From the NCBI GenBank assembly GCA_029194675.1, contig JARFXP010000002.1, forward strand, positions 930,001-994,000: DNA of 64,000 nucleotides. The letters run 5' to 3'. Of the stretch, positions 1 to 64,000 are shown in pieces (the stretch's first letter is position 1; the number at the start of each line of letters is the position of its first letter). This stretch comes from Nitrospira sp. Lineage in GTDB: Bacteria > Nitrospirota > Nitrospiria > Nitrospirales > Nitrospiraceae. The notes under the pieces are model-generated. The model saw only the letters and a program-made list of their open reading frames with translations. It ran no database searches and was not told where the DNA came from. Made by a program: the position numbers and the translations under genes.

Positions 1-71
1 ATGAGGGACAAATCCATGTCGGAAACAATCACCCGAAGGGCGCCGTGTTTACGTTTGACTTGCCCGTATAG
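1..71 (+). CDS. Sensor histidine kinase, C-terminal end (partial)
   Basis: The window opens inside a gene read in frame 3 and ending at TAG 69-71. The last residues (HPKGAVFTFDLPV) match the usual end of a HATPase_c domain, where a glycine box is followed by a final beta strand and a short hydrophobic tail. Only about 22 residues are visible, so the sensor domain is unknown. The NtrC-type regulator starts 38 bases downstream on the same strand, which suggests that the two form a kinase-regulator pair. Seen: the C-terminal motif. Inferred: the pairing. Confidence 0.6.
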   Translation, partial: EGQIHVGNNHPKGAVFTFDLPV

Positions 72-109
72 GGTAGACCGCTGGGGATAGGGGTAAGGAG
101 CGAGGGGTT

Positions 110-1501
110 ATGTCGGCATCGATTCTAGTGGTGGACGACGAGGAAGCGATTCGCACGTCCCTGCGAAGCATCCTGGAAGATGAAGGGTATGACGTGTCGG
201 TAGCCGCCAATGGGGTTGAGGCGCTGAAAATATATGGAGCCGACCCGCCGGATCTCATGATTCTGGACATCTGGATGCCGGAGATGGACGGGCTGGAGAC
301 CCTACGGCGGGTGAAAGAATTTGTGCCCACCACGCAGGTCATGATGATCTCCGGGCATGGATCCATCGAAACGGCCGTGAAAGCCATCAAGCTGGGTGCA
401 TACGACTATATCGAGAAGCCTTTATCGTTGGAAAATGTCACGCTCCGTGTCAGGCACGCGCTGGAGCAGTTCCGATTGGCGCAAGAGAATCGGTCGCTGC
501 GGACCAAGGTCCAACAAAAGTTCGAGTTGGTCGGGCAGTCTCCGGCCATGCAGCGGCTACGGGAGCTCATCGAAACGGCAGGCCCGACGAACAGTCGGGT
601 GCTGATCGGAGGCGAGAATGGAACTGGGAAGGAATTGGTCGCTCGAGCCATTCATACGCACAGCACCAGATCGGACCATCCGTTCGTGGCAGTCAATTGT
701 GCGGCCATCCCTGAGACATTGATTGAGAGCGAATTGTTCGGTCACGAAAAAGGCTCCTTCACCGGAGCCACATCCATGAAGCGCGGTCAGTTCGAGCAGG
801 CCGATGGAGGGACGCTGTTTCTGGATGAAATCGCCGACATGAGCCTCAATACGCAGGCGAAAGTGCTGCGGGCGTTGCAGGAACAGCAGTTCACGCGAGT
901 CGGCGGGACCAAATTGATGAAGGTTGATGTGCGGGTGCTGGCGGCTTCCAACAAGGACTTGGAAAAGGAAATCGGCAAGGGACAATTTCGGGAGGATCTG
1001 TACTATCGCCTCAACGTGGTTCCGATCGTCGTGCCTCCACTGCGGGAGAGGCGAGAAGATATCCCGGCTCTTGTTCGACATTTCATGAAGACGCATGTCG
1101 AGGAGCAAGGGTTGCGGATGAAGGAAGTCTCGCCGGAGGCGATGGCCGTGTTTCAGCAGTACGAATGGCCCGGGAATATTCGTGAGCTGAGGAATTTGAT
1201 CGAACGGCTCATGATCATGGTGCCGGGGTTTGTGATCGACGCCTCACAAGCCACTCTGTCGTTACAAGGACGAACCGTCGGCGTGATCCCGGCAGGCAAT
1301 CAAACGCCTAGCTTGGTTCTTACAAAATCCTACGACTCGCTTCGAGATGCCCGGAATGCCTTCGAAAAAGAATACATCGGTCGAAAACTTCGGGAACACC
1401 ACTGGAATATTTCACGGACCGCTGAAGATCTCAAGATCGAGCGAAGCCATCTTCACCGGAAGATCAAGTTGCTCGATGTGGAGATGCGACCTGAGAGCTA
1501 G
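110..1501 (+). CDS. NtrC-family sigma54-dependent response regulator
   Basis: A 463-residue protein with the full three-domain NtrC layout. The receiver domain (about 1-120) has the acidic pair D9/D10, phospho-acceptor D53 and the conserved lysine near 104. The AAA+ domain (about 140-380) has Walker A GENGTGKE, the sigma54-contact loop GSFTGA and Walker B LFLDEIA. The C-terminus holds a Fis-type helix-turn-helix (about 420-460). It should activate sigma54 promoters when phosphorylated, probably by the kinase ending just upstream. The ATG at 110 follows an AAGGAG ribosome site. Targets are not visible, although a urea/nitrogen locus lies 35 kb away. Confidence 0.93.
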   Translation: MSASILVVDDEEAIRTSLRSILEDEGYDVSVAANGVEALKIYGADPPDLMILDIWMPEMDGLETLRRVKEFVPTTQVMMISGHGSIETAVKAIKLGAYDYIEKPLSLENVTLRVRHALEQFRLAQENRSLRTKVQQKFELVGQSPAMQRLRELIETAGPTNSRVLIGGENGTGKELVARAIHTHSTRSDHPFVAVNCAAIPETLIESELFGHEKGSFTGATSMKRGQFEQADGGTLFLDEIADMSLNTQAKVLRALQEQQFTRVGGTKLMKVDVRVLAASNKDLEKEIGKGQFREDLYYRLNVVPIVVPPLRERREDIPALVRHFMKTHVEEQGLRMKEVSPEAMAVFQQYEWPGNIRELRNLIERLMIMVPGFVIDASQATLSLQGRTVGVIPAGNQTPSLVLTKSYDSLRDARNAFEKEYIGRKLREHHWNISRTAEDLKIERSHLHRKIKLLDVEMRPES

Positions 1502-1519
1502 GACGGCGACGGGACAGGA

Positions 1520-2137
1520 TCAGCGTCCCGCGCACGTGGGGCAGATGAGATCCTGGAACTTCGTCTGAGGATGAGCCTGCACGTACTCGTTCAGGGCGGC
1601 CTCGGACATGTGCGTGGGATGAGATGTTCTACATGATGGGCACACGGGTATCAGTTGTTGTAATGTGGCGATGTCGCGAACGGTGCGGTCGAGGTCAGTG
1701 ATGGTTTTTGTGACCTCTTGTTCCCAGCACCTTCTCGCATCCGTTTCTTGCTTGAGCTTGAGAGCAGATTTCACTCGTGCAAGGAGCTCTACCTGCTCGA
1801 CCGGCTTTCTGATGTAGTCCGTCGCCCCGGCATCGAATGCCGCCTGGAGCCAATCCCTTTGGTTCCGTGCCGTCACGATGATGATCGGAACCCCTACAAA
1901 CGCATCGATGGCCTTGATGCGGCGGCAGGCCTCGACGCCATCCATGTCCGGCATCTTGATGTCCATCAAAATCAGATCTACCGCGAGACCATTTGCGCCG
2001 CGATGGTCGAGGTCCAAATGCGTAAATGCATCGCGAGCGGAAGAGACGGTGATCAAGTCCCGATACCCGGAGCTCTTCAGGAGATGATGGAGCAGTAGCC
2101 GCTCGTCAGGCGAGTCATCGACGATCAAAATGGCCAC
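1520..2137 (-). CDS. Response regulator with C-terminal CxxC tail
   Basis: A single receiver domain with a tail, 205 residues if it starts at the second of two GTG codons (2137), behind a strong AAGGAGGG site at 2142-2149. An open frame continues upstream but has no domain and crosses the IS. The receiver has D7/D8, phospho-acceptor D59 and a lysine in IRKP. A coiled-coil linker leads to a tail with two CxxC pairs (VCPSCR and ICPTCAGR) that may bind metal. It is a close paralog of the regulators at 11125-11763 and 10076-11080. It converges with the NtrC gene, 18 bases apart. No DNA-binding output domain is present. Confidence 0.85.
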   Translation of the reverse strand: MAILIVDDSPDERLLLHHLLKSSGYRDLITVSSARDAFTHLDLDHRGANGLAVDLILMDIKMPDMDGVEACRRIKAIDAFVGVPIIIVTARNQRDWLQAAFDAGATDYIRKPVEQVELLARVKSALKLKQETDARRCWEQEVTKTITDLDRTVRDIATLQQLIPVCPSCRTSHPTHMSEAALNEYVQAHPQTKFQDLICPTCAGR

Positions 2138-2260
2138 CACACCCTCCTTCGCCAGCTCGTATGCTCGAAGAGTCCACGCTGATACGTATAACAGTATAGG
2201 ACGTATTCTTACAGCGGCAAGGAAAAAACAGAAGGCAGGGAACAAGGAAGTGTCTTCGAA

Positions 2261-2279
2261 ACGATTCCGATGGGTGCGT
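2261..2279. repeat. Left target-site duplication, 19 bp
   Basis: The sequence acgattccgatgggtgcgt occurs here and again, identically, at 3668-3686, directly outside the inverted ends of the insertion sequence. The flanks outside the repeats differ, which fits duplication on insertion. Confidence 0.88.
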
Positions 2280-3667
2280 GTAATCCCAAAATGATAATGT
2301 CCGGTTTCACCAAAGTAGAAATGTCCTCTTCGTTGATAGACTGCCCGTTCTTCAAAGGAGGACGGGATGGTGGGAGAGGACAGGGTGATGATGAGTGCCA
2401 AGGAGTTGCGGCGGATCCATGTGATTCGCCAGGTGCGGGACAAGCGGATCACACAACAGGAGGCGGGCACCATGTTGCGGCTGACGGAGCGTCAGATCCG
2501 GCGCCTTCTTGGGCGGGTAAAGGAGGAGGGCGACCAGGGACGTGTCCATCGGGGACGGGGGAAGCCGTCGAATCGGCGCATCGCGGAGCCGGTCAAGGCG
2601 AAGATGCTGCGGCTGTATGAGACACGCTATGGAGACTTTGGGCCGACGTTGGCGGCGGAGAAGTTGACGGAGCGGCACCGACTCGAGGTCAGCGACGAGA
2701 CTCTGCGGCGCTGGTTGCGGGAGCGGGGGATTGATCATTTCGCACGCCGGAAGCGACCGCATCGCGCGTGGCGTGCGCGCAAGGCGCATGTCGGGGAACT
2801 GGTGCAACTGGATGGGTCCCATCATGATTGGTTGGAGGGGCGCGGCCCGTGGGGTGTCCTGATGGCCTACATCGACGATGCGAGCAGTCGCGTCTTTGCT
2901 CGGTTCTATGAGTACGAGGGCACGATCCCGGCGATGGACAGCTTCCAGCGCTACATTCGGCACCAGGGGATTCCGCTGGCCATCTATGCGGACAAGCATA
3001 CGACCTACCAGTCGCCAGCTGAGCCCACGGTGGCGGAGCAGCTGGCCGGGGAGGCACCCCAGAGTCAGTTCGGACGGGCACTGGATGAGCTGGGGGTTGA
3101 GCTGATCGCGGCGCACTCCCCACAGGCCAAGGGGCGGGTGGAGCGGCTGTTTAAGACGTTCCAGGATCGACTGGTCAAGGAGTTGCGCCTCGCACGGATT
3201 GGGACCTTCGAGGCGGCGAACCGATTCCTGGAGGGCTATCTGCCGGTCTACAACCGCCGGTTCGCGGTGCGGCCGGCGCACGCAGTCAATCTGCATCGGC
3301 CGAAGCCGACGGCCCAGGTGCTGGAGCGAAGCCTGTGTATCAAGACATCCCGGTGTCTGCGGAAGGACTTCACCATTGCTCATGAAGGGCGGCTCTATCA
3401 GGTTCACGACAATCTCCGCGCCACTCGTGTGGTGGTCGAAGAACATGTGGATGGGACGATGCGGCTCACGCACCACGGACGGGCGCTCGCCTTTCACGCG
3501 ATCGCGGCGCGACCTGTGTCGGCGGCAGCGGTCACGGCGGTGTCCCGATCGCAGCGCCCGATCAAACCGCCGGCGGATCATCCATGGCGCAAGCGATGGC
3601 GGCAGGAACGAGGACACCACCCGGCGGCGGCCGGAACATAAACCGGACATTTCTATTTGGGCTTGAC
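2280..3667 (+). mobile_element. Complete insertion sequence, ISNCY/IS1202-like, with 19-bp target duplication
   Basis: A 1388-bp element bounded by imperfect terminal inverted repeats. The left end starts gtaatcccaa and the reverse complement of the right end starts gtcaagccca; both continue to a shared atgtccggttt about 17 bases in. It is flanked by identical 19-bp direct repeats (2261-2279 and 3668-3686), which I read as a target-site duplication. It holds one intact transposase gene. From memory, long duplications are a feature of the IS1202-type group within the older ISNCY class. The subgroup needs a database search. Confidence 0.85.
2367..3641 (+). CDS. Transposase of the ISNCY/IS1202-like element
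   Basis: A 424-residue DDE transposase. The N-terminus (about 10-60) is a helix-turn-helix of the kind that binds the IS ends (motif TERQIRRLL). An rve-type catalytic core follows: first D in VQLDGSHHD, second D in YADKHTTY, E in KGRVERLFKTF. A C-terminal beta domain binds DNA. The reading frame is intact, so the element may be active. The ATG at 2367 follows an AAAGGAGG site; an ATG at 2388 is an alternative. A long antisense open frame over the same bases is a shadow of high-GC codon use. Confidence 0.9.
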   Translation: MVGEDRVMMSAKELRRIHVIRQVRDKRITQQEAGTMLRLTERQIRRLLGRVKEEGDQGRVHRGRGKPSNRRIAEPVKAKMLRLYETRYGDFGPTLAAEKLTERHRLEVSDETLRRWLRERGIDHFARRKRPHRAWRARKAHVGELVQLDGSHHDWLEGRGPWGVLMAYIDDASSRVFARFYEYEGTIPAMDSFQRYIRHQGIPLAIYADKHTTYQSPAEPTVAEQLAGEAPQSQFGRALDELGVELIAAHSPQAKGRVERLFKTFQDRLVKELRLARIGTFEAANRFLEGYLPVYNRRFAVRPAHAVNLHRPKPTAQVLERSLCIKTSRCLRKDFTIAHEGRLYQVHDNLRATRVVVEEHVDGTMRLTHHGRALAFHAIAARPVSAAAVTAVSRSQRPIKPPADHPWRKRWRQERGHHPAAAGT

Positions 3668-3686
3668 ACGATTCCGATGGGTGCGT
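3668..3686. repeat. Right target-site duplication, 19 bp
   Basis: This is the second copy of the 19-bp repeat. Its last base (3686) is the first T of the likely -35 box TTGACC, so the insertion stopped just short of breaking the promoter upstream of purM. Confidence 0.88.
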
Positions 3687-3714
3687 TGACCTCCGTCGGA
3701 CGCTCCGTTAAGAT
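3686..3714 (+). promoter_or_regulatory. Likely sigma70-type promoter of purM-purN
   Basis: TTGACC (3686-3691), a 17-base spacer and TAAGAT (3709-3714) form a near-consensus sigma70 promoter about 105 bases before the purM ATG. The right end of the insertion sequence duplication abuts the -35 box. Start-site mapping has not been done, so the assignment rests on the match alone. Confidence 0.6.
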
Positions 3715-3727
3715 GCGCCCCCGAAGT

Positions 3728-3807
3728 AGGTTAAAGTTGCGGTTAAAGCTGAGTTGAAACGTAATTGCCGCGTTTCCCGCTCAGCCTCGGCCTAGGCTCA
3801 ACTTCCC
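3728..3807. repeat. Intergenic repeat, AGGTT(A/G)A-type, copy 1
   Basis: Left arm: AGGTTAAAGTTGCGG followed by GGTTAAAGCTGAG. Right arm: CTCAGCCTCGG and GGCTCAACTTCCC. The arms are roughly complementary, so the RNA could fold back. Related purine-rich/pyrimidine-rich arm pairs occur at 62666-62720 and 63138-63200, always between genes. Confidence 0.5.
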
Positions 3808-3820
3808 TTGTCTTTATGCT

Positions 3821-4858
3821 ATGACGACCTATCGTGATGCAGGCGTGGATATCGATGCAGGCGATGAGCTTGTCGATCGCATCAAGCCGCTTGTTCGATC
3901 GACGTTTCGATCCGAGGTCCTGACCGACTTAGGAGGCTTTGGCGGCCTCTTCGGCTTCCAAGCCGGCAAGTACAAAGAACCAGTGCTCGTCTCTGGAACC
4001 GACGGGGTCGGGACAAAACTAAAGATTGCCTTCATGATGGATAGGCATGACACCGTCGGAGTCGATCTGGTGGCGATGTGTGTCAATGATATTGCCGTGA
4101 GCGGAGCGGAGCCGCTGTTTTTCCTGGACTATTTCGCGACCGGGAAGTTGTCTGTGTCGAAGGCGCAGAAAGTGGTCGCCGGCATCGCCGAAGGTTGCCG
4201 CCAAGCCGGGTGCGCCTTGATCGGCGGGGAAACTGCCGAAATGCCGTCATTCTATCCTGATGGGGAATATGACCTGGCTGGTTTTGTCGTCGGCGCAGTC
4301 GATCGACCGAAGATCATCGATGGTCGACACATTGTGCCTGGAGATGCAGTCATCGGCTTGGCCTCTACGGGCCTCCATAGTAACGGTTACTCGCTGGCCC
4401 GGCGAGTGCTGTTTGAACAAGCCAAACTGACCGTTGCCAGCCGTCTTTCTGAGATTGATGGGCCCATCGGCGAGGTTCTCCTGACACCCACCAGAATTTA
4501 TGCGAAGCAGATTTTGGCGCTCGTCGAGCAATTTCCGATCAAAGGCATCGCGCATATTACCGGAGGCGGCATTACGGAGAATTTGCCACGCGTGTTTCCT
4601 AAGCGTGTGCGGGCGAGGATCGCTCGATCAACCTGGTCAGTGCCTCCAATCTTCGACGTGATTAGCCGTCTTGGGCAGGTCGATCGGGAAGAGATGTACC
4701 GGGTTTTTAATATGGGCATCGGGTTGATTCTCGTGGTACCGCCCGATTCAGTGTCCGGAGTGCTGGCTCGCGCCACAGCGTTGGGCGACCGAGGCTGGCA
4801 GATCGGCGAAATCGTTTCCTCCACCGGGGAGGAGCCGGAGGTCGAGTATGTCGATTAG
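3821..4858 (+). CDS. purM: Phosphoribosylformylglycinamidine cyclo-ligase (AIR synthase)
   Basis: A 345-residue cytosolic enzyme of purine synthesis that closes the imidazole ring of AIR from FGAM using ATP. The length is typical. Family motifs are clear: the N-terminal [11 protein letters not shown], the ATP/substrate loop GTDGVGTK (about 54-61), GGETAEMP (about 139-146), and the C-terminal GGITENLPR and NMGIGL. The ATG at 3821 has no strong ribosome site. It overlaps purN by 11 bases, so the two are probably co-translated. Transcription likely starts from the promoter at 3686-3714. Confidence 0.97.
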
Positions 4859-5522
4859 CCGAACGACCCCATTGCGAGTGGCGGTACTGGCATCCGGTCG
4901 AGGCTCCAACCTGCAAGCCATCGTCGATGCGATCGAAGCGGGTCAGGTACAGGCTCAGATTGTCGCTGTCATCAGCAATAAGAAGGACGCGGTCGCACTG
5001 GAACGGGCTCGGAAGCACGGACTAACCGATATTTTCGTCGATCCCAAACCCTTTGTCGGACGTCCAGACAGTCGTGAAGCATACGACCGGTCACTACTGG
5101 AAATACTTCAGCGACACGAAGTCGAACTTGTCTTGCTCGCAGGCTACATGAAAATCGTCACGGCGGTGCTGGTCAATGCCTATGCCAACCGCATGATGAA
5201 TATTCATCCCTCGCTGCTGCCGTCATTTCCTGGATTGGACGTACAGAAGAAGGCCATTGACTGGGGCTGTAAGCTGGCCGGATGTACCGTGCACTTCGTG
5301 ACGGAAGGCGTGGACGAAGGGCCGATCATCATCCAAGCAGCCGTGCCGATCCTCGACGATGACACACCCGAAACACTTGCCGCCAAAATCCTCGTGCAAG
5401 AACACAAGATCTGTCCCCGCGCCGTACAACTCTTTGCCGAGGGGCGACTTCGTGTCGACGGTCGGCGGGTCTTCATCGATGATGCCAAGCCGGACGGAGA
5501 GGCACTCATCAGTTCTGCGTAA
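4848..5522 (+). CDS. purN: Phosphoribosylglycinamide formyltransferase
   Basis: A 224-residue protein of the formyl-transferase fold that passes a formyl group from 10-formyl-THF to GAR, step three of purine synthesis. The phosphate-binding GRGSNLQA lies near residue 18. The catalytic asparagine and histidine sit in [13 protein letters not shown], and the catalytic aspartate in VDEGPIIIQ. The start codon lies inside the end of purM (overlap 4848-4858), which indicates translational coupling. It converges with the DUF72 gene 24 bases on. Confidence 0.97.
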
Positions 5523-5545
5523 TGGATCTCGTATGACTATGACCA

Positions 5546-6451
5546 TTACTCTTCATGGCCATGGCCTAGGCAACCTGCAAGGGCTTGCACCGTCAATGGT
5601 GCATTCCCTTCCGAGCGATTGTTGACCAAGACATAGGCTCGTCGGTTTTCGCTTACCGCCTGCTGGATGAGAGTTACAGTCTCTTTTCGCATCTGAGGCA
5701 ACACCCCCACGGTCTTGTCATAAGGCTCGGCTCGTCTTTTGGCTGCTTCGTAACTCATCTTGAGCGGCGTGAGCAGACGGATGACAGTGAACGGCGCTGT
5801 GAAACGCTCTTCCATCCGTTTGTGCTGGTGCAGCAACGGTGGCATGTAGGACCAGTGATTATAGACGTGTGCTATACCATGGCTGTCTAAAACTTTCCGA
5901 TAGTCCAGTCCGAGCAAACCAGGATTGCGGATCTCGATCGCATACCGAAAGTCATTTGGTAGCTGACCGAAGAACCGATCGAGCCGTGAGCAAAACTCGC
6001 CTGTGGACATCCCGTGTTGTTGGAACTCGAAGAGGAGGGGGCCCATGTGCGGCTCAAACTTAGCCTCGCGGTATGGCGTCAGGACCAGTTCGTTGAATAG
6101 CTTCGCATCGAGAAATCGTGGATTCGGTTGTCCGGCTTTGAGGCCGTAGCGGGCTTGTCTGGAGAAGCTGGGAATGGTGATTTCCTCCCAGACTTTGAAA
6201 CACATCTGGAAGTCTTCTGGAATCTGGTTTAGGTAATGCCGAAGCTGATTTGCGGTCGGTGGGCGATAGAAGGTTGAATCATTCCCGACCGTGCGAAAGA
6301 GCGGTTCGCCGTTGTAGAGGTATTGACAATACTCTCCTAGACATTCCCTCGCAAAAGTCGTCTTGGTGTACTGTCGTCGATAAACCTGGCCTTGCCAGCC
6401 TTCGTAGGTCCACGTTGAAGTACCGAATCGAATCAAGGAAGAGAGAGGCAT
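5546..6451 (-). CDS. DUF72 family protein
   Basis: A 301-residue TIM-barrel-like protein of the DUF72 (YecE) family. Family hallmarks are the N-terminal IRFGTSTWTYEGW, the NSTFYRPP-type segment (here DSTFYRPP) and the C-terminal YVLVNNRSEGNAP. The biochemical role of DUF72 is not firmly known. I chose the ATG at 6451 because the family domain begins six residues later; an upstream ATG at 6574 would add 41 residues with no family resemblance. Neither start has a good ribosome site. It converges with purN. Confidence 0.85.
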   Translation of the reverse strand: MPLSSLIRFGTSTWTYEGWQGQVYRRQYTKTTFARECLGEYCQYLYNGEPLFRTVGNDSTFYRPPTANQLRHYLNQIPEDFQMCFKVWEEITIPSFSRQARYGLKAGQPNPRFLDAKLFNELVLTPYREAKFEPHMGPLLFEFQQHGMSTGEFCSRLDRFFGQLPNDFRYAIEIRNPGLLGLDYRKVLDSHGIAHVYNHWSYMPPLLHQHKRMEERFTAPFTVIRLLTPLKMSYEAAKRRAEPYDKTVGVLPQMRKETVTLIQQAVSENRRAYVLVNNRSEGNAPLTVQALAGCLGHGHEE

Positions 6452-6576
6452 GAGGGCGCGATTGTACTGAAGAAGTGTGGAAGAAACTAGAATTAACCTG
6501 GAGTCCTGAAACGCAAGCGGTTCCTTGGTCTGAGATCCAACTTGATCCCATGGTCTCAGCGGCTCGTGAAACAAAA

Positions 6577-6604
6577 ACGGGCAGGGTCATCCTTCCCTGC
6601 CCGT
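6577..6604 (-). terminator. Rho-independent terminator of the smbP-like gene
   Basis: A perfect 10-bp stem (ACGGGCAGGG and CCCTGCCCGT) surrounds an 8-base loop. Read on the minus strand it is followed at once by TTTTTGTTT. It lies 27 bases past the stop of the gene at 6632-6970. Confidence 0.85.
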
Positions 6605-6631
6605 CATACAGTCCCTTGGGTTTTTGATACC

Positions 6632-6970
6632 TTATTTGACTTCGGTCAGATGCGTGAGAGCAGTTTCGGCATGCTGCGTGGCAACGTCGGCGTGGCCCGC
6701 TTTCCCATGCTCAATGGCTTCGTTCAGATGCGTAATCGCTTCGTTCAAATGGGGGTTTTTGCCTCCCCTCTCGGCATAGTTCCGCGACTTTTCCGCATGT
6801 GTCACAAGCGCATCAGCATGGCCCTGTTTGCCGTGGTCCACCGCTTCCTTCGCGTGCGCGACGGCGTCCTTGACGTTACCGGCTGGGGACGGCTGAGCGT
6901 TCAACGTAGGCACACTTGCGAACGTTGCTAGCGCAATAATAACGATACCGCGGTAGAGTGTACTGGTCAT
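6632..6970 (-). CDS. SmbP-like small periplasmic metal-binding protein
   Basis: A 112-residue secreted protein. Residues 1-25 form a signal peptide (TLYRGIVIIALATF core, cleavage after LNAQ). The mature part is a chain of short alpha-helical repeats rich in His, Ala and Glu, with recurring HAKEAVDHGKQGHAD-like units. This is the pattern of SmbP, a small copper/metal-binding protein first described in the ammonia oxidiser Nitrosomonas europaea. It probably buffers copper or other divalent metals in the periplasm. The ATG at 6970 was chosen for its GGGAGGCGAAG ribosome site. It ends at a strong terminator (6577-6604). Confidence 0.85.
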   Translation of the reverse strand: MTSTLYRGIVIIALATFASVPTLNAQPSPAGNVKDAVAHAKEAVDHGKQGHADALVTHAEKSRNYAERGGKNPHLNEAITHLNEAIEHGKAGHADVATQHAETALTHLTEVK

Positions 6971-7084
6971 CTTCGCCTCCCTTTTGGTTAGACTCACTGC
7001 CTGACAGTACCGCACTTAAACTCAACGCACCTTGTCGCGGTTCACCTCTCTGAGATCACTGGCGTGAGACTGTGAGATGGTATT

Positions 7085-7160
7085 TGGTGGAGGGCAGGGG
7101 AGTTGAACCCCCGACCCCTACGTTGCGAACGTAGTGCTCTCCCAACTGAGCTAGCCCCCC
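7085..7160 (-). tRNA. tRNA-Ala (anticodon CGC)
   Basis: A 76-nt cloverleaf on the minus strand with an encoded CCA end. The acceptor stem is GGGGGGC paired with GCCCTCC, including the G3-U70 wobble pair that identifies alanine tRNA. The anticodon loop TTCGCAA sits on the stem CTACG/CGTAG. The T arm contains GTTCAAC. It decodes GCG. Confidence 0.95.
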
Positions 7161-7427
7161 ACCCGTGGGATGTTTGGGACCGTGACCAAGAGTCCCGCAG
7201 GGTTTGCTGCATAGGAGCATGCAGTCTTGTTGCTGCGGTCGAAGAACGGGGAGGAATAGAAGGTCACGCTTCCCGTGGGGCATTATACACAACCCGTTAC
7301 TGAGACTCTACCAGTACCTTGATCGCACACGAACGAGGAACCGGTCGAACGTGTGCCGATCTGGGACCTGCTGTCGGAAGCCGATGCAGATCGCGGGTCG
7401 GTCGGACCAGGCCGCTTGCTCTCTCCT

Positions 7428-7751
7428 TTAGCGGTAGATAACGGTCACGCGCTTGAGGAAGTCTTCCAGCTGTACGATGTGCTGTTCGATCGTCAAGCGG
7501 TCCTCCAGTTTTGCCGCGCGTTCCATTGCCGCTCCGATTTCGGTAATTCGATCGAAACCGAAGCCGCCTCCGTCGCCTTTCATGCGATGGCCCAGAGTCT
7601 GAACGGTCCTGAAGTCCTGCTTCAGCAGCGCATCTCGAATTGTCCGGACATCCCTCCTCCGGTTATCTAAGAAGATCGGCACAATACTTTCAAGATCGCG
7701 ACTGATCTCCATCGTAAGTCGGTCTGTTGGTTCCGGATGTGAGGCGTGCAT
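7428..7751 (-). CDS. HPt (histidine phosphotransfer) protein
   Basis: A 107-residue all-helical phosphotransfer protein. The phospho-accepting histidine lies in LGHRMKGDGGGFGF, the HPt signature. It starts two bases after the stop of the hybrid kinase and is therefore in the same operon. By family knowledge it should relay phosphate from the kinase's receiver domains to a further response regulator, most likely one of the two encoded upstream. No membrane segment or extra domain is present. Confidence 0.92.
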   Translation of the reverse strand: MHASHPEPTDRLTMEISRDLESIVPIFLDNRRRDVRTIRDALLKQDFRTVQTLGHRMKGDGGGFGFDRITEIGAAMERAAKLEDRLTIEQHIVQLEDFLKRVTVIYR

Positions 7752-7753
7752 CG

Positions 7754-10039
7754 CTAGACGACGTGTTCCTTGTACGCCCGAAGCACTTCCAATAAAGTGG
7801 ATTTTTTGACGGGCTTCGTGAGGTGTGTGTTGCAGCCAGCTTCAAAGATGCGGGCTCCTTCTTCCTTGAGGGCCAATGCAGTGAGGGCGATAATCGGCGT
7901 GGGTGGGAGATCATGATCCCGTTCCCATGAGCGGATTGCTTTTGTCGCGGCATAGCCGTCCATCACGGGCATTTGCACGTCCATCAAGATGACGTCGTAA
8001 TGCACGGACTTGAATTTGTCCAGCGCGACGGCGCCGTGTTCTGCCACGTCGAGGAAATAGTCTGGCTGTTTCAGGTATGCCCGAACCAGCAGTTGGTTGT
8101 CGGGAGAATCTTCAACCAACAATACGCGCAAAGCCCGCGTAGCAGCGGTCGACGGTGGTGCTGTGGCGTCCACACCTGTCGGCGGCGTTCCTTTAGTCCG
8201 GCCAAGGGCGATCCCGATTGATTGCACGAGGTCGGCCTGCCGGATGGGCTTAATCAGATAACCGCCAAGGCCGAGGTCATAAGTCCGTGCGATATCATCC
8301 GCCCAATGATCGGAGGTCAACATGATGACGGTCGGGCAACTCCCGTTAAGCGCGGATTTCAGCTGTTCCACAACATGGAAGCCGCTCATCTCAGGCATGC
8401 GGCAGTCGAGGAGCAATAGCTCGTACGCATGTCCTCGTTCAGATGCATGGCGGAGTTCGTCCAACGCGGTCATCCCGTCGCCTGCTTCCGTAACCTGAGC
8501 CCCCCAGGTACTCAGCAGTTCTCGGAGTATGAGGCGGTTGGTGGGGTGGTCGTCCACGACCAGGACTCTGACACCAGCAAGGTTGATCTCGGTTGCGGAT
8601 TTCTGCTGGGGCGGTTCTGTTTGAGTCTGAAGCAGGATGGAACAGTGAAAGGTGCTCCCTGTTCCGACCGTACTCTCGGCCCAGATCCGCCCGTTCATAC
8701 CTTCGACGAGGCGTTTGGTGATCGCAAGACCGAGTCCTGTCCCTCCGTACTGTCTGGTCGTTGAGGCATGTGCCTGCGTAAAGGTATCAAAAATCGAGAC
8801 GAGTTGTTCGGAGGGAATGCCGATTCCCGTGTCACTGATGGAAAACCGAATGGCACCGGCAATATTCCGCTCAGGATCGTTCGTAACACGAACGACAATG
8901 GAACCCTTGTCGGTAAATTTGAGGGCATTGCCGATCAGATTGATCAATATTTGCACCAGTCGTGTCGGATCACCGACCAAATGACAGGGTACATTCCGCT
9001 CCACATGGCAGGCAAGCTCAAGACCTTTCTCGTTGGATCGCATCGCCAATATATCGATGGTTTTGTCGATGACTTCGTTCAGGTCGAATCCGATGGACTC
9101 CAGCTCCAAGCGGCCGGCTTCGACTTTGGAGAGGTCCAGAATGTCGTTGATAAGATTCAAGAGTGTGCCACCCGCACGTCTGAAGATACGTAGGTACTTC
9201 CTTTGGTCAGGTGTGAGCGGCGTATCCCAGAGGAGATCGGCCATGCCGATGATGGCATTCATAGGGGTGCGGATCTCGTGACTCATGCTGGCGAGGAACT
9301 CACTCTTGGCACGGTTGGCCACTTCGGCGGCTTCTTTGGCGACACGGAGGGCTTGTTCCACTTCACGCCGTTCGGCCGCTTCTAGAGCAAGGGTCGCCGT
9401 GGTTGCGAGTAGGCTGACGAGGCGTTGTTCAAATCGACTCCACCGTCGGGGCGCGCCGACGGACTCGGCACAGAGTGCGCCCACGAGCCGTCCATGTTGC
9501 CTGACTGGCGCGCTCAACATGGCTTCTATACGGAAACGGGATAGGTACGACGGTGCCAGTTCCATGAATCGTGAATTTCTGAAAGCATGGTGAACTGCGA
9601 TGGTGTGATACTGACGTGCCGGAGATCGAAGGTAAGCACGCCAGCGCGAGGACTGGAACACGAATGTAGGGTTGGAATGTTGTCGGCGGGATGTGCACAC
9701 GTCGATCAGTTCGATGGCAGATCGCTCCTTTGTAAACAACCAGATGCTGGCGCGTTTGACTTGCAACAAGCTACAGCACGCCTCTGAAATAGCGCGAAAC
9801 ACACGGGTCATGTTGCCGCCGTTCAAAGCCTGATGCTGCGCCAGTTTGTGCAGGCTGTCTTGATATTGCTTGAGCAGCGTGGTTGCCCTTTGCTCGAATG
9901 AGAGGCGCGTTCGTTCGGAGAGTTTCCGCTTGTGGGGAGCGGAGACGCGCCTGGTTGCAGAGCGGGAAGTCCGAGAAAGGTTCCTGGTTACCGCTGCTCG
10001 GTTGTGTGGTCTTCCACGTGGATGGCGTGACCGTGACAT
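7754..10039 (-). CDS. GAF-domain hybrid histidine kinase with two receiver domains
   Basis: A 761-residue soluble kinase. A basic N-terminus (about 1-45) precedes a GAF sensor domain (about 70-225) and a short coiled coil. The HisKA dimer domain has its phospho-histidine in [10 protein letters not shown] near residue 250. The HATPase domain has DTGIGIP and GTGLGLAI. Two receiver domains follow (about 500-615 and 645-755), both with the aspartate in a D-x-x-MP context ([11 protein letters not shown] and [11 protein letters not shown]). No membrane segment is seen, so it senses something in the cytoplasm. The HPt gene follows two bases later, completing a His-Asp-His-Asp relay. Confidence 0.93.
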
Positions 10040-10075
10040 GGGGCGTCAATAGTCGGGGAACAGCTTTGACCGGTT

Positions 10076-11080
10076 TTAGTCGTCGTGTGAGTCTCGGACC
10101 AATGAGAGAATGCTGGCCGACTTAGTCCGATTGCGTCCATCTTGTTTCGCTTGATAGAGAGCCTGATCTGCGGCTTTGATGAGATCGGTAGGAGAAGCAT
10201 TTCTATTGGGAATAGTGCAGGCATACCCGACGCTGATTGTCACGAGTTCTTCATCGGCATGCTTCATGCCTAGCGATTCGACTCGACGACGCAGGCTTTC
10301 CGCGACTTGTGCCGCGCCGTCGAGGCCGGTGCCGGGCAAGACCGTGACAAACTCATCTCCGCCATAGCGGGCAACCAAATCGCCGGGACGATTCACAGAG
10401 CTGGAGATTGCCGCAGCGACCTGTTTGAGACATTCATCGCCGGCCGTGTGCCCCTTGGCGTCGTTATAGGTCTTAAATCGGTCAATATCGAACATAATCA
10501 GAGACAACGGCGTTGACTCGCGTGCCGCTCTCCGCCATTCCTGGTCCAGAAAGTCATCGAACTGACGTCGATTGGTGATACCCGTCAATCCGTCCAAGCA
10601 GGAGAGACGGAGCAACATCTGATTGGCTTCTTGGAGCTGGCGCATGACCTCGAGGAGTTCTTGTTCACGCGCACGGCGGCGGTCGATTTCGTGGACAAGC
10701 CGGAGCACCGACCGCACTCTGGTCAGAAGCTCGACCTTGTTGACCGGTTTGGCGACGTAATCCATGGCTCCGGCGGCAAACGCAAGCTGAAGATCGACCG
10801 GATCCGTCTTGACGGTGACCATAATAATCGGAGTATCTCGGAACCGGTCAGCGGCTTTTATCTGGCGACAAGCTTCGATGCCGTTCATCTGCGGCATCAG
10901 GATATCCATGAGGATCAAATCGACTCGCGCAGCGCCTTGCTTACCTCCGTCCAGGCCGAGCTGTCCGAACGCGGCGGCGGCCGAATCCGCCGTCAAAATG
11001 TTTTCATAGCCGGCAGTCGACAGAATGGCCTGCAAGAGTAACCGATCATCTGCAGAGTCGTCGACGATGAGAATGCTCAT
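10076..11080 (-). CDS. Response regulator with diguanylate cyclase (GGDEF) output
   Basis: A 334-residue PleD-like regulator. The receiver has D7/D8 and phospho-acceptor D59. A coiled-coil linker leads to a GGDEF domain with intact active site YGGDEF near 245. The inhibitory RxxD site (RPGD) sits exactly five residues before GGDEF, so product inhibition by cyclic di-GMP is expected. It makes cyclic di-GMP from two GTP, switched by phosphorylation. It lies in the minus-strand signalling operon, 36 bases upstream of the hybrid kinase. Confidence 0.94.
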
Positions 11081-11124
11081 ACATTCACCAGCCTTTGACA
11101 GGGAAGCTTGCGGGATCGTAACAG

Positions 11125-11763
11125 CTAGTCTTGATAAACACCAGGATAAAGCTTTTTGAGGCAGGGTTGGCAGAGTCCGTGGCTAAACTCAGCTTCGGAA
11201 TGCTCGCCGATATACTCTTCGAGTTGTTGCCAGAACCCGCCGTCATTGCGGATTTTCTTGCAGGAGGCGCAGATTGGGATCAGCCCGCGAAGCACTTTGA
11301 CTTCGCGGAGGGCTCGTTGGAGTTCCTCATTGCTGCGGCGAAGCTCCTCCTCCCGTTCCTTCCGGCAATCCATTTCGTTCTTCAGTGTGAGCGCCGAGGA
11401 CACGCGGGCGAGTAACTCCACCTCATTCACGGGTTTGTTGATGTAATCCATCGCACCGGCCGAGAAGGCTTCTCTCAGATTGTTGAGATCATTCTGGGCC
11501 GTCACCATGATGATCGGAATGTCTCGAAGGTGAGCCTGCTGCTTGATTTGTCGGCAGGCCGATACGCCATCGATGGCAGGCATGAGTACATCCATCAGAA
11601 TCAAATCGATATCAATTGATACCTTCGTGCCGCCAAGGTTCAAAGCCGTAAAAGCTGCCTCGGCCGAATCGGCCACGAGAACATCATGATGACCGGCCTT
11701 AGTCAGAATAGACCGAAGTAATAGACGCTGGTCGGGAGAGTCATCAACTATGAGGATCGCCAT
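11125..11763 (-). CDS. Response regulator with C-terminal cysteine-rich tail
   Basis: A 212-residue protein: a receiver domain (D7/D8, phospho-acceptor D58, lysine in INKP), a coiled-coil linker rich in Glu/Arg, and a tail with CASCKKIR and CQPCLKK plus a conserved WQQLEEYI segment. This tail is known from the ends of many sensor kinases and regulators and may bind a metal. It has no DNA-binding domain. It is the first gene of the signalling operon, 44 bases before the GGDEF regulator, and a clear paralog of 1520-2137. Confidence 0.88.
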
Positions 11764-11846
11764 ACCACTACTTAACGGCCAAGAGCGAACGAAACTGAAA
11801 CTGCCAGGTGATAGGATTCAGTATAGCTGATGATTCAAGAGATGAA

Positions 11847-12293
11847 TCAGGTGAGCTTGCTTTTCACCAGGTCGCTGACTTGCTTGCCGTCGATGGACTG
11901 TCCGGCGAGGCGGGCCATAACTGCCTTCATGACTGTTCCCATATCTTTGAGTGAGCGGGATCCGGTCTCCGCGACAGCCGACGCGACAATGGTCTCGATC
12001 TCTTGAGGGGAAAGCGGTTTGGGGAGGTACGACTCGATAATTTCGATTTCCTTCCGTTCTTTGGCAGCCAGTTCCGTCCGTTGAGCTTTTTCAAATTGTT
12101 CGACGGATTCCCGACGCTGTTTTACGAGGGTCGTCATCACGAGGCTCATTTCCGCATCATCAAGGTCCCGCTTCAGTTCGACTTCTTTGTTCAGGATGGC
12201 GGCTTTGATCATACGGATGACATCCATGCGCAGTTGATCGCGTGATTTCATTGCGAGCTTGAGGTCTTCGGTCAGACGGTCGGACAACGACAT
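11847..12293 (-). CDS. GatB/YqeY domain protein
   Basis: A 148-residue, mostly helical protein of the YqeY family, related to the tail domain of the GatB/GatE tRNA amidotransferase subunits. Typical features are the start MSLSDRLTEDLKLAMKSRD, the basic LNKEVELKRDL region and the C-terminal GRVM-like KAVMARLAGQSIDGK. Its cellular role is not settled. The ATG at 12293 gives the usual family length and follows a GTGAGG site; a GTG at 12305 is possible. Confidence 0.9.
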   Translation of the reverse strand: MSLSDRLTEDLKLAMKSRDQLRMDVIRMIKAAILNKEVELKRDLDDAEMSLVMTTLVKQRRESVEQFEKAQRTELAAKERKEIEIIESYLPKPLSPQEIETIVASAVAETGSRSLKDMGTVMKAVMARLAGQSIDGKQVSDLVKSKLT

Positions 12294-12443
12294 GGGATGC
12301 CTCACGGGTTAGGGACTGAACTGAAGTGGAGCATACGCGCTTGGTTTTAGCGAGTCAACGAGATGAGTTGGAAAGTGTTCAGACCAGAAGTGATATGATG
12401 TGGCTCGAATCGTATAGCGATCATGACGAAAGGGAGGAGTAGT

Positions 12444-12665
12444 ATGCCAAAGAAGGTGACATGCCGGACAGGGCAGAGCCATGGGTTGATCGTGACTGGA
12501 ATGGGTCTGTTGCTACTAGGTACTGGAGGCTGCGCCGGCGAAGCGGCAAAGCCTTCGCCGACAGTGACGCAGGACCAGGTTCGAAGCAATGCCGACAAAG
12601 CGTTCGAAAAGCTCAAACAAGAGGAGAAGAATCATGCTGTCGACTCCCGAGCCGTTCCTTACTGA
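12444..12665 (+). CDS. Small lipoprotein of unknown function
   Basis: A 73-residue protein with an N-terminal hydrophobic segment ending in a lipobox (LLLGTGGC), so it should be lipid-anchored at the cell envelope. The remaining roughly 45 residues are polar and predicted helical. The ATG at 12444 follows GGGAGGAG; an in-frame ATG at 12423 lies before that site. Its end overlaps the end of the convergent MFS gene by seven bases. I do not recognise the family. Confidence 0.7.
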   Translation: MPKKVTCRTGQSHGLIVTGMGLLLLGTGGCAGEAAKPSPTVTQDQVRSNADKAFEKLKQEEKNHAVDSRAVPY

Positions 12666-14068
12666 ATAGTGTTGATCGCCCGACGTGAGAGTTGTCGCAA
12701 GGGTTTCAACAGCGGCAGTTCCCATAACAATCGGTGGTGGGCGCGTTGTTCCACTTCGCGAGGCTCGTGAAAGGTCCTGAGGAGTGTCGCCGAGACGATC
12801 AAGCGAAGCAGACCTGACAGAAAGAAGATAAACGGGAGATTGGAGGGAGGATCCAGAGTCAACGCCCCAATTTGCAGGTTGGCTGGGACGGTGCCGATCA
12901 GCCAGCTTCCGATGACTGTTCCCATGCTCCACCCGATGGCGTTGACGATGCTTGAAACCGCGACCGCCTTGGCGCGATCCGTCGGCTGTACCGCATCAAA
13001 GACATAGTTGTTCAGTCCAAGTCCGAGTCCCGCCCACACCACGCCTCCGAAAAAATTCACTGTGATCAGGAATACCCACGTCGTCCCGCACAGATACAGC
13101 ATCGGCAAGAACGCGACGAGTAGCCCGGTGAAAGAGAGCAACGCCTTATTCCCAAAGCGATCGCCGAACTGTCCCCAGGCCGGCAAAGTCAGGAATTGCC
13201 CGATGATGCCGGCGGCCAGCCAGGTTCCATATTGCCAATGAGCGAGATGGAGATCCTGGAGCAGGTAGATGACAAAGAACGGACCGGCAACCAGCACGGC
13301 AGAATGCATGAGCCCAGAAAACAGTAGGAAGCGGCGAAAGTTTTCAGACATGTCGGTACGGAGAAAGACCAAAAAGCCTGTTGGGTTGCTGCTCGACTCA
13401 TGCGGTGGTAAGTCGCTTACCTTCCTCAGTAAGAGAGCCGACGCGCTACGGCAGAGTCCGGCTATGAGGAACATCACGGCAAAGCCGACCCAAAGGAGTT
13501 GCTGTTGCTCGAAAAAGCTCAATAGAGCCCCAGCCAGGCAGAGAGCAACAAAACTGGTCATTGCAATGGTCCGCGCTCGCCTGGCGAAGTACATGCCTCG
13601 TTCGTTGGGCTCGAGCAGGTCAGTGATGAGACTATTCCATACAGGAGAGGTGAAATGCGTGAAGGTGAAGTACACGGCGACCGCTGCGATGAGCAGCCAC
13701 GGTCCTTGATGAGGCCAGAGCAACGGTAGCGCAAGAATGGGGATCCAGGCGACTGATTGCCCGATGATACCCCAAAAAACTTGAGAGGCTCGGCTGGAGA
13801 ACCAGTGGCAAACTTTGACGGAAACCAACTGAGCCCATGTGCCCAAGAGTTGGGGAATGGCGGAGAGGATGCTCAAGTGGAATGGTGTCGCGTGGAGGAG
13901 CAGGGCAAAGGCCGAGAGATACTGCTCACCGGCGCCTTGGGCGACGGCTTGGAACAGCCCGTCACGAACGCCAAATCGCCGACCGGATTCGTGTGGGTGT
14001 ATGGAAGTAGGATGGTGGTTGCCAGGAACCTGCTCTGACGAATGTAATAATACTGGTTGGACCGTCAT
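12659..14068 (-). CDS. Major facilitator superfamily transporter
   Basis: A 469-residue integral membrane protein with about 11-12 hydrophobic segments, typical of MFS length. The loop between TM2 and TM3 is replaced by a weaker motif, while the LLEPNERGMYFARR segment after TM5 resembles the loop of the large MFS_1 group often called UMF1/BtlA-like. The central charged loop lies near residues 215-230. The substrate cannot be told from sequence. It stands alone on the minus strand. Confidence 0.85.
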   Translation of the reverse strand: MTVQPVLLHSSEQVPGNHHPTSIHPHESGRRFGVRDGLFQAVAQGAGEQYLSAFALLLHATPFHLSILSAIPQLLGTWAQLVSVKVCHWFSSRASQVFWGIIGQSVAWIPILALPLLWPHQGPWLLIAAVAVYFTFTHFTSPVWNSLITDLLEPNERGMYFARRARTIAMTSFVALCLAGALLSFFEQQQLLWVGFAVMFLIAGLCRSASALLLRKVSDLPPHESSSNPTGFLVFLRTDMSENFRRFLLFSGLMHSAVLVAGPFFVIYLLQDLHLAHWQYGTWLAAGIIGQFLTLPAWGQFGDRFGNKALLSFTGLLVAFLPMLYLCGTTWVFLITVNFFGGVVWAGLGLGLNNYVFDAVQPTDRAKAVAVSSIVNAIGWSMGTVIGSWLIGTVPANLQIGALTLDPPSNLPFIFFLSGLLRLIVSATLLRTFHEPREVEQRAHHRLLWELPLLKPLRQLSRRAINTIQ

Positions 14069-14352
14069 AATCCGAAAGCCAAGATCACTCTACCATAGAA
14101 CAGAAGGCGCACAAGGATTCATCGGAACATGGCGGGTAGCAATTGACCCCTGCAATGCCCCTCAGTACGATACCTCCCTGACTGATGATGTTTCGGCAAG
14201 AATATTTACCAAAGGCTCGGTGGCTGATTGAGGCAATAGCCGTATCATGCAGTGAATCAGGTCGGCACGATGCGCGTTACGAGCAAGGATGTTGTGCCTG
14301 TCTCGTCTCAGGATGAGAAATAGGTGAGATAAATTCATGAAGAAAGGGACTT

Positions 14353-14637
14353 ATGGGAGAGCGCGTGAGGATTACCGACTCTGAAAAGTTGAGCTTACTG
14401 TATGAACGGTTTCGGGATGTCTGTTTGGTTGAAAAGGAGGTTTGGAAGGAAATCTTCATGCCTCGCGATATAGCACAGGGTCCGGTTCGGACGAACATTC
14501 AGGATCGATATGAGGTTGAGATTGACGATCCTGAGATCGAGGCTGCTCTTGATGCAAACATTACTCTCGGAGCGGCCGCCCTGTGGGCGGCCGTCCAGGA
14601 GTATCGTCAACACATTGAGTTTTACCGAGTGCGTTGA
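14353..14637 (+). CDS. Hypothetical 94-residue acidic protein
   Basis: A short soluble, acidic, helical protein (start MGERVRITDSEKLS). It has no signal peptide, membrane segment or cysteine motif. A modest site (AAAGGGAC) precedes the ATG. Codon use resembles neighbouring genes and there is no competing frame, so it is probably real. I do not recognise the family. It ends six bases before the end of the convergent htpX gene. Confidence 0.55.
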   Translation: MGERVRITDSEKLSLLYERFRDVCLVEKEVWKEIFMPRDIAQGPVRTNIQDRYEVEIDDPEIEAALDANITLGAAALWAAVQEYRQHIEFYRVR

Positions 14638-14643
14638 TGTTCA

Positions 14644-15564
14644 TTAGGCCGATAGTTGCTGTAAGGCTGCGATCCGCTCCTCAATCGGCGGATGAGTGGC
14701 GAACAGGTGCATGAATCCAGATGTCTTACCCGAGATCTTAAAAGTCGCCAGGGGATCCTGCGTGCCGTATTCAGGTTGTGCTCTCGTGACCCACCGATTG
14801 ATCCCTTCCAAGGCCGAGATCATTGCGCCCTTGCCATACACCCGCGCGGCGAATGCGTCCGCACCAAATTCCCGCCGACGGGAATGCCAGCTGATCACCA
14901 GCATGGCCAGAAATGACAAAACAATTTGGAGGAAGATATAAACCACAAAGGCGAGGAAAGGATTTCCCGCACTCCCTTCCTCTCGGTCTCCCTGAGGTTG
15001 CCCAACCAGTTGTGCCAGGAAGTTGCTGATATAGTAGACGAACGTGTTCATCAATCCCGCAAGCACGGTTGTCGTAAACATGTCTCCGTTATAGACGTGT
15101 CCCATCTCGTGGGCGAGAACCGCCTTGACCTCATCCTCTTTGAGATTCTGCAACAGACCGGTAGAAACAGCCACCATCGAATTGTTCTTACTCGGGCCCG
15201 TGGCAAATGCATTGGGGTCCGGCGACTCATACACCCAGACCTCCGGCATGGTGATGTGAAGCCGTTGAGCAATCTCCTGGACGGAGCCGTAAATCACATG
15301 CTCGGCATGTGACCGTGGCTGAGTGATTTGCTGACAGCTCAGCATAGCTCGCGCCATCTGCTTGGAGAATGCCAAGCTGATGAACGCGCCACCGAACCCG
15401 ATCACCAAGGACCAGACCAATAGCTGCTGATTGAAGACTCCCCGCACATCGATTCCGAACGCCGGCAGAACCACGTTTATCAACAGATTGGCCGTGAACG
15501 ACAGCGTGATATAGATCAAAAAATTTGCAATCAGGAACAGGCCAATACCTTTAAGCCACTTCAT
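14644..15564 (-). CDS. htpX: HtpX membrane zinc metalloprotease
   Basis: A 306-residue M48-family protease of the inner membrane that cleaves misfolded membrane proteins. Two N-terminal membrane segments (about 7-32 and 48-66) are followed by the zinc site HEMGH (H152, H156) with the distal glutamate in RRREFGADAFAA, then two more membrane segments between them (about 165-185 and 205-225). The family motif SPDPNAFATG is present. The ATG at 15564 was chosen for its AAGGAGGATATC ribosome site. The upstream extension to 15636 has no support. Confidence 0.95.
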   Translation of the reverse strand: MKWLKGIGLFLIANFLIYITLSFTANLLINVVLPAFGIDVRGVFNQQLLVWSLVIGFGGAFISLAFSKQMARAMLSCQQITQPRSHAEHVIYGSVQEIAQRLHITMPEVWVYESPDPNAFATGPSKNNSMVAVSTGLLQNLKEDEVKAVLAHEMGHVYNGDMFTTTVLAGLMNTFVYYISNFLAQLVGQPQGDREEGSAGNPFLAFVVYIFLQIVLSFLAMLVISWHSRRREFGADAFAARVYGKGAMISALEGINRWVTRAQPEYGTQDPLATFKISGKTSGFMHLFATHPPIEERIAALQQLSA

Positions 15565-15776
15565 TGATATCCTCCTTCGCGATAAGCTTTCGCCTACGCA
15601 CTCAACCAAAGACAGAACCGGCCATATTATACACAAACTGTTCTTCAGAGTTGCAGTCTTCAGCGATCATTGATTTCATCAAATAAGAACGTGTTGCCGA
15701 AAGTCAAGACGTTCGAAGTCGCTGAAAGTACGGGGTAAAGTTGACCCATCTCAGTTGTTCCTGTTAGAAAGTTCTC

Positions 15777-16214
15777 ATGGAGGTTATTCGAAAGTCTTTT
15801 GATGCGTTTGGTATGGTGGGATGGTTCATTACTGCGCTCGTCGCAGTCGTGCAGGCCGCTGAAGGCTCAGAGCCTGGCCCACCGACTGTCGTCCCAATTT
15901 CGCCTGATGGGGTCCAGCGCGCCACGGTCATTCTTGACAGCTATTCCTATTCGCCGAACCATCTGGTTGTGGAAAAGGGGAAGCCGGTTGAGCTGACTCT
16001 GACGAGCGTCACGACCATTACGCCACATAACTTTATCATCAAAGATCCGGCCAACAGCTTGTCGGTTGAACAGGACGTCGGAGCCGGGAGGACTGTCATG
16101 GCCAGATTCGTCCCGACTCAGCCTGGCCTCTTTCCGTTCTTTTGCGATAAACGATTGTGGCCCATGCCCAGTCATCGGGACAAAGGGATGGAAGGATTAC
16201 TGGAAGTCAAGTAA
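15777..16214 (+). CDS. Cupredoxin-like copper protein, exported
   Basis: A 145-residue protein with a signal peptide (hydrophobic 13-25, cleavage near VVQAAEG) and a cupredoxin fold. Probable type 1 copper ligands are H84 (TPHNF), C123 (FFCDK), H133 (PSHRD) and M138 (KGMEG). It may carry electrons in the periplasm. Its stop shares a base with the start of the squalene synthase gene (TAATG), so the two are translated together, an unexpected pairing. The ATG at 15777 is the first in frame and gives a good signal peptide. Confidence 0.85.
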   Translation: MEVIRKSFDAFGMVGWFITALVAVVQAAEGSEPGPPTVVPISPDGVQRATVILDSYSYSPNHLVVEKGKPVELTLTSVTTITPHNFIIKDPANSLSVEQDVGAGRTVMARFVPTQPGLFPFFCDKRLWPMPSHRDKGMEGLLEVK

Positions 16215-17266
16215 TGGCTCTCTCCGCGACGACCGCTACTTCCAAACCTGAGCTGCTTCGCGACCTTCTCAAACAGGTCTCGCGTCTATTCTACACGACA
16301 TTGGTTGTCGTGCCGGCGAATGTGCGTGATCAAGTGAGTTTGGCCTATCTCTTTGCTCGGGCCGCCGATACGATTGCCGATGCGGAACTGATCGACCGAT
16401 CGCGTCGTCTAGGTTTTCTCAACCGCCTCAGAGAGCAATTTGTCGGTGATCAGATCGATTGGACACAGATCCTTACGATTCAGCAGGCTATGGGGCCGCT
16501 TCAACAAGATTCGGCTGAACGAATCCTGCTCGAGCGGCTGGACGAGTGTTTCCGGCTCTTCCTCGACTTTTCGTCGGACGACCGACGTCGGATTCAGCGG
16601 GTGATGACGACCCTGACGCAAGGAATGGAAATGGATCTGGGCACGTTCCCTGGAAATTCCGTGGCGGATCTCACCGCGCTCAAGACGCTCGACGACTTAG
16701 ACGGCTATACCTATCACGTAGCTGGATGTGTAGGTGAGTTCTGGACCTCCTTGATGTGTGCCCATCGGAAGGCGTTGGCGAACTGGGATATTCAACGGAT
16801 GTCAGAAGTCGGGGTTCGATTTGGAAAGGGGCTGCAACTGACGAACATCGTCAAAGATATCGCCCATGATCTGCAGAAGGGTCGTTGTTACATTCCCGAA
16901 ATGATGCTCGCCGAAGCGGGGCTTCGGCCTCGAGATTTATTGGATCAGCACAATCTCCCTCCTTTCAAACCTGTGCTGAGCAAACTCGTTCGTCTGGCGG
17001 TCGAGCACCTTGATCAGGGCTGGCTCTATACGATGGCGATTCCGCGTTCTGAAACCCGGTTACGGCTGGCTTGCATGTGGCCGATCCTCTCTGCCGGGGA
17101 ATCGCTCAAGCTGGTCATGCATTCCCCTGATCTTTTGAATCCCGCCGTAAAAGTCAAAATTCCGCGCAGCAAGGTCTATCAGATCATGGTCATGACGACT
17201 GGCACGGTTGCCTGCGGATATGCTGGGACTGCTTACTGGGGATATTTGCGGAAGCAGATTGTGTGA
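16214..17266 (+). CDS. Squalene/phytoene synthase family protein (squalene synthase-like)
   Basis: A 350-residue head-to-head prenyl transferase. The first aspartate motif is ADTIAD (D52, D56). The second is NIVKDIAHDL near 215, and YCYHVAG-like YTYHVAGCVGEFW lies near 160-172. The C-terminal 25 residues are hydrophobic (TGTVACGYAGTAYWGYL), a membrane anchor found in eukaryotic-type squalene synthases but absent from most bacterial HpnC/HpnD proteins. It likely makes squalene from two farnesyl diphosphates for hopanoids. The ATG overlaps the stop of the cupredoxin gene by one base. Confidence 0.88.
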   Translation: MALSATTATSKPELLRDLLKQVSRLFYTTLVVVPANVRDQVSLAYLFARAADTIADAELIDRSRRLGFLNRLREQFVGDQIDWTQILTIQQAMGPLQQDSAERILLERLDECFRLFLDFSSDDRRRIQRVMTTLTQGMEMDLGTFPGNSVADLTALKTLDDLDGYTYHVAGCVGEFWTSLMCAHRKALANWDIQRMSEVGVRFGKGLQLTNIVKDIAHDLQKGRCYIPEMMLAEAGLRPRDLLDQHNLPPFKPVLSKLVRLAVEHLDQGWLYTMAIPRSETRLRLACMWPILSAGESLKLVMHSPDLLNPAVKVKIPRSKVYQIMVMTTGTVACGYAGTAYWGYLRKQIV

Positions 17267-17342
17267 ATTGCTGCATCATCTAAGCTCTGCCTTCTTCTGG
17301 GGTGGGTGGCCGGATGCTTCTCAACTGCGCCAGCACGAGAGT

Positions 17343-17645
17343 CTAGCCAGTCTTCTTCTGTGGCTCCAACAGCTTGTCGCCCTTTTTGAAGACGGCATAG
17401 ATCGCTTGTGAGGGACATGCGTCCAGGCAGAGCCGGCAACTTTCCAGGCAGCGGGATGGATCGAACTTGTAGGGCGGCGTCGAGAGCCAGGCGCCGGTCG
17501 GGCAAATGGGGACACAGATTGCCTGGTGTGTGCAGCGGTCGGGATGGCGGACGAGATGATCACGAACGACCAACATGGGTTTGACTCCTTCAAAGAGACC
17601 TTGCGAGAAGATCTCGAACATGTTTCTATTCGGGAGGCTGCTCAC
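17343..17645 (-). CDS. Ferredoxin-like iron-sulfur protein with an incomplete first cluster
   Basis: A 100-residue protein with two cluster motifs. The second (CLESCRLCLDACP) has four cysteines for a [4Fe-4S] cluster. The first (CTHQAICVPICP) has only three, with glutamine where the second cysteine should be, so it may hold a [3Fe-4S] cluster or none. The GTG start at 17645 was chosen because it overlaps the previous stop as GTGA and follows AAGGA at good spacing. A TTG six bases upstream and an internal ATG at 17621 are alternatives. It is last of four co-directional genes. Confidence 0.8.
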   Translation of the reverse strand: MSSLPNRNMFEIFSQGLFEGVKPMLVVRDHLVRHPDRCTHQAICVPICPTGAWLSTPPYKFDPSRCLESCRLCLDACPSQAIYAVFKKGDKLLEPQKKTG

Positions 17646-18055
17646 TTCCAATCCTTCACGAGTTCTTTGAGCCGTTCTTTGAGCTCAGGTATCTGTTCCA
17701 GGTTATTGTGAATCGCACCCAGAATCTTTTCCAGCCTGGCGACTCTCAACGTTTCCTTGTCTTTCTTCGCTAATCGATCGTACTCCTCATAAGCTGCTTG
17801 GTGTGCCGGTTCCAGTTGTGCGCGAGCATCGACGAGAGCCTGTCCGAGTGTCCAGGGTTCAGGTGAAAGCGCGGAAACAACGGTAAAGGTTGCATCGCTA
17901 CAAACAATCACGGCGGCACCGGGTTTTCCGGTCAAGGGAATCACAGCCTGGATGGCTTTGCCTTCGAACGATTTCCAGTCCAGCAGCAGCCCTGGAAACC
18001 GTTTTGTGAAGGCCACCTTTTCCATGTTGGCCTTCCATTTGTCTTCTGTCGGCAT
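17642..18055 (-). CDS. Conserved-looking hypothetical protein, helical C-terminus
   Basis: A 137-residue soluble protein. The first half appears mixed alpha/beta with a hydrophobic strand (GAAVIVCSDATFTVVSAL). The second half is a charged helix likely to form a coiled coil (AKKDKETLRVARLEKILGAI onward). I do not recognise the family. It overlaps the ferredoxin gene by four bases and follows the [2Fe-2S] ferredoxin gene by 21, so it probably serves the same redox task. Confidence 0.7.
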   Translation of the reverse strand: MPTEDKWKANMEKVAFTKRFPGLLLDWKSFEGKAIQAVIPLTGKPGAAVIVCSDATFTVVSALSPEPWTLGQALVDARAQLEPAHQAAYEEYDRLAKKDKETLRVARLEKILGAIHNNLEQIPELKERLKELVKDWK

Positions 18056-18076
18056 GGAAATGATCGTAGGGAAGTC

Positions 18077-18430
18077 CTATGGCGTCTTGATGAGGGCCAA
18101 TCGTTCCGGAACCGGATGATCAGGCATGAGCAATCGCGTGACGATCTCGCCCTTCAGAACATGCCGTTCCATGATCTCGGTGACGTCGGCTTCTGTACCG
18201 ACCCAGTACCACACTCCCTCAGGATAAATCACCACACTGGGCCCCAGATCGCAATGGTCCAGACAGCCGGCTTTATTGGCTCGAACAAGACCTTTGAGAT
18301 TCAACCGTTTTGTTTCATTCTTGAAATGCGCGTGGAGTTTTTCCGAGCCTAGGTTTGCACAACAGCCGCGCGGGTCGTCTTTGGGACGCTGGTTTGTACA
18401 CACGAAGATGTGACGTTGAAATGGTGGCAT
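18077..18430 (-). CDS. Thioredoxin-like [2Fe-2S] ferredoxin
   Basis: A 117-residue protein of the thioredoxin-like [2Fe-2S] group. The start HIFVCTNQRP, with RGCCANLGSE and NKAGCLDHCDLGP, provides the cysteines at about 11, 23/24, 56 and 60 that bind the cluster. VVIYPEGVWY is the usual strand after the second pair. It passes electrons in the cytosol; the partner is unknown. It sits between a zinc-ribbon protein and an unknown gene in one operon. Confidence 0.92.
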   Translation of the reverse strand: MPPFQRHIFVCTNQRPKDDPRGCCANLGSEKLHAHFKNETKRLNLKGLVRANKAGCLDHCDLGPSVVIYPEGVWYWVGTEADVTEIMERHVLKGEIVTRLLMPDHPVPERLALIKTP

Positions 18431-18443
18431 AGCGATGTAGCAA

Positions 18444-18827
18444 CTATACCCGCATGGTGAGAGTATTGAGCCGTTCCATCAGTAGCATGACATCCCGGCC
18501 GTTTAGGAACGGAGATTGCTGTTGGGTTTCCTTCAAGATAGCCATGATTTCCTGTAACCTCAATGACGCGTGTCGGAACTCATCGGCGTTCGAGATCTCC
18601 GACCCTTGACCAGCGCTCAGTTTGTCGAACTCGGCCCGGATATCGCGAAAATCCCGCTGCAAGTTCTTGTGAACCGAGCAAGTGACACAATACCATTTCG
18701 GGTTCTGCTCTGATGACGGCGACAGACGATCGTAGGGACGGCCGAAAAAGTCTTTCCCCAGCGAAAATTTTGTGAGCGGCCCCCCGGAGGTTCCGCAAGC
18801 CTGACACGATCCGTTTCCGGAGTCCAT
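18444..18827 (-). CDS. Small protein with two CxxC pairs (probable zinc site)
   Basis: A 127-residue protein. CQACG near residue 8 and CVTCS near 44 suggest a zinc ribbon. The remainder is a helical, charged region with DIRAEFDKL and MLLMERLNTL. The start at 18827 (ATG before DSGNG) was chosen because GGAGG lies five bases ahead; that GGAGG falls inside the longer reading starting at 18839. It heads the four-gene set with the two ferredoxins. The family is not recognised. Confidence 0.72.
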   Translation of the reverse strand: MDSGNGSCQACGTSGGPLTKFSLGKDFFGRPYDRLSPSSEQNPKWYCVTCSVHKNLQRDFRDIRAEFDKLSAGQGSEISNADEFRHASLRLQEIMAILKETQQQSPFLNGRDVMLLMERLNTLTMRV

Positions 18828-18987
18828 CCACACCTCCATAAGAGACACTGAGAGTTTGTATTTTACAACAGGCCTTTCCAGACTGTCCACGAGCAGATGG
18901 TGCGGCAGGCAACTGATTACTCCGGGTATCGAGGTATAATGACATCATCAGGCTTGCAGCACTCCTAGCCGGAAAGGGGGAACCTAT

Positions 18988-20091
18988 ATGGTCATCGGCG
19001 TCCCAAAAGAAATCAAGGATCACGAGTATCGTGTCAGTCTTACCCCTGAAGGTGCAGCGACATTGTGTCAAATGGGGCATGAGGTCTGGCTCGAACCGTC
19101 CGCCGGACAGGGCAGTGGATTTAGCGATGACGAGTATCGCAAGGCCGGTGCCACGATTGCCAATTCGAAGAGCGAGGTATTCAAGAAAGCTGATTTGATT
19201 CTGAAGGTCAAAGAGCCGTTGCTTTGTGAGTGCCATCTGTTTCGTCCGGGCCAGGTCCTGTTCACCTACTTACATCTCGCCGCACTGCCGGATGTGACCA
19301 AGGCGCTTCTGAGTAGCAAGATTACGGCTATCGCGTATGAAACCACCGAGTCGAAAGACGGCAGTCTTCCGATACTCAAGCCGATGAGTGAAATCGCCGG
19401 GCGGATGTCTGTGCAGATCGGCGCACGGTATCTGGAGACAATCCACGGGGGGCGAGGTGTCTTGTTGGGAGGGGTTCCGGGAGTGGATCCGGGCAAGGTC
19501 GTCGTGCTTGGTGCTGGCGTAGTGGGAAGCTCGGCGATTCGCATCGCGGTCGGAATGGGAGCTCAGGTGAGGGTGATCAATTTGGATGTTGAACGGCTGC
19601 GGTATCTCGATGATCAGTACCAGGGGCGGATTATCACGTGCGCTGTGAGCTCCGCTACCATTGAAGAGGCTGTGTGCTCAGCTGATCTTGTCATCGGCGC
19701 CGTGCTGATCCCCGGCGCCAAGGCGCCCAAAGTGGTGTCGCGTTCGCTGGTCTCTCGGATGAAGCCTGGGTCGGTGATCGTGGATGTTTCGGTCGATCAG
19801 GGCGGTTGTGTTGAGACGACGAGACCGACGACTCACTCGGAGCCCGTCTATGTCGTCGATAGGGTTGTTCACTATTGTGTGGCCAATATGCCTGGAATCG
19901 TCCCTCGTACGTCAACCTATGCCCTCACCAATGCGACGTTGCCGTATCTGCTGCGACTCGCGTCGGAGGGCATAGAGCACGCGATTCACGCTGATCCGGG
20001 ATTAGCCAAGGGAGTCAATCTCAAGGATGGGAAGGTTACTCATCGAGCAGTGGCGGAAGCTCACGGGTTGCCTTTTACCCCTGTCTTGTAA
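18988..20091 (+). CDS. ald: Alanine dehydrogenase
   Basis: A 367-residue cytosolic enzyme that interconverts alanine and pyruvate plus ammonia with NAD. The family start MVIGVPKEIKDHEYRVSLTP is exact. Catalytic lysine and histidine lie at about 74 (LKVKEPL) and 95 (TYLHLA). The NAD loop is VVLGAGVVGSSA near 173-184. VDVSVDQGGC and NMPGIVPRTST are also typical. Next to a urea-to-ammonia system it could help to assimilate or release ammonia. The AAAGGGGG site precedes the ATG. Confidence 0.97.
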   Translation: MVIGVPKEIKDHEYRVSLTPEGAATLCQMGHEVWLEPSAGQGSGFSDDEYRKAGATIANSKSEVFKKADLILKVKEPLLCECHLFRPGQVLFTYLHLAALPDVTKALLSSKITAIAYETTESKDGSLPILKPMSEIAGRMSVQIGARYLETIHGGRGVLLGGVPGVDPGKVVVLGAGVVGSSAIRIAVGMGAQVRVINLDVERLRYLDDQYQGRIITCAVSSATIEEAVCSADLVIGAVLIPGAKAPKVVSRSLVSRMKPGSVIVDVSVDQGGCVETTRPTTHSEPVYVVDRVVHYCVANMPGIVPRTSTYALTNATLPYLLRLASEGIEHAIHADPGLAKGVNLKDGKVTHRAVAEAHGLPFTPVL

Positions 20092-20125
20092 GACAATCAC
20101 GCTTCATTTTCTTGCTCGGTCTTGT

Positions 20126-20204
<79 letters not shown>

Positions 20205-20486
20205 CCAAGCTTGCTCGACCCGGAGCCTATTCTTCCCATTAAGGCGACGGGATAAAAACCTCCAGTCATTCTCAACTTTCCTCTCCCAAACCGCATTTCG
20301 CCTGAGTTGCCTGCCCATTAACTCATGTCGTAAATTCCTTGAGTTGGATTCTTCATAAAATCTCTGCCCTGGGCACAGTTCTGGCTTGGAATTGTAAAAC
20401 GCGTGACGCATCGGCAGAGGTGTGAGAATATCCGCTCAGCAATCTTGTAAGTGGCTGTTTGCGTTAATGGATTTTGGTAGGGCCAG

Positions 20487-20783
20487 ATGACTCAATCGGT
20501 TGATGAACCGCCGGTTCGAGTACGTATCCTCGTGCTTGGTCATGTGCAGGGGGTGGGATTTCGTGCGTTTGCGGCAAGGGCAGCGGCAAGGCTTGGTCTA
20601 TTAGGGGGCGTCCGCAATCTCGACGATGGTCGAGTCGAGTTGGACGTGGAGGGGAGAAGGTCAGTGCTCGAAGCACTTGTACGTGAATTGAAGACCGGTC
20701 CTCCTGCCGCCCATGTCACAAAAATTGAGACGGAGTGGAGTGCCGCGACCGGGCGGTATTCCAACTTTAGTATTTGGTATTAG
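20487..20783 (+). CDS. acyP: Acylphosphatase
   Basis: A 98-residue protein that hydrolyses acyl phosphates. The phosphate loop with catalytic arginine is [12 protein letters not shown] (R near 27), and the catalytic asparagine lies in [17 protein letters not shown]. Length and fold are typical. It ends 13 bases before the sigma-factor start and the two may be co-transcribed. The open frame of the sigma gene reaches back into it, but the overlap is not coding. Confidence 0.95.
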
Positions 20784-20796
20784 CAAACGAGGAATC

Positions 20797-21750
20797 ATGA
20801 GTCGACCGCATGACGAGGACTCCGAGTTGAGCGAAGCTCGAAGGCAACCCGTCGACGACATGGACGCCTCAGAACCTGCGAGCGCACCTGATCAGGGCGA
20901 ACGGGAAACGGGTCGATCGGAAGGTCTTGACACCCTGAAGAGCTACTTGCGGGAGGTTCGGCGATCGACCCTGCTGACCTTCAAACAAGAACAGCAGCTG
21001 GGTAAGCGGGTCATGGCCGGCGATGAGCAAGCTCGGCAACAGATGATCGAATCGAATCTGCGACTGGTCATCAGCATCGGAAAGCGTTACATGCACCGCG
21101 GGTTTCCGTTTTCCGACATCGTGGAAGAAGGTAATTTAGGTTTGATCAAAGCCGTCGAAAAATTCAATTACAAGCGTGGGTTCCGGTTCAGCACTTATGC
21201 GTCTTGGTGGATCCGTCAGTACATCGAACGGGCGATCATTAATCAAGGCAAGCTGGTGCGGTTGCCGGTGCACGTCGTAGAGCGACTCAATCGCTATCTC
21301 AATCGTGTCGAGCAGTTGGTGCAGGAGCTTGGGCGGGAGCCGCGGGCGGCCGAAGTGGCCGTCAAGATGAAGATGTCGGAAGAAGAAGTACTAGATTTGA
21401 AACAGTTGGTGCGCACAACCTGTTCACTCGATAGCCCGCTCAACGACCGCACTGATACCTTCCTGCGCGATGTAATCGAGGATCCGGTTGGACTCGCACC
21501 CGATGAGACCGCCGACGGGATTCGGCGGAGGACGGAACTGATGGCATGGGTAAGGGAGTTGCCTGAGAAAGAGCAAACTGTTATTGTGTCACGGTTCGGG
21601 CTCGACGGAGATGAAGCGAAGACGCTCGAGGAAATCGGACGTACCATGGGGTTGACTCGTGAGCGGGTCAGGCAGATCGAGATGGCCGCGTTGGTTCGGC
21701 TTCGCAACACCATCGAGCGAAAGACTATGACACAGGCAGACTTGCTCTAA
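20797..21750 (+). CDS. Sigma70-family RNA polymerase sigma factor (RpoS/RpoD-like)
   Basis: A 317-residue group 2-type sigma factor lacking the long region 1.1. A short acidic N-terminus leads to region 1.2 ([12 protein letters not shown]), region 2 ([12 protein letters not shown], the [20 protein letters not shown] core, and [17 protein letters not shown] for the -10 box), region 3 and region 4 ([19 protein letters not shown] helix-turn-helix for the -35 box). The ATG at 20797 follows ACGAGGA. RpoS-like proteins of this size act in stress responses, but that role is inferred. The apt gene starts four bases after its stop. Confidence 0.92.
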
Positions 21751-21754
21751 CCCC

Positions 21755-22279
21755 GTGACCGTCGTCAACTATCAAGCTCTCATTCGAGAAGTGCCGGACT
21801 TTCCGAAGCGCGGCATTCTATTTTATGACATCACCACGCTCCTGAAGAATTCTGCCGCGGTTCAGAGCCTTGCCGACCAATTGACGACTCGGTATCAGGA
21901 TCGAGGGATCACCAAGGTTGTAGGGATTGAGTCCCGGGGGTTTATTTTCGGCGGGATTCTCGCCTCGCGTCTCGGGGCCGGATTCGTCCCGGTTCGAAGG
22001 CCTGGAAAACTTCCGGCTGATTGTTATGAAGTAAAGTATAGCCTCGAGTACGGACAGAACAGCCTTACGGTGCACCGTGACTCGATCGAAATTGGAGAGC
22101 ATGTGTTGATTGTCGACGACCTGTTGGCGACTGGAGGAACGGCAGAGGCGACGGTCCACCTTGTCCGTCAGCTTGGCGGTACGATTGTCGGACTCGATTT
22201 TCTGGTTGAGCTGAAGAGCTTGAAGGGACGCGATAAACTCACCGGCTACGATGTCCATTCAACCATCACCTATCCCTAG
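21755..22279 (+). CDS. apt: Adenine phosphoribosyltransferase
   Basis: A 174-residue salvage enzyme that joins adenine to PRPP to give AMP. Motifs: PDFPKRGILFYDITTLL near the start, GIESRGFIFGG, VPVRRPGKLP and the PRPP loop VLIVDDLLATGGTAEA (about 112-127). The start is GTG at 21755, four bases after the sigma gene, so it is probably read on the same transcript. Confidence 0.96.
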   Translation: MTVVNYQALIREVPDFPKRGILFYDITTLLKNSAAVQSLADQLTTRYQDRGITKVVGIESRGFIFGGILASRLGAGFVPVRRPGKLPADCYEVKYSLEYGQNSLTVHRDSIEIGEHVLIVDDLLATGGTAEATVHLVRQLGGTIVGLDFLVELKSLKGRDKLTGYDVHSTITYP

Positions 22280-22389
22280 GTTTTCAACGCATCTTTCGCC
22301 GCCTCTTGTTCATAGGGCACAGACCGTGATATAGAAACCGAGGTTTTTGACCCTCCAATTACCTATTCTATTTCTGGAGCCGACCGTCC

Positions 22390-22953
22390 ATGGCAACGAA
22401 AACCCAGGCGAAGAAAAAGGGCGAGGCGAAGTCGAAATCTACCGCCAGCACGGACAAGAAGCCTCAGCCGGTGATTGCAGAAGCGGCTGCGGTGCTCAAA
22501 GCGACGGCCGAGGGCGAAACAGAGGTGCCGGTGCGGCCAAAGGAGACGGTAAAAGAGCGGGAAGCACGCGAACGGCGACAGGAAGTGCTTCACAAAATGC
22601 TCATCGGTAAACGCCAAGAGATTATTAAAGAGATCGAAGAGAGCCTTGGACAGTCCCTGACCGAAGATCAGCAGCGACGCCTGGAGTCTGCGCGTGATGT
22701 CGGCGACCAAGCCTTAATGGATCTTGAGCGCGAACTCGGTATTTCCTTGATGGAGATGCGTAACCGACGACGGCAGTCGATCGACGAAGCCCTCACCCGG
22801 CTACACGAAGGGACTTACGGGATTTGTGCCGAATGTGGGGTCGAGATCAGCGAGAAACGTCTCCAGGCGGTCCCCTTCGCCAAGCTGTGTGTGGAGTGCC
22901 AATCGCGTGTGGAATTGCTGGAGAAGATCGAACGCGAAGAAGAGCGCGACTAG
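22390..22953 (+). CDS. DksA/TraR-family zinc-finger protein
   Basis: A 187-residue protein with a lysine/alanine-rich N-terminal extension (about 1-60, likely disordered), a coiled-coil hairpin (about 60-140) and a C-terminal zinc finger with C146, C149, C167 and C170. DksA-type proteins enter the RNA polymerase secondary channel and, with ppGpp, tune rRNA and other promoters. The acidic pair at the coiled-coil tip is not obvious, so it could be a divergent member rather than true DksA. Confidence 0.88.
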   Translation: MATKTQAKKKGEAKSKSTASTDKKPQPVIAEAAAVLKATAEGETEVPVRPKETVKEREARERRQEVLHKMLIGKRQEIIKEIEESLGQSLTEDQQRRLESARDVGDQALMDLERELGISLMEMRNRRRQSIDEALTRLHEGTYGICAECGVEISEKRLQAVPFAKLCVECQSRVELLEKIEREEERD

Positions 22954-23002
22954 CTCCAAAGAATTTCTCCCCTGCGGCACCCTGCATCCTTCTCTCCCCA
23001 TC

Positions 23003-23701
23003 ATGAACGGGCAGACTCCACCACGAGCGGTCGTTCTTGCCAGTGGAGGGTTGGACTCCACTGTTACAGCGGCCGTCGCACGGCGTGACGGGTACGCGCT
23101 GCATCTCCTCACCATTGCCTACCGACAACGTCACGCAGTGGAGGTTGAGCGGTCGAGACAGGTGGCGACGGCTCTGGGAGCTCACCAACACGTGGTGATC
23201 GACGTCGATTTGAGGGCGATCGGGGGATCGGCCCTGACCGGTGATATGTCGGTGCCGAAGCATCGGACTGAGTCTGAACGGAACCGAGATGTGCCCGTTA
23301 CTTACGTGCCGGGGCGAAACCTGATTTTTCTGTCTCTGGCTGCGGCCCACGCGGAAGCGCTGGAGGCTTCAATCGTCTATTTCGGCGCAAACGTGATTGA
23401 CTATTCCGGTTATCCCGACTGCCGCCCGGAATTCATCAAGGCCGTGGAAGCAGCACTTCAAGCGGGAACAAAGACAGGCATGCAGGGCATGGGTATCGAG
23501 ATTCGAGCGCCGCTGCTCCGGATGACCAAGGCAGAGATCATAAGACTTGGCCTAACTTTGAATGTTCCCTTCCATCTCACGCATAGCTGTTATGACCCTA
23601 TTGGACCGATCGCCTGCGGTCAGTGCGACAGCTGTCTGATTCGGAAACAAGGATTTGCGGAGGCGGGAGTTGTAGATCCGATTCAGTATGCGGTATGTTG
23701 A
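23003..23701 (+). CDS. queC: 7-cyano-7-deazaguanine synthase
   Basis: A 232-residue enzyme of queuosine precursor synthesis that converts 7-carboxy-7-deazaguanine and ammonia to preQ0 with ATP. The PP-loop SGGLDST lies at 14-20. The Zn site is formed by cysteines in the SCYDPIGPIACGQCDSC stretch. YVPGRNLIFLSLA and the C-terminal RKQGFAEAGV are typical. The ATG at 23003 gives the family length; an open frame further upstream belongs to the DksA-like gene in another frame. Confidence 0.96.
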   Translation: MNGQTPPRAVVLASGGLDSTVTAAVARRDGYALHLLTIAYRQRHAVEVERSRQVATALGAHQHVVIDVDLRAIGGSALTGDMSVPKHRTESERNRDVPVTYVPGRNLIFLSLAAAHAEALEASIVYFGANVIDYSGYPDCRPEFIKAVEAALQAGTKTGMQGMGIEIRAPLLRMTKAEIIRLGLTLNVPFHLTHSCYDPIGPIACGQCDSCLIRKQGFAEAGVVDPIQYAVC

Positions 23702-23735
23702 ACCGTTCGTTCCTTCGGGTAAGCGGTCAGCTTCT

Positions 23736-24131
23736 ATGAAGTCATCACGGATGTTGTGGGTAAGCCTTGTTGTGCTGGTCGTTGGGGCGGCACCAGCGTG
23801 CAGCCAAGACAGGGGAGAACCAAAGGGAACGGGAACCGTGGCCTCTGCTCCGGCTGAGTTGCGGGAAGGGGAGCAGAAATTCAACGCCAACTGTTCAACC
23901 TGCCACGGCATGGGCGGAGTCGGAACCACCCAAGGCCCACCGTTTCTTCACAAGGTCTATGAGCCGAATCATCACGGCGACGCGGCCTTTCAGCGAGCGG
24001 CGGCCAACGGAGTCAAGGCTCATCATTGGCAGTTCGGCGATATGCCGAGGATCAATGCGGTTAAACCGGAGGATGTGGATCAAATTACCAAATACGTCCG
24101 CTGGCTCCAGAAACAAGCCGGCATTTTTTAA
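23736..24131 (+). CDS. Small c-type cytochrome
   Basis: A 131-residue exported protein with one heme site CSTCH (near 54-58) and a likely axial methionine in FGDMPRIN. The N-terminal segment (about 8-22) ends in AAPACSQ, which could be an ordinary signal peptide or a lipoprotein signal. It likely carries electrons in the periplasm. The ATG at 23736 gives the best signal peptide. The IS30 element begins immediately after the stop, so any downstream partner gene may have been separated. Confidence 0.9.
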   Translation: MKSSRMLWVSLVVLVVGAAPACSQDRGEPKGTGTVASAPAELREGEQKFNANCSTCHGMGGVGTTQGPPFLHKVYEPNHHGDAAFQRAAANGVKAHHWQFGDMPRINAVKPEDVDQITKYVRWLQKQAGIF

Positions 24132-24527
24132 ACCGCTTGAGTTCTAACTCCAAGTGCAACACTGCCAGCCCAGATGGGCTCTGGTGTTGCCATGCACACG
24201 AGATCGTACCGACACCTGAGTGCCGAAGAACGTGAGACCTTGAGCCTGGGGTTGGCCCAGGGGCATTCGCGCCGAACGATGGCGCGGATCTTGGGCCGTG
24301 CCCCCAGCGCCGTGAGTCGCGAGGTGGCCCGGAATGCGACACGAGGCCGTCCCTCTCGTGCCTGTACGGCGCAGAGCCACGCGGATACCCGAGTTCCCCA
24401 TCCCCGGCGACCACGTAACCTCCTAGACCCGTGGCTCTGGCAGTGTGTCCGGACCCACCTGAGCCGAGGCGGTTCGCCTGCACAGATTGACCCCGGTTGT
24501 CAATAGTGGACGCCATGAGTTGCCGCC

Positions 24528-25390
24528 TCACGCCGCCAGCTGTTGACGAGCCCACTGCTGGGCAAACACCGCGGGCGAGCAATTTCCCAGCCTGGAATGC
24601 CGACGCTGACGGTTATAGAAGAAGAGCTCGATGTACTCCGTGATCTCTCGCCGAGCCTGCTCCCGTGTTTCATACCGCCGGTGGTGCACCAGCTCATTCT
24701 TGAGCGTTCCCCAGAAACTCTCCATCGGCGCGTTATCATAGCAGTTGCCCTTCCGACTCATAGACGGGGTCAGGCCGAACTGCCGCAATTGCGCTTGATA
24801 GTCCTGGGCACAATATTGAGAGCCGCGATCAGAATGATGAATGAGCCCCGGGGCCGGGCGCTTGGTGTCGAGAGCGTTCCTGAGCGCCCCCTGCACCAAG
24901 TCCGTCGTCATCCGCGCCCCCTCGCATGCCCAACCACCTCACATGTATACAGATCTTTGATCCCCGCCAGATACAACCACCCTTCTGCGGTGGGGATATA
25001 CGTGATGTCGGTGACCCAGGTCTCGTTCGGGCGCGTGGCGACAAACGTTTGGGCCAAGACATTCTCCGCCACCGGCAGCGAGTGCTTTGAATCCGTCGTG
25101 GTCGTGAACCAGCGCACCTGTTTGCAACGTAGTCTCAGTTTCTTGCGTAGCCGTTTGATGCGTCCGACCCCAGCGGGGAACCCATCCTCACGCAATTCCG
25201 CTTGGAGACGTTCCGGCCCATAGGTCTGCCGGGTGCGCACATGCGCGGCCTGGATCGCCACTTCTAGGCGCGCGTTCTCCTGAGCGCGCTTCGAGGGACG
25301 GCGCGTGCGCCAGGCATAGTACCCACTTCGGGACACCTCCAGCACCCGACACAACACACTCAGGGGATACTGGGGCCGCAGCGTCCTCAT
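24528..25390 (-). pseudogene. IS3-family OrfB integrase, frameshifted
   Basis: The DDE integrase partner of OrfA, with the HTH_21 region (YGPERLQAELRE), first D in WVTDITYIPT, second D in HHSDRGSQY and E in ESFWGTLKNEL. The frame breaks at a run of five G on the coding strand (C5 at 24917-24921): the upstream frame ends in a stop and the downstream frame restarts at MTTDLVQGAL. One extra G would join them. This may be a true mutation or a homopolymer read error. The start at 25390 overlaps orfA. Confidence 0.8.
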
Positions 25391-25704
25391 GAGCGCGTAC
25401 CGGGCAGCTGCGCCTTGGCAAAGTACGCGGTGGCTTTTTTTAAGATGTCGCGCTCCATCCGCGCCTCGGCCAGGTCGCGCTTCAGCCGAGAGACCTCGGC
25501 CTCCAGCTCTGTCACGGGCCGTCGGCTCTCCCCCAGCGTCGCGAGCTGACCGCGCCGGGCTCGACACACCCAGTTCTCGAGCGTCTTGCCCGACATGGCC
25601 AGGCGTCTTGCTACCTCTGGAATCGTCAACTTCTGTTCCAGGACCAGCTGCACCGCTTGCTCACGGAACTCCTTCGTATACTGCTGTCGCGGAACTCGTT
25701 CCAT
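25387..25704 (-). CDS. IS3-family OrfA (helix-turn-helix protein)
   Basis: A 105-residue DNA-binding protein of IS3 elements. The helix-turn-helix is VARRLAMSGKTLENWV, followed by a leucine-zipper-like coil (LEAEVSRLKRDLAEARMERDILKKA). A run of seven A on the coding strand (25435-25441) near its end is a likely -1 slip site for making the OrfAB fusion. Its stop overlaps the ATG of orfB as ATGA. Confidence 0.88.
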   Translation of the reverse strand: MERVPRQQYTKEFREQAVQLVLEQKLTIPEVARRLAMSGKTLENWVCRARRGQLATLGESRRPVTELEAEVSRLKRDLAEARMERDILKKATAYFAKAQLPGTRS

Positions 25705-26600
25705 CTCACACCTCCAGACCTCAGATCATAGGTTGAAGGCGTCCACTTTTTCGAGCCTAGCACAGACATTGCCGGGCGCCTCCGATACACGTATCCTGAC
25801 GATAGGCGGAAGCGACTCTCGACGGAGACGATCGATGCGGGCCTGTACGGATTGCCGCGCGGCACCCTGTGCAGCGAACGGCGGGCGGCCCTGCGGCAGG
25901 CGCACAAGGCCCGTCGGCCTCGGTCGCGGGGAACTGATCGACGCGGCCACATCCCGCACATGACGCCGATTGCCGTCCGCCCTGCGGAAGTGGCGAGCCG
26001 CACCGTCCCCGGCCACTGGGAAGGCGACCTCATCAAGGGGGCCCGACACGCCTCGGCCGTGGGCAGCCTCGTGGAACGAACGACGCGCCTGGTTATTTGG
26101 GCCCGCATGGCGGGCACCGATGCGGACAGTGCCCGCGAGGGATTCACCAGGAAACTCCGGCACGTGCCGGCCCCGCTGCGCAAGACGCTGCCCTACGATC
26201 GGGGCAAAGAGATGGCGGAACACGAGCGCCGGGCCCAGCGGCTCGCCAGTCACGTGTTCTTTGCCGATCCGCACAGCCCCTGGCAACGCGGGACCAACGA
26301 GAACACCAATGGCCTGCTGCGGCAGTATCTGCCCACGGGCACAGACCTCTCGGGCTATACGCAGCGCCAGCTGAACGTCATCGCGCATCGGCTGAACACG
26401 CGCCCAAGACAGTGCCTCAACTTCGCCACGCCGCTGGAGGTGTTCACACAGCTGCGTCATCATTCATCCGTTGCACTTGGAACTTGAAACCGCCCCGCGA
26501 AACCTTGGCCTATTCCCTTCCTGATCCCCCCTCTGATTGTTCACGGTAAACGCCGGTCAGTTATGCTCGCGTTCATTCGTTAAGAATGAGTACGCATGAT

Positions 26601-27725
26601 CCTATAAACGGCAGTTGAAGCAGCGGCCTGCTCGGGGATAGCCTGGCTGGCAGCGGATTGGGGGCACATTTCTTCGTACGAAGGGAGTCCCCCAATGGGT
26701 GAGGCATCACGCAAGGCCGTGGCAGGACAGAAGGGGGCGCTTGCGCTCGAGACGTGTGGGGGGCGAATCCACGTGGAGTGGGACCCTGCTGCAGCCGTGA
26801 CCCCACTGGGACAACTGCCGTTCTGCATTGAGTGTCTCAAGGTGAGGGGCCTGTTCGAGGCCTGGGTGGCGGACTGCCCGCTCGCCTCCCACAGCCACCA
26901 CGCATCGGCTACACGCACCGTGCTCGCCACCTTGCTGCTGGCGATCCTCGCCGGCCACCACCGCTACGCGCCTAGCACGGCGATGCGCCATGACGGCATC
27001 CACCCGAGGCTGTTGGGTGTTGCCGGATTCGTCTCGGAGGATACGGCGCGACGGGCGCTTGCCCGGATGGACGAATCATCGGGCGTGGCTTGGCTCGATC
27101 GGCACCTGGCGAAGACGCCCCACCCGTTGCTGACGACGCCGTGGTTCTGGATCTGGATACAACGGTGAAGGGCCTGTATGGGAAGCAGGAAGGGGCCGTC
27201 GTGGGCTACAACCCAAAGAAGCCGGGGCGACCGTCGCACAGCTATCACAGCGCATTCATGGCAAACACCCGGCTGGCCCTGGTGGTGGACGTGCTGCCGA
27301 GCGCCCCGATGCATCACCTGCCGAGGCTCTGGGCGTGGCTGGATGCCTTGCCGAAGGAGGCACGCCCCGCCATGTTGCACGGGGACGTGGCCTTTGGCAA
27401 CGCATCGGTGCTCCGCGCGGCCGAGGCTCGAGATCAGCCGTCTCTCACCAAGCTACGCGTCACGAAGCATGTGAAGGCCTTCATCAAGACGCTCTTCCGC
27501 TCCACTGCGTGGGAGGAGGCGGGGCAAGGTTGGGAAGGGGTCGAAGATACGCTGCGGCTGTCAGGCTGGAGCCGAACACGGCGGGTCATCGTGCTGCGCC
27601 GCCCCCTTACCGGCGAGCTGCTCATGACCGGGACGGACGCCGATCAATCGCGGTTCGACTTCATGGAGAGCGAGGTGCCGACCAAGCGCTATGAGTATGC
27701 CGTGCTGGTCACCTCAACCCGGTCC
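26601..27725 (+). mobile_element. IS1380-family element, 3' end lost
   Basis: It begins at CCTATAAACGGCAGTTGAAGC, the same end as the fragment at 47752, and runs to the left end of the IS21 element at 27726. The right end and C-terminal part of its transposase are missing, and no continuation is found beyond IS21 at 29975. Confidence 0.75.
26695..27725 (+). pseudogene. IS1380-family transposase, frameshifted and truncated
   Basis: The N-terminal part (start MGEASRKAVAGQKGA) ends in a shifted frame at about 27141-27145, where a single missing G in GTGG/TTCTGG breaks LDLDTTVKG. The rest reads on in the second frame (VLDLDTTVKGLYGKQEGAVVG and ALLVVDVLPS-like strands) until IS21 cuts it. The first catalytic aspartates are present and the C-terminal catalytic glutamate is lost. 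It cannot be active. Confidence 0.8.
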
Positions 27726-27799
27726 TGTCAGCGGTCATGCAATAATCCCCAGATGCGGTCAGTGAATTCTCCCCACCCTTATTAAGAAGGAGGAGAGAG

Positions 27800-29137
27800 A
27801 TGGAGCTTGACGAGACCAACGAGACAACGATCATGCGGCCCCAGGTGGATCCCGCTGGGGAGGCATGCATGGTGGATGAGGCACGGTGGGCAGAGATCCG
27901 ACGGTTGTTTGACGAAGCACGAGTCTCTATTTCGGAGATCGGGCGGCGCGTGGACTTGGATCGCAAGACGGTCCGCCGCAGTCTGCGGCAGCCGACATGG
28001 CAGCCCTACCAGCGGGCCGTGGTGGCAGCGATCTTGCTGACGGCTCATGCCGACTGTGTGCGGGCCCGGGCGCCGCAGGTCGGGTACTCGGCGCGGATTC
28101 TCTATCAGGCACTGCGGGCGCATCACGGCTCCCCTGGCAGTTATGAGACGGTGAAGCGGTTCGTCGCGCCGCTGCGCGAAGTCCAGCTGCAAGCGGACCG
28201 GGCGTTGCTCCGGTTTGAGACGCCGCCCGGCCAGCAGAGTCAGATTGATTGGGGCCAAGCCACCGTGCCCTTTCGTGCGGGCCCCGTCGTGATCCACGTG
28301 TTCGTGCTCACATTGGGCTTCAGCCGCCGTGGGGTCTATCACGCCTGTGCCGATGAGCGACTGGCGCAATTTCTGGAAGCCCATGAACGGGCCTTTGCGC
28401 ATTTCGGCGGCCACACGCGGGAACATCTGTATGACCGGCCGCGGACCGTGTGCTACGCGGATGAGACGGGACGACGGATCTGGAACCCCACATTCAACGC
28501 CTTTGCCGACGACTGGGGCTTCGAACCCCGTGTGTGTCGGCCCTATCGGGCACAGACGAAGGGCCAGGTCGAATCGGGCGTGAAGTATCTGAAGCGGAAT
28601 TTCCTACCGGGACGGACGTTCATCGATGTGGTGGACTTCCAGACCCAACTCGATGAATGGACCGCGACGAGCGCCGATCAGCGCCTGCATGGCACGACGC
28701 ATGAGCAACCGATCGTGCGGTTCGAACGAGAACGCGAGCAGCTCGTCCCCCTGGCGGGTCAGCAGAGTTTTCAGCAGGAAGCCCGTGTCTCCCGGATCGT
28801 GGCCGACGACTATCTGGTGAGTCTGGACACGAACCGCTATTCCGTCCCGTTCCGCTTCATCGGGCAGCGGGTGGAGGTGCAGCGACGGGGCGAGCGGGTG
28901 CCTATCTTCTCTCGCGATCGCGAGGTGGCGACGCATCCCGTACTCTCAGGCCACCACCAATTTGGCATCCTGCCGGAGCATGGCCCCGGCGCCATCGCGC
29001 GGCTCCCGCGCCAGCGGCGCTCGACCATACACGAGCCGGGCCCACGTGCTGGGTCGCTGCCCGAGGTCGAGAGCCGGGATCTGGCCTGCTACGAGGCGCT
29101 GTGTGGGAGCGCCGCGGCGCACGAGGTGCAGCCATGA
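27800..29137 (+). CDS. istA: IS21 transposase IstA
   Basis: A 445-residue transposase. An N-terminal helix-turn-helix (ISEIGRRVDLDRKTVRRSL) is followed by the DDE core: D in QIDWGQATV, D in CYADETGRR and E in QVESGVKYLKRNF. A C-terminal beta domain follows (YLVSLDTNRYSVPF). The frame is intact. The ATG at 27800 follows AAGGAGGAG. Its stop overlaps the istB start (ATGA). Confidence 0.92.
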   Translation: MELDETNETTIMRPQVDPAGEACMVDEARWAEIRRLFDEARVSISEIGRRVDLDRKTVRRSLRQPTWQPYQRAVVAAILLTAHADCVRARAPQVGYSARILYQALRAHHGSPGSYETVKRFVAPLREVQLQADRALLRFETPPGQQSQIDWGQATVPFRAGPVVIHVFVLTLGFSRRGVYHACADERLAQFLEAHERAFAHFGGHTREHLYDRPRTVCYADETGRRIWNPTFNAFADDWGFEPRVCRPYRAQTKGQVESGVKYLKRNFLPGRTFIDVVDFQTQLDEWTATSADQRLHGTTHEQPIVRFEREREQLVPLAGQQSFQQEARVSRIVADDYLVSLDTNRYSVPFRFIGQRVEVQRRGERVPIFSRDREVATHPVLSGHHQFGILPEHGPGAIARLPRQRRSTIHEPGPRAGSLPEVESRDLACYEALCGSAAAHEVQP

Positions 29138-29916
29138 ACGCCGCGCCACTGGACCGGCTCCGTGAACAGCTGACGCCGCTGCGGCTCTTGCAGAGCCGCG
29201 AACGGCTCGACGCCCTCTTACAGGAGGCGGCGACGAAGGAGCTCTCGTATGCCGACTTCCTGGATCAGGTCCTGGGCGAAGAAGTCGCCGCAAAAGCGGA
29301 GAAGAACATCACGATGCGGACCAGTCTCGCCCGCGTTCCGTTCGTGAAGAGCCTGGAGGCCTTCGATTTCGCCTATCAACCCTCGCTGGATAAGAAGCAG
29401 CTCCAGCAGGTGGCGACGTGTCACTGCATTGAGCACGGCGAGAATGTCGTGATCCTCGGGCCACCCGGCGTGGGCAAAAGCCATCTGGCGATTGGGGTCG
29501 GGCTCAAAGCCATTGCGCAGGGCTATCGCGTGTTATTTACGACGGCGGCCGCGATGATTGCCCTGCTGACTCGCGCGCAGCTAGAGAATCGGCTGGAGGA
29601 CAAGCTGAAGTTCTACACCATTCCGCGCCTCCTGATCATCGATGCGATTGGCTATTGGCCGATGGACCGCACGGGGGCGAACGTGTTTTTCCAACTCATC
29701 TCACGCCGCTACGAGAAGGGGCCGATGATTCTGACCAGTCATCAGAATTTCGGCGCCTGGGGGGAGGTGTTTGGCGACCGCGTGCTCGCGACGGCGATCC
29801 TGGATCGGGTCCTGCACCACGCCATCACCATCAATATCCGCGGACATTCGTACCGACTCAAGGACAAACTCAAAGCCGGACTCGTGCGAATGGAGGAGGC
29901 TTCAACGACGACGTAA
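29134..29916 (+). CDS. istB: IS21 helper ATPase IstB
   Basis: A 260-residue AAA+ protein that assists IstA. Walker A is GPPGVGKSHLA and Walker B is RLLIIDAIGYWPM. The usual aspartate-glutamate pair after Walker B reads DAIG here instead of DEIG, a deviation that could lower ATPase activity. The start at 29134 overlaps the istA stop by four bases, the normal IS21 arrangement. Confidence 0.92.
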   Translation: MNAAPLDRLREQLTPLRLLQSRERLDALLQEAATKELSYADFLDQVLGEEVAAKAEKNITMRTSLARVPFVKSLEAFDFAYQPSLDKKQLQQVATCHCIEHGENVVILGPPGVGKSHLAIGVGLKAIAQGYRVLFTTAAAMIALLTRAQLENRLEDKLKFYTIPRLLIIDAIGYWPMDRTGANVFFQLISRRYEKGPMILTSHQNFGAWGEVFGDRVLATAILDRVLHHAITINIRGHSYRLKDKLKAGLVRMEEASTTT

Positions 29917-30039
29917 CCCCAGTGTGGGGAATTTTCGATGACCATAACTGGGCACATTTGGGTGCCCCTTGACAGACTGCGGAGCAGTGGACCGATGCCG
30001 ACCGCCTGCGGGCAATTCTCACCCGCGCGTTCGCCAGAT

Positions 30040-30438
30040 TCATGCTCTCACCCGCAGGGCCTCCGACCTTGTTGATCTCACAACCTGCGCCGACAGGACA
30101 CGTTGACCGCCGTTTTTAGGATGATTGTTCTGTTCATTGTATTGTGCGATGACGTAGGCTCCTAACTCAGGTCTGAGCGAGATGCTTTTTCTCGTCGTAC
30201 CCTTGTCGATGTGGAGAATCACGACTTCGCCTGTTTCCCGATCTTTTACCGACACGTTCCAGGACTGTGAGGATTGTTCGTCGACTTTCATCACATCCCC
30301 TCGGATAATCTTGCCTGACCGTACATCGGGTTTGTCATAGACCGTTCTGTCCGTAGAGAGAGCGAGCGTAGATAGGCTGATACAGAACATGAGGGTAAGA
30401 CATGTCATTCCTATGGCTTTTGACAGAAGACGCATCAT
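30040..30438 (-). CDS. Exported protein of unknown function
   Basis: A 132-residue protein with a signal peptide (hydrophobic 9-26, cleavage near TLALS). The mature part looks like a small beta protein (KIIRGDVMKVDEQ, WNVSVKDRETGEVVILHIDKGT) of the kind often seen in periplasmic OB-fold or YgiW-like proteins; that similarity is only by eye. A GGAGGG site lies just before the two adjacent ATG codons. It stands alone on the minus strand next to the IS cluster. Confidence 0.72.
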   Translation of the reverse strand: MMRLLSKAIGMTCLTLMFCISLSTLALSTDRTVYDKPDVRSGKIIRGDVMKVDEQSSQSWNVSVKDRETGEVVILHIDKGTTRKSISLRPELGAYVIAQYNEQNNHPKNGGQRVLSAQVVRSTRSEALRVRA

Positions 30439-30648
30439 TGAACCCTCCCCTTCACATAAGTAGTCAAAAAAACATCTACTTTTACCAAGAAACGTACCAG
30501 ATGAAGAGACAATTTGAACCTGGCAGAATCCCTAGTGTAGGCGAGAGGGAATAGTCATCAGTCTTCAAGTCCGCACGCCATCATCACCTCCTTCGGGATT
30601 GTGACGGCGCAACCTTCGCGTCTGATCACCGAAAAACCAGGGACTTGA

Positions 30649-31587
30649 CTATTTTTTCTTTGGTGCTGTGTTCTTGAGTCTTTGGAGTTCGGCGTTCTGC
30701 TCATCCACCTTCTGCTGGAGCGCTTTCAGTTCTTCCTTGAAGGTTTGCAGCTCGGCGTCATTTTTACCAGGAGGTAGTGTTTGAACAGGGATCGATTGAG
30801 GCGGTTGTACGACTGGCGCCATGCCTGAAGGGACCGGCTGAGCCGTAGGAGCAGGAGATGGAGGAGCCGCAAGGATTCTGGCCAGCAGTTGATAATCAAT
30901 CGCGACAGACTGATCCTCGGACTTGCCGATCCATTTGGATCGGTCATAGACATCCGGCCGTACAGCCGACTCCGGCAAGAAGGTCACTGCTCGGTCACGG
31001 AGACCATCGGTGTCCGGAAGCGGGCGTGGGTCTTTTTCTGGGGCTTTAGACTTTTTCCCTGGGTTGTATCGATACTGAGTCAACGTAAAATGCAGCGAGA
31101 GGCCGTCCGCGAAGAGGTAGCCGGATGTGGTTTCTCTATTTTGGCTGACCTTCGGGGCCTGTGATATTTCCGGAGCGGAGTAGATTCGGAATCCCACTCG
31201 CTGATTAGGAGTCGCTTGAGCGAGAGCGGAGACAATATGAGGAGTGAGGAACTCTATATCAGCCTCGGAGAATGTCCGCACATCGTTCAAGTTCGTAGAA
31301 CGCGACGCCTTGCCGAATAACAGCAACAGTCCGGTCTTTTCTTTCGTATGCACACCGCGCAAGATATCTGCGACGGTCATCTTCGACAATTTGATGGGAT
31401 GCGCGGCTTGGAATGAAGTGTCTAAGCCGTTCTCAAGGAACACAGTGCCCAGAGAACTCTCATGAATAGGCGTCTGGACAGGGCGAGAGCCGGCGCAACC
31501 AACAACCACGAGACTCAAACTCCCCAGAATCAGAAAGCCCAGAGTCCGCTTGAAGGACGAACGATTAGTGTATCTAGTGTTTCTCAT
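30649..31587 (-). CDS. Lipoprotein with C-terminal coiled coil
   Basis: A 312-residue protein. The signal ends in the lipobox VVVGC (C31). A folded region (about 40-225) with beta-rich stretches such as RVGFRIYSAPEI is followed by a proline-rich linker (about 235-270) and a heptad coil (LQTFKEELKALQQKVDEQNAEL). The layout suggests an outer-membrane-anchored protein that meets a partner through the coil. The family is not recognised. A further gene could share its transcript, but 210 bases separate it from 30438. Confidence 0.78.
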   Translation of the reverse strand: MRNTRYTNRSSFKRTLGFLILGSLSLVVVGCAGSRPVQTPIHESSLGTVFLENGLDTSFQAAHPIKLSKMTVADILRGVHTKEKTGLLLLFGKASRSTNLNDVRTFSEADIEFLTPHIVSALAQATPNQRVGFRIYSAPEISQAPKVSQNRETTSGYLFADGLSLHFTLTQYRYNPGKKSKAPEKDPRPLPDTDGLRDRAVTFLPESAVRPDVYDRSKWIGKSEDQSVAIDYQLLARILAAPPSPAPTAQPVPSGMAPVVQPPQSIPVQTLPPGKNDAELQTFKEELKALQQKVDEQNAELQRLKNTAPKKK

Positions 31588-31833
31588 AACCTCGCGGCGA
31601 AAGTCGGTTCTTGGCGCGTAGTGTAGCAGGAATATTCAGCAAAACAAAGGATCGTGGTTCCGGTTCTACTGCTCAGCCAAGCCCGGTATTACCAGTGGCG
31701 CGATCAATTTTTCACGAACGCTACGAAGGCGTTCGAGGTCACTCGGCGGAGGGACCGCCGAACGCACCGCTGCACGAGCATGCTCGGCTGAAGGACTGGT
31801 CGAGGAACTGACGTTCCGTTGGATGGAAACAAT

Positions 31834-31870
31834 CAAGAGCCGGAACCGATCGTCTGGAATCCGGCTCTTG
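31834..31870 (-). terminator. Terminator downstream of the porin gene
   Basis: An 11-bp stem (CAAGAGCCGGA/TCCGGCTCTTG) with a 15-base loop, 34 bases past the porin stop. On the minus strand the hairpin is followed by ATTGTTT, a weak T run. Confidence 0.65.
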
Positions 31871-31904
31871 TTGAACAAGTGACGTGCTCGTTCATGTGCG
31901 CTGG

Positions 31905-33206
31905 TTAGTACTGCAACTGCAACGCCACGTGGAATGAAGGGACCCTATTTCCGGTCGCATCCGGACTAAAATTTCCTGTGAGCGCCCCCTTGGTCTCCAA
32001 GTCGCCGTACCGGCCGTACACGGCAATCCGCGCATTGTGGCCGGAGACGATGTAGTTCAGGCCATACTCATATTCCTGCCGCATAGCGCTGTACGTCGGA
32101 CTGATGCTCGTGAACCGAAAATAGGGTTGGAACCGTCCGATGCCGACTTCCTGTGGAATCAGGTACAACCCATACACCGTGTACGAGAGTCCATCGAAGA
32201 CGCAGAAGCACGTGGTAGGCTGGGTAAATGCATTGGCCCCATAGTTGGCGAAAAACTGCTTGAATTCGCTGTTGAACGTAAACACCCCCAGGTTGTTCGG
32301 AAGGACCTTTTCGAACAACACGTCGACGGAAATCCCGGTGAAATCCGACACATTCCCGGTGGCTAAGTTTCCGGCTCCATCCTTTTGATACTGCACGTTC
32401 CCGGCGATGGCCAGGATGTCTCCGGCCGTGCCGTAATAGGTGCCGCTCGTGTAGTAGCCGGGGTTGACTTCATCATTGAGCAGGTTCCACTGTAAGCGGC
32501 CCGTGTACATCATCGTGTTGCTCGGATTGGGTCCGTTCCGCAACCCTTGCGAGACGCTCGTCACATACAACAGGTGCGTCCCAAAGGAGGGGTGAATCTT
32601 GCCCCAGAAGCTGACGCCATTGTCACGCCCATAGAGGCCGGCTCCACCGTTACTGGCGTTCGTTCCGTTGAAATTGGCGCTGTAGTCGGCGGGGAAAAGC
32701 GGCGTTCTGAACCCATCGAAGGTGGCATGATAGAAGGGCCCGTTCAACTCGCCGCGCTCGCTCGGGAGCAACAGCCGCCCGACCCAGATGTTGACCTTCT
32801 CATTGAACTCAAACTTGCCGATCGCATCGAGCAAACCGATTGAAGAGTTGCCGCCAAAGTTCTGAGCTCCACCTACAAATGGACCAGACCCGCCATTCGT
32901 ATTACAGTCAAAGCAGTCCGTGTTGAACTCAAATTTCACATACTTATGGATCTGCCCGTTGATGTAGATACGCGCGTTGTTGATGGCGAAATTATTGCTC
33001 CAGTCCTGACCGTTCAGTGACCCATTTTCAATGGTATTGAAGCTGGTACGAATACCCATGCCGATGGAGATCCACTTGTCATCATCGGCCTTGATCGTGC
33101 CGGCGGCATAGGCATGGGGCAGCGTAGCCCCCATTCCAGCCACCAGGGCTGCGATGACTCCAGCGATTACAAACCTCGCCCACCGCCTTCTACAATGGTT
33201 CTTCAT
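31905..33206 (-). CDS. Outer-membrane porin, phosphate-selective porin-like
   Basis: A 433-residue beta-barrel protein. A signal peptide (cleavage after HAYA, near 35) precedes alternating strand patterns throughout and a C-terminal aromatic end (ALQLQY), needed for barrel insertion. NFAINNARIYINGQIHKYVKFEF resembles the start of the OprO/OprP group. The loop with three cysteines (DCFDCNT) is unusual. It lets small solutes through the outer membrane. The ATG follows AAGGGAGGGC. The kinase at 33815 is divergently oriented and 608 bases away. Confidence 0.88.
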   Translation of the reverse strand: MKNHCRRRWARFVIAGVIAALVAGMGATLPHAYAAGTIKADDDKWISIGMGIRTSFNTIENGSLNGQDWSNNFAINNARIYINGQIHKYVKFEFNTDCFDCNTNGGSGPFVGGAQNFGGNSSIGLLDAIGKFEFNEKVNIWVGRLLLPSERGELNGPFYHATFDGFRTPLFPADYSANFNGTNASNGGAGLYGRDNGVSFWGKIHPSFGTHLLYVTSVSQGLRNGPNPSNTMMYTGRLQWNLLNDEVNPGYYTSGTYYGTAGDILAIAGNVQYQKDGAGNLATGNVSDFTGISVDVLFEKVLPNNLGVFTFNSEFKQFFANYGANAFTQPTTCFCVFDGLSYTVYGLYLIPQEVGIGRFQPYFRFTSISPTYSAMRQEYEYGLNYIVSGHNARIAVYGRYGDLETKGALTGNFSPDATGNRVPSFHVALQLQY

Positions 33207-33814
33207 ACTGATGCCCTCCCTTAGGTGAGTGATAGAAATGGTAGCTCACATCAGTTGAATTACAAAATGAAATGAGAAAGTTGTCGCGGAGTATGGCTAA
33301 GTCTTCGCAAGATCGCAAGAAGTTATACGAGCTCGGTAGATTTTTACGTATCGCTCAGGGTGATACCGTCGTTCAGTCAGGGTTTCCCCGATAGAGTGCA
33401 TTACGGCGTAGCGCAATGATTGCTATCACAGGTGGAAGAATAGAGTACGGACGACGACACCCGCTTCTGGGAGTTGCATGCTCATCCCCGATCACAGTTT
33501 TCAGTCGGCAGGCGAAAGCGCTCTTTGCACGGATTTGAAGTCGCTGGGAAACGTATGCAGTGTTTCAAATTACATCCGTCTCATCACCTGTGGGATCCGT
33601 GCCCCTGTCATGGTGGCTCTCCTTGAGGGTCCATAACCCGGCCGGATCAGGAGCGACAAAAAGCGGACAGACGATGTGCTGCCTACATCCATTCTCGATC
33701 CCGATCCTGATCTGGAGTATCATACAGGGCCGGGCGGCAGAGGCACTTCTGGTTCCATAGGGGCAGCCGTCGTCGAATTACAGACTGTTATGTTGCTTCA
33801 GACAGCAGATTGCA
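33207..33814. other. Intergenic region between porin and sensor kinase
   Basis: About 600 bases between two divergent genes. I see no supported coding frame; short open frames here lack ribosome sites and family features. It should hold the promoters of both genes. TTTTTACGTATCGCTCAGGG (around 33344) could be a regulator site but no consensus match is convincing. Confidence 0.5.
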
Positions 33815-35272
33815 ATGAACAGTAACTATGTCCGAGCACTGATTCCGCTGATTCTGACTGCGACTTTCCTTCTCGACGTGTTCATGCCGTGGGGTTATGC
33901 AGTCTGGGTCGTTGGAGATGTCTTCGGCGTATTATTGACCCTCGGGATTGAGTGGCCGATGGCTCCATATGTTGTTGCGGCCACCGGGACTGTCCTCGCG
34001 TACATGGGGCACACACTCTCTCCTCCAGTCATCGCGGTAGACATTGCCGGCTTCAATCGCGTCGTGGGCATAGCCCTTCTGTGGATTACGGCCTGGCTCG
34101 TGGCGCGAGCGAGAAGGGCGAAACTCGACGATGCTACCAGACGACTGGGGGCTATCGTGGAGAGTAGCAGCGATGCCATTCTGAGCGTGACGCCTGACGG
34201 TTTCGTAACCACGTGGAATGGAGGCGCAGAGCGTATCTTCGGGTATACCGCTAACGAGATGATCGGCCGTTCGATCCTCACGATTATTCCAGCCCATCTC
34301 CATCGGGACAGAGCCCGGCTGCTGGCCACGGTGCGCGGAGCCCATGACATTCAAAGCTATGATGCAGTACGGTTGACCAAGGACGGCCGATGCATCGATG
34401 TGTCGGTCACATTATCGCCGCTCAAGGATTCCGTCGGTCAGTTCGTGGGGGTCTCGAAAGTCATCCGGGATATCAGCGACCGGAAGAGAGGGGAGGGCCT
34501 TCTGAGACAAGCGCACGAAGCATTAGAAATGAGGGTTCAGGAGAGAACCGCCGAATTGAGCGCCGCCAACCATTCCCTACGGATACTTTCTAGCCGACTG
34601 ATGCAAGTGCAGGAAGAGGAGAGAAGTCGTCTGGCGCGCGATCTGCACGACGAAGTCGGACAGTTGCTGACGGCACTGAAGATCGACCTGCAAGACATCC
34701 GGCATGGTGAGGCCGAGAAGGCCCGTTTCGGTTCTCTCACGGATAGCCTAGAGCTGGTGGACCGCCTGCTGACTCAAGTGCGGACTCTGGCGCTGGATCT
34801 CCGACCGTCACTGCTTGACGATCTGGGTCTGGTGTCAGCGCTGCGCTGGTATGCGAACCGGCAGGCGGCGCGTAATGGATGGACCCTTTCGCTCTTGGTC
34901 GAGGGAATGGGCGGGCGAGTCCCGGTCCCCATTGAGGTCACCTGCTTTCGGGTTGCCCAGGAGGCGCTGACCAACGTCGCAAAATACGCAAGGGCCAAGA
35001 TGATCGATCTTGCGTTGCGTCGGCAAGATGGGGAAGTCATGCTCATCATTCAAGACGACGGTGTGGGATTCGACGTGCCGTCAGCCAGACGGCGGGCACA
35101 GGGCGGAGAAAGCGTCGGGCTGCTCGGTATGGAAGAGCGTGTGCGGTTAGCCGGCGGCAGCTTGGTCATCTCATCAGCCCCGGGGGATGGGACCAGGCTC
35201 GAACTGTGCTTCCCGCTCACAGAGCAGGAACAGGCCAAGCCACATGTAGCGGTTGAGGTCATATCGTCATGA
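33815..35272 (+). CDS. Membrane PAS sensor kinase, NarX-type (HisKA_3)
   Basis: A 485-residue kinase. Four hydrophobic segments (about 8-26, 30-45, 50-68 and 80-98) form a membrane input domain. A PAS domain (about 108-225: IVESSSDAILSVTPDG, ERIFGYTANEMIG) and a coiled coil (about 225-270) follow. HisKA_3 has its histidine in RDLHDEVGQ near 282, and the HATPase has ALTNVAKYA and GVGFDV. NarX/DegS-like kinases pair with LuxR-type regulators, and one follows with a 4-base overlap. It lies just upstream of the urea locus, so a regulatory link is possible but unproven. Confidence 0.93.
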   Translation: MNSNYVRALIPLILTATFLLDVFMPWGYAVWVVGDVFGVLLTLGIEWPMAPYVVAATGTVLAYMGHTLSPPVIAVDIAGFNRVVGIALLWITAWLVARARRAKLDDATRRLGAIVESSSDAILSVTPDGFVTTWNGGAERIFGYTANEMIGRSILTIIPAHLHRDRARLLATVRGAHDIQSYDAVRLTKDGRCIDVSVTLSPLKDSVGQFVGVSKVIRDISDRKRGEGLLRQAHEALEMRVQERTAELSAANHSLRILSSRLMQVQEEERSRLARDLHDEVGQLLTALKIDLQDIRHGEAEKARFGSLTDSLELVDRLLTQVRTLALDLRPSLLDDLGLVSALRWYANRQAARNGWTLSLLVEGMGGRVPVPIEVTCFRVAQEALTNVAKYARAKMIDLALRRQDGEVMLIIQDDGVGFDVPSARRRAQGGESVGLLGMEERVRLAGGSLVISSAPGDGTRLELCFPLTEQEQAKPHVAVEVISS

Positions 35273-35922
35273 GCCACCTCCGGATTCTTCTTGTAGAAGA
35301 TCATGCATTGGTCAGGGCCGGCATGAAGGCTCTCCTGCAAAAGATCGAGGGTACCGAGGTTGTCGCGGACATGGGCGATGGGCTGGAGGCCGTCAAGTAT
35401 GTGCAAACGGCCACTCCGGATCTTGTTCTGATGGATATTGCGATGCCCGGATTGAACGGCCTCGATACCACTGCCCGGATCGTCAAAGAAGCGCCGACCA
35501 CGCGTGTGATTCTGCTGTCGATGCATGCCAATGAAGAATACCTCAGGCAAGCTTTGCAGGTGGGTGCTTCTGGCTATCTGTTGAAAGGCGCAGAATTGGC
35601 TGAACTTGAGTTGGCCCTCAAGACGGTCGCCAGGGGTGAGAAGTACCTGACCCCGGCCGTGGCGAAATACGCCATCGAGGCCTACCGAGAAAAGTCTGAA
35701 GGTCCGATCGGTCCGCTGGCGAAACTGAGCATGCGCCAGCGCGAAATCCTCCAGCTCATCGCGGAAGGGCAAACCACAAAAGACATCGCCCAACGCTTGA
35801 ACTTGAGCGTGAAAACCGTGGAAACCCACCGAAGCCAATTGATGGAGCGGCTCGATATTCACGATGTGCCCGGGCTCGTCCGCTTCGCGATGCGTGTCGG
35901 ATTGATTCAGCCCGATTCCTAG
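35269..35922 (+). CDS. NarL/LuxR-type response regulator
   Basis: A 217-residue regulator. The receiver has the acidic residues in LLVEDH, phospho-acceptor D in LVLMDIAMPG near 55 and K in LLKGAELA. The C-terminal LuxR helix-turn-helix (about 150-210) reads MRQREILQLIAEG and TKDIAQRLNLSVKTVETHR. It overlaps the kinase gene as ATGA. It probably controls nearby promoters when phosphorylated. Confidence 0.95.
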   Translation: MSHLRILLVEDHALVRAGMKALLQKIEGTEVVADMGDGLEAVKYVQTATPDLVLMDIAMPGLNGLDTTARIVKEAPTTRVILLSMHANEEYLRQALQVGASGYLLKGAELAELELALKTVARGEKYLTPAVAKYAIEAYREKSEGPIGPLAKLSMRQREILQLIAEGQTTKDIAQRLNLSVKTVETHRSQLMERLDIHDVPGLVRFAMRVGLIQPDS

Positions 35923-36303
35923 TCATACGGTTGTTGGTTTATTTCGCGGGTCCTGCCATGGCGAACAGCCTCATCGGCTCCCGCCATTTCAGTACACTCG
36001 GCGGTCTCTCTCGGGGATCTCCGACCATTCTTTCAGGATTTTCCCGATGGGTGTACGCCCTCTTTTGTGAAATGCTCTGCCCTCGAACATGGGCAAAGTG
36101 ATTCGCGCGGCATTCTAATGAGGACCAGATGTCGGCGAGGATTAAGAGGATTACATTGAGAAAGGAGAGGAGAGATGAGACGATAGTCTCGCCAGGTCGT
36201 CAGGCGTGGCAAGGCCCTTGGTGGCCGGCCTTTTGGCGTAGTGGGTCCGTAAGCATCAGCCGAAAGTTTGCAACTCACAGCATAACACAAGGAGTGATGC
36301 CAC
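35923..36303. other. Upstream region of the urea locus
   Basis: Some 380 bases before urtA with no supported gene. It should contain the urtA promoter. A stretch GTGGCAAGGCCCTTGGTGG at 36206-36224 loosely resembles a sigma54 site but lacks the GC at the -12 position, so I do not call it. An ACAAGGAGTG ribosome site precedes urtA. Confidence 0.45.
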
Positions 36304-37674
36304 ATGGAAACGAAAGTGCCCGAGGGTTCGAAGGACGTCAAAGAAGCAGAAGTTCCTACCGGAGCAGTTGGATCGTCGCGAAGAGAATTTCTGGGACAGA
36401 GCGGGCGAGTCACGGCCGGAATCGGCGTGGCCGCGCTCTTGGGGAACCTGGGCAACTATGCGCTGTCCTATGCGGCCGGCGGACCACCTATCAAAATCGG
36501 CGTGCTGCACTCACTGAGCGGCACGATGGCCATCAGCGAAGTGTCATTACGCGATGTCGTGCTGATGGCGGTCGAAGAAATCAATAAGGCGGGCGGCGTG
36601 ATGGGGCGGCAGATAGAAGCCAAGGTCGTCGACCCCGCGTCGAACTGGGACCTGTTCGCCGAAAAAGCCAAGCAACTCCTCCTGGAAGATAAAGTATCGG
36701 TGGTGTTCGGCTGCTGGACATCGGTCAGCCGGAAATCAGTCTTGCCGGTCTTTGAAAAGAACAACGGGCTGCTCTTCTATCCTGTCCAATACGAGGGTGA
36801 GGAATGTTCACGCAATGTGTTCTACACCGGGGCGGCGGTTAATCAACAGGCGGCGCCCGCGGTGGAATACTTGATGAGCCCCGAAGGGGGGAACTACAAG
36901 AAGTTTTATCTCCTAGGCACCGACTACGTGTATCCTCGTACGACGAACAAGATTCTGCGTGCCATGTTGTTGGCGAAGAAAGTGCCTGCCTCCAATATTG
37001 AAGAAGAATATACTCCGTTCCATCACCAAGACTATCAAACCATCTGCGGCAAGATTAAGAAGTTTGCCGCGGGTGGCGGAGCTGCCGTCGTCAGTACTAT
37101 CAATGGTGACAGCAATGTGCCGTTCTATAAGGAATTCGGTAACCAGGGACTACGTGCAGAAGATGCGCCGATCATGGCCTTCAGCGTCGCCGAAGACGAA
37201 CTGCGCGGAATGGATACCAGCGCGCTTGTCGGGCATTTGGCGGCGTGGAACTACTATCAAAGTGTGGATACGCCGCAAAACAAGAAGTTCGTGGCGAACT
37301 TCAAGGCCTACTGTAAGAGGAATAACCTGCCGGATGGAGAAAACCGCGTCACCGACGATCCGATCGAAGCCGCGTATTTCGGCGTCTATGTGTGGAAGCA
37401 GGCGGTCGAAAAGGCTGGTTCTACCGAGGTGGACAAAGTCCGCAAGGCTGTCTATGGGCAAAAGTTCCTGGCCCCCGGCGGCCAGATCATGATGGATGAA
37501 GCCAACCAGCACACGCATAAACCGGTGCTGATCGGCGAAATCCTGAAGAACGGTCAATTCAAGACCATTTGGCGTTCCAAAGGATTGGTGAAGCCGGAAC
37601 CGTGGAGTGAGTATACAAATCCTGAAAAGGGCTGCGATTGGATTAATCATCAAGGAACCTATCAGAAGAAATAA
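36304..37674 (+). CDS. urtA: Urea ABC transporter, substrate-binding protein
   Basis: A 456-residue periplasmic binding protein. The N-terminal 58 residues are a twin-arginine signal (SRREFL with R26/R27, hydrophobic core, cleavage after YAA). The mature domain starts PIKIGVLHSLSGTMAISE, the usual start of the branched-chain amino acid/urea binding family, with RSVLP-like KSVLPVFEKNNGLLFYPVQYEGEE. It captures urea and hands it to UrtBC. Its signal region is copied in UreB (see 42767-43438). It is first of the urt genes. Confidence 0.96.
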   Translation: METKVPEGSKDVKEAEVPTGAVGSSRREFLGQSGRVTAGIGVAALLGNLGNYALSYAAGGPPIKIGVLHSLSGTMAISEVSLRDVVLMAVEEINKAGGVMGRQIEAKVVDPASNWDLFAEKAKQLLLEDKVSVVFGCWTSVSRKSVLPVFEKNNGLLFYPVQYEGEECSRNVFYTGAAVNQQAAPAVEYLMSPEGGNYKKFYLLGTDYVYPRTTNKILRAMLLAKKVPASNIEEEYTPFHHQDYQTICGKIKKFAAGGGAAVVSTINGDSNVPFYKEFGNQGLRAEDAPIMAFSVAEDELRGMDTSALVGHLAAWNYYQSVDTPQNKKFVANFKAYCKRNNLPDGENRVTDDPIEAAYFGVYVWKQAVEKAGSTEVDKVRKAVYGQKFLAPGGQIMMDEANQHTHKPVLIGEILKNGQFKTIWRSKGLVKPEPWSEYTNPEKGCDWINHQGTYQKK

Positions 37675-37820
37675 GAATCGAGACGCAGGGCAGCTCCTGT
37701 TCCGTGAACCGTTCCGACATGGGGCCTGTCTGTAGGTAAGGGCTGGAATCTCTATAGCGGAGGTTTCAGCCCCCTACCGGTTGTGCCTGTCGTCAAGGTT
37801 TCCGTAGGGAGGATTTGGTG

Positions 37821-39398
37821 ATGAGCCTGGCCGGCATCCCGAGAAATCTACCTCTACTGGTTTTATTCCTTCTCTCACCGATCGGGCTTGGTCTCCAGTC
37901 GACGTTGGCTGCCGGCGAAACAGACCTTGCAGCTTCAACTGTAGTCTCCTCCCCCGACTCAATCGAACAGGCGCTCCTCGACGTGAAAAGTGAAGATGCG
38001 GCGGTCCGCAGCAAGGCGGTCGCGGTCCTGATTGAAAAGGGCGATGCGAGCCTCGTCCCCAAACTTGATGAGATCCGAGCGGAAGCCGACCGGGCGGTCA
38101 GGATCGCTATCAAACCGGTGATCGATCTGCTGAAGAACCATGCAAATCTGACCAGTGAACAACCGGATACCAGACGCTCGGCCGCCGCCGATCTGGTAGG
38201 GACGGGACGACCGGAGGCCATCACCTGGCTGGAGGAGGCTGCCGCAAAGGAAACAGTCTGGTGGGTGAAGTATACGATGGAAGAGGCCGCGCAGTTGATC
38301 CAACTCCGTTCGCAAGATTCCGCCGTTCGTTTGGGGGCAGTCAAGAAGCTGGGTGAGCACCGCAGTCAGAACAGCCTGTCGTCGCTCCAGGAATTTGTCG
38401 AAGCGGGCAGGCAAAGTGGGGCGACCGATGAACAACGGACCTTAGCGGCGGCAGCCGAAACCGCGATTGGACAGATTAACTCATGGGGTTGGTGGGCCAA
38501 CGCTATCGAGACGTTGTTCCGGGGCATCAGCCTCAGTTCGATTCTCTTGATCATGTCCCTGGGTTTGGCCATCGTCTTCGGCTTGATGGGTGTGATCAAT
38601 ATGGCCCACGGCGAGCTGATGATGATCGGGGCGTATGCCACATTCATCACGCAACAGGCTTTCATCGGCTGGTTTTCTCCCGATGTGTTCGATTGGTATT
38701 TCCCGGTGGCCTTGCCTGTCGCCTTTCTGTCGGCCGCCTTGTTCGGATGGGTGCTCGAAGCCACCGTGATCCGCTTTCTCTATGGGCGCCTGCTTGAGAC
38801 ACTGTTGGCAACGTGGGGCGTCAGCTTGATCTTGATGCAGGCGGCGCGGGTGTACTTCGGAGATTTGACCGCGGTGATCGCCCCGCAGGCCCTGCGCGGG
38901 GGCGCCCAAGTGATGGTGGGGGTCTATCTGCCCTACAATCGAATCTTCATCATCATACTCTCGATCATGTGTGTCCTCGGGATTTACTTCTTGCTCTTCC
39001 GATCGAATCTGGGGATTCGGGTACGAGCGGTCACCCAGAATCGCAATATGAGCGCCTGTCTCGGCATCCCGACCAGAAAAGTGGATTCGTATACCTTCGC
39101 CTTCGCCTCCGGGCTGGCCGGTATCGCGGGCTGGGCTCTTACGATGGTCGGCAATGTCGATCCAGGGCTTGGGCAGAACTACATCGTCGATGCCTTTATG
39201 GTGGTCGTGACCGGAGGGGTCGGCAAGCTCGCCGGGACCATCTGGGCTTCCTTAGGCATCGGAGGGCTGAACAAGCTGATCGAGCCGGTCAGTGGCGCGG
39301 TCTACGGCAAAGTCTTTATACTGGTCGGGGTGATTTTATTCCTCCAGTGGCGGCCGCAGGGCCTGTTTGCGGCCAAAGGACGGAGTGCCGATGCCTGA
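37821..39398 (+). CDS. urtB: Urea ABC transporter, permease
   Basis: A 525-residue protein. After a signal-like segment, residues about 30-215 form a soluble helical region with HEAT-like repeats (KSEDAAVRSKAVAVLIEKGD). About eight membrane helices follow, with the LivH-type motif GLMGVINMAHGELMMIGAY. UrtB proteins often carry this N-terminal extension. The ATG at 37821 has GGAGG eight bases ahead; GTG 37818 and TTG 37815 are alternatives. It overlaps urtC by eight bases. Confidence 0.95.
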   Translation: MSLAGIPRNLPLLVLFLLSPIGLGLQSTLAAGETDLAASTVVSSPDSIEQALLDVKSEDAAVRSKAVAVLIEKGDASLVPKLDEIRAEADRAVRIAIKPVIDLLKNHANLTSEQPDTRRSAAADLVGTGRPEAITWLEEAAAKETVWWVKYTMEEAAQLIQLRSQDSAVRLGAVKKLGEHRSQNSLSSLQEFVEAGRQSGATDEQRTLAAAAETAIGQINSWGWWANAIETLFRGISLSSILLIMSLGLAIVFGLMGVINMAHGELMMIGAYATFITQQAFIGWFSPDVFDWYFPVALPVAFLSAALFGWVLEATVIRFLYGRLLETLLATWGVSLILMQAARVYFGDLTAVIAPQALRGGAQVMVGVYLPYNRIFIIILSIMCVLGIYFLLFRSNLGIRVRAVTQNRNMSACLGIPTRKVDSYTFAFASGLAGIAGWALTMVGNVDPGLGQNYIVDAFMVVVTGGVGKLAGTIWASLGIGGLNKLIEPVSGAVYGKVFILVGVILFLQWRPQGLFAAKGRSADA

Positions 39399-40524
39399 AC
39401 CAGTGGGCACGCGCCAAGGCAGCCGCGAGACGATGGTGTTTTACGCCGTCGGGGTTTTGTTCCTGATCGTCGTCCCCCTCCTGAACCTGGTGCCTGCTGA
39501 AGATTCCTGGTTGCACATTTCTGATTTTCGTCTCAATCAGTTCGGCAAATTTTTGGCCTTTGCCATTCTGGCCCTCGGACTGGACCTGATCTGGGGCTAT
39601 TGCGGGGTCCTCAGCATGGGGCAGGGAGTCTTTTTTGGGCTCGGCGCCTATTGCATGGGCATGTATCTAGCCCTGCAGATCGGGAAGGAAAGTGTGTACG
39701 GCAGCGAACTCCCAGACTTTATGGTGTGGACCCAGGTCAAAGAACTCCCCTTGTTCTGGTACCCGTTCAAGAGTTTCTGGGGTGGGTTCTTAGGGGCCAT
39801 TCTCGTTCCGGTCCTCTTCGCGACGATCTTCGGGTTTCTCGCCTTCCGTAGCAGAATCAAGGGGGTGTACTTCGCGATCATCACGCAGGCCTTGGCGTTT
39901 GCCGCCTGGCTGGTCTTCAATCGGAACGAGACAAGGCTCGGGGGGACGAATGGATTGACGGATTTTAAACAACTGCTCGGGTTCCGGCTCTCGGATCCGT
40001 CGACGCAACGGGGGCTCTACATCCTGACGGTCCTAGCCCTGGCCGCGTCCTATCTGTTGTGTCGCTGGATCGTGGCCTCGCGCGCCGGGAACGTGCTGAT
40101 CGCGATCCGCGACAGCGAGTCACGGGTCACATTTTCGGGGTACACCCCTTGGGTGTACAAGCTCTTCGTGTTTGTCGTGGCGGCAGGGCTTGCGGGACTG
40201 GCGGGCATGCTCTATGTGCCGCAGGTGGGCATCATTACCCCGGCTCAGATCGGGGTCCTGCCGTCCCTTGAGGTCGTCATCTGGGTGGCGGTCGGCGGGC
40301 GCGGCACGCTGATCGGGGCAATCTTGGGTGCGGTGGCCGTTAACTATGGCCGCAGCGTGCTGACCAACTATTTTCCGGAGGCCTGGCCGTTTATCTTAGG
40401 CGGACTCTTTGTGATTGTGGTGACGATGTTCCCGGACGGACTTCTAGGGATGATTCGGAAGTTGACCGAGCGAAAGGAGACACGCCGGCCTCTGATCAAG
40501 GCAGAAGGGGGGACGACGGCGTGA
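39391..40524 (+). CDS. urtC: Urea ABC transporter, permease
   Basis: A 377-residue LivM-type permease with about ten hydrophobic helices and the motif GLDLIWGYCGVLSMGQGVFFGLGAY, the signature of this group. It forms the channel with UrtB. The start at 39391 (ATG CCT GAA) was chosen over an upstream ATG at 39367 because it removes most of the overlap with urtB. Its end overlaps urtD (GTGA). Confidence 0.96.
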   Translation: MPEPVGTRQGSRETMVFYAVGVLFLIVVPLLNLVPAEDSWLHISDFRLNQFGKFLAFAILALGLDLIWGYCGVLSMGQGVFFGLGAYCMGMYLALQIGKESVYGSELPDFMVWTQVKELPLFWYPFKSFWGGFLGAILVPVLFATIFGFLAFRSRIKGVYFAIITQALAFAAWLVFNRNETRLGGTNGLTDFKQLLGFRLSDPSTQRGLYILTVLALAASYLLCRWIVASRAGNVLIAIRDSESRVTFSGYTPWVYKLFVFVVAAGLAGLAGMLYVPQVGIITPAQIGVLPSLEVVIWVAVGGRGTLIGAILGAVAVNYGRSVLTNYFPEAWPFILGGLFVIVVTMFPDGLLGMIRKLTERKETRRPLIKAEGGTTA

Positions 40525-41285
40525 CGGACGGTGATCTGATCCTCAACTGTGAAAACGTGGTCGTCGACTACGACGGGTTCAAAGCGCTGAACAACTGCAA
40601 TTTCAGCGTCCACTACAACGAGCTCCGCGTCGTAATCGGGCCGAATGGCGCCGGGAAAACCACCTTGCTCGATGTGATCTGCGGGAAGACCAAGCCGGCA
40701 TCCGGTAAAGTAATGTTCGGCAAGGGCATCAATTTGGTGGGCAAGAATGCGGAAGACATCACGAAGCTCGGTATCGGGCGGAAGTTCCAAGCGCCATCGG
40801 TCTACGGCAACCTGTCAGTTTGGCAGAACTTGGATCTGTCGGTGAAGCGGTCGAGCAGGGGAGTGTTCCCCAACCTAGTTGGAAAATCGTCACCAGCGGA
40901 ACGAGAGCGGATCAGTGAGCTGTTGAAGACGATAGGATTGACGGAACATGCCCACGACCGCGCCGGTTCCTTATCGCACGGTCAGAAGCAGTGGCTGGAG
41001 ATCGGCATGGTGATTTTGCAGGACCCGTCGCTGCTGTTGGTCGACGAGCCGGTCGCCGGCATGAGCGACAAGGAAACGGAGCAGACCGGTCAATTGTTGA
41101 CCAGGCTGTCGGAGCAGCAGGCGATCGTCGTGATCGAGCATGACATGGATTTTGTGAGGCAGATCGCCAGGATTGTCACGGTGTTGGCAGAGGGCACGGT
41201 CATCTGTGAAGGTACGGTCGAAAAAGTGCAAGCTGACGACCATGTTCGAGAAATCTACCTTGGCCGGGCCAAGGTCACGCATTAG
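40521..41285 (+). CDS. urtD: Urea ABC transporter, ATP-binding protein
   Basis: A 254-residue ATPase of the LivG type. Walker A is GPNGAGKTT, the signature loop is LSHGQKQ, Walker B is LLLVDEPVAG and the switch histidine lies in IVVIEHDMDF. It drives urea uptake together with UrtE. The GTG start overlaps urtC by four bases. Confidence 0.96.
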   Translation: MTDGDLILNCENVVVDYDGFKALNNCNFSVHYNELRVVIGPNGAGKTTLLDVICGKTKPASGKVMFGKGINLVGKNAEDITKLGIGRKFQAPSVYGNLSVWQNLDLSVKRSSRGVFPNLVGKSSPAERERISELLKTIGLTEHAHDRAGSLSHGQKQWLEIGMVILQDPSLLLVDEPVAGMSDKETEQTGQLLTRLSEQQAIVVIEHDMDFVRQIARIVTVLAEGTVICEGTVEKVQADDHVREIYLGRAKVTH

Positions 41286-41308
41286 CTTCAGCACGAAGAC
41301 GATCGGCT

Positions 41309-42043
41309 ATGGCACAAGAAACAACAAGTTTGACGCTGGCGCTTGACAACGTCAACGCGTACTACGGTGAGAGTCATATTCTTCGGAGCGTTTCGTTTAC
41401 GATCGAACCGGGAGAGGTGGTGTGTCTGATGGGCCGAAACGGGGTCGGCAAGACGACCACGTTGAAAACACTGACGGGGTTGCTCCCGATACGTGGGGGA
41501 AAGATCACGTTCGACGGAGTAGATATCACTCATGACCGCACGGATCTTCGAGCGAGGAAGGGGCTGGCGTACGTGCCGCAAGGCCGAGAGATCATTCCAC
41601 ATTTGACGGTGCATCAGAATCTGCTCCTCGGCTACTGGAATCGGCCAGCTATCAGCGGCGATGTTTCTGAGAAAGAAGCATTCGATGAGGTCTATCATCT
41701 CTTTCCCAAGTTGACCCAGATTCTTCACCGGCCAGGCGGGGTGTTGAGTGGCGGCGAACAACAGCAGCTGGCGATCGGAAGGGCGATCTTGTCCAGTCCC
41801 AAGCTTCTTCTTTTGGACGAGCCGACGGAAGGGATTCAACCGTCAATTGTCGATCAGATCGAGGACGTCATCATCGGCTTTAAGCATTCACGCCGCTTCG
41901 CGATTCTATTGGTAGAACAGGGACTCCACTTTGCCGCCCGACTTGCTGAGAAGTATGTGGTGATGGCCAGGGGAGCAGTGATGGCGCAAGGCAAGAGCAC
42001 GGAGTTGAATGCCGACATGGTGCGACAACATTTGACTGTATAA
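41309..42043 (+). CDS. urtE: Urea ABC transporter, ATP-binding protein
   Basis: A 244-residue ATPase of the LivF type. Walker A is GRNGVGKTT, the Q-loop lies in YVPQGREI, the signature is LSGGEQQQL and Walker B is LLLLDEPTEG. It pairs with UrtD. It starts 23 bases after urtD; a 307-base gap then leads to ureA. Confidence 0.96.
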   Translation: MAQETTSLTLALDNVNAYYGESHILRSVSFTIEPGEVVCLMGRNGVGKTTTLKTLTGLLPIRGGKITFDGVDITHDRTDLRARKGLAYVPQGREIIPHLTVHQNLLLGYWNRPAISGDVSEKEAFDEVYHLFPKLTQILHRPGGVLSGGEQQQLAIGRAILSSPKLLLLDEPTEGIQPSIVDQIEDVIIGFKHSRRFAILLVEQGLHFAARLAEKYVVMARGAVMAQGKSTELNADMVRQHLTV

Positions 42044-42350
42044 ACATAAACAGAGGAGGAGAGGCACTGGACACAGTTTCTCGTCTTGTGGTAAATACTG
42101 GCCCGTACGGGTAAGAGTTCAATACCATCGCGACAATGTTTTGTCGTGTGGTACACGGGAGAGTAACAATTCCCAACCTAAGAGAGGTGGGGACAACGGG
42201 CCTGGTTTTGGGAAATCTGCCCTGTTATAAGAGACACCCCTCTCATCTCCCCCTCTCTGGATGTACTAAGATCAATATCGCCAGAACAATAACGATTTGT
42301 TGGATGGAAACAATTTAGACACAAGTCCTAGCCTGACAAAGGAGGTCTTT
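42044..42350. other. Gap between urtE and ureA
   Basis: Just over 300 bases without a gene. It holds an imperfect hairpin near 42196-42232 (ACGGGC.../GCCCTGT) that may end the urt transcript, then a pyrimidine-rich stretch. A separate ure promoter may lie here but no clear -10/-35 pair is visible. An AAAGGAGG site directly precedes ureA. Confidence 0.45.
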
Positions 42351-42653
42351 ATGCATCTAAGCCCAAGAGAACAGGACAAGCTGATGATTTATGTGGCGGC
42401 GCAGCTTGCGGCTGATCGCAAGAAGCGAGGTCTCAAGCTCAACCACCCGGAAGCGGTTGCGTACATGACTGCGGCAGTGTTGGAGGGGATTCGAGACGGA
42501 AAATCTGTGGCAGAGCTCATGACCTATGGGACACAGATACTGTCTCGTAAGGATGTGATGCCTGGCGTGCCGGAGATGATTCCTAATTTTCAGATCGAAG
42601 GGACTTTTCCTGATGGGACTAAGCTCGTGACCGTTCACAACCCGATTCCATAG
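42351..42653 (+). CDS. ureA: Urease gamma subunit
   Basis: A 100-residue subunit of normal length ([59 protein letters not shown]). It has no signal peptide, unlike the following ureB. The ATG at 42351 follows AAAGGAGGTC; an upstream in-frame start at 42297 has no support. 113 bases separate it from ureB. Confidence 0.97.
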
Positions 42654-42766
42654 GTTTTGGCACATTCACATGGTACTCCACGTGGATAAAAGACCCATGA
42701 AGAAAGCATGAAGAGTGTTCATATTATTGTAGTAGAGCGCACGGGGCATGAAAGGAGTGAAGTAAC

Positions 42767-43438
42767 ATGAAAGCGAAAGACCCACAGGACTCTGGAGACG
42801 ACAAGGAAAAACGAAGTACTTCCGAAAAAACCGGACCGTCGCGGCGGCAATTTCTCGCCCAGAGCGGGCGCGTTGCGGCAGGAATCGGGGCGGTCTCACT
42901 ATTGGGAAATGCTGGGCAACAGGGCATCGCCTATGCCGCGAATGAATCGCTGATCACAAAGGTCGGTGGGGCAGGAGGAGCGAAAATGAAAAAACATGAC
43001 GCGCCGCAGAGATCGAAAGAAGCCTTATCGGCCGCGGTGAAAGCCGAGCTGTCTGCCCCGATCGTACCCGGCGAGATTATGACGGTGGCTGGTGATATCG
43101 AGATCTTAAGAGGACGAGAGACAAAAGACATGACGGTCAAGAACCTGGGTGATCGACCAATTCAAGTCGGATCTCACTGTCACTTCTTCGAAACCAATCG
43201 TGCGCTCAAGTTTGATCGTGAGCAGGCCTTCGGGTTCCGACTCTGCATTCCTGCCGGTACGGCGGTCCGGTTTGAACCGGGTGAGGAAAAAAAGGTGACG
43301 CTCGTGGCCCTTGCAGGCAACCGGCTTGCCCAAGGTGTGAACGGATTGACTGAGGGATTGTTGGATGATCCGAAGGTCAAGGCCAAGGCTGTCGGTCTCG
43401 CTGCTGAACGTGGGTTTGGGAAAGGAGGCGCACGGTGA
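42767..43438 (+). CDS. ureB: Urease beta subunit with N-terminal twin-arginine extension
   Basis: A 223-residue protein, about twice the usual 100-110. Residues about 96-200 are an ordinary UreB core ([48 protein letters not shown]). Residues 1-95 are extra: charged residues 1-23, SRRQFL with R26/R27, a hydrophobic stretch to YAA at 58, and a lysine/alanine-rich linker. The first 58 residues align without gaps to the UrtA signal; residues 24-58 match at 22 of 35 positions by hand count. A strong GAAAGGAGTG site sets the start. The stop overlaps ureC as GTGA. The extension could export or anchor urease; this is inference. Confidence 0.95.
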
Positions 43439-45159
43439 AAATTTCACGCAAACATTACGCATCCCTGTACGGTCCCACGGTCGGCGATCGTGTCCGGCTT
43501 GGGGACACGGATCTCATCATCGAAGTCGAAGAGGATCGGATCATTCCAGGAGAGGAAGCGGTCTTCGGCGGCGGGAAGACCATTCGTGACGGGATGGGGC
43601 AGTCCGCCCGAGCCACGAGCAGCAGCGGCCAGCTGGACACAGTGATTACCAGTGCGCTCATCCTCGACTACACCGGGGTCATCAAAGCCGACATCGGTAT
43701 CAAGGACGGCCGCATCGTTGGCATCGGTCATGCCGGAAATTCCGACCTCATGCCCAATGTCACGCCCGGCATGGAGATCGGTCCTGGCACGGAAGCGATT
43801 TCGGGAGAAGGCCGTATCATCACAGCCGGCGGCATCGACACGCATATCCACTTCATTTGTCCACAGCAATGCTGGGAAGCGCTTTCCGCCGGCCTCACGA
43901 CGATGATCGGCGGCGGGACCGGTCCTGCGAACGGAACCGCCGCGACGACCTGTACGCCTGGGCCATGGAACATTCATCGCATGCTGGAAGCGTCCGAGGG
44001 CATTCCTATGAACCTCGGTTATCTCGGCAAGGGCAACGCGTCTCGGCCTGAAGGATTGAATGAACAGATCGAAGCCGGTGCAATCGGGCTGAAGCTGCAC
44101 GAAGACTGGGGTACCACCCCGGCCGCGATCGACACCTGTTTGAGCGTGGCCGAGCATTACGATGTGCAGGTGGCGCTCCATGCGGATACGCTCAATGAAG
44201 CCGGTTTTGTTGAGGACACCATCAGGGCCATCAAGGGAAGAGCGATCCATAGCTTCCATACGGAGGGCGCAGGTGGCGGTCATGCGCCGGACATCATTAA
44301 GATTTGCGGCGAGCCGAATGTGCTGCCCTCTTCGACCAATCCCACGAGGCCATTCACCGTCAACACGATGGATGAGCATCTTGACATGTTGATCGTGTGT
44401 CACAATCTGAATCCACGAATCCCCGAGGACGTGGCGTTTGCGGAATCACGCATCCGTCGTGAGACTATTCAGGCGGAAGACATTCTTCATGACATGGGCG
44501 CGATCAGCATGATGTCCTCCGACTCGCAGGCGATGGGCCGCATTGGGGAAGTCATCACCAGAACGTGGCAAACTGCTCATAAGATGAAGATGCAGCGGGG
44601 ACACCTCACCCCCACCAGCGGGAAAGATTCCGCCCAGAACGACAACTTCCGGGCCAGACGTTATGTGGCGAAGTACACGATCAATCCGGCCATCACACAC
44701 GGTATTGCTCATGAAGTCGGTTCCGTAGAGGTGGGGAAGATCGCCGACCTCGTCATCTGGAAGCCGGAGTTCTTCGGCGTGAAGCCGGAGATGGTGTTGA
44801 AGAGCGGCTTCATCGCCCAAGCGCAAATGGGCGATCCCAATGCCTCGATCCCGACGCCGGAACCGACGATCAGTCGACCGATGTTCGGCGCATTCGGTCG
44901 TGCTCTGTCCAGCACCAGCTTCACCTTTGTGTCGCAAGCGGCTTTGGACCATGAGATTCCGAAGCGGCTTGGTTTGCAGAGGCGGATCGCCGCGGTCAAG
45001 AATATCCGTGGTATGAAAAAGCGCGATCTCAAGCTGAACGATGCGGTGCTGAAAGTGGAAGTGAATCCGGAGACGTATCTTGTGACGGCAGATGGTGTGC
45101 CGCTCACCTGCGAACCGGCGATCGTGCTGCCGCTGGCGCAACGGTACAATTTGTTTTAA
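43435..45159 (+). CDS. ureC: Urease alpha (catalytic) subunit
   Basis: A 574-residue nickel enzyme that hydrolyses urea to ammonia and carbamate. All catalytic parts are seen: HIHF nickel ligands near 137, the carbamylated lysine in GLKLHEDWG, histidines in ALHADTLNE and [14 protein letters not shown], the mobile flap with catalytic cysteine/histidine in LIVCHNL (the usual second histidine after CH is N here), and the aspartate ligand in SSDSQAMGR. The GTG start overlaps ureB. No signal peptide of its own is present. Confidence 0.98.
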
Positions 45160-45242
45160 CGAACAGAGCAGCTGGTTCGACTATCGGTCACAAGGGATTG
45201 TGATGGTAGTCGGCCGGCTGCTTTTGTTTTTCGATATTCAAT

Positions 45243-45929
45243 ATGAATACACCCGCGTTACTGGAAGGGCTTCGGTTCGTCGATACGTTTTTCCCCTCCG
45301 GTGGCTATGCGTTTTCCTCTGGGCTAGAAGCGGCCATCCAAGGCGGCGCCGTCAAGACCTCCGATCAGTTCGCCAGATACATTGAAGATTTGCTGCGAGG
45401 CGGCATGAGCCGCCGGGAAGCTCTTGCCACAAAACAGGCAAATCGAGCGGCATCGACGGGATCTCTGAATGCAGCGGCCCACATCGATCGGGAGTTGGAT
45501 GCGACAAAGCTCGGTCGTGAGTCACGGTTGGCGAGTCGTCAGATGGGACGGCAAGTGATCAGGGTTGCGGCGGATCAGATCCTGGCGAAACCGATCCTTA
45601 GCGAGTATCGTGATGAAGTAGAAGCTGATCGAGCCCCTGGTCATCTCGCGGTGACGTTCGGGCTCACGATGGGCACGTGTGACTGGAGCCCAGAGGAAAC
45701 TGCGGCTGCCTTCTTGTACCAAACTGCCGTCGGCTTCATATCTGCTGCCATGCGGCTCTGTCCCATCGGCCAACATGAGGGGCAGCGCATATTGGGCGAA
45801 TGGCTTCCGTTGATTGAACGGATCAGTCGAGAGGTTGACTTAGATACAGCGATGAACTCGTGGTCGCCTATCCAAGATATTTATGCGATGCGTCATGGCT
45901 CTCTGGAGTGGAGGCTCTTTCGGTCTTAA
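45243..45929 (+). CDS. ureF: Urease accessory protein UreF
   Basis: A 228-residue helical chaperone that joins UreD and UreG in loading nickel into urease. Family motifs: [17 protein letters not shown] near the start, [11 protein letters not shown] in the middle and the C-terminal [23 protein letters not shown]. It begins 83 bases after ureC; no ureE gene lies between them, where it is often found. Confidence 0.95.
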
Positions 45930-46020
45930 TCTGCGAAGCCGACGCGCATCGTTTCTACTAGAAAGGCATAGACCCGCAGTTGATGGCCTTTGGCCTCATC
46001 TACCTGGTCGTGGGATTATC

Positions 46021-46692
46021 ATGCATGATCTAAATCGTGAACACAGTCATAATTGGACTCCAACTCAAGCGCGAAAACAAGGTATTCCGGTCATTGGTAT
46101 TGGAGGCCCCGTTGGATCGGGGAAGACGGCGCTCGTCGAAGCGCTGTGTCAGAGATTGCGTGACCGGTATAGCCTCGCCGCGGTGACCAACGATATTTTC
46201 ACCAAAATCGACGCGGAAATCCTGACCAAACGCGCGGCGTTGCCGGTCGACCGGATTCTTGGTGTTGAGACCGGTGGATGTCCCCACACAGCCATCCGCG
46301 AAGATGCCTCGCATAACCAAGAGGCCATCGATGATCTGCTTCGGCGTCATCCTGATGTTGAGTTGATCTTCTTGGAGAGTGGGGGAGACAACCTTGCGGC
46401 GACCTTCAGCCCTGAACTGGTGGATCATGTCATCTATGTGATCGATGTGTCGGGAGGTGACAAGATCCCTCGTAAAGGTGGACCAGGGATCACTCGATCG
46501 GACTTCCTGGTCATCAACAAAATGGATTTAGCCCCACATGTGCGTGCCGATTTGTCCGTCATGGATCGGGATACCCGCCGGATGCGCGGTGATCTTCCCT
46601 TCGGGTTCACGAATATCCTTTCCGGCGAAGGGTTGGATACCGTCGTCGCCTGGGTGGAACAACGCATACCTCAACGAGCCAGGCGTTCATGA
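46021..46692 (+). CDS. ureG: Urease accessory GTPase UreG
   Basis: A 223-residue SIMIBI-class GTPase that powers nickel delivery. P-loop [13 protein letters not shown], metal motif [16 protein letters not shown] (the CPH nickel site), [12 protein letters not shown] and the guanine motif INKMDLAPH. The ATG at 46021 gives a short, slightly longer than usual N-terminus; there is no clear ribosome site. The reading frame open upstream overlaps ureF and is not coding. It overlaps ureD by four bases. Confidence 0.96.
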
Positions 46693-47654
46693 CCGTGCCA
46701 ATTCGGGAGGGGAAACGAAAGAGTGCGTCTCGGAGGACCGCCGCTTCTCCAGAAAGAAAATCTTCTGAGAGAAGAACGCCTTCGCGAAAACGAAATACCC
46801 CTGGACGGTTTGCGACGGAATTGGTCGGACGGGTCGGCGAGCTCAAGCTTGCATACGCGAAGCTCGAGCAGCGAACCATTATCTCGTACTCCTATTTCAC
46901 GACGCCTTGGAAACTGCTCCCTCCCATTTACCTTGATGATACCGGAGCTGCCTACACGCTATTGGTCAATCAGTCCGGCGGCCTGGTTGGAGGAGACCGT
47001 CTTTCCATCGATATGAGTTTGGACAAGAAGGCGCATGTGCTGATCTCCGCGTCTTCTGCCAACCGCGTCTATCGGACCGAGGACAAGGTATCTGACCAGC
47101 ACATCACCATCACTATCGGGCCGGACGCAGTTTTGGAATGGTTTCCCGAACATACGATTCCCTTTGCCGGTTCACGATTTCGACAGATTCTTCACGCCAC
47201 GCTGGCGCCGGGTGCCACTCTTCTCTTGTGGGACGCCGTCGCTTCTGGACGCATCGCCAGAGAGGAACGATGGGCCTTTACCGATCTGGAGAACGAAATC
47301 CGAATCACGACGGCATGCGGCCGCTCTCTGCTTGAGCGATACGTCATTAACCCGGCCACGGACTTAGGTCGTGTTGGACTGGCGGAAGAATGGAACTACG
47401 TTGCCTCGTTCTATGTGGTGAACGATGCTATGGCATCTGAGGTCTGGAGCCGATTGGAGTCGAAGATCGTACCTATCTTGGATGAGCGGCCAGGTCATGT
47501 CTTGGGAGGAGTCTCAACACCTAGCGTTCCAGGGCTCGCAATCAAATTGCTGGCTCGAAAGGCTCCTGACCTTACCTACATGCTCGATGCCTTATGGGCG
47601 GTCATCCGCGAAGAGGTTTTGAATCTCCCGCCTGTGTCGTTGCGAAAATACTAG
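46689..47654 (+). CDS. ureD: Urease accessory protein UreD (UreH)
   Basis: A 321-residue chaperone that binds apo-urease and recruits UreF-UreG. Core motifs are clear: [45 protein letters not shown] and [15 protein letters not shown]. Residues 1-40 are a lysine/arginine-rich extension not normal for the family. The ATG overlaps the ureG stop. It is the last gene of the urea locus; an IS fragment begins 97 bases later. Confidence 0.95.
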
Positions 47655-47734
47655 CCAGCTAACTCGTTTGCAACCGCTATAGTCGCCGCGCTTGGTCGGC
47701 TTGGTCGAATGTTCAAGTCGACCAGAATCCGTTA

Positions 47735-47758
47735 ACCTATAAACCTATGAACCTATAA
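47735..47758. repeat. Three tandem 8-bp units at an IS end
   Basis: ACCTATAA, ACCTATGA and ACCTATAA stand in a row. The last unit overlaps the first bases (CCTATAAAC) of the IS1380 fragment, so the array copies the IS end outside the element. Confidence 0.6.
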
Positions 47759-48032
47759 ACGGCAGTTGAAGCAACGGCCTGCTCCGGGATAGGCTTGCTG
47801 GCAGCGGAGTGGCGGTACATTGTTTCGTACGAAGGGAGTCACCCAATGGGTGAGGCACCACGCAAGGCCATGGCCGGACAGCAGGGGGCGATTGCGCTCG
47901 AGACGTTTGGGGGGCGAATCCACGTCGAGTGGGACCCTGCTGCAGCTGTGACTCCACTTGGCCAGTTGCCGTTCTTCATCGAGTTTCTCAAAGTGAGTGG
48001 CCTGTTTGAGACCTGGGTCGCGGATTGCCCGC
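47752..48032 (+). mobile_element. IS1380-family 5' fragment
   Basis: This fragment matches the start of the element at 26601 closely, through the transposase start (MGEAPRKAMAGQQGA) to the residues VADCPL, where the two copies part at about 48033. Only about 60 codons of the transposase remain. It is joined directly to an IS1182 fragment. Confidence 0.82.
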
Positions 48033-48421
48033 TGACAGAGCTTCAGCACCTGGACGAACAAATCGGCCAGCGCCGTCAGATGCTGTTTCCGAAAGTCGCT
48101 GAGCGTCCGGAAATCCGGCCGCTGGTTCGCCGCCAGCACCCGAAAGGCCACATCCTCCAGTTCCCGCGCAATCTACCGCGACGCCGGAACTCCAACAGCG
48201 TAGGCATAGAGCAGCACCTTCACCAGCAACTGCGGATGATAGGGGGCCGTGCCGCGCGTCACCCCGCCATAACTCGCCAGGATGGGATCGCGGTTCAAGG
48301 TCTCCACCAGATCCGTCACGAAGTCCGCCAGGTGGTCCTCCGGCAACCAGTCGCGCGGCGACGGCGGCAACAGCCACAGGTCGTCGGGTTCGTAGGGGCG
48401 AAAGGTCCGAGTCGTCATCAT
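48033..48421 (-). pseudogene. IS1182-family transposase, N-terminal fragment with internal stop
   Basis: Start MTTRTFRPYEPDDLWLLPPS is typical of IS1182 transposases, followed by HPQLLVKVLLYAYAVGVPASR. A TAG then stands in the same frame at 48173-48175, where a lysine codon is normally found, and the reading continues IARELEDVAFRVLAANQRPD up to the junction. Both the stop and the truncation make it non-functional. Confidence 0.8.
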
Positions 48422-48503
48422 GCAGCCGCCTCATTCCTCACTACGTAGATACACACATTCGTGGCCGCACACAAGTGCGTGAGCTAATGTCGGACAGGCT
48501 CCT
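48033..48503 (-). mobile_element. IS1182-family 5' fragment
   Basis: Minus-strand remnant with a likely terminal sequence near GAGCCTGTCCGACA (48490-48503, complement). It reaches from the element end to the junction with the IS1380 piece at about 48033, so two unrelated IS fragments face each other with no spacer. Confidence 0.72.
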
Positions 48504-48647
48504 AGTCTGGATGAGTTGAGCAAAGATGAGGCAGATCGTCTATGGGCTGAGGAATCGCAACGACGATTGGACCAGTATCGTGCAGGCGAGGCCAAGACTG
48601 TTTCAGCAGAGGCAGTCCATGCCAAGGTGAATAAGCTCTTGCGATGA
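48504..48647 (+). pseudogene. Remnant of an addiction-module antitoxin-like protein
   Basis: About 47 codons ending at TGA 48645-48647. LDELSKDEADRLWAEESQRR and DQYRAGEAKTVSAEAVHAKV resemble the C-terminus of the TIGR02574-type putative addiction module component, usually paired with a RelE/ParE toxin. The N-terminus has been replaced by the IS1182 fragment and no toxin gene is seen. Confidence 0.65.
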
Positions 48648-49279
48648 TGCCGCACGAGAGGGATGGTCATCTAAAACCGATGGACCCGACCGACACTGCT
48701 CACAATTACGATGCCATCGCATCATGGTGGCTTCAACAACTGAAAAATTCGACGTACGGTGTGGAGGCGATAGAACGCACGCTTACATTCATCGGGTCAG
48801 GGCGACACGCATTGGATATCGGGTGTGGATGTGAGGGGCGATTTCTTAGAATACTCTTGGAACGAGGATTTGATTGCGCCGGACTCGACATCTCGCAGGA
48901 AATGATTGCATTGGCAAAGCAACGTTATCCCGCAGTTTCGTTTGTGACGGGTGATGTCTGTACATGGTCACTGCCACGGCAGTATGACCTGATCACGGCA
49001 TGGGATAGCCTCTTTCATCTTCCGTTGAAATCGCACGAGCCGGTTCTTGAAAAATTATGAGCCGGGTTGACACCGGATGGCGTGCTGCTGTTCACCTGTG
49101 GCGATGGGAAGGAGCCAGGATGCATTCAGGGAGAATTCGGCGGCAAACGATTTGAGTACAGCTCGTTGGGTGTTGCTGAGTTTGTTCGATTGCTACATCA
49201 TGGCGGCTGTACGATCCAACATCTTGAACATGATCAGTACCCGTTGAATCACGTGTACATTGTGGCCAAGAAATTGTAG
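48644..49279 (+). pseudogene. SAM-dependent methyltransferase split by an in-frame TGA
   Basis: Two blocks in one frame (48644-49060 and about 49061-49279) make one class I methyltransferase of about 211 residues. Motif I is ALDIGCGCEGRF, then GLDISQEMI, ITAWDSLFHLP and, after the stop, LTPDGVLLFTCGDG. The only break is TGA at 49058-49060 after VLEKL, where relatives have a sense codon such as TGC. A single base change explains it. The start overlaps the antitoxin remnant. Confidence 0.75.
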
Positions 49280-49393
49280 ACCATCAACGCAAATATGACC
49301 TCTGTTAGAGTAATGGCGTAAACCTGCAATCTGGATTTGAATGGAGTCTCAATCTCTCCATGCTGCTCGTTCAACGTTATCACTGAAACACTT

Positions 49394-49825
49394 CTACCGT
49401 GCCCTCTGCGGAAAATCTGATGCTGGCGGCTGAGCTGGAGCAGGAGGTGGAGAAGGAAACTGGAATGGCTGACGTGCCCGCTGAGGGAAGTCTGGTGCTG
49501 GCGGCTGAGCCGGGGCGGGAGGTGGAGAAGGAAGCTGGAATGTCTGATTGTTCAATTGAAGGGGAGGACCAGTGTTGAACCCAGGACTTACCGGTGGCTG
49601 CACCGTGATGATTCGCTCACCATTAGGCAGATTGGTCGTGCTTTCGACGTTTCCTTGATCATCCTTGTACACTTGAGTGCCGCCTTCGGAACCCAATACC
49701 TGATTCAAACGTTCCCTGGCGCTAGGCTGCTGAGATGGCTCCTCCCCCCCGCCAAGCAACAGGCTTGGCCATCCGGTTCCGATTATGATAATGAGGCAGA
49801 CAGCGATTCGATACATTGAGGTCAT
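49394..49825 (-). CDS. Exported proline-rich repeat protein
   Basis: A 143-residue protein with an N-terminal hydrophobic signal segment (about 4-24), a short polar domain with a DUF4124-like hint (TQVYKDDQGNVESTT), and a C-terminal tail made of two copies of a 25-residue unit rich in Pro, Ala and Gln (PSPPPAPAQPPA). In DNA this is a 75-bp tandem repeat at 49398-49547. The tail is probably extended and may span the cell wall. The start could be 49825 or the ATG three codons on. Confidence 0.65.
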   Translation of the reverse strand: MTSMYRIAVCLIIIIGTGWPSLLLGGGEEPSQQPSARERLNQVLGSEGGTQVYKDDQGNVESTTNLPNGERIITVQPPVSPGFNTGPPLQLNNQTFQLPSPPPAPAQPPAPDFPQRARQPFQFPSPPPAPAQPPASDFPQRAR

Positions 49826-49878
49826 TATACTACTGACCTGCGATTTATCAAGGCGCCTAAGTTGCTGAGGGAAGGTTT

Positions 49879-49995
49879 ATGACATTAGCGGAAAAATCGG
49901 ATAGAGAAATTTCGGCTATCGCCGATCCGATCATGGATAATTTGATGGGAGGCTCTACAGAAATTAACCGCAGGCTCGTTCACGAAGGATTGTGA
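49879..49995 (+). CDS. Small open frame, probable gene remnant
   Basis: A 38-codon frame (MTLAEKSDREISAIADPIMD start) preceded by a good GGGAAGG site. The composition is protein-like and the N-terminus feels like the beginning of a larger helical family, then stops at TGA. Given the broken genes on both sides I read it as a truncated remnant; a true microprotein is possible. Confidence 0.35.
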   Translation: MTLAEKSDREISAIADPIMDNLMGGSTEINRRLVHEGL

Positions 49996-50170
49996 TCTAT
50001 CGAACTACATCGATGACAGAGGGAATGCAGAGACCCCCCTACGTGTCTTGCTACGTTCCGTGCATCGGTTTAGGATTGAGTAAATTGCATGGACAATCAG
50101 ACCAGGGTTGTGCAGAATCGCTTCTCTGCATTCTTGTTACAAATCCTGATGGTTCGACCAGCGATCTGTT

Positions 50171-52462
50171 ATGAGTCACCCGCTAGATTTTGTCACCGTT
50201 GAAGGACTCCTTGCCTATGGTCGTGCCCTTGCTCAACGAGCATCGGAGCGAGGCCTCATCGTTCCTCCTCCGATAGAAGCCTCCGGTGAGGACGTTGGTC
50301 GTGTCCACACCAAGATGGAACAACTCCGCTCGTTCGTCGAGCGTTCCAAGTCCGGGTTTGCAACCGCTGGAGACTATCGGTCGGCTCGGGAAGGTTTGAT
50401 CGATGATCCGCTGGTGTTCTTTGCCGCCTGGAACGTGCTTCTTGCGGAAGGCTCGCTCCAGCAGCTACTCCGATCTACAATCGGGGCGGTAGCCAAACCG
50501 ACCTATCGGCGCCCTGTTGCCATCGTGCCCCGTGCGCAGCTCACACCCACGCTGGCAGAAGGCCGCATTGTCCTTGAACTGGGCGACGACCGATTTTGGT
50601 TATTGCCACGGGATCTGGGCGATCGAACATTGTTCTTCACGATGCGCCACGGTGTCTCGCAGGTGGACAGCAAGACTCATCGCGTCGGATGCCGTCTGCC
50701 GAACCAATTGGACCGGGAACGGGGGGTGGCCAAAGCCGACGCAGTGGGGACAGCGCTCGCCCGCATGATCGGCGTTGTGGGACAGCAGCTCGACTTTCTG
50801 CACCTTACCAACTACCTCGATCCTCGTACGTTCCTTCATTGCATCAGCCGGAGCCCGAATACCAGACAACTGTACGAACGGGTGTCTACAGCATTGCTGC
50901 AAGGAACCTCTCCGTCCGAACCGATCGCCGAGCCGGCTCTCGAATCGTCGGATTTCGGTTGGGTCACGGGATTGGAGAAGTCCCTGGAGGTCGAAGAAGC
51001 GGCGCGCGTGTTCGGCGTCGAGATATCCACGGCCAAGCGACTGATGAAAGATCCGCTGTATTGTTATCCGGGTGGTAATTCTTTCTTCGACCTCTATGTC
51101 GACGTCATCGATGGTCTCCACCGATTGGGCTATGCGCAAAAGGGCAAAGTGGCCTGTCTCTATACCCACAGTTCCACCCTGCGTGCGTTGATGATCTATT
51201 TGGATCCGCGGCCGTTCCATGAAGCGTTCAGCGAGTTCAGCGACTACAAGGAAAGCCAAGACAATGTCGTGCTGCTCACGCTCGAACAGGGCCGCTTATC
51301 CGGCTACTCGACGGCGGTTGGGCTGTCCGAGCGAGAGAGGGTTGTGCGCAACACGTGGGTGGCTGTAGAGAATGCGAGGAAAGATCGCGTGACGCTCAAG
51401 CCCCGAACACTCAAGCGGATCGTGGCCCTCGTGTCCGGGGGTGATTTCGCCGGGGCCGGTGCGGCATTAAAGGAATTGCACGTGACCGGCCAGCGCTTGG
51501 GATTGGAGGTCTATTTCGTCCGGCACGGCTATCTCGGTCTGGCCAACAATTGGATTGAACGAGTCACCGAAGCGCACACCCGCGGCATGAGCAGCCATCC
51601 GAGCAGCCCCATCGGCAGCAGCCGTTTTGAGGAATTCAAGCAAGAGACGGTGTTGCAGGTGGCCATGCGGCACCTGGAACCGTACCTGCGTGACGGCGTC
51701 TTGGTGGTGTTGGGCGGCGATGGTAGCATGCGGGGCGCTCGAGCCATTTACGAAGGATTCGGAGCGCAGGTGGTCGGCATTCCGGGCAGTATCGACAATA
51801 ATATTGAAGGTACGATTTCTCTCGGATTTCAGTCCGCCGTGGCGTTGGCGGATCAGTCGATTGAATCCCTCAAAGCCACCAGTGCCGCGATGGGCACGGT
51901 GTTCTTTGTGGAGGTCATGGGTGCTGGGTCAGGCCATCTGGCGCTGGCCTGTGCGTATCAGGCAAGAGCCGAAGGATTGTTGGTCAATGAACATCCCGAC
52001 CCGAATGCCTATATCGATGACGTGATCCTCGGGACGCTCAAGCGGACATTGGGAGTGCCGAACAAGAGCCACTTGTTCGTCGTCGCCGAACGTACGCCGC
52101 ATCGGCATCACAAGGATGGTGGCGTCCATGGTCTTGTCGACTATGTGGGCGGTGTGATCGCCCGATGGCCGGAGCGGCATGCTTCACCAGGTCACTATCC
52201 GCTCACACTCGCCACCAAAGCCACCATCCTTGGCCACACCCTCAGAGGCGCCCGGCCCATACCGGAGGACAAGGTGATGGCCCAACATCTTGCTCATGAG
52301 GCGGTGCACCGACTGATCGAGTCACCCGAGGACATCGTCGGATGTCTCTTGGCCTACCGTGAACGGGGATCAATCGGGCCGATTCCACTTCATGCCGTGA
52401 CACCCAAGCAGTTCGACTGGGACGTCTTCAGTCGGATGCATGGCAACACTCACATCTCATAA
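50171..52462 (+). CDS. Histidine-phosphatase-like domain fused to PfkA-like phosphofructokinase
   Basis: A 763-residue fusion. Residues about 1-145 are a helical region of unknown role. Residues about 150-395 resemble the histidine phosphatase superfamily (TMRHGVSQ, R159-H160; second histidine H333 in YTHSSTLR). Residues about 415-750 resemble PfkA: SGGDFAGAGAAL, GGDGS (515-519, the ATP-type glycine), PGSIDNN (538-544) and ILGHTLRGA (H689, R692). Compared with E. coli PfkA, TIDND is SIDNN and MGR is MGA, so activity or substrate may differ. It stands alone, on the plus strand. Confidence 0.85.
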   Translation: MSHPLDFVTVEGLLAYGRALAQRASERGLIVPPPIEASGEDVGRVHTKMEQLRSFVERSKSGFATAGDYRSAREGLIDDPLVFFAAWNVLLAEGSLQQLLRSTIGAVAKPTYRRPVAIVPRAQLTPTLAEGRIVLELGDDRFWLLPRDLGDRTLFFTMRHGVSQVDSKTHRVGCRLPNQLDRERGVAKADAVGTALARMIGVVGQQLDFLHLTNYLDPRTFLHCISRSPNTRQLYERVSTALLQGTSPSEPIAEPALESSDFGWVTGLEKSLEVEEAARVFGVEISTAKRLMKDPLYCYPGGNSFFDLYVDVIDGLHRLGYAQKGKVACLYTHSSTLRALMIYLDPRPFHEAFSEFSDYKESQDNVVLLTLEQGRLSGYSTAVGLSERERVVRNTWVAVENARKDRVTLKPRTLKRIVALVSGGDFAGAGAALKELHVTGQRLGLEVYFVRHGYLGLANNWIERVTEAHTRGMSSHPSSPIGSSRFEEFKQETVLQVAMRHLEPYLRDGVLVVLGGDGSMRGARAIYEGFGAQVVGIPGSIDNNIEGTISLGFQSAVALADQSIESLKATSAAMGTVFFVEVMGAGSGHLALACAYQARAEGLLVNEHPDPNAYIDDVILGTLKRTLGVPNKSHLFVVAERTPHRHHKDGGVHGLVDYVGGVIARWPERHASPGHYPLTLATKATILGHTLRGARPIPEDKVMAQHLAHEAVHRLIESPEDIVGCLLAYRERGSIGPIPLHAVTPKQFDWDVFSRMHGNTHIS

Positions 52463-53275
52463 CCCTCAGCATGCCCCATCGAAGAAGCTCCACCCTCAAT
52501 GGGTTGACGTGAGTCCATACTGAGAGTCGTTTCCCCCCGGTCGCCATGTCCCGCTCACCGGATATCGAAAACCTTGAAATCAGTTGCCTGAAAACCGATC
52601 TCACGATACCCATAATCAGAGCGCTGGTTTCCGGCGTGAGGTACGGTTTCACGATCAACGTCAGGGAGGATGTGTCCATGCATATTGTCATCGTGTCAGC
52701 AATCGTCGTCGGGTTGGTCTATCTGCTATGGGAGATCAGACCGTAGCGCTCGTCTCCACGTGAAAGCGCCGAGTGCGCTCCGTCGAGACGCATATTCTTG
52801 CAAGGCCTTCAGGGGGCAACTTGCTGAGGGCCAGAGTTTTTCTGCTCCATTTCTTGCCCTGCGCTTCCGTATTCCTGCAGGGTCCCAGAGTCTCAAACCA
52901 TGAAATAGGTTGTTCGAAACCTGACGTCGCGATAGTTCAGACTGAACACAGGTTTCCGGTGCCGCTCGCGGCAGCGTCAGGCTCGGTTAGACTGCTTGCT
53001 CGCAGGGCGGCACAAAGACATGGAGCGGGAAGATGTTACCGTCTTTGACGGTCTCTTGTTCCAATCGAAATCGTGTAAAAGCGTCGATAAGACGGTAGGC
53101 CAATTGGTCAGAGACCGCGGCCAGAATCATTCGGTTGGTCGTAGAGGCAAGAAAGAACTGACTGGTGGACCGAAGGGGCTACAAGAACCTGACGTCCGGC
53201 TCGACAAGGGCAGAGGCGATACGCTATAAATGATCTGCCCAACGACCTCGTAGGAATATCAACCCAGGACGGTTT
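52463..53275. other. Gene-poor stretch with a degenerate repeat
   Basis: More than 800 bases with no confident gene apart from a possible 22-residue frame at 52678. Two segments (52572-52638 and 52898-52963) are similar over about 67 bases, both running from CC(T/A)TGAAAT to GGTTTCCGG. Longer open frames here show no family features or ribosome sites. Confidence 0.5.
52678..52746 (+). CDS. Possible 22-residue membrane microprotein
   Basis: The frame starts ATG at 52678, seven bases after AGGGAGGA, and encodes one hydrophobic helix (IVIVSAIVVGLVYLLW) with charged ends. The ribosome site and the single-span character support it, but the length allows chance. No neighbour suggests a role. Confidence 0.35.
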   Translation: MHIVIVSAIVVGLVYLLWEIRP

Positions 53276-53581
53276 ATGCAAGAATACGCCGCGTATTACG
53301 GGACTGCCTGTCTCATCTTTTCCGTCTATCTCCTCATCAAGGGGTTCATTGCTGCCTCAAGACAGCGAAGTGAAGATCATTCCACGACGCTGGTTCCGGC
53401 CTATCTCTACGGAATCTTGGCGTCGATTCTGCTGACCGTTGGTTTGGGATTTTTTCGCCCGAGCTTGCCCTGGTGGGGATATCGATTGATTTTCCCCGGT
53501 ACGACCATGCTCTTTCCTGCCATCATCTATCTCCGGGGTCGGCGACCTCCGAAACCCAATCTCGATCACGTCGACGCATAA
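53276..53581 (+). CDS. Small membrane protein of unknown function
   Basis: A 101-residue protein with three hydrophobic segments (about 8-26, 44-62 and 68-86) and a basic, proline-rich C-terminus (YLRGRRPPKPN) likely in the cytoplasm. I do not recognise the family. It converges with the lipoprotein gene, 40 bases apart. Confidence 0.65.
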   Translation: MQEYAAYYGTACLIFSVYLLIKGFIAASRQRSEDHSTTLVPAYLYGILASILLTVGLGFFRPSLPWWGYRLIFPGTTMLFPAIIYLRGRRPPKPNLDHVDA

Positions 53582-53620
53582 CGCCTGTCGCGTTCTTGTC
53601 GAACGTGGTGAACACCTTCT

Positions 53621-54820
53621 CTACTTGGCGATCGTAATGCTCGGTACGCCGGCCCTAGAAATCTCGGTGACGGTCATCTGGAACAGTTGCGACAAGAGCT
53701 TGAATGCTTCGCGGTTCCAGCGCGCCTGTGGCCCGGTCGTATTGACGGCGTAATAGTTCCCATGGGATTTCATCACGAGATCCAATCCCGTCGGCGCCGA
53801 CGGCGACACGATCAGGTCCAGCGTCTTGACGGGATTCTCCGTCACCTCAGGAGTACGGGGATCTTTGTCGACATGGTACTCCGGCTCTTCAGCGATGGAT
53901 TCCCCAAGAAAGTTCAACATGGCGTTGAAGCTTCGCAATCGAAAGTCGCCTCTGATCGGCCAATCCCCGCCAAAATGCCCCGGGCGAATATCAAAGGTCA
54001 CGTCGTGACCGAGTCCCTGTTCGTTCTCATGCTGCAAGCGGAGCCGTTCTTCCTTGGACAGCGAATCGGGGTCGTAATTAGTGATCAGCGTGCCGCCTTC
54101 AATTTGTTTCCGCAACGTGTACGTCTTGTTCTGCCGGTTATACTCCACCTGGTATTCCTGTTCGAGCGCTTTGAATCCTTCCGCCGTGACCGAGTCGGCG
54201 GGGATCGTCCACTTTCGTTCGATCATCATCGGTTCCACATGGAGGCTGTTGTGATCTTGAATGGCCGAGAGATGGAGGACCTCCCGCCGGAACATCTCGT
54301 AGCCGATCTTATCGGACGGATCATTTCGATAGGCAACAACTCCGTCATTGTGTTTCACCCGGAGCTCCTTGGCCATCAGTCGGAGGAGGAGATCGATATC
54401 GACGCCCTGCCGCAGGAGCAGCGTCAGTTTTGATTCGTGAAACGGGGTGAGCAAGCGCTTGGTAAACTCTTCTCCTTCGATCGGCGCGATGCTGATGGTC
54501 GGATTCTCGGCTATGGTTCCCATGATGAGGGGCATGATCTGCGTACTAGCCAAACCAGCGAGAGCCGGGGTGGCGCCGGCCGTGAGACGAAAATCGAAGG
54601 TCGCCGCAATGTTGGAGACGCCGGAAAAGTGAATCGGCTGATGGTGCTGCGCTCTGGCGATGTTCACGAGCAGTTGCTTGGATTGTGACTCGGTAATGGC
54701 ATCATCATAGGCGATCACGGCGCGATTCAAGGTGATAGGCGAGAGACAGCCTGACAGCAGCATCTGACAAGCGACACACACGAAGGCGAACAGCCTAGAG
54801 ATCGAAATCACTGGTGTCAT
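53621..54820 (-). CDS. Lipoprotein of unknown function
   Basis: A 399-residue protein. The signal ends in the lipobox LLSGC (near C25) and is followed by LSPITLNRAVIAYDDAITES, then a mixed alpha/beta body with DFRLTAGATPAL, LRLLMAKELRVKHNDGV and a C-terminal SQLFQMTVTEI helix. It should be anchored in the outer membrane or inner membrane facing the periplasm. The start at 54820 was chosen since it gives a clean signal; 54874 is open but adds 18 non-signal residues. Confidence 0.75.
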   Translation of the reverse strand: MTPVISISRLFAFVCVACQMLLSGCLSPITLNRAVIAYDDAITESQSKQLLVNIARAQHHQPIHFSGVSNIAATFDFRLTAGATPALAGLASTQIMPLIMGTIAENPTISIAPIEGEEFTKRLLTPFHESKLTLLLRQGVDIDLLLRLMAKELRVKHNDGVVAYRNDPSDKIGYEMFRREVLHLSAIQDHNSLHVEPMMIERKWTIPADSVTAEGFKALEQEYQVEYNRQNKTYTLRKQIEGGTLITNYDPDSLSKEERLRLQHENEQGLGHDVTFDIRPGHFGGDWPIRGDFRLRSFNAMLNFLGESIAEEPEYHVDKDPRTPEVTENPVKTLDLIVSPSAPTGLDLVMKSHGNYYAVNTTGPQARWNREAFKLLSQLFQMTVTEISRAGVPSITIAK

Positions 54821-54925
54821 CGGGGGATGGTCTCGCTTCGAGCAGTGGGCACGACCGGACGTGATTTGTACCATATCCCCTGAGCGATGCCTAGCACCAG
54901 ATTACAGGCGGACCATCGGAGTCAT

Positions 54926-56329
54926 TTACGTGACGGCGGGATGCGGTTCGGAGCTACCGAGCCGTTGGACAGTCATCAGAATCGGGACATTCTGGCGCAA
55001 CGTCATGCCTGCCTCCGGCTGGATTGTTTGTTCTTCGACCGAGCGCAAACAAATTTTCGATGCCATGGTGGCCAAAATCAGCAGGCCTTCCAGCTCCGCA
55101 AAGGACTCTCCGAGGCAGCGGCGTCCACCGGCACCGAACGGGATATAACTGAACGGTGGGCGGGTGCGGTTAGCCGCTTCTGAAAACCGCTCAGGGTCAA
55201 ATCGATCGGGATCAGGGAACCATCGCGCATTGCGGTGCAGGCTCCAGGGGCTGATGAACACCCATGCACCGGGCGGAAGCACCGCCCCGGATGGAAGTCG
55301 GTCCTCTCCATGGTTGACACGGGTGTGCAAGGTCCAGGCGGGAGGGTAGAGCCGAAGCGACTCGTCCCAGACCATTTTCGTATATCGTAGGCGCGGCACA
55401 TCCGCGGCGGTTGGAAGGCGGTCACCGACAACCTCGCTCACTTCGCGAGTCAGTCGCTCCCGTACCGGCTGATGTTGCGACAGCAAAAACCAGGTCCAGG
55501 TGAGCGCATGAGCGGTGGTTTCGTGGCCGGCCAGCAAGAACGTCACAAGTTCGTCACGGATCTCTTCATCACTCAACGGGCGACCTTCTGCATCTGTTGC
55601 AGCGAACAACAGCGACAGCATGTCCTCATTACCTTGACGAGTTACCGTCCGTCTTTCGTCGATCAATCGGCGTATCATCGCCTCTATCGAGCGGAAACCA
55701 CGGGTGAACCGGCGATGAAGTTTTGTCGGAACCCACAGAGGAGTTAAACTCGCCAGCAGAGAGTCATATTGTCGCTTGATCAAGCTTTGGCCGGCCGCGA
55801 TGGTCTCCCGTATCGTCGTGGCTTCAGTACCGACTTCGAGTCCGAAGAGTAGACGCCAGATCACCGAGAGGGTGAGCTGTGCCATCGCCTGTCCGATATC
55901 GATCGTCGTTCCATCTTGCCACTGTCCCACGAGGTCGTGAGCCTTGCCCGTGATCAGGTCGGCGTAGGCCGTGACATGGTTTCCGTGAAAGAAGGGTAGG
56001 AACAGTCGCCGCTGACGATGATGGGTCTCGCCCTCCGTGTGGAGCACGCCCTGACCGAAGATGCGCGATTCGGCCGGGGCGACCGGAGCCTTCCGATAGT
56101 TGTCCTGATTCGTCACCAGCACATGCTTGACGTCGGCGGGATGGTTCAGTACATACATGGCGGCATCACGCTGCCGCAACAGCAGTTCGACGACAAGACC
56201 CATCGGGAGCTTGACTACGTCGCCGTAGGCCTGACAACGCAAGAGAAAATCGAGCGTGTCACGACGAAGTTCGGGGAAACATCCCCACCAGCGAGAGACC
56301 GGTGGACCGGAAAGGGTTGGTGCTGACAT
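54926..56329 (-). CDS. Cytochrome P450
   Basis: A 467-residue heme monooxygenase. The I-helix oxygen motif is AGHETTAH, the ExxR motif is ESLRLYPP, the PERF-type motif is FDPERF and the heme cysteine sits in FGAGGRRCLGES near residue 415. It lacks a membrane anchor, as is usual in bacteria. It resembles the CYP110/CYP4-like group by eye (GVLHTEGETHHRQRRLFLPFFH). Substrate unknown; a transporter gene follows upstream on the same strand, 64 bases away. Confidence 0.94.
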   Translation of the reverse strand: MSAPTLSGPPVSRWWGCFPELRRDTLDFLLRCQAYGDVVKLPMGLVVELLLRQRDAAMYVLNHPADVKHVLVTNQDNYRKAPVAPAESRIFGQGVLHTEGETHHRQRRLFLPFFHGNHVTAYADLITGKAHDLVGQWQDGTTIDIGQAMAQLTLSVIWRLLFGLEVGTEATTIRETIAAGQSLIKRQYDSLLASLTPLWVPTKLHRRFTRGFRSIEAMIRRLIDERRTVTRQGNEDMLSLLFAATDAEGRPLSDEEIRDELVTFLLAGHETTAHALTWTWFLLSQHQPVRERLTREVSEVVGDRLPTAADVPRLRYTKMVWDESLRLYPPAWTLHTRVNHGEDRLPSGAVLPPGAWVFISPWSLHRNARWFPDPDRFDPERFSEAANRTRPPFSYIPFGAGGRRCLGESFAELEGLLILATMASKICLRSVEEQTIQPEAGMTLRQNVPILMTVQRLGSSEPHPAVT

Positions 56330-56393
56330 CGTCTGATCGATGATGTTGCCTACGCCGCGCTCATGAAAAATACCGTATGTCTGGTTGCCGCTG

Positions 56394-57740
56394 TCAGTGG
56401 GTTCGAGCTGGAACCTCTGCTTCCACTTTCATCTCCTCACGAATCGTGGACAGTGCGATCAAGGACAGCACGGCACAGAGACTGACATACCATCCAGGGG
56501 CAAACGCACTTCCGCTCCGCTCCATAATCACCGTGGCGATCAACGGTGCGGTGCCTCCGAACAGGGCCGAGGCAATATTGTAGGAAATCGAGAGGCCTGT
56601 GTAGCGGTGCGCGACTGGAAAGAGAGTCGCCACGATGGCAAAGAACGGCCCCATATAGGCCGACACGAACAGCGTAATGAGGACTTGGGCCGTGACGATC
56701 AGTGCAAGATGACCGCTGCTCAGCCAAGCGAAGAACGGAACTGTGCCGAGGGCAAGACCTGCGGCACCGGCGGCCAGTACCGATCGATGCCCGACTCGAT
56801 CGGAGAGCTTGCCCATGAACGGAATCAGCATCGCCAACAGAGCCATGCACATCGTGTTGATCAGCAGTGTCGTTTCCATCGGAAGGTCGGTGACTTTGAT
56901 CAGATAGCTGGGGAGAAACACATAGAAGATGTAGAACCCGACGCCATGTAACAGAACAAGACCAATCACTTGTAGAAGCGGCGCGCGGTGCGATACAAGC
57001 AACTCACGGACCGGTGACGAGGACACCACACCTTCTTGTTGCAGCCGTTCAAAAGCCGGCGACTCGGGAATGCGCTGCCGAAGATACCAGCCGACCAACG
57101 CGATCACACTTCCAGCCACGAACGGGATGCGCCATCCCCATTGCTGCAGTGCTTCCGATGAGAGGCTTGCAGTCGCCACGGTGCCGACAGCGGAGCCCAG
57201 CAGCGCACCGATCTGTGCACTGAACCCCGCCCAACTGCCGATGTAACCTCGCTCGGTCGACGACGCATGTTCAACGAGAAATGTGACCGAGCCGGTGAAT
57301 TCGCCGCCGACGGACAGGCCCTGAAGAAAGCGAAGGGCTGTAAGCGCGAGCGGTGCGGCAAGACCGATCTGGACATAGGTCGGCAATAAGCCGACCAAGC
57401 AGGTGGGCAACGCCATCAGAATGATGGACCAGGCCAAGGCCGCGCGTCGTCCTCTGGTATCGCCCCAGTACCCGAACAGTAGCGCACCCAGTGGCCTGGC
57501 GAGAAAGCCGACGGCGAACACACCGAAGGTGGCGATTAACGACAACGACGGATCCGAAGCAGGAAAAAAGAGACGAGACAAGACCGGTGCGAAATATCCA
57601 AAGAGGGCAAAGTCATACCACTCCAGCACATTACCGATCGCACCGGCCAAGACCGTTCTCCGCAATGATTTTGGTCCGTCTGAACCCAAGAACAGGCACC
57701 CTCGTACAACAGGGCCACATTGCCGCGGCCACCATAGCAT
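56394..57740 (-). CDS. MHS-type MFS transporter (ProP/KgtP-like)
   Basis: A 448-residue membrane protein of the metabolite:H+ symporter group. The hallmark start is GAIGNVLEWYDFALFGYFAPV, with GYWGDTRGRRAAL in the TM2-TM3 loop and RFLQGLSVGGEFTGSVTFLVEHA in TM4-5. Twelve hydrophobic segments are visible. Relatives carry proline/betaine, citrate, 2-oxoglutarate or shikimate; the substrate here is unknown. The ATG at 57740 adds about 25 residues before the domain; a later start is possible. Confidence 0.9.
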   Translation of the reverse strand: MLWWPRQCGPVVRGCLFLGSDGPKSLRRTVLAGAIGNVLEWYDFALFGYFAPVLSRLFFPASDPSLSLIATFGVFAVGFLARPLGALLFGYWGDTRGRRAALAWSIILMALPTCLVGLLPTYVQIGLAAPLALTALRFLQGLSVGGEFTGSVTFLVEHASSTERGYIGSWAGFSAQIGALLGSAVGTVATASLSSEALQQWGWRIPFVAGSVIALVGWYLRQRIPESPAFERLQQEGVVSSSPVRELLVSHRAPLLQVIGLVLLHGVGFYIFYVFLPSYLIKVTDLPMETTLLINTMCMALLAMLIPFMGKLSDRVGHRSVLAAGAAGLALGTVPFFAWLSSGHLALIVTAQVLITLFVSAYMGPFFAIVATLFPVAHRYTGLSISYNIASALFGGTAPLIATVIMERSGSAFAPGWYVSLCAVLSLIALSTIREEMKVEAEVPARTH

Positions 57741-57839
57741 GAATGGATAGTCCGACGCCTGTGAGATGCTTTCACAGTGAGGCGGGGAGACCGGGTTGCT
57801 TCGTTTTCATCCCACCAAGTTGGTATCAACCTCACCGGC

Positions 57840-58703
57840 TCAACGATGGATACTGGTGGGGATCGCTCCGACCGCCAACATGGCAAAGCTACGTTGCATG
57901 GCTCTGACTCTCGTGAGGTAAGCTTTCACATCATGGTCACCGCAGCGCTGGTTGGCCAGGAGACGAAAGTTCCGCTTTGCGTAGTCACGGCCCGCCCCGG
58001 CACCGCAGAGATGGATGACCGCGGCCAGGTCCTGCTTCTGTTGGAACGTCGCCGGTCGATCTCCAACCGCTTTCGCTACGTGACGGTCAAGATAGGCGGC
58101 GGTCATCTCGATTGCGTGGCCCGGCATGACCCTGGTGTAGAGGCTGTTGAACCAGCAGGAGTTGAAGTTGTGCCAAGGCCCGTCTTCGACGACCACATGG
58201 TTGTGGATACAATAACGCTTCCCTTCTTGAAACGTGCCGTCGGTGATTTGCAACATGCCCACTGCCGTCGAGGCCGGTTGGTACCAGTCTAGGGGATTCG
58301 ACGAGACGAATCTCCACCGCCAGTAGGTTCGCGCCACGGGATTACCGGACCCCTCGGCTTGGGCTAAGGCGGCGAGCAGTTCGGGTGTAATAATCGCTGT
58401 CGAATGTGCCTCAAACAACACGCCGTATTCTCGCCACGTTTCGCGGGGACTCTTCGTGAGCGCATTCTCCACCGGAAAGAACAATTCTGTCGGTTTGTAG
58501 AACGTGTGATAGGCCCAATTGATACCCAACAGGATCACGAAGAGAAGGAGTGCAGTGATTCCCAACCGCGTCATGGGTGGCGTTCGGCCGACGGCCCGGA
58601 GAAACAAGCAGAGATTCTGCCACTGCCGGTGAGCGAAGCGCGCCATCGACCTCAATGGATGAGGATGGCGGGGGCGAGGATGGGTGTGGCGGCGACGAGG
58701 CAT
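57840..58703 (-). CDS. Membrane-anchored lytic transglycosylase (SLT-like)
   Basis: A 287-residue protein with a basic, histidine-rich N-terminus (RRRHTHPRPRHPHPL), one membrane helix (about 48-66, TALLLFVILLGINWAY) and a periplasmic lysozyme-like domain. The probable catalytic glutamate lies in ALAQAEGSGNP, followed by STAVGMLQITDGTF, the usual SLT second motif. It should cleave peptidoglycan. The start at 58703 was chosen for the family-like N-terminus; no clear ribosome site. Confidence 0.82.
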   Translation of the reverse strand: MPRRRHTHPRPRHPHPLRSMARFAHRQWQNLCLFLRAVGRTPPMTRLGITALLLFVILLGINWAYHTFYKPTELFFPVENALTKSPRETWREYGVLFEAHSTAIITPELLAALAQAEGSGNPVARTYWRWRFVSSNPLDWYQPASTAVGMLQITDGTFQEGKRYCIHNHVVVEDGPWHNFNSCWFNSLYTRVMPGHAIEMTAAYLDRHVAKAVGDRPATFQQKQDLAAVIHLCGAGAGRDYAKRNFRLLANQRCGDHDVKAYLTRVRAMQRSFAMLAVGAIPTSIHR

Positions 58704-58890
58704 GTCGGCAGAGTAACAGAAAACAGATGAATTCTTCCTGTCAGAGGTGGGGGGTGGATGGATGCAACAGTTCTGTGAGACGCTGAATGTGTGAACAATC
58801 TTGCATTGTAGCTTGGACGGCGTCAATATGGCCGAGACATGACTGACTCATCTCATCCACGGTGCGCATGTTTGTTTGTGGGAGGTTTGT

Positions 58891-59400
58891 ATGCAACGAC
58901 TTGCGGTCTTGAGTGTTGCGTTGGTGGTTCTCCTGATATCGCCATCTGTGTTTTCCCAATCCTTCACTGACAAGGCCAAGAAGGACAGTGCGGTCGAGAT
59001 GAGTGATGAGGACCCTGCGATGCAGAAGGCCATGGAACGCGCCCGGACGGGCTTGGAAGATTTTCTTCGAAAAGCCGGGTCACCGCCGCCCAACACCGAC
59101 CAGTATTCGGTCAAGGTCAGAGTGAGCGAAGGCGACAACCATGAATATCTGTGGGTTTCCAATCTGAAAGGACAAGGAGATCTCTGGTCTGGACGGATCG
59201 ACAACCTCCCGATAATCCGCTCAGTTAAGAAGGGACAGTCGTACTCATTCGCCAAGACGGAGATCGTCGATTGGACGTACATCGATAGGAGTAAGAAGAA
59301 GGTTGTCGGCAATTTCACCACCTGCGCGCTCCTCACCAAGGAGCCGCCAGGGGTCGCAGAATCCATTCAGAAGCAATATGGCCTCGAATGCGATCGTTGA
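58891..59400 (+). CDS. Exported DUF2314 protein
   Basis: A 169-residue protein with a signal peptide (hydrophobic 4-20, cleavage after VFSQ). The DUF2314 region carries YSVKVRVSEGDNHEYLWVSN and GDLWSGRIDNLP. The function of the family is not known; related proteins in E. coli (YegJ) are also exported. The ATG at 58891 follows GGGAGGTTT. Confidence 0.85.
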   Translation: MQRLAVLSVALVVLLISPSVFSQSFTDKAKKDSAVEMSDEDPAMQKAMERARTGLEDFLRKAGSPPPNTDQYSVKVRVSEGDNHEYLWVSNLKGQGDLWSGRIDNLPIIRSVKKGQSYSFAKTEIVDWTYIDRSKKKVVGNFTTCALLTKEPPGVAESIQKQYGLECDR

Positions 59401-59767
59401 TGTCGCATATCTAAAATCTCTGACGTTCCATCGTTTCCGATGAGCAGATCTGTTCCGTTAAGCGGCCTGTCCGGCTGATCCCTTCCTCAAGTCATACCAA
59501 GCCCCTAATTACCGTCTGCCTGGGGAGGGATGGTGAGAGGATGAAACTCGGTCACGGCGTCGCCATCTCCGCAAGTCCTGATAAGGCTGTGGCTTGAGTT
59601 GCCACTCCACTCGTACATCCGGCGACCTGATCGTTCCTCTGCGTGTCCTTACTTCCGACGTATCCAGTCATTTGAATGCGAGCGTAAGTATTGGAAATCA
59701 CGTGCTGTTATGTCAATCTAGTAACACGGTGTGATGCACGGTATCTCTTGCGTGGATCTATTGATTG
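59401..59767. other. Intergenic region before the methyltransferase-glycosyltransferase gene
   Basis: About 370 bases. A 38-codon minus-strand frame (start MTGYVGSKDTQRND) is open but lacks a ribosome site. No repeat or hairpin with a T run is seen. It should contain the promoter for the next gene. Confidence 0.4.
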
Positions 59768-61282
59768 ATGGAACCGACACGAGTCTATAAACGGTCATCT
59801 TCTCCGGCCTCGCCGGGGCTTGTTTCTATCGAGGCTGCCGATCCATTTCAAACGAGGAGTCAGCCCAAGCCGGATGCAAAGAAACAGGCAATCCGCGATC
59901 ACTTTGATGCCTATGCCGGTCAACGAAGCTTTTGGGAGCAGAAGGCTACGGCCTATCATGAGGATCAGGCTCGCTATTTCAGATTCCTCGTACCCGAAGG
60001 CTTGCACGTGTTGGAGGTTGGTTCGGGCTTGGGTACTCTGCTCGCCGCCGTGAAGCCCGCTCGCGGGGTCGGCATCGATTTGAGTTCGGAGATGGTCAAG
60101 GAGGCGGCTCGGCGTCATCCCATGCTGGAGTTTCGAGTCGGGGACGCAGAAACCTTGGAGCTTAACGAAACGTTCGACGTAATCATTCTTGCCGATCTGG
60201 TCGGCCATTTGATCGATGTCGAGGCTGCGCTACGGCGACTGCATCAAGCCTGTAAGCCGCAAACACGAATCATCGTGTCCTGCTACAACTATCTGTGGGA
60301 GCCCCTTCTTCAGCTCTGTGAAAAAGTCGGCATGAAAATGCCGCAACCTGAGCAGAGTTGGCTGTCGCCGGCTGATATCGCCAACCTCCTGTACTTGGCC
60401 GATTTCGATGTGGTGAAGGTTGAACGGAGGTTGTTATTGCCCAAGTCCGTTCCGCTTCTTTCTTCTTTATGCAACAACCTGCTCGCCTATCTTCCGGGTT
60501 TCCGCGCGTTGTGCCTGAGCCACTATGTGGTGGCACGGCCGCGCCTCCGAAGGCCGGAGCGTCCATACTCGACGACGATTGTGATTCCTTGCCGGAATGA
60601 ACGTGGAAATATCGACGCGGCGCTCAAGCGGATTCCACGATTCGGCGGCCGCCAACAGATCATTTTTGTAGACGGACATTCGAGCGACGGGACGCCGGAG
60701 GAGATTCGACGCCTCATGGCCAGCTATCCGGGCAAGGAAATCAAGCTCTTGGTACAAGACGGCAAGGGGAAAGGCGACGCGGTGCGCAAAGGCTTTGCGC
60801 ATGCCACCGGTGACGTGCTCATGATTCTGGATGCGGATCTGACGGTGCCACCGGAAGATCTTCCGAAATTTTACGATGCCATTGCAAGCGGAAAGGGCGA
60901 GTTCATCAACGGTTGTCGCCTCGTCTATCCCATGGAGTCGCGGGCCATGCGGGTGCTCAACCTGATCGGCAACAAGTTTTTCGGCATGGCCTTCTCTTGG
61001 ATCTTGAACCAGAGGATCAAGGACACTCTCTGTGGGACTAAAGCCCTGTTCCGACACGAGTATGAACGAATCGCCGCCAATCGGCACTACTTCGGCGACT
61101 TCGACCCGTTCGGGGATTTCGACCTGTTGTTCGGGGCCTCGAAACTGAATCTGCATATCGTGGAGATTCCGATTCGGTATCATGCCCGGGTCTATGGCAA
61201 CACCAATATTCAGCGATTTGCCCATGGATGGTTGTTGTTGAAGATGATGGTCTATGGATTCTTTCGCCTGAAGGCCGTGTGA
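59768..61282 (+). CDS. Fused methyltransferase-glycosyltransferase (GT2)
   Basis: A 504-residue two-domain protein. Residues about 40-255 form a class I SAM methyltransferase (LEVGSGLGTLLAAV, GIDLSSEMVKEA). Residues about 270-500 are a GT-A/GT2 glycosyltransferase of the DPM1-like type (TIVIPCRNERGNIDAAL, FVDGHSSDGTPEE, the metal motif LDADLTVPPED) ending with a hydrophobic stretch. It may make polyprenyl-linked or surface sugar. The start TGATGG has ATG at 59768. A second methyltransferase follows with overlap TGATG. Confidence 0.9.
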   Translation: MEPTRVYKRSSSPASPGLVSIEAADPFQTRSQPKPDAKKQAIRDHFDAYAGQRSFWEQKATAYHEDQARYFRFLVPEGLHVLEVGSGLGTLLAAVKPARGVGIDLSSEMVKEAARRHPMLEFRVGDAETLELNETFDVIILADLVGHLIDVEAALRRLHQACKPQTRIIVSCYNYLWEPLLQLCEKVGMKMPQPEQSWLSPADIANLLYLADFDVVKVERRLLLPKSVPLLSSLCNNLLAYLPGFRALCLSHYVVARPRLRRPERPYSTTIVIPCRNERGNIDAALKRIPRFGGRQQIIFVDGHSSDGTPEEIRRLMASYPGKEIKLLVQDGKGKGDAVRKGFAHATGDVLMILDADLTVPPEDLPKFYDAIASGKGEFINGCRLVYPMESRAMRVLNLIGNKFFGMAFSWILNQRIKDTLCGTKALFRHEYERIAANRHYFGDFDPFGDFDLLFGASKLNLHIVEIPIRYHARVYGNTNIQRFAHGWLLLKMMVYGFFRLKAV

Positions 61283-62007
61283 TGTCCGAGAAGATCCTGC
61301 ATCGGCATCGGGCCGTGTGGCAGCAGAAAGCTGTGCTTCGGCGGTTGTATGAAGGCTGGTATGGGGAGATCATCGCTTGGTTGGTGCCAGGGCGCACAGT
61401 CGAGATTGGTGGAGGCACCGGCAATCTGAAAGCTTACGTGCCGGGAGTCTATTGCAGCGATGTGATGACACTGCCGTGGTTGAACGTGGTCGCCGATGCC
61501 CAGCGACTCCCATTTCAGTCCAAGTCGTTGGGCAATCTGGTCCTGTTCGACTCGTTACATCATATTGAGAATGTCTCCCTCTTTTTCGATGAAGCGCTGA
61601 GAACTCTCCGAATCGGCGGCAGGGTCATCGTCATGGATCCATATGTCTCGTGGGTGTCATGGCCGATCTATCGGTGGTTGCATCAGGAGCCGATGGATCG
61701 TACGGAAGATCCTCTCGTCCTCAAGCCTCCGCGGATTGACCGCCGACCGTTTGACGCTAATCAAGCAGTTGCGACGATCTTGTTCGAGCGCGACCAACCT
61801 CGCTTCCAGTCACGGTACCCAGGATTCTCCGTCCAACATATCCGACGATTAGCCTGCGTCGCGTACCCACTCAGCGGTGGATTCGACCATCCGTCTTTCC
61901 TGCCGGAATGGTTGGTGACACCGATTCTCCAACTGGAACGAACTCTGGAACGGGTGGGTTGGCTTCTCGCCTTTCGGATGCTCGTAGTGATCGAACGTCG
62001 ATCGTAG
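61282..62007 (+). CDS. Class I SAM-dependent methyltransferase
   Basis: A 241-residue protein of the Methyltransf_11 type. Motif I is VEIGGGTGNLKAY, then DVMTLPWLNVVADAQRLPFQ and LFDSLHHIENVSLFFDEALRTLRIGG. The N-terminus (EKILHRHRAVWQQKAVLRR) resembles those found in surface polysaccharide clusters. It starts within the stop of the preceding gene (TGATG) and must share its transcript. Confidence 0.88.
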   Translation: MSEKILHRHRAVWQQKAVLRRLYEGWYGEIIAWLVPGRTVEIGGGTGNLKAYVPGVYCSDVMTLPWLNVVADAQRLPFQSKSLGNLVLFDSLHHIENVSLFFDEALRTLRIGGRVIVMDPYVSWVSWPIYRWLHQEPMDRTEDPLVLKPPRIDRRPFDANQAVATILFERDQPRFQSRYPGFSVQHIRRLACVAYPLSGGFDHPSFLPEWLVTPILQLERTLERVGWLLAFRMLVVIERRS

Positions 62008-62131
62008 AGCTGAATCGGCTTCGATGCCGCGTACTGCCGGGCGGCCACCGGATGCTTGCAAGGTAGAAGAGACCACCTCTATAATGCACCGCGCTGCTGA
62101 ATGGATGCTTTAACTTTCTGGAGGAAACAGA

Positions 62132-62557
62132 GTGATCATGAGCGAGCGAACGTTGGCCATCATCAAGCCTGACGCGGTCAAGAAGAACGTCATTGGGGAC
62201 ATTATTCATCGGTATGAACAAGCTGGATTAAAGCCGGTCGCCATCAAGCTGATTCACATGTCTCAGTCGGCGGCTGAAGGATTTTATGCCGTGCACAAAT
62301 CGCGCCCTTTCTTTGAGAGCCTCTGCACCTTTATGTCTTCTGGACCTGCAGTCGTCCTCGTGTTGCAGGGGGACAATGCCATCAAGAAGAATCGCGAGCT
62401 GATGGGGGCGACGGACCCAGCAAAAGCCGATGCCGGGACTATCCGAAAAGCGCACGGGGCGAATATCGAATTCAACGCCGTGCATGGTTCCGACTCGCCG
62501 GAAACCGCGCAGTTCGAGATTGGATATTTCTTTCCCGCCATGGAGATTCTCCGCTGA
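62132..62557 (+). CDS. ndk: Nucleoside diphosphate kinase
   Basis: A 141-residue enzyme that equalises NTP pools by ping-pong phosphate transfer. The start reads [15 protein letters not shown]; the catalytic histidine lies in [10 protein letters not shown] near 119. The GTG at 62132 has GGAGG seven bases ahead; the ATG two codons on (62138) would give the usual MSERTL start but is farther from that site. A GC-rich hairpin follows the gene. Confidence 0.96.
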
Positions 62558-62570
62558 CCGTCCGGTGTTA

Positions 62571-62594
62571 GAGCGCGAGGATCTCCTCGCGCTC
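62571..62594 (+). terminator. Hairpin after ndk
   Basis: A 10-bp stem (GAGCGCGAGG/CCTCGCGCTC) with the loop ATCT starts 14 bases past the ndk stop. There is no T run, so termination may need Rho or the hairpin may mainly protect the mRNA end. Confidence 0.6.
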
Positions 62595-62665
62595 TCCGCC
62601 TCTGACCGGTACGATCGTTCCTTGACAACGCCAGTCGGCCCCAACTACCATCCGGAAGAATCTTT

Positions 62666-62720
62666 CAGGTTAAGTTTGAGGCTGAGCAGTAGGTTCCCTT
62701 TCCTTAACCTCAACCTCTAT
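62666..62720. repeat. Intergenic repeat, AGGTT(A/G)A-type, copy 2
   Basis: Left arm CAGGTTAAGTTTGAGGCTGAG, right arm CCTTAACCTCAACCTCTAT, between ndk and gcvH. The arms could pair over about ten bases. Confidence 0.5.
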
Positions 62721-62746
62721 CACTGATTTCCCCAAATGGAGCCGAC

Positions 62747-63136
62747 ATGATTCCATCCGACTTACGATTTCACAAAGAGCATGAGTGGATTCGCGTAGAT
62801 GGGAAACAAGCAACCGTGGGCATCAGCGACTTCGCGCAGGATGCCTTGGGCGATATCGTTTTCTTGGATCTGCCCAAGGTGGGCGCCTCAGTCAAAGTCG
62901 GTCAACAGATCGGCGAAATCGAATCGACGAAGACGACGTCCACGATTTATACGCCGGTGAGCGGAACGGTGAGCCAGATTAATACCGCCCTTAAAGATAA
63001 TCCTGAAGTGGTGAATTCCGACCCCTACGGTAAGGGTTGGATCGCCGTGATCGAGCTTGCCGATCCTGGAGAAGTCGATCAACTGATGACGGCCTCGCAG
63101 TACGAAGCATTTCTCGCCGACCAGAAGAAAGGTTAA
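62747..63136 (+). CDS. gcvH: Glycine cleavage system H protein
   Basis: A 129-residue lipoyl carrier of the glycine cleavage complex. The lipoylated lysine is K62 in EIESTKTTSTIYTPVSG, and RFHKEHEWIRVDGKQATVGISDFAQ is the usual start. It shuttles the methylamine group between GcvP, GcvT and Lpd; none of those genes lie in this window. It is flanked by two copies of the intergenic repeat. Confidence 0.97.
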   Translation: MIPSDLRFHKEHEWIRVDGKQATVGISDFAQDALGDIVFLDLPKVGASVKVGQQIGEIESTKTTSTIYTPVSGTVSQINTALKDNPEVVNSDPYGKGWIAVIELADPGEVDQLMTASQYEAFLADQKKG

Positions 63137-63137
63137 G

Positions 63138-63200
63138 CTCAGGTTGAGGCTAAGCTTCTACTTCCCCTGCGGACTTCTTGGACCTCAACCTGAACTTCTA
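63138..63200. repeat. Intergenic repeat, AGGTT(A/G)A-type, copy 3
   Basis: Left arm CTCAGGTTGAGGCTAAG with CTTCTACTTCCC, right arm CCTCAACCTGAACTTCTA, directly after gcvH. CAGGTTGAGG and CCTCAACCTG are perfect 10-bp complements with a 33-base loop, so it may act as the gcvH 3' hairpin. Confidence 0.55.
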
Positions 63201-63335
63201 TCTTTGGCATTTCGTGCCACGCTCACACAGGACTTATAGGGCTTCATGCTCATCCAACGCTTACTGAAGGGGTGATGGGGCGATGGAAGCCGTCGGGGAC
63301 TGTGCCATTCACCACATTCAGAAGAGGGGAGGTGC

Positions 63336-64000
<665 letters not shown>

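Follow-up and report, generated by a model that had tools for sequence, protein, structure and literature searches.

The closest described counterpart that we found to the locus analyzed here is the FeSI operon of Azotobacter vinelandii, in which, according to passages of its published account, the gene for a predicted [4Fe-4S] ferredoxin precedes that for a thioredoxin-like [2Fe-2S] protein and both are grouped with genes of unknown function (PMC8561814). The likeness between that ferredoxin (Avin_01510) and FDX, introduced below, is one of gene arrangement, and the genomic settings differ: FeSI belongs to the nif region, whereas the pair described here is flanked by genes for alanine dehydrogenase and a terpenoid synthase. 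Among [4Fe-4S] ferredoxins, signatures of the 7Fe type account for 27-30% in aerobes compared to 7.8% in facultative microbes, as given in sections of a published survey (PMC7039249). The low-potential electron transfer into which such carriers could fit is a recognized problem in Nitrospira. As set out in parts of the respective reports, the 2M-type complex I gene cluster of Nitrospira moscoviensis lacks nuoH, nuoE and nuoF (PMC6606698), and a separate, highly expressed cluster consists of nuoF, a ferredoxin gene and a gene for an Fe-S insertion protein (PMC6606698, PMC8407350). The 2M complex, which is widespread in the order Nitrospirales according to an excerpt of a further study (PMC10579370), is proposed in the same parts to be the ferredoxin reducer, with no mechanism shown there (PMC6606698, PMC8407350); one of these texts states that no other mechanism of ferredoxin reduction was identifiable (PMC6606698), and the other calls the reduction of the low-potential carrier for CO2 fixation in Nitrospira unknown (PMC8407350).

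The window, i.e., the whole stretch of 64,000 nucleotides that was analyzed, comes from a 5.2-Mb Nitrospira genome and contains four closely spaced genes that we denote ZNR, TRX, HEL and FDX, in this order, with intergenic gaps of 13-21 bp (Table 1). The gene content and coordinates assigned to this set in the preliminary description are borne out by the open reading frames and the sequence. In 94 of 96 FDX homologs, a methionine is present at the position of the ATG at 17621; an alternative TTG start at 17651 is possible. Scans for promoters and terminators at the locus gave no matches above chance. The operon contains no enzyme gene, and its constant flanking genes are on the opposite strand. 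In the literature covered by our search (main texts without supplements, few of them from subscription journals), no description of the ZNR-TRX-HEL-FDX gene set was found.

Table 1. Features of the locus, in window coordinates, and their conservation. Median identities (same genus / other members of family f1 / family f2) are to the window protein, for matches with a query coverage of 70% or more, with the number of loci varying by gene; dN/dS (Nei-Gojobori) compares the window with six genomes of the same genus for five genes, alanine dehydrogenase being left out. The two 115-aa ferredoxins are in the same genome, with coordinates within the loci named.
Feature	Position	Strand	Description	Median identity (%)	dN/dS
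Squalene/phytoene synthase-family gene	16157-17266	plus	convergent flank; syntenic neighbor, outside the four-gene set	83.2/62.7/53.3	0.084-0.128
FDX	17343-17621	minus	92-aa dicluster ferredoxin; ATG start (open reading frames, homologs)	95.6/93.3/78.2	0.012-0.026
HEL	17642-18055	minus	137 aa, no known family; predicted helix, three strands, long C-terminal helix	75.2/60.6/47.4	0.073-0.208
TRX	18077-18430	minus	117-aa thioredoxin-like [2Fe-2S] ferredoxin; kin of Aquifex ferredoxin and Azotobacter Shethna protein I	89.7/75.2/73.0	0.025-0.076
ZNR	18444-18827	minus	127-aa zinc-ribbon-like protein, CxxC...CxxC	71.5/60.3/absent	0.120-0.287 (five pairs, sixth saturated)
Promoter-like match 5' of ZNR	18860-18889	minus	TGGACA-18-TAAAAT; 1 found vs 0.9 expected		
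Alanine dehydrogenase	18988-20091	plus	divergent flank; syntenic neighbor, outside the four-gene set	77.7/72.8/59.0	
115-aa ferredoxin	L176 1477-1824 (G000:C5)		dicluster, full cysteines		
115-aa ferredoxin	L178 1378-1725 (G000:C3)		dicluster, full cysteines		

The first motif of FDX reads C30-T-H-Q33-A-I-C36-V-P-I-C40-P (CxHQxxCxPxCP) and the second C58-L-E-S-C62-R-L-C65-L-D-A-C69-P (CxxxCxxCxxxCP). The original observation that the first motif has only three cysteines, here with Q in place of the second, extends to every readable homolog. Among 97 homologs read from DNA, 96 could be counted (in the remaining one, motif 1 falls in an N gap), and in these position 33, equivalent to Cys II, is occupied by Q (66), N (21), K (8) or S (1) and never by C; C30, H32, C36, P38, C40 and P41 are invariant in all 96. 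The second motif is intact in 95 of the 95 complete copies, the 96th ending at a contig edge. The absence of cysteine there from all 96 shows that the loss of Cys II is neither chance nor sequencing error. Pfam cut-offs exceeded by FDX include those of Fer4_7, Fer4_6 and Fer4, with 38.1 bits against a cut-off of 27 for the dicluster domain Fer4_7.

Under the usual dicluster wiring, which we take to apply here, site I would be formed by C30, C36 and C69, and site II by C58, C62, C65 and C40. The cysteine complement is then of the 7Fe kind, with three at site I (96/96) and four at site II (95/95), the sites being assigned from family knowledge. The variable Q/N/K/S at position 33 argues against a fixed ligand, so that the natural reading is either a [3Fe-4S] cluster or one of the [4Fe-4S] type with solvent or another ligand at one corner. 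By analogy with other three-cysteine sites, site I most likely holds a [3Fe-4S] cluster, or else a [4Fe-4S] cluster that has an open corner or a ligand other than cysteine and might interconvert with the [3Fe-4S] form. Site II would carry a [4Fe-4S] cluster. This assignment is the firmer half of our view of FDX as a 7Fe carrier paired with TRX, the target enzyme being the less settled part. The structure model of FDX (pLDDT 40) was unusable.

The invariant His32 (96/96; codon 17526-17528, minus strand) lies two residues past the first cluster cysteine, beside the replaced one, and is a possible cluster ligand or hydrogen-bond donor. A three-cysteine site with an invariant histidine next to the variable position 33 would also be compatible with a labile or empty site I and a role of FDX as a sensor or cluster-transfer protein instead of a carrier. 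We regard this as very unlikely, given that no DNA-binding or cluster-assembly gene is present in the operon, that the constraint spans the whole of FDX, and that the linkage to TRX suggests a redox function.

Among the characterized ferredoxin families, FDX falls short of the cut-offs for the FdxA 7Fe equivalog (NF045490, 26.2 bits vs 135) and for NuoI (TIGR01971, 20.8 vs 113.05 bits). Like the 7Fe ferredoxin FdI of A. vinelandii ([3Fe-4S][4Fe-4S]), it has two ferredoxin motifs but not the full complement of cysteines at site I, and local PDB matches to the 7Fe ferredoxins 1axq, 2fd2 and 1ff2 were detected with E values of 6e-5 to 1.4e-3. Unlike FdI, it has a C-x5-C-x3-CP arrangement with Q, N, K or S at Cys II and a CxxxC spacing in motif 2; presumably, the spacing is nearer to that of the CxxDxxC ferredoxins than to FdI. 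The best PDB sequence match is 6cfw_N, a subunit of the NADH-plastoquinone-oxidoreductase type (E=2.1e-5). The only PHROG matched (E=1.3e-5) has no known function, and we take this to be a general ferredoxin match. FDX is best filed as an order-specific variant of the dicluster/7Fe-type ferredoxins.

TRX matches the [2Fe-2S] ferredoxin of Aquifex (1f37, E=1.2e-19) as well as 5abr (E=1e-15), which we take to be Shethna protein I of A. vinelandii; its kin also includes the thioredoxin-like [2Fe-2S] ferredoxin of Clostridium pasteurianum. With four ligand cysteines kept in 99 of 99 sequences and a solved homolog, TRX qualifies as a thioredoxin-like [2Fe-2S] protein, albeit below the curated cut-offs of NF041612 (80.2/150 bits), NF041613 (79.1/195) and PF01257 (15.5/24.8). 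A second, more distant TRX match is found elsewhere in most genomes of the order.

The other two proteins are less tractable. For HEL, there was no Pfam or NCBIfam match above the cut-off (best E values 0.01 and 0.074) and no PHROG match at E<=0.01, and a PDB profile search returned only ribosomal L29-type chains and one uncharacterized protein (E 0.59-0.84). The HEL model (pLDDT 91.8), for which Foldseek gave no match at E<=0.001 and the best VIA Z score was 5.1, contains helices, in keeping with the initial label of a helical protein, but three strands too. ZNR, in which the CxxC..CxxC pattern is present in 76 of 78 sequences, had no library match above the cut-off.

We analyzed 295 Nitrospirota genomes, 98 of which belong to the order Nitrospirales (three families). 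FDX has a single match in each of 97 order genomes and none in the 197 other sampled genomes at E<=1e-8. The set that the preliminary description proposed to look for across Nitrospirota is indeed conserved throughout the order: TRX is encoded on the same strand within 2 kb of FDX at 96 of the 97 FDX loci (the exception being the N-gap locus, L112), HEL is present at 92 (missing in four and at the N-gap locus), and ZNR at 78, being absent from 19, including all 18 f2 loci. No homologs combining four cysteines in the first motif with a lack of operon conservation emerged. The matched stretches of HEL and FDX are 23-37 bp apart in 90 of 92 loci. The other two, which represent two of the three loci of the f2 genus g16, have spacings of 146 and 152 bp compared to the typical ~25 (L090 5455-5599 and L099 5643-5793). 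The four genomes without HEL at the locus (G165, G282, G242 and G133), where no HEL was found elsewhere either at E<=1e-5, retain TRX and FDX, with matched stretches 41-134 bp apart, and TRX-FDX is therefore the core. Thus, four close genes are present as first described, but 'four-gene set' is too wide a term for what is stably maintained.

The flanks are also constant, with the squalene/phytoene synthase-family gene convergent at 87 of 97 FDX loci and alanine dehydrogenase divergent at 90 of 97, some loci being cut short; because of this stability, synteny alone is weak evidence, and linkage is better supported by the separate losses of HEL and by a spacing that stays short throughout. The near-constant synthase could be taken to indicate that TRX and FDX feed a reaction outside rTCA, e.g., a ferredoxin-dependent enzyme of biosynthesis, possibly one of the terpenoid pathway to which this neighbor belongs. 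We consider such a role unlikely: the synthase is on the other strand, its synteny is expected by descent, and alanine dehydrogenase is as constant.

To characterize the limits of this distribution, 23 genomes without FDX (15 class relatives, seven genomes of the distant family f20, and G286, the only order genome concerned) were searched with an FDX profile. In 15 of these, matches at E<=0.01 (best 1e-5) were obtained, all in open frames of at least 171 aa, which we take to be general ferredoxin-domain matches. Searches of G286 likewise gave no operon-type TRX, no HEL and no alanine dehydrogenase of the flank, so the region is either absent from the assembly or was lost as a whole. HEL has a wider range, being detected in 110 of the 295 genomes (92 of the order, 11 class relatives and seven of f20). 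At three of the 11 class HEL loci (L113-L115), HEL is paired with TRX (in L113, HEL comes before TRX), and clustering of the open reading frames of these 11 loci revealed, besides HEL, no family common to more than four. Given this TRX-HEL pair in loci without FDX, FDX seems to have joined an older pair in the ancestor of the order. In f20, the genes near HEL include nadA-, asd-, leuB- and leuA-like genes (named by eye).

A scan of public genomes with two short peptide patterns yielded 319 stretches with 166 relatives, of which the best 80 were kept. All of these 80 come from records labeled Nitrospira, Nitrospiraceae, Nitrospirae or Nitrospirota, except for two 'Nitrosospira sp.' titles (L245, L251) that we take for mislabels; all four genes are present in 79, and ZNR is missing in one. 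With two patterns and the best 80 of 166 relatives kept, distant FDX homologs in other phyla are possible. Because the whole distribution was surveyed within a single clade, shared descent confounds the co-occurrence. Nitrite oxidation was considered as the cause of the FDX range and set aside, since the type II DMSO-reductase beta subunit mirrors this range in a way inseparable from descent. It matches in 70 of 98 order genomes, G286 included, but in no genome among the 15 other members of the class; all 70 matches are below the family cut-off, and for one of them (G169) only a longer frame (523 aa) of another kind is seen.

FDX has the lowest dN/dS range of the five genes compared, with one TRX pair (0.025) coming close, and 54 of its 92 columns are at least 97% constant. 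Between families, TRX (73% identity to f2) trails FDX (78%) only slightly. The constraint on FDX could reflect a tightly bound small subunit of a large complex, e.g., the electron-input module of 2M-type complex I, with TRX as a NuoE-like partner. The 6cfw_N match of FDX, the matches of TRX to N-terminal stretches of HydB-type hydrogenase subunits (E 4.5e-13 to 7.9e-6) and the incomplete 2M cluster outlined above point in the same direction. FDX, however, is not encoded with complex I and is far below the NuoI cut-off, and the cluster of nuoF, ferredoxin and Fe-S insertion protein has already been proposed for this role in a part of the published work (PMC6606698), which makes a bound subunit improbable.

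The low-potential enzymes of immediate interest are the 2-oxoacid:ferredoxin oxidoreductases (OFORs). Two five-subunit OFOR operons are present in the genome, both of them including a delta ferredoxin, together with an alpha-beta pair on a small contig. FDX resembles OFOR delta, likewise a small dicluster ferredoxin in which the first CxnC spacing of one motif is expanded, but delta has eight motif cysteines and is encoded within the OFOR operon, whereas FDX lacks one cysteine and is located elsewhere. The possibility that FDX is a missing delta was rejected, the operon on C5 having delta directly after gamma, as do most related operons. Furthermore, relatives in the class and phylum that have epsilon-like and complete OFOR genes do without FDX; hence OFORs as such do not need it. 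Nor is FDX the sole small carrier, because the same genome encodes, in separate places, two near-identical 115-aa dicluster ferredoxins that are similarly small but have eight motif cysteines and an insert, compared to the shorter FDX without Cys II. These, rather than FDX, could serve the OFORs. The small 46-kb contig (G000:C12; L139 / L300-L302) carries, along with the OFOR alpha-beta pair, an IscA-like gene, a NuoI copy, hflC/hflK-like genes and integrase-, transposase- and relaxase-like frames (named by eye), and is possibly a mobile element with low-potential redox genes.

A more direct connection, with FDX or HEL serving OFORs as an additional subunit or by aiding their assembly or protection, is brought to mind by the genomic associations of HEL. 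An OFOR-epsilon-like (CO_dh family) gene lies just upstream of HEL at five of the eight f20 loci (four of seven genomes), and epsilon-like genes are present in 109 of the 110 HEL genomes, HEL being found in only one of 163 epsilon-negative genomes. This link is suggestive but confounded by descent. All 98 order genomes have an epsilon-like gene, and HEL is missing from 23 of the 132 genomes that carry one, the four HEL-less members of the order among them; no other OFOR genes adjoin the copy beside HEL, and each five-subunit OFOR already has a delta. HEL as an OFOR-linked factor was rejected as an account of the data, with the HEL-less order members keeping the epsilon gene and the wider pattern following descent, and we retain the direct connection solely as an alternative with little probability. 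The additional epsilon-like genes 5' of HEL in f20 are those of L126 (4397-5527), L127, L129, L130 and L131, and some f20 genomes have four epsilon-like matches.

The initial proposal that the gene set could provide an uncharacterized electron path, for instance to a low-potential enzyme, is plausible but stays a candidate: the operon has no enzyme gene, the five-subunit OFORs have deltas of their own, and the four HEL-less order members retain the OFOR epsilon gene. FDX, as judged from its cysteine pattern, conservation, gene linkage, distribution and constraint, is probably an overlooked electron carrier. More specifically, we tentatively propose, at somewhat less than even chances, that it is a dedicated cytoplasmic 7Fe-type carrier of Nitrospirales that works with TRX and has low-potential central metabolism as its likeliest user. 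FDX would be co-expressed with the adjacent TRX, and the two proteins could form an electron relay tolerating the oxygen-exposed cytoplasm of aerobes, with the rTCA OFORs, and whatever reduces their ferredoxin, as the likeliest partners; HEL and ZNR would be accessory, perhaps in assembly or docking. A bolder version, in which TRX and FDX, with HEL, are an oxygen-hardened [2Fe-2S]/7Fe connector between 2M-type complex I and the rTCA OFORs that arose when FDX joined the older TRX-HEL pair in the Nitrospirales ancestor, appears to us to have a slim chance of being correct. Order-wide, single-copy and strongly constrained, FDX combines an unusual cluster site with a constant [2Fe-2S] neighbor; it is a concrete candidate for low-potential electron transfer in these bacteria and might serve as a marker gene for the order.

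Follow-up and report, generated by a model that had tools for sequence, protein, structure and literature searches.

The window, a stretch of 64,000 nucleotides of Nitrospira DNA from contig C2 (genome size 5.2 Mb), encodes a 763-residue protein in which a phosphatase-type fold (about residues 108-405) and a PfkA fold (about residues 413-763) are joined in one chain. Both domain families are known, and their fusion is a new arrangement of them. Judged from its sequences, it is an old, class-wide protein and not a local oddity. Its probable role is that of a hitherto undescribed enzyme controlling glycolysis. No published description of the architecture was found in the open-licence papers searched, and the accessible text of the 2025 review of the PFK superfamily (PMC12203962) does not mention it.

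The kinase half was recognized clearly by Pfam (PF00365, residues 416-713, E 5.5e-55, 187.1 bits against a curated cut-off of 30.9). PF00300 stayed below threshold in the full window protein (E 0.013, 15.6 bits against a cut-off of 21.7), and was matched by 20 of 21 orthologues when the phosphatase half was searched in isolation (best E 3.9e-8). Since a sequence profile of the phosphatase half gave no true match in the PDB, a separate fold model was needed, and residues 1-411 were modeled with AlphaFold2 in a run of their own with 36 class members (pLDDT 85.6, pTM 0.86). Every PDB match listed for this model was a histidine-phosphatase-type fold, the best being TIGAR (8.4e-8), PFKFB3 (8.9e-8) and mycobacterial glucosyl-3-phosphoglycerate phosphatase, GpgP (1.6e-7); PhoE (TMt 0.76) and phosphoserine phosphatase were also among the nearest solved folds. 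When hhalign compared the phosphatase half directly with individual phosphatases, the alignments were weak (E 0.005 and 0.28). A preliminary description of this open reading frame had proposed such a fusion, with a domain order opposite to that of PFK-2/FBPase-2, and the profile matches and predicted folds bear out both points: the kinase half is C-terminal, and the check that would have undone the proposal, absence of a phosphatase match for residues 150-395 or of the phosphatase core, did not overturn it.

Table 1. Features of the fusion gene. Positions are those of the window; residues in parentheses after an equals sign follow E. coli PfkA.
Feature	Position	Strand	Basis
Fusion gene	50171..52462	+	ATG start, ORF, 763 aa plus stop
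N-terminal helical extension, residues 1-107	50171..50491	+	predicted structure, alignment, dN/dS
Histidine-phosphatase (branch 1) domain, residues 108-405	50492..51385	+	PF00300, predicted fold
RHG, R159 H160 G161 (phospho-accepting His)	50645..50653	+	67/67 orthologues
S259-x-D261, both invariant; Ser at the place of the general-acid Glu (LxExxxG)	50945..50953	+	alignment, 67 orthologues; weak GpmA profile alignment
THSSTLR, second catalytic His333 and R338	51164..51184	+	67/67; aligns with AHGNSLRAL of the genome's own GpmA-like protein
PfkA-type kinase domain, residues 413-763	51407..52459	+	PF00365; E. coli PfkA 1pfk TMt 0.88
R485 (= R72), kept	51623..51625	+	alignment
GGDGS, residues 515-519, D517/G518 (= D103/G104), ATP-type, kept	51713..51727	+	alignment
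PGSIDNN, residues 538-544, D542 (= catalytic base D127) kept, N544 (= D129) changed in 66/67	51782..51802	+	alignment
T576, S in most orthologues (= R162), changed	51896..51898	+	alignment
MGA, residues 583-585, A585 (= R171), 67/67	51917..51925	+	alignment
A639-E640 (E640 = E222), kept	52085..52090	+	alignment
K683...GHTLR, K683 (= R243), H689 (= H249), R692 (= R252)	52217..52246	+	alignment

Spread and selection of the fusion

We searched for the fusion in genomes that all belong to the phylum Nitrospirota. With the whole protein as query, full-length copies in 246 genomes were restricted to the class of the window, where they occur in many families and go down to 62% identity; outside the class only the kinase half found matches, to separate PFKs. 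Over all searches, full-length fusions of the class share 61-96% identity. Every relative recovered by DNA scan bears the title Nitrospira or Nitrospiraceae. The phosphatase half, sought with a profile, was present in 101 of 396 genomes, all within the class (Nitrospira and relatives), and its matches sit in open frames of 764-887 residues, bar a few contig-end or broken copies. This profile search found no stand-alone gene for the phosphatase half in the 396 genomes, and searches of plasmids and of viral contigs found none. In the tree the fusions form one clade with a long stem (support 100/100), which lies on the side of the ATP-type PfkA proteins and is separate from the PPi-type and mixed-group PFKs.

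Strong purifying selection acts on the whole gene (dN/dS about 0.07-0.10), and its strength is about equal between the halves (0.03-0.08). Across 67 sequences, 81 of 298 columns of the phosphatase half and 116 of 351 columns of the kinase half are invariant. The extension of residues 1-107 is more weakly constrained (dN/dS 0.15-0.29, 5 of 107 columns invariant). A chance open reading frame or frameshift artefact is ruled out by about 100 intact full-length copies together with the low dN/dS, and the almost exceptionless conservation of motifs in the 67 orthologues, apart from S/T at residue 540 and N/D at residue 543, likewise excludes chance or sequencing error. Conservation of both halves argues against decay, and the loss of usual residues from both argues against simple textbook activities. 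Broken or truncated copies were seen at G319:C1:134683-135927, G293:C31:128427-129263 and G268:C1:3678100-3678969, and reflect either gene decay or assembly errors.

Active sites of the two halves

The kinase half of the full model aligned with E. coli PfkA over 348 columns at 28% identity. In E. coli numbering it keeps G11, R72, G101-G104, G124, T/S125, D127, M169, E222, H249 and R252, and the ATP and catalytic positions G11, R72, D103, G104 and D127 are intact in all 67 orthologues. The preliminary description had read GGDGS with its ATP-type glycine, SIDNN in place of TIDND, and MGA in place of MGR, and each reading was exact: D517 and G518 are found in 67/67 orthologues, D129 is replaced by Asn in 66/67, and R171 by Ala in 67/67. 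A further change, at R162, was missing from that description: this position carries Ser or Thr in the 67 orthologues, save for Asn in one. R162 contacts the 6-phosphate of fructose 6-phosphate (F6P) from the neighboring subunit, and it is one of four residues holding that phosphate according to PMC12203962. A paper on cyanobacterial PFK (PMC11609450) contained none of the active-site terms sought.

We tabulated these sites in 20 fusions and 23 other PFKs. R162 was replaced by Ser or Thr and R171 by Ala in 20/20 fusions, and D129 by Asn in 19/20 (the exception being L115), whereas D129 was present in every non-fusion PFK. Among the latter, His occupied position 162 in one, which belongs to the window genome itself (L029), and position 171 in three. 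MGH stands in place of MGR in the PfkA of L083 and L088, which are class members' own PfkA proteins, and of L128; its presence in otherwise ordinary PFKs indicates that R171 can be replaced by His. The Lys at position 243 (K683) is unremarkable, since it is shared with Bacillus methanolicus PfkA. Thus, compared with bacterial PfkA (PF00365; 1PFK), the fusion has in common the fold, GGDG, D127, R72, E222, H249 and R252, but differs by the changes at R162, R171 and D129, by altered Arg/Lys residues of the effector site, by an extra N-terminal part of 410 residues and by its score against the equivalog model PFKA_ATP (NCBIfam TIGR02482), which at 172.8 bits lies below the cut-off of 371.35. Because R162 and R171 are replaced and this cut-off is missed, the kinase half, a member of the PF00365 superfamily, is as far as sequence can tell not PfkA proper. 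A partial likeness exists to the C-terminal effector half of eukaryotic PFK-1, where D129 likewise corresponds to Asn and R171 to a small residue (VSNN and MGG, with Gly at R171, in the aligned rabbit protein). However, the effector half of animal PFK-1 lacks GGDG and D127 in the alignment, whereas the fusion keeps GGDG and the catalytic Asp and has no tandem PFK duplication.

In the phosphatase half, the RHG motif at residues 159-161 and the second histidine, His333 in THSSTLRAL, had been identified correctly beforehand, and each is present in 67/67 orthologues. The general-acid Glu of phosphoglycerate mutase-like enzymes aligns with Ser259 (67/67) in an alignment that is itself weak (E 0.005, probability 6.8%); its register, L-x-E/S-x-x-Y/F-G, is consistent, and the invariant D261 follows two residues on. 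D261, H223, E273 or another invariant residue could stand in for the missing acid. The candidates for the second catalytic Arg, positions 227 and 232, are not conserved, with Arg in 39/67 and 45/67 orthologues, respectively. Hence, the fusion shares with the branch 1 histidine phosphatases (TIGAR, GpgP, PhoE, GpmA, GPM2/Rv3214) the fold, the RHG motif and a second His with a downstream Arg, but differs from them in its apparent Ser for the general-acid Glu, its unconserved second Arg and the kinase fused to its C-terminus. Apparently lacking the usual acid, and lacking a conserved second Arg, this half should not be assumed to be active as a phosphatase.

The eukaryotic PFK-2/FBPase-2 enzyme (PFKFB) likewise combines a sugar-phosphate kinase and a histidine-phosphatase domain in one chain, and the preliminary description had drawn this parallel. 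It holds for the architecture and for the phosphatase fold, but not for the kinase halves. The PFKFB kinase has a P-loop fold unrelated to the PfkA fold, while that of the fusion belongs to PF00365 and is C-terminal, and the acid of FBPase-2 appears to be absent from the fusion. With a kinase half of another fold and a reversed order, the fusion is not a PFKFB, and PFK-2/FBPase-2 is in its kinase half an analogue, not a homologue.

Pyruvate kinase and the favored reading

The fusion gene of the window is solitary: its neighbors are a short proline-rich ORF and, on the other side, small unknown genes, and upstream lie ureD, which encodes a urease accessory protein, and a ureG-like gene. In the closest relatives, L001 and L002, other genes occupy the place of the latter two (the ureG-like gene being of the cobW family; window 45883-47654), and so the urease block seems to have been inserted in the window. 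Between ureD and a short methyltransferase (138 aa), overlapping long ORFs run on both strands (47753-48448); they are possibly remnants of mobile elements or genes, and the tested + strand ORF had no Pfam match.

Elsewhere, a pyruvate kinase gene directly adjoins the fusion gene in 24 of 41 genomes scored, divergently in 22 and downstream on the same strand in 2, and in one further genome (L072) it does so in a third, convergent arrangement. Only one order shows this adjacency, and the window's own subclade lacks it. Maintenance of the neighborhood through rearrangement suggests that the fusion and pyruvate kinase are functionally linked, in that one order only. A single operon partner shared by every lineage is rejected, as the deeper families have no constant neighbor. 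Furthermore, of the 51 genomes that carry the fusion 49 encode pyruvate kinase, against 22 of the 36 that lack the fusion (Fisher p 4e-5, not corrected for kinship).

We tentatively favor, at somewhat less than even likelihood, a reading in which the fusion would control glycolysis and be specific to this class. In this view an ATP-dependent kinase of sugar phosphates, its acceptor site re-specified, would be gated by a phosphatase-like domain with a sugar phosphate as its ligand. The C-terminal half would be a working kinase of the PfkA fold; retention of all ATP and catalytic positions and the number of invariant kinase columns are unlike a decaying pseudokinase. Its acceptor pocket may have been re-specified, as R162 and R171 have been lost but the other residues, namely the catalytic base, the ATP site, E222, H249 and R252, are still in place. 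The N-terminal half would bind a related sugar phosphate or bisphosphate and, by sensing this ligand or by slowly releasing phosphate, might gate the kinase; the apparent loss of the usual acid and the loss of the second arginine make a sensor or slow releaser more likely than a fast phosphatase. The whole protein would act in the same metabolic branch as pyruvate kinase. Genomes in which the fusion is the only PF00365 protein also fit this reading; the restriction of the pyruvate kinase adjacency to one order, the altered effector-site Arg/Lys and the possible stand-ins for the acid count against it. The earlier interpretation is partly supported, and its suggestion of a different sugar phosphate or a regulator fits. 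It had left out the class-wide occurrence without a stand-alone phosphatase half, the loss of R162, the Ser259 and unconserved second Arg of the phosphatase half, and the pyruvate kinase neighbor.

In soils and wastewater, nitrite oxidation and comammox are carried out by Nitrospira, whose switching among carbon storage, glycolysis and gluconeogenesis has largely been deduced from annotation. A natural point of control would be a conserved protein of this kind, with kinase and phosphatase-like parts fused and pyruvate kinase as its neighbor; it is probably annotated simply as 6-phosphofructokinase. PFK enzymology moreover gains a natural set of R162, R171 and D129 replacements.

Metabolic setting and alternative readings

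The strongest alternative, though in our estimate an unlikely one, is a true bifunctional enzyme whose kinase half makes a sugar bisphosphate for the phosphatase half to remove, the balance between the two activities setting glycolysis or gluconeogenesis; it would be a convergent bacterial counterpart of PFK-2/FBPase-2. RHG and His333 are invariant, the nearest folds include the fructose-2,6-bisphosphatases TIGAR and PFKFB3, both halves are equally constrained, and in bacteria GPM2/Rv3214, a phosphatase of the same kind, can cleave fructose 1,6-bisphosphate (PMC4535450). However, the weakly aligned but invariant Ser at the place of the general acid and the unconserved second Arg speak against it, as does the fact that 85 of 88 genomes already possess a class I FBPase and many a PPi-type or ATP PFK; a role of the phosphatase half as the only FBPase of the class is likewise rejected as a necessity. 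A more specific proposal, that the Nitrospiria evolved their own single-chain kinase/phosphatase making and removing a regulatory sugar bisphosphate that controls PPi-type PFKs and/or pyruvate kinase, we regard as improbable; if true, it would constitute a bacterial fructose-2,6-bisphosphate-like signaling system with a kinase half unrelated to that of PFKFB.

It is slightly less improbable, yet still doubtful, that the fusion is an ordinary glycolytic F6P kinase carrying an inert phosphatase-like domain, with other parts of the pocket making up for the changed residues. The retention of D127, R72, E222, H249, R252 and a Lys at 243 and the pyruvate kinase neighbor fit such a kinase, and the fusion is the sole PF00365 protein in 9 genomes, complete ones included; 12 of 88 genomes, however, have no PFK at all, so that sole-PFK status is no proof of PFK function. 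Every fusion has moreover lost R171 and the phosphate-holding R162, the PFKA_ATP score is far under its cut-off, and an inert domain should not match the kinase in constraint. Least probable of all is a PFK half that has no catalytic activity, senses ligands in the manner of the animal PFK-1 effector half, and regulates either a partner enzyme or a phosphatase half that works: the Asn and Gly of the rabbit protein and the changed effector-site residues agree with it, but GGDG, D127, R72 and G11 are all kept and the usual acid seems to be missing from the phosphatase half itself.

The window genome has two further PFKs, both PPi-type (GGDD, PKTIDND), and also carries genes for class I FBPase, transaldolase, pyruvate kinase and a DeoC/class I aldolase-family protein, so the fusion fills no obvious pathway gap. 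The idea of a sedoheptulose-7-phosphate kinase replacing transaldolase is weakened for this genome by its transaldolase. The transaldolase domain lies inside a 954-residue open frame (G000:C2:809787-810836), perhaps a transaldolase fusion protein. On another contig (L136, G000:C1:924000-940000), positions 3986-15399 of the - strand hold a one-strand run of acetate kinase, phosphoketolase, glucose-6-phosphate isomerase, a small histidine phosphatase, glycogen phosphorylase, PPK2 polyphosphate kinase and a PPi-type PFK. Gene names in this run were read from the sequences, with profile searches for the PFK, the phosphatase and the glycogen phosphorylase, and on that basis it looks like a glycogen-to-acetate bypass.
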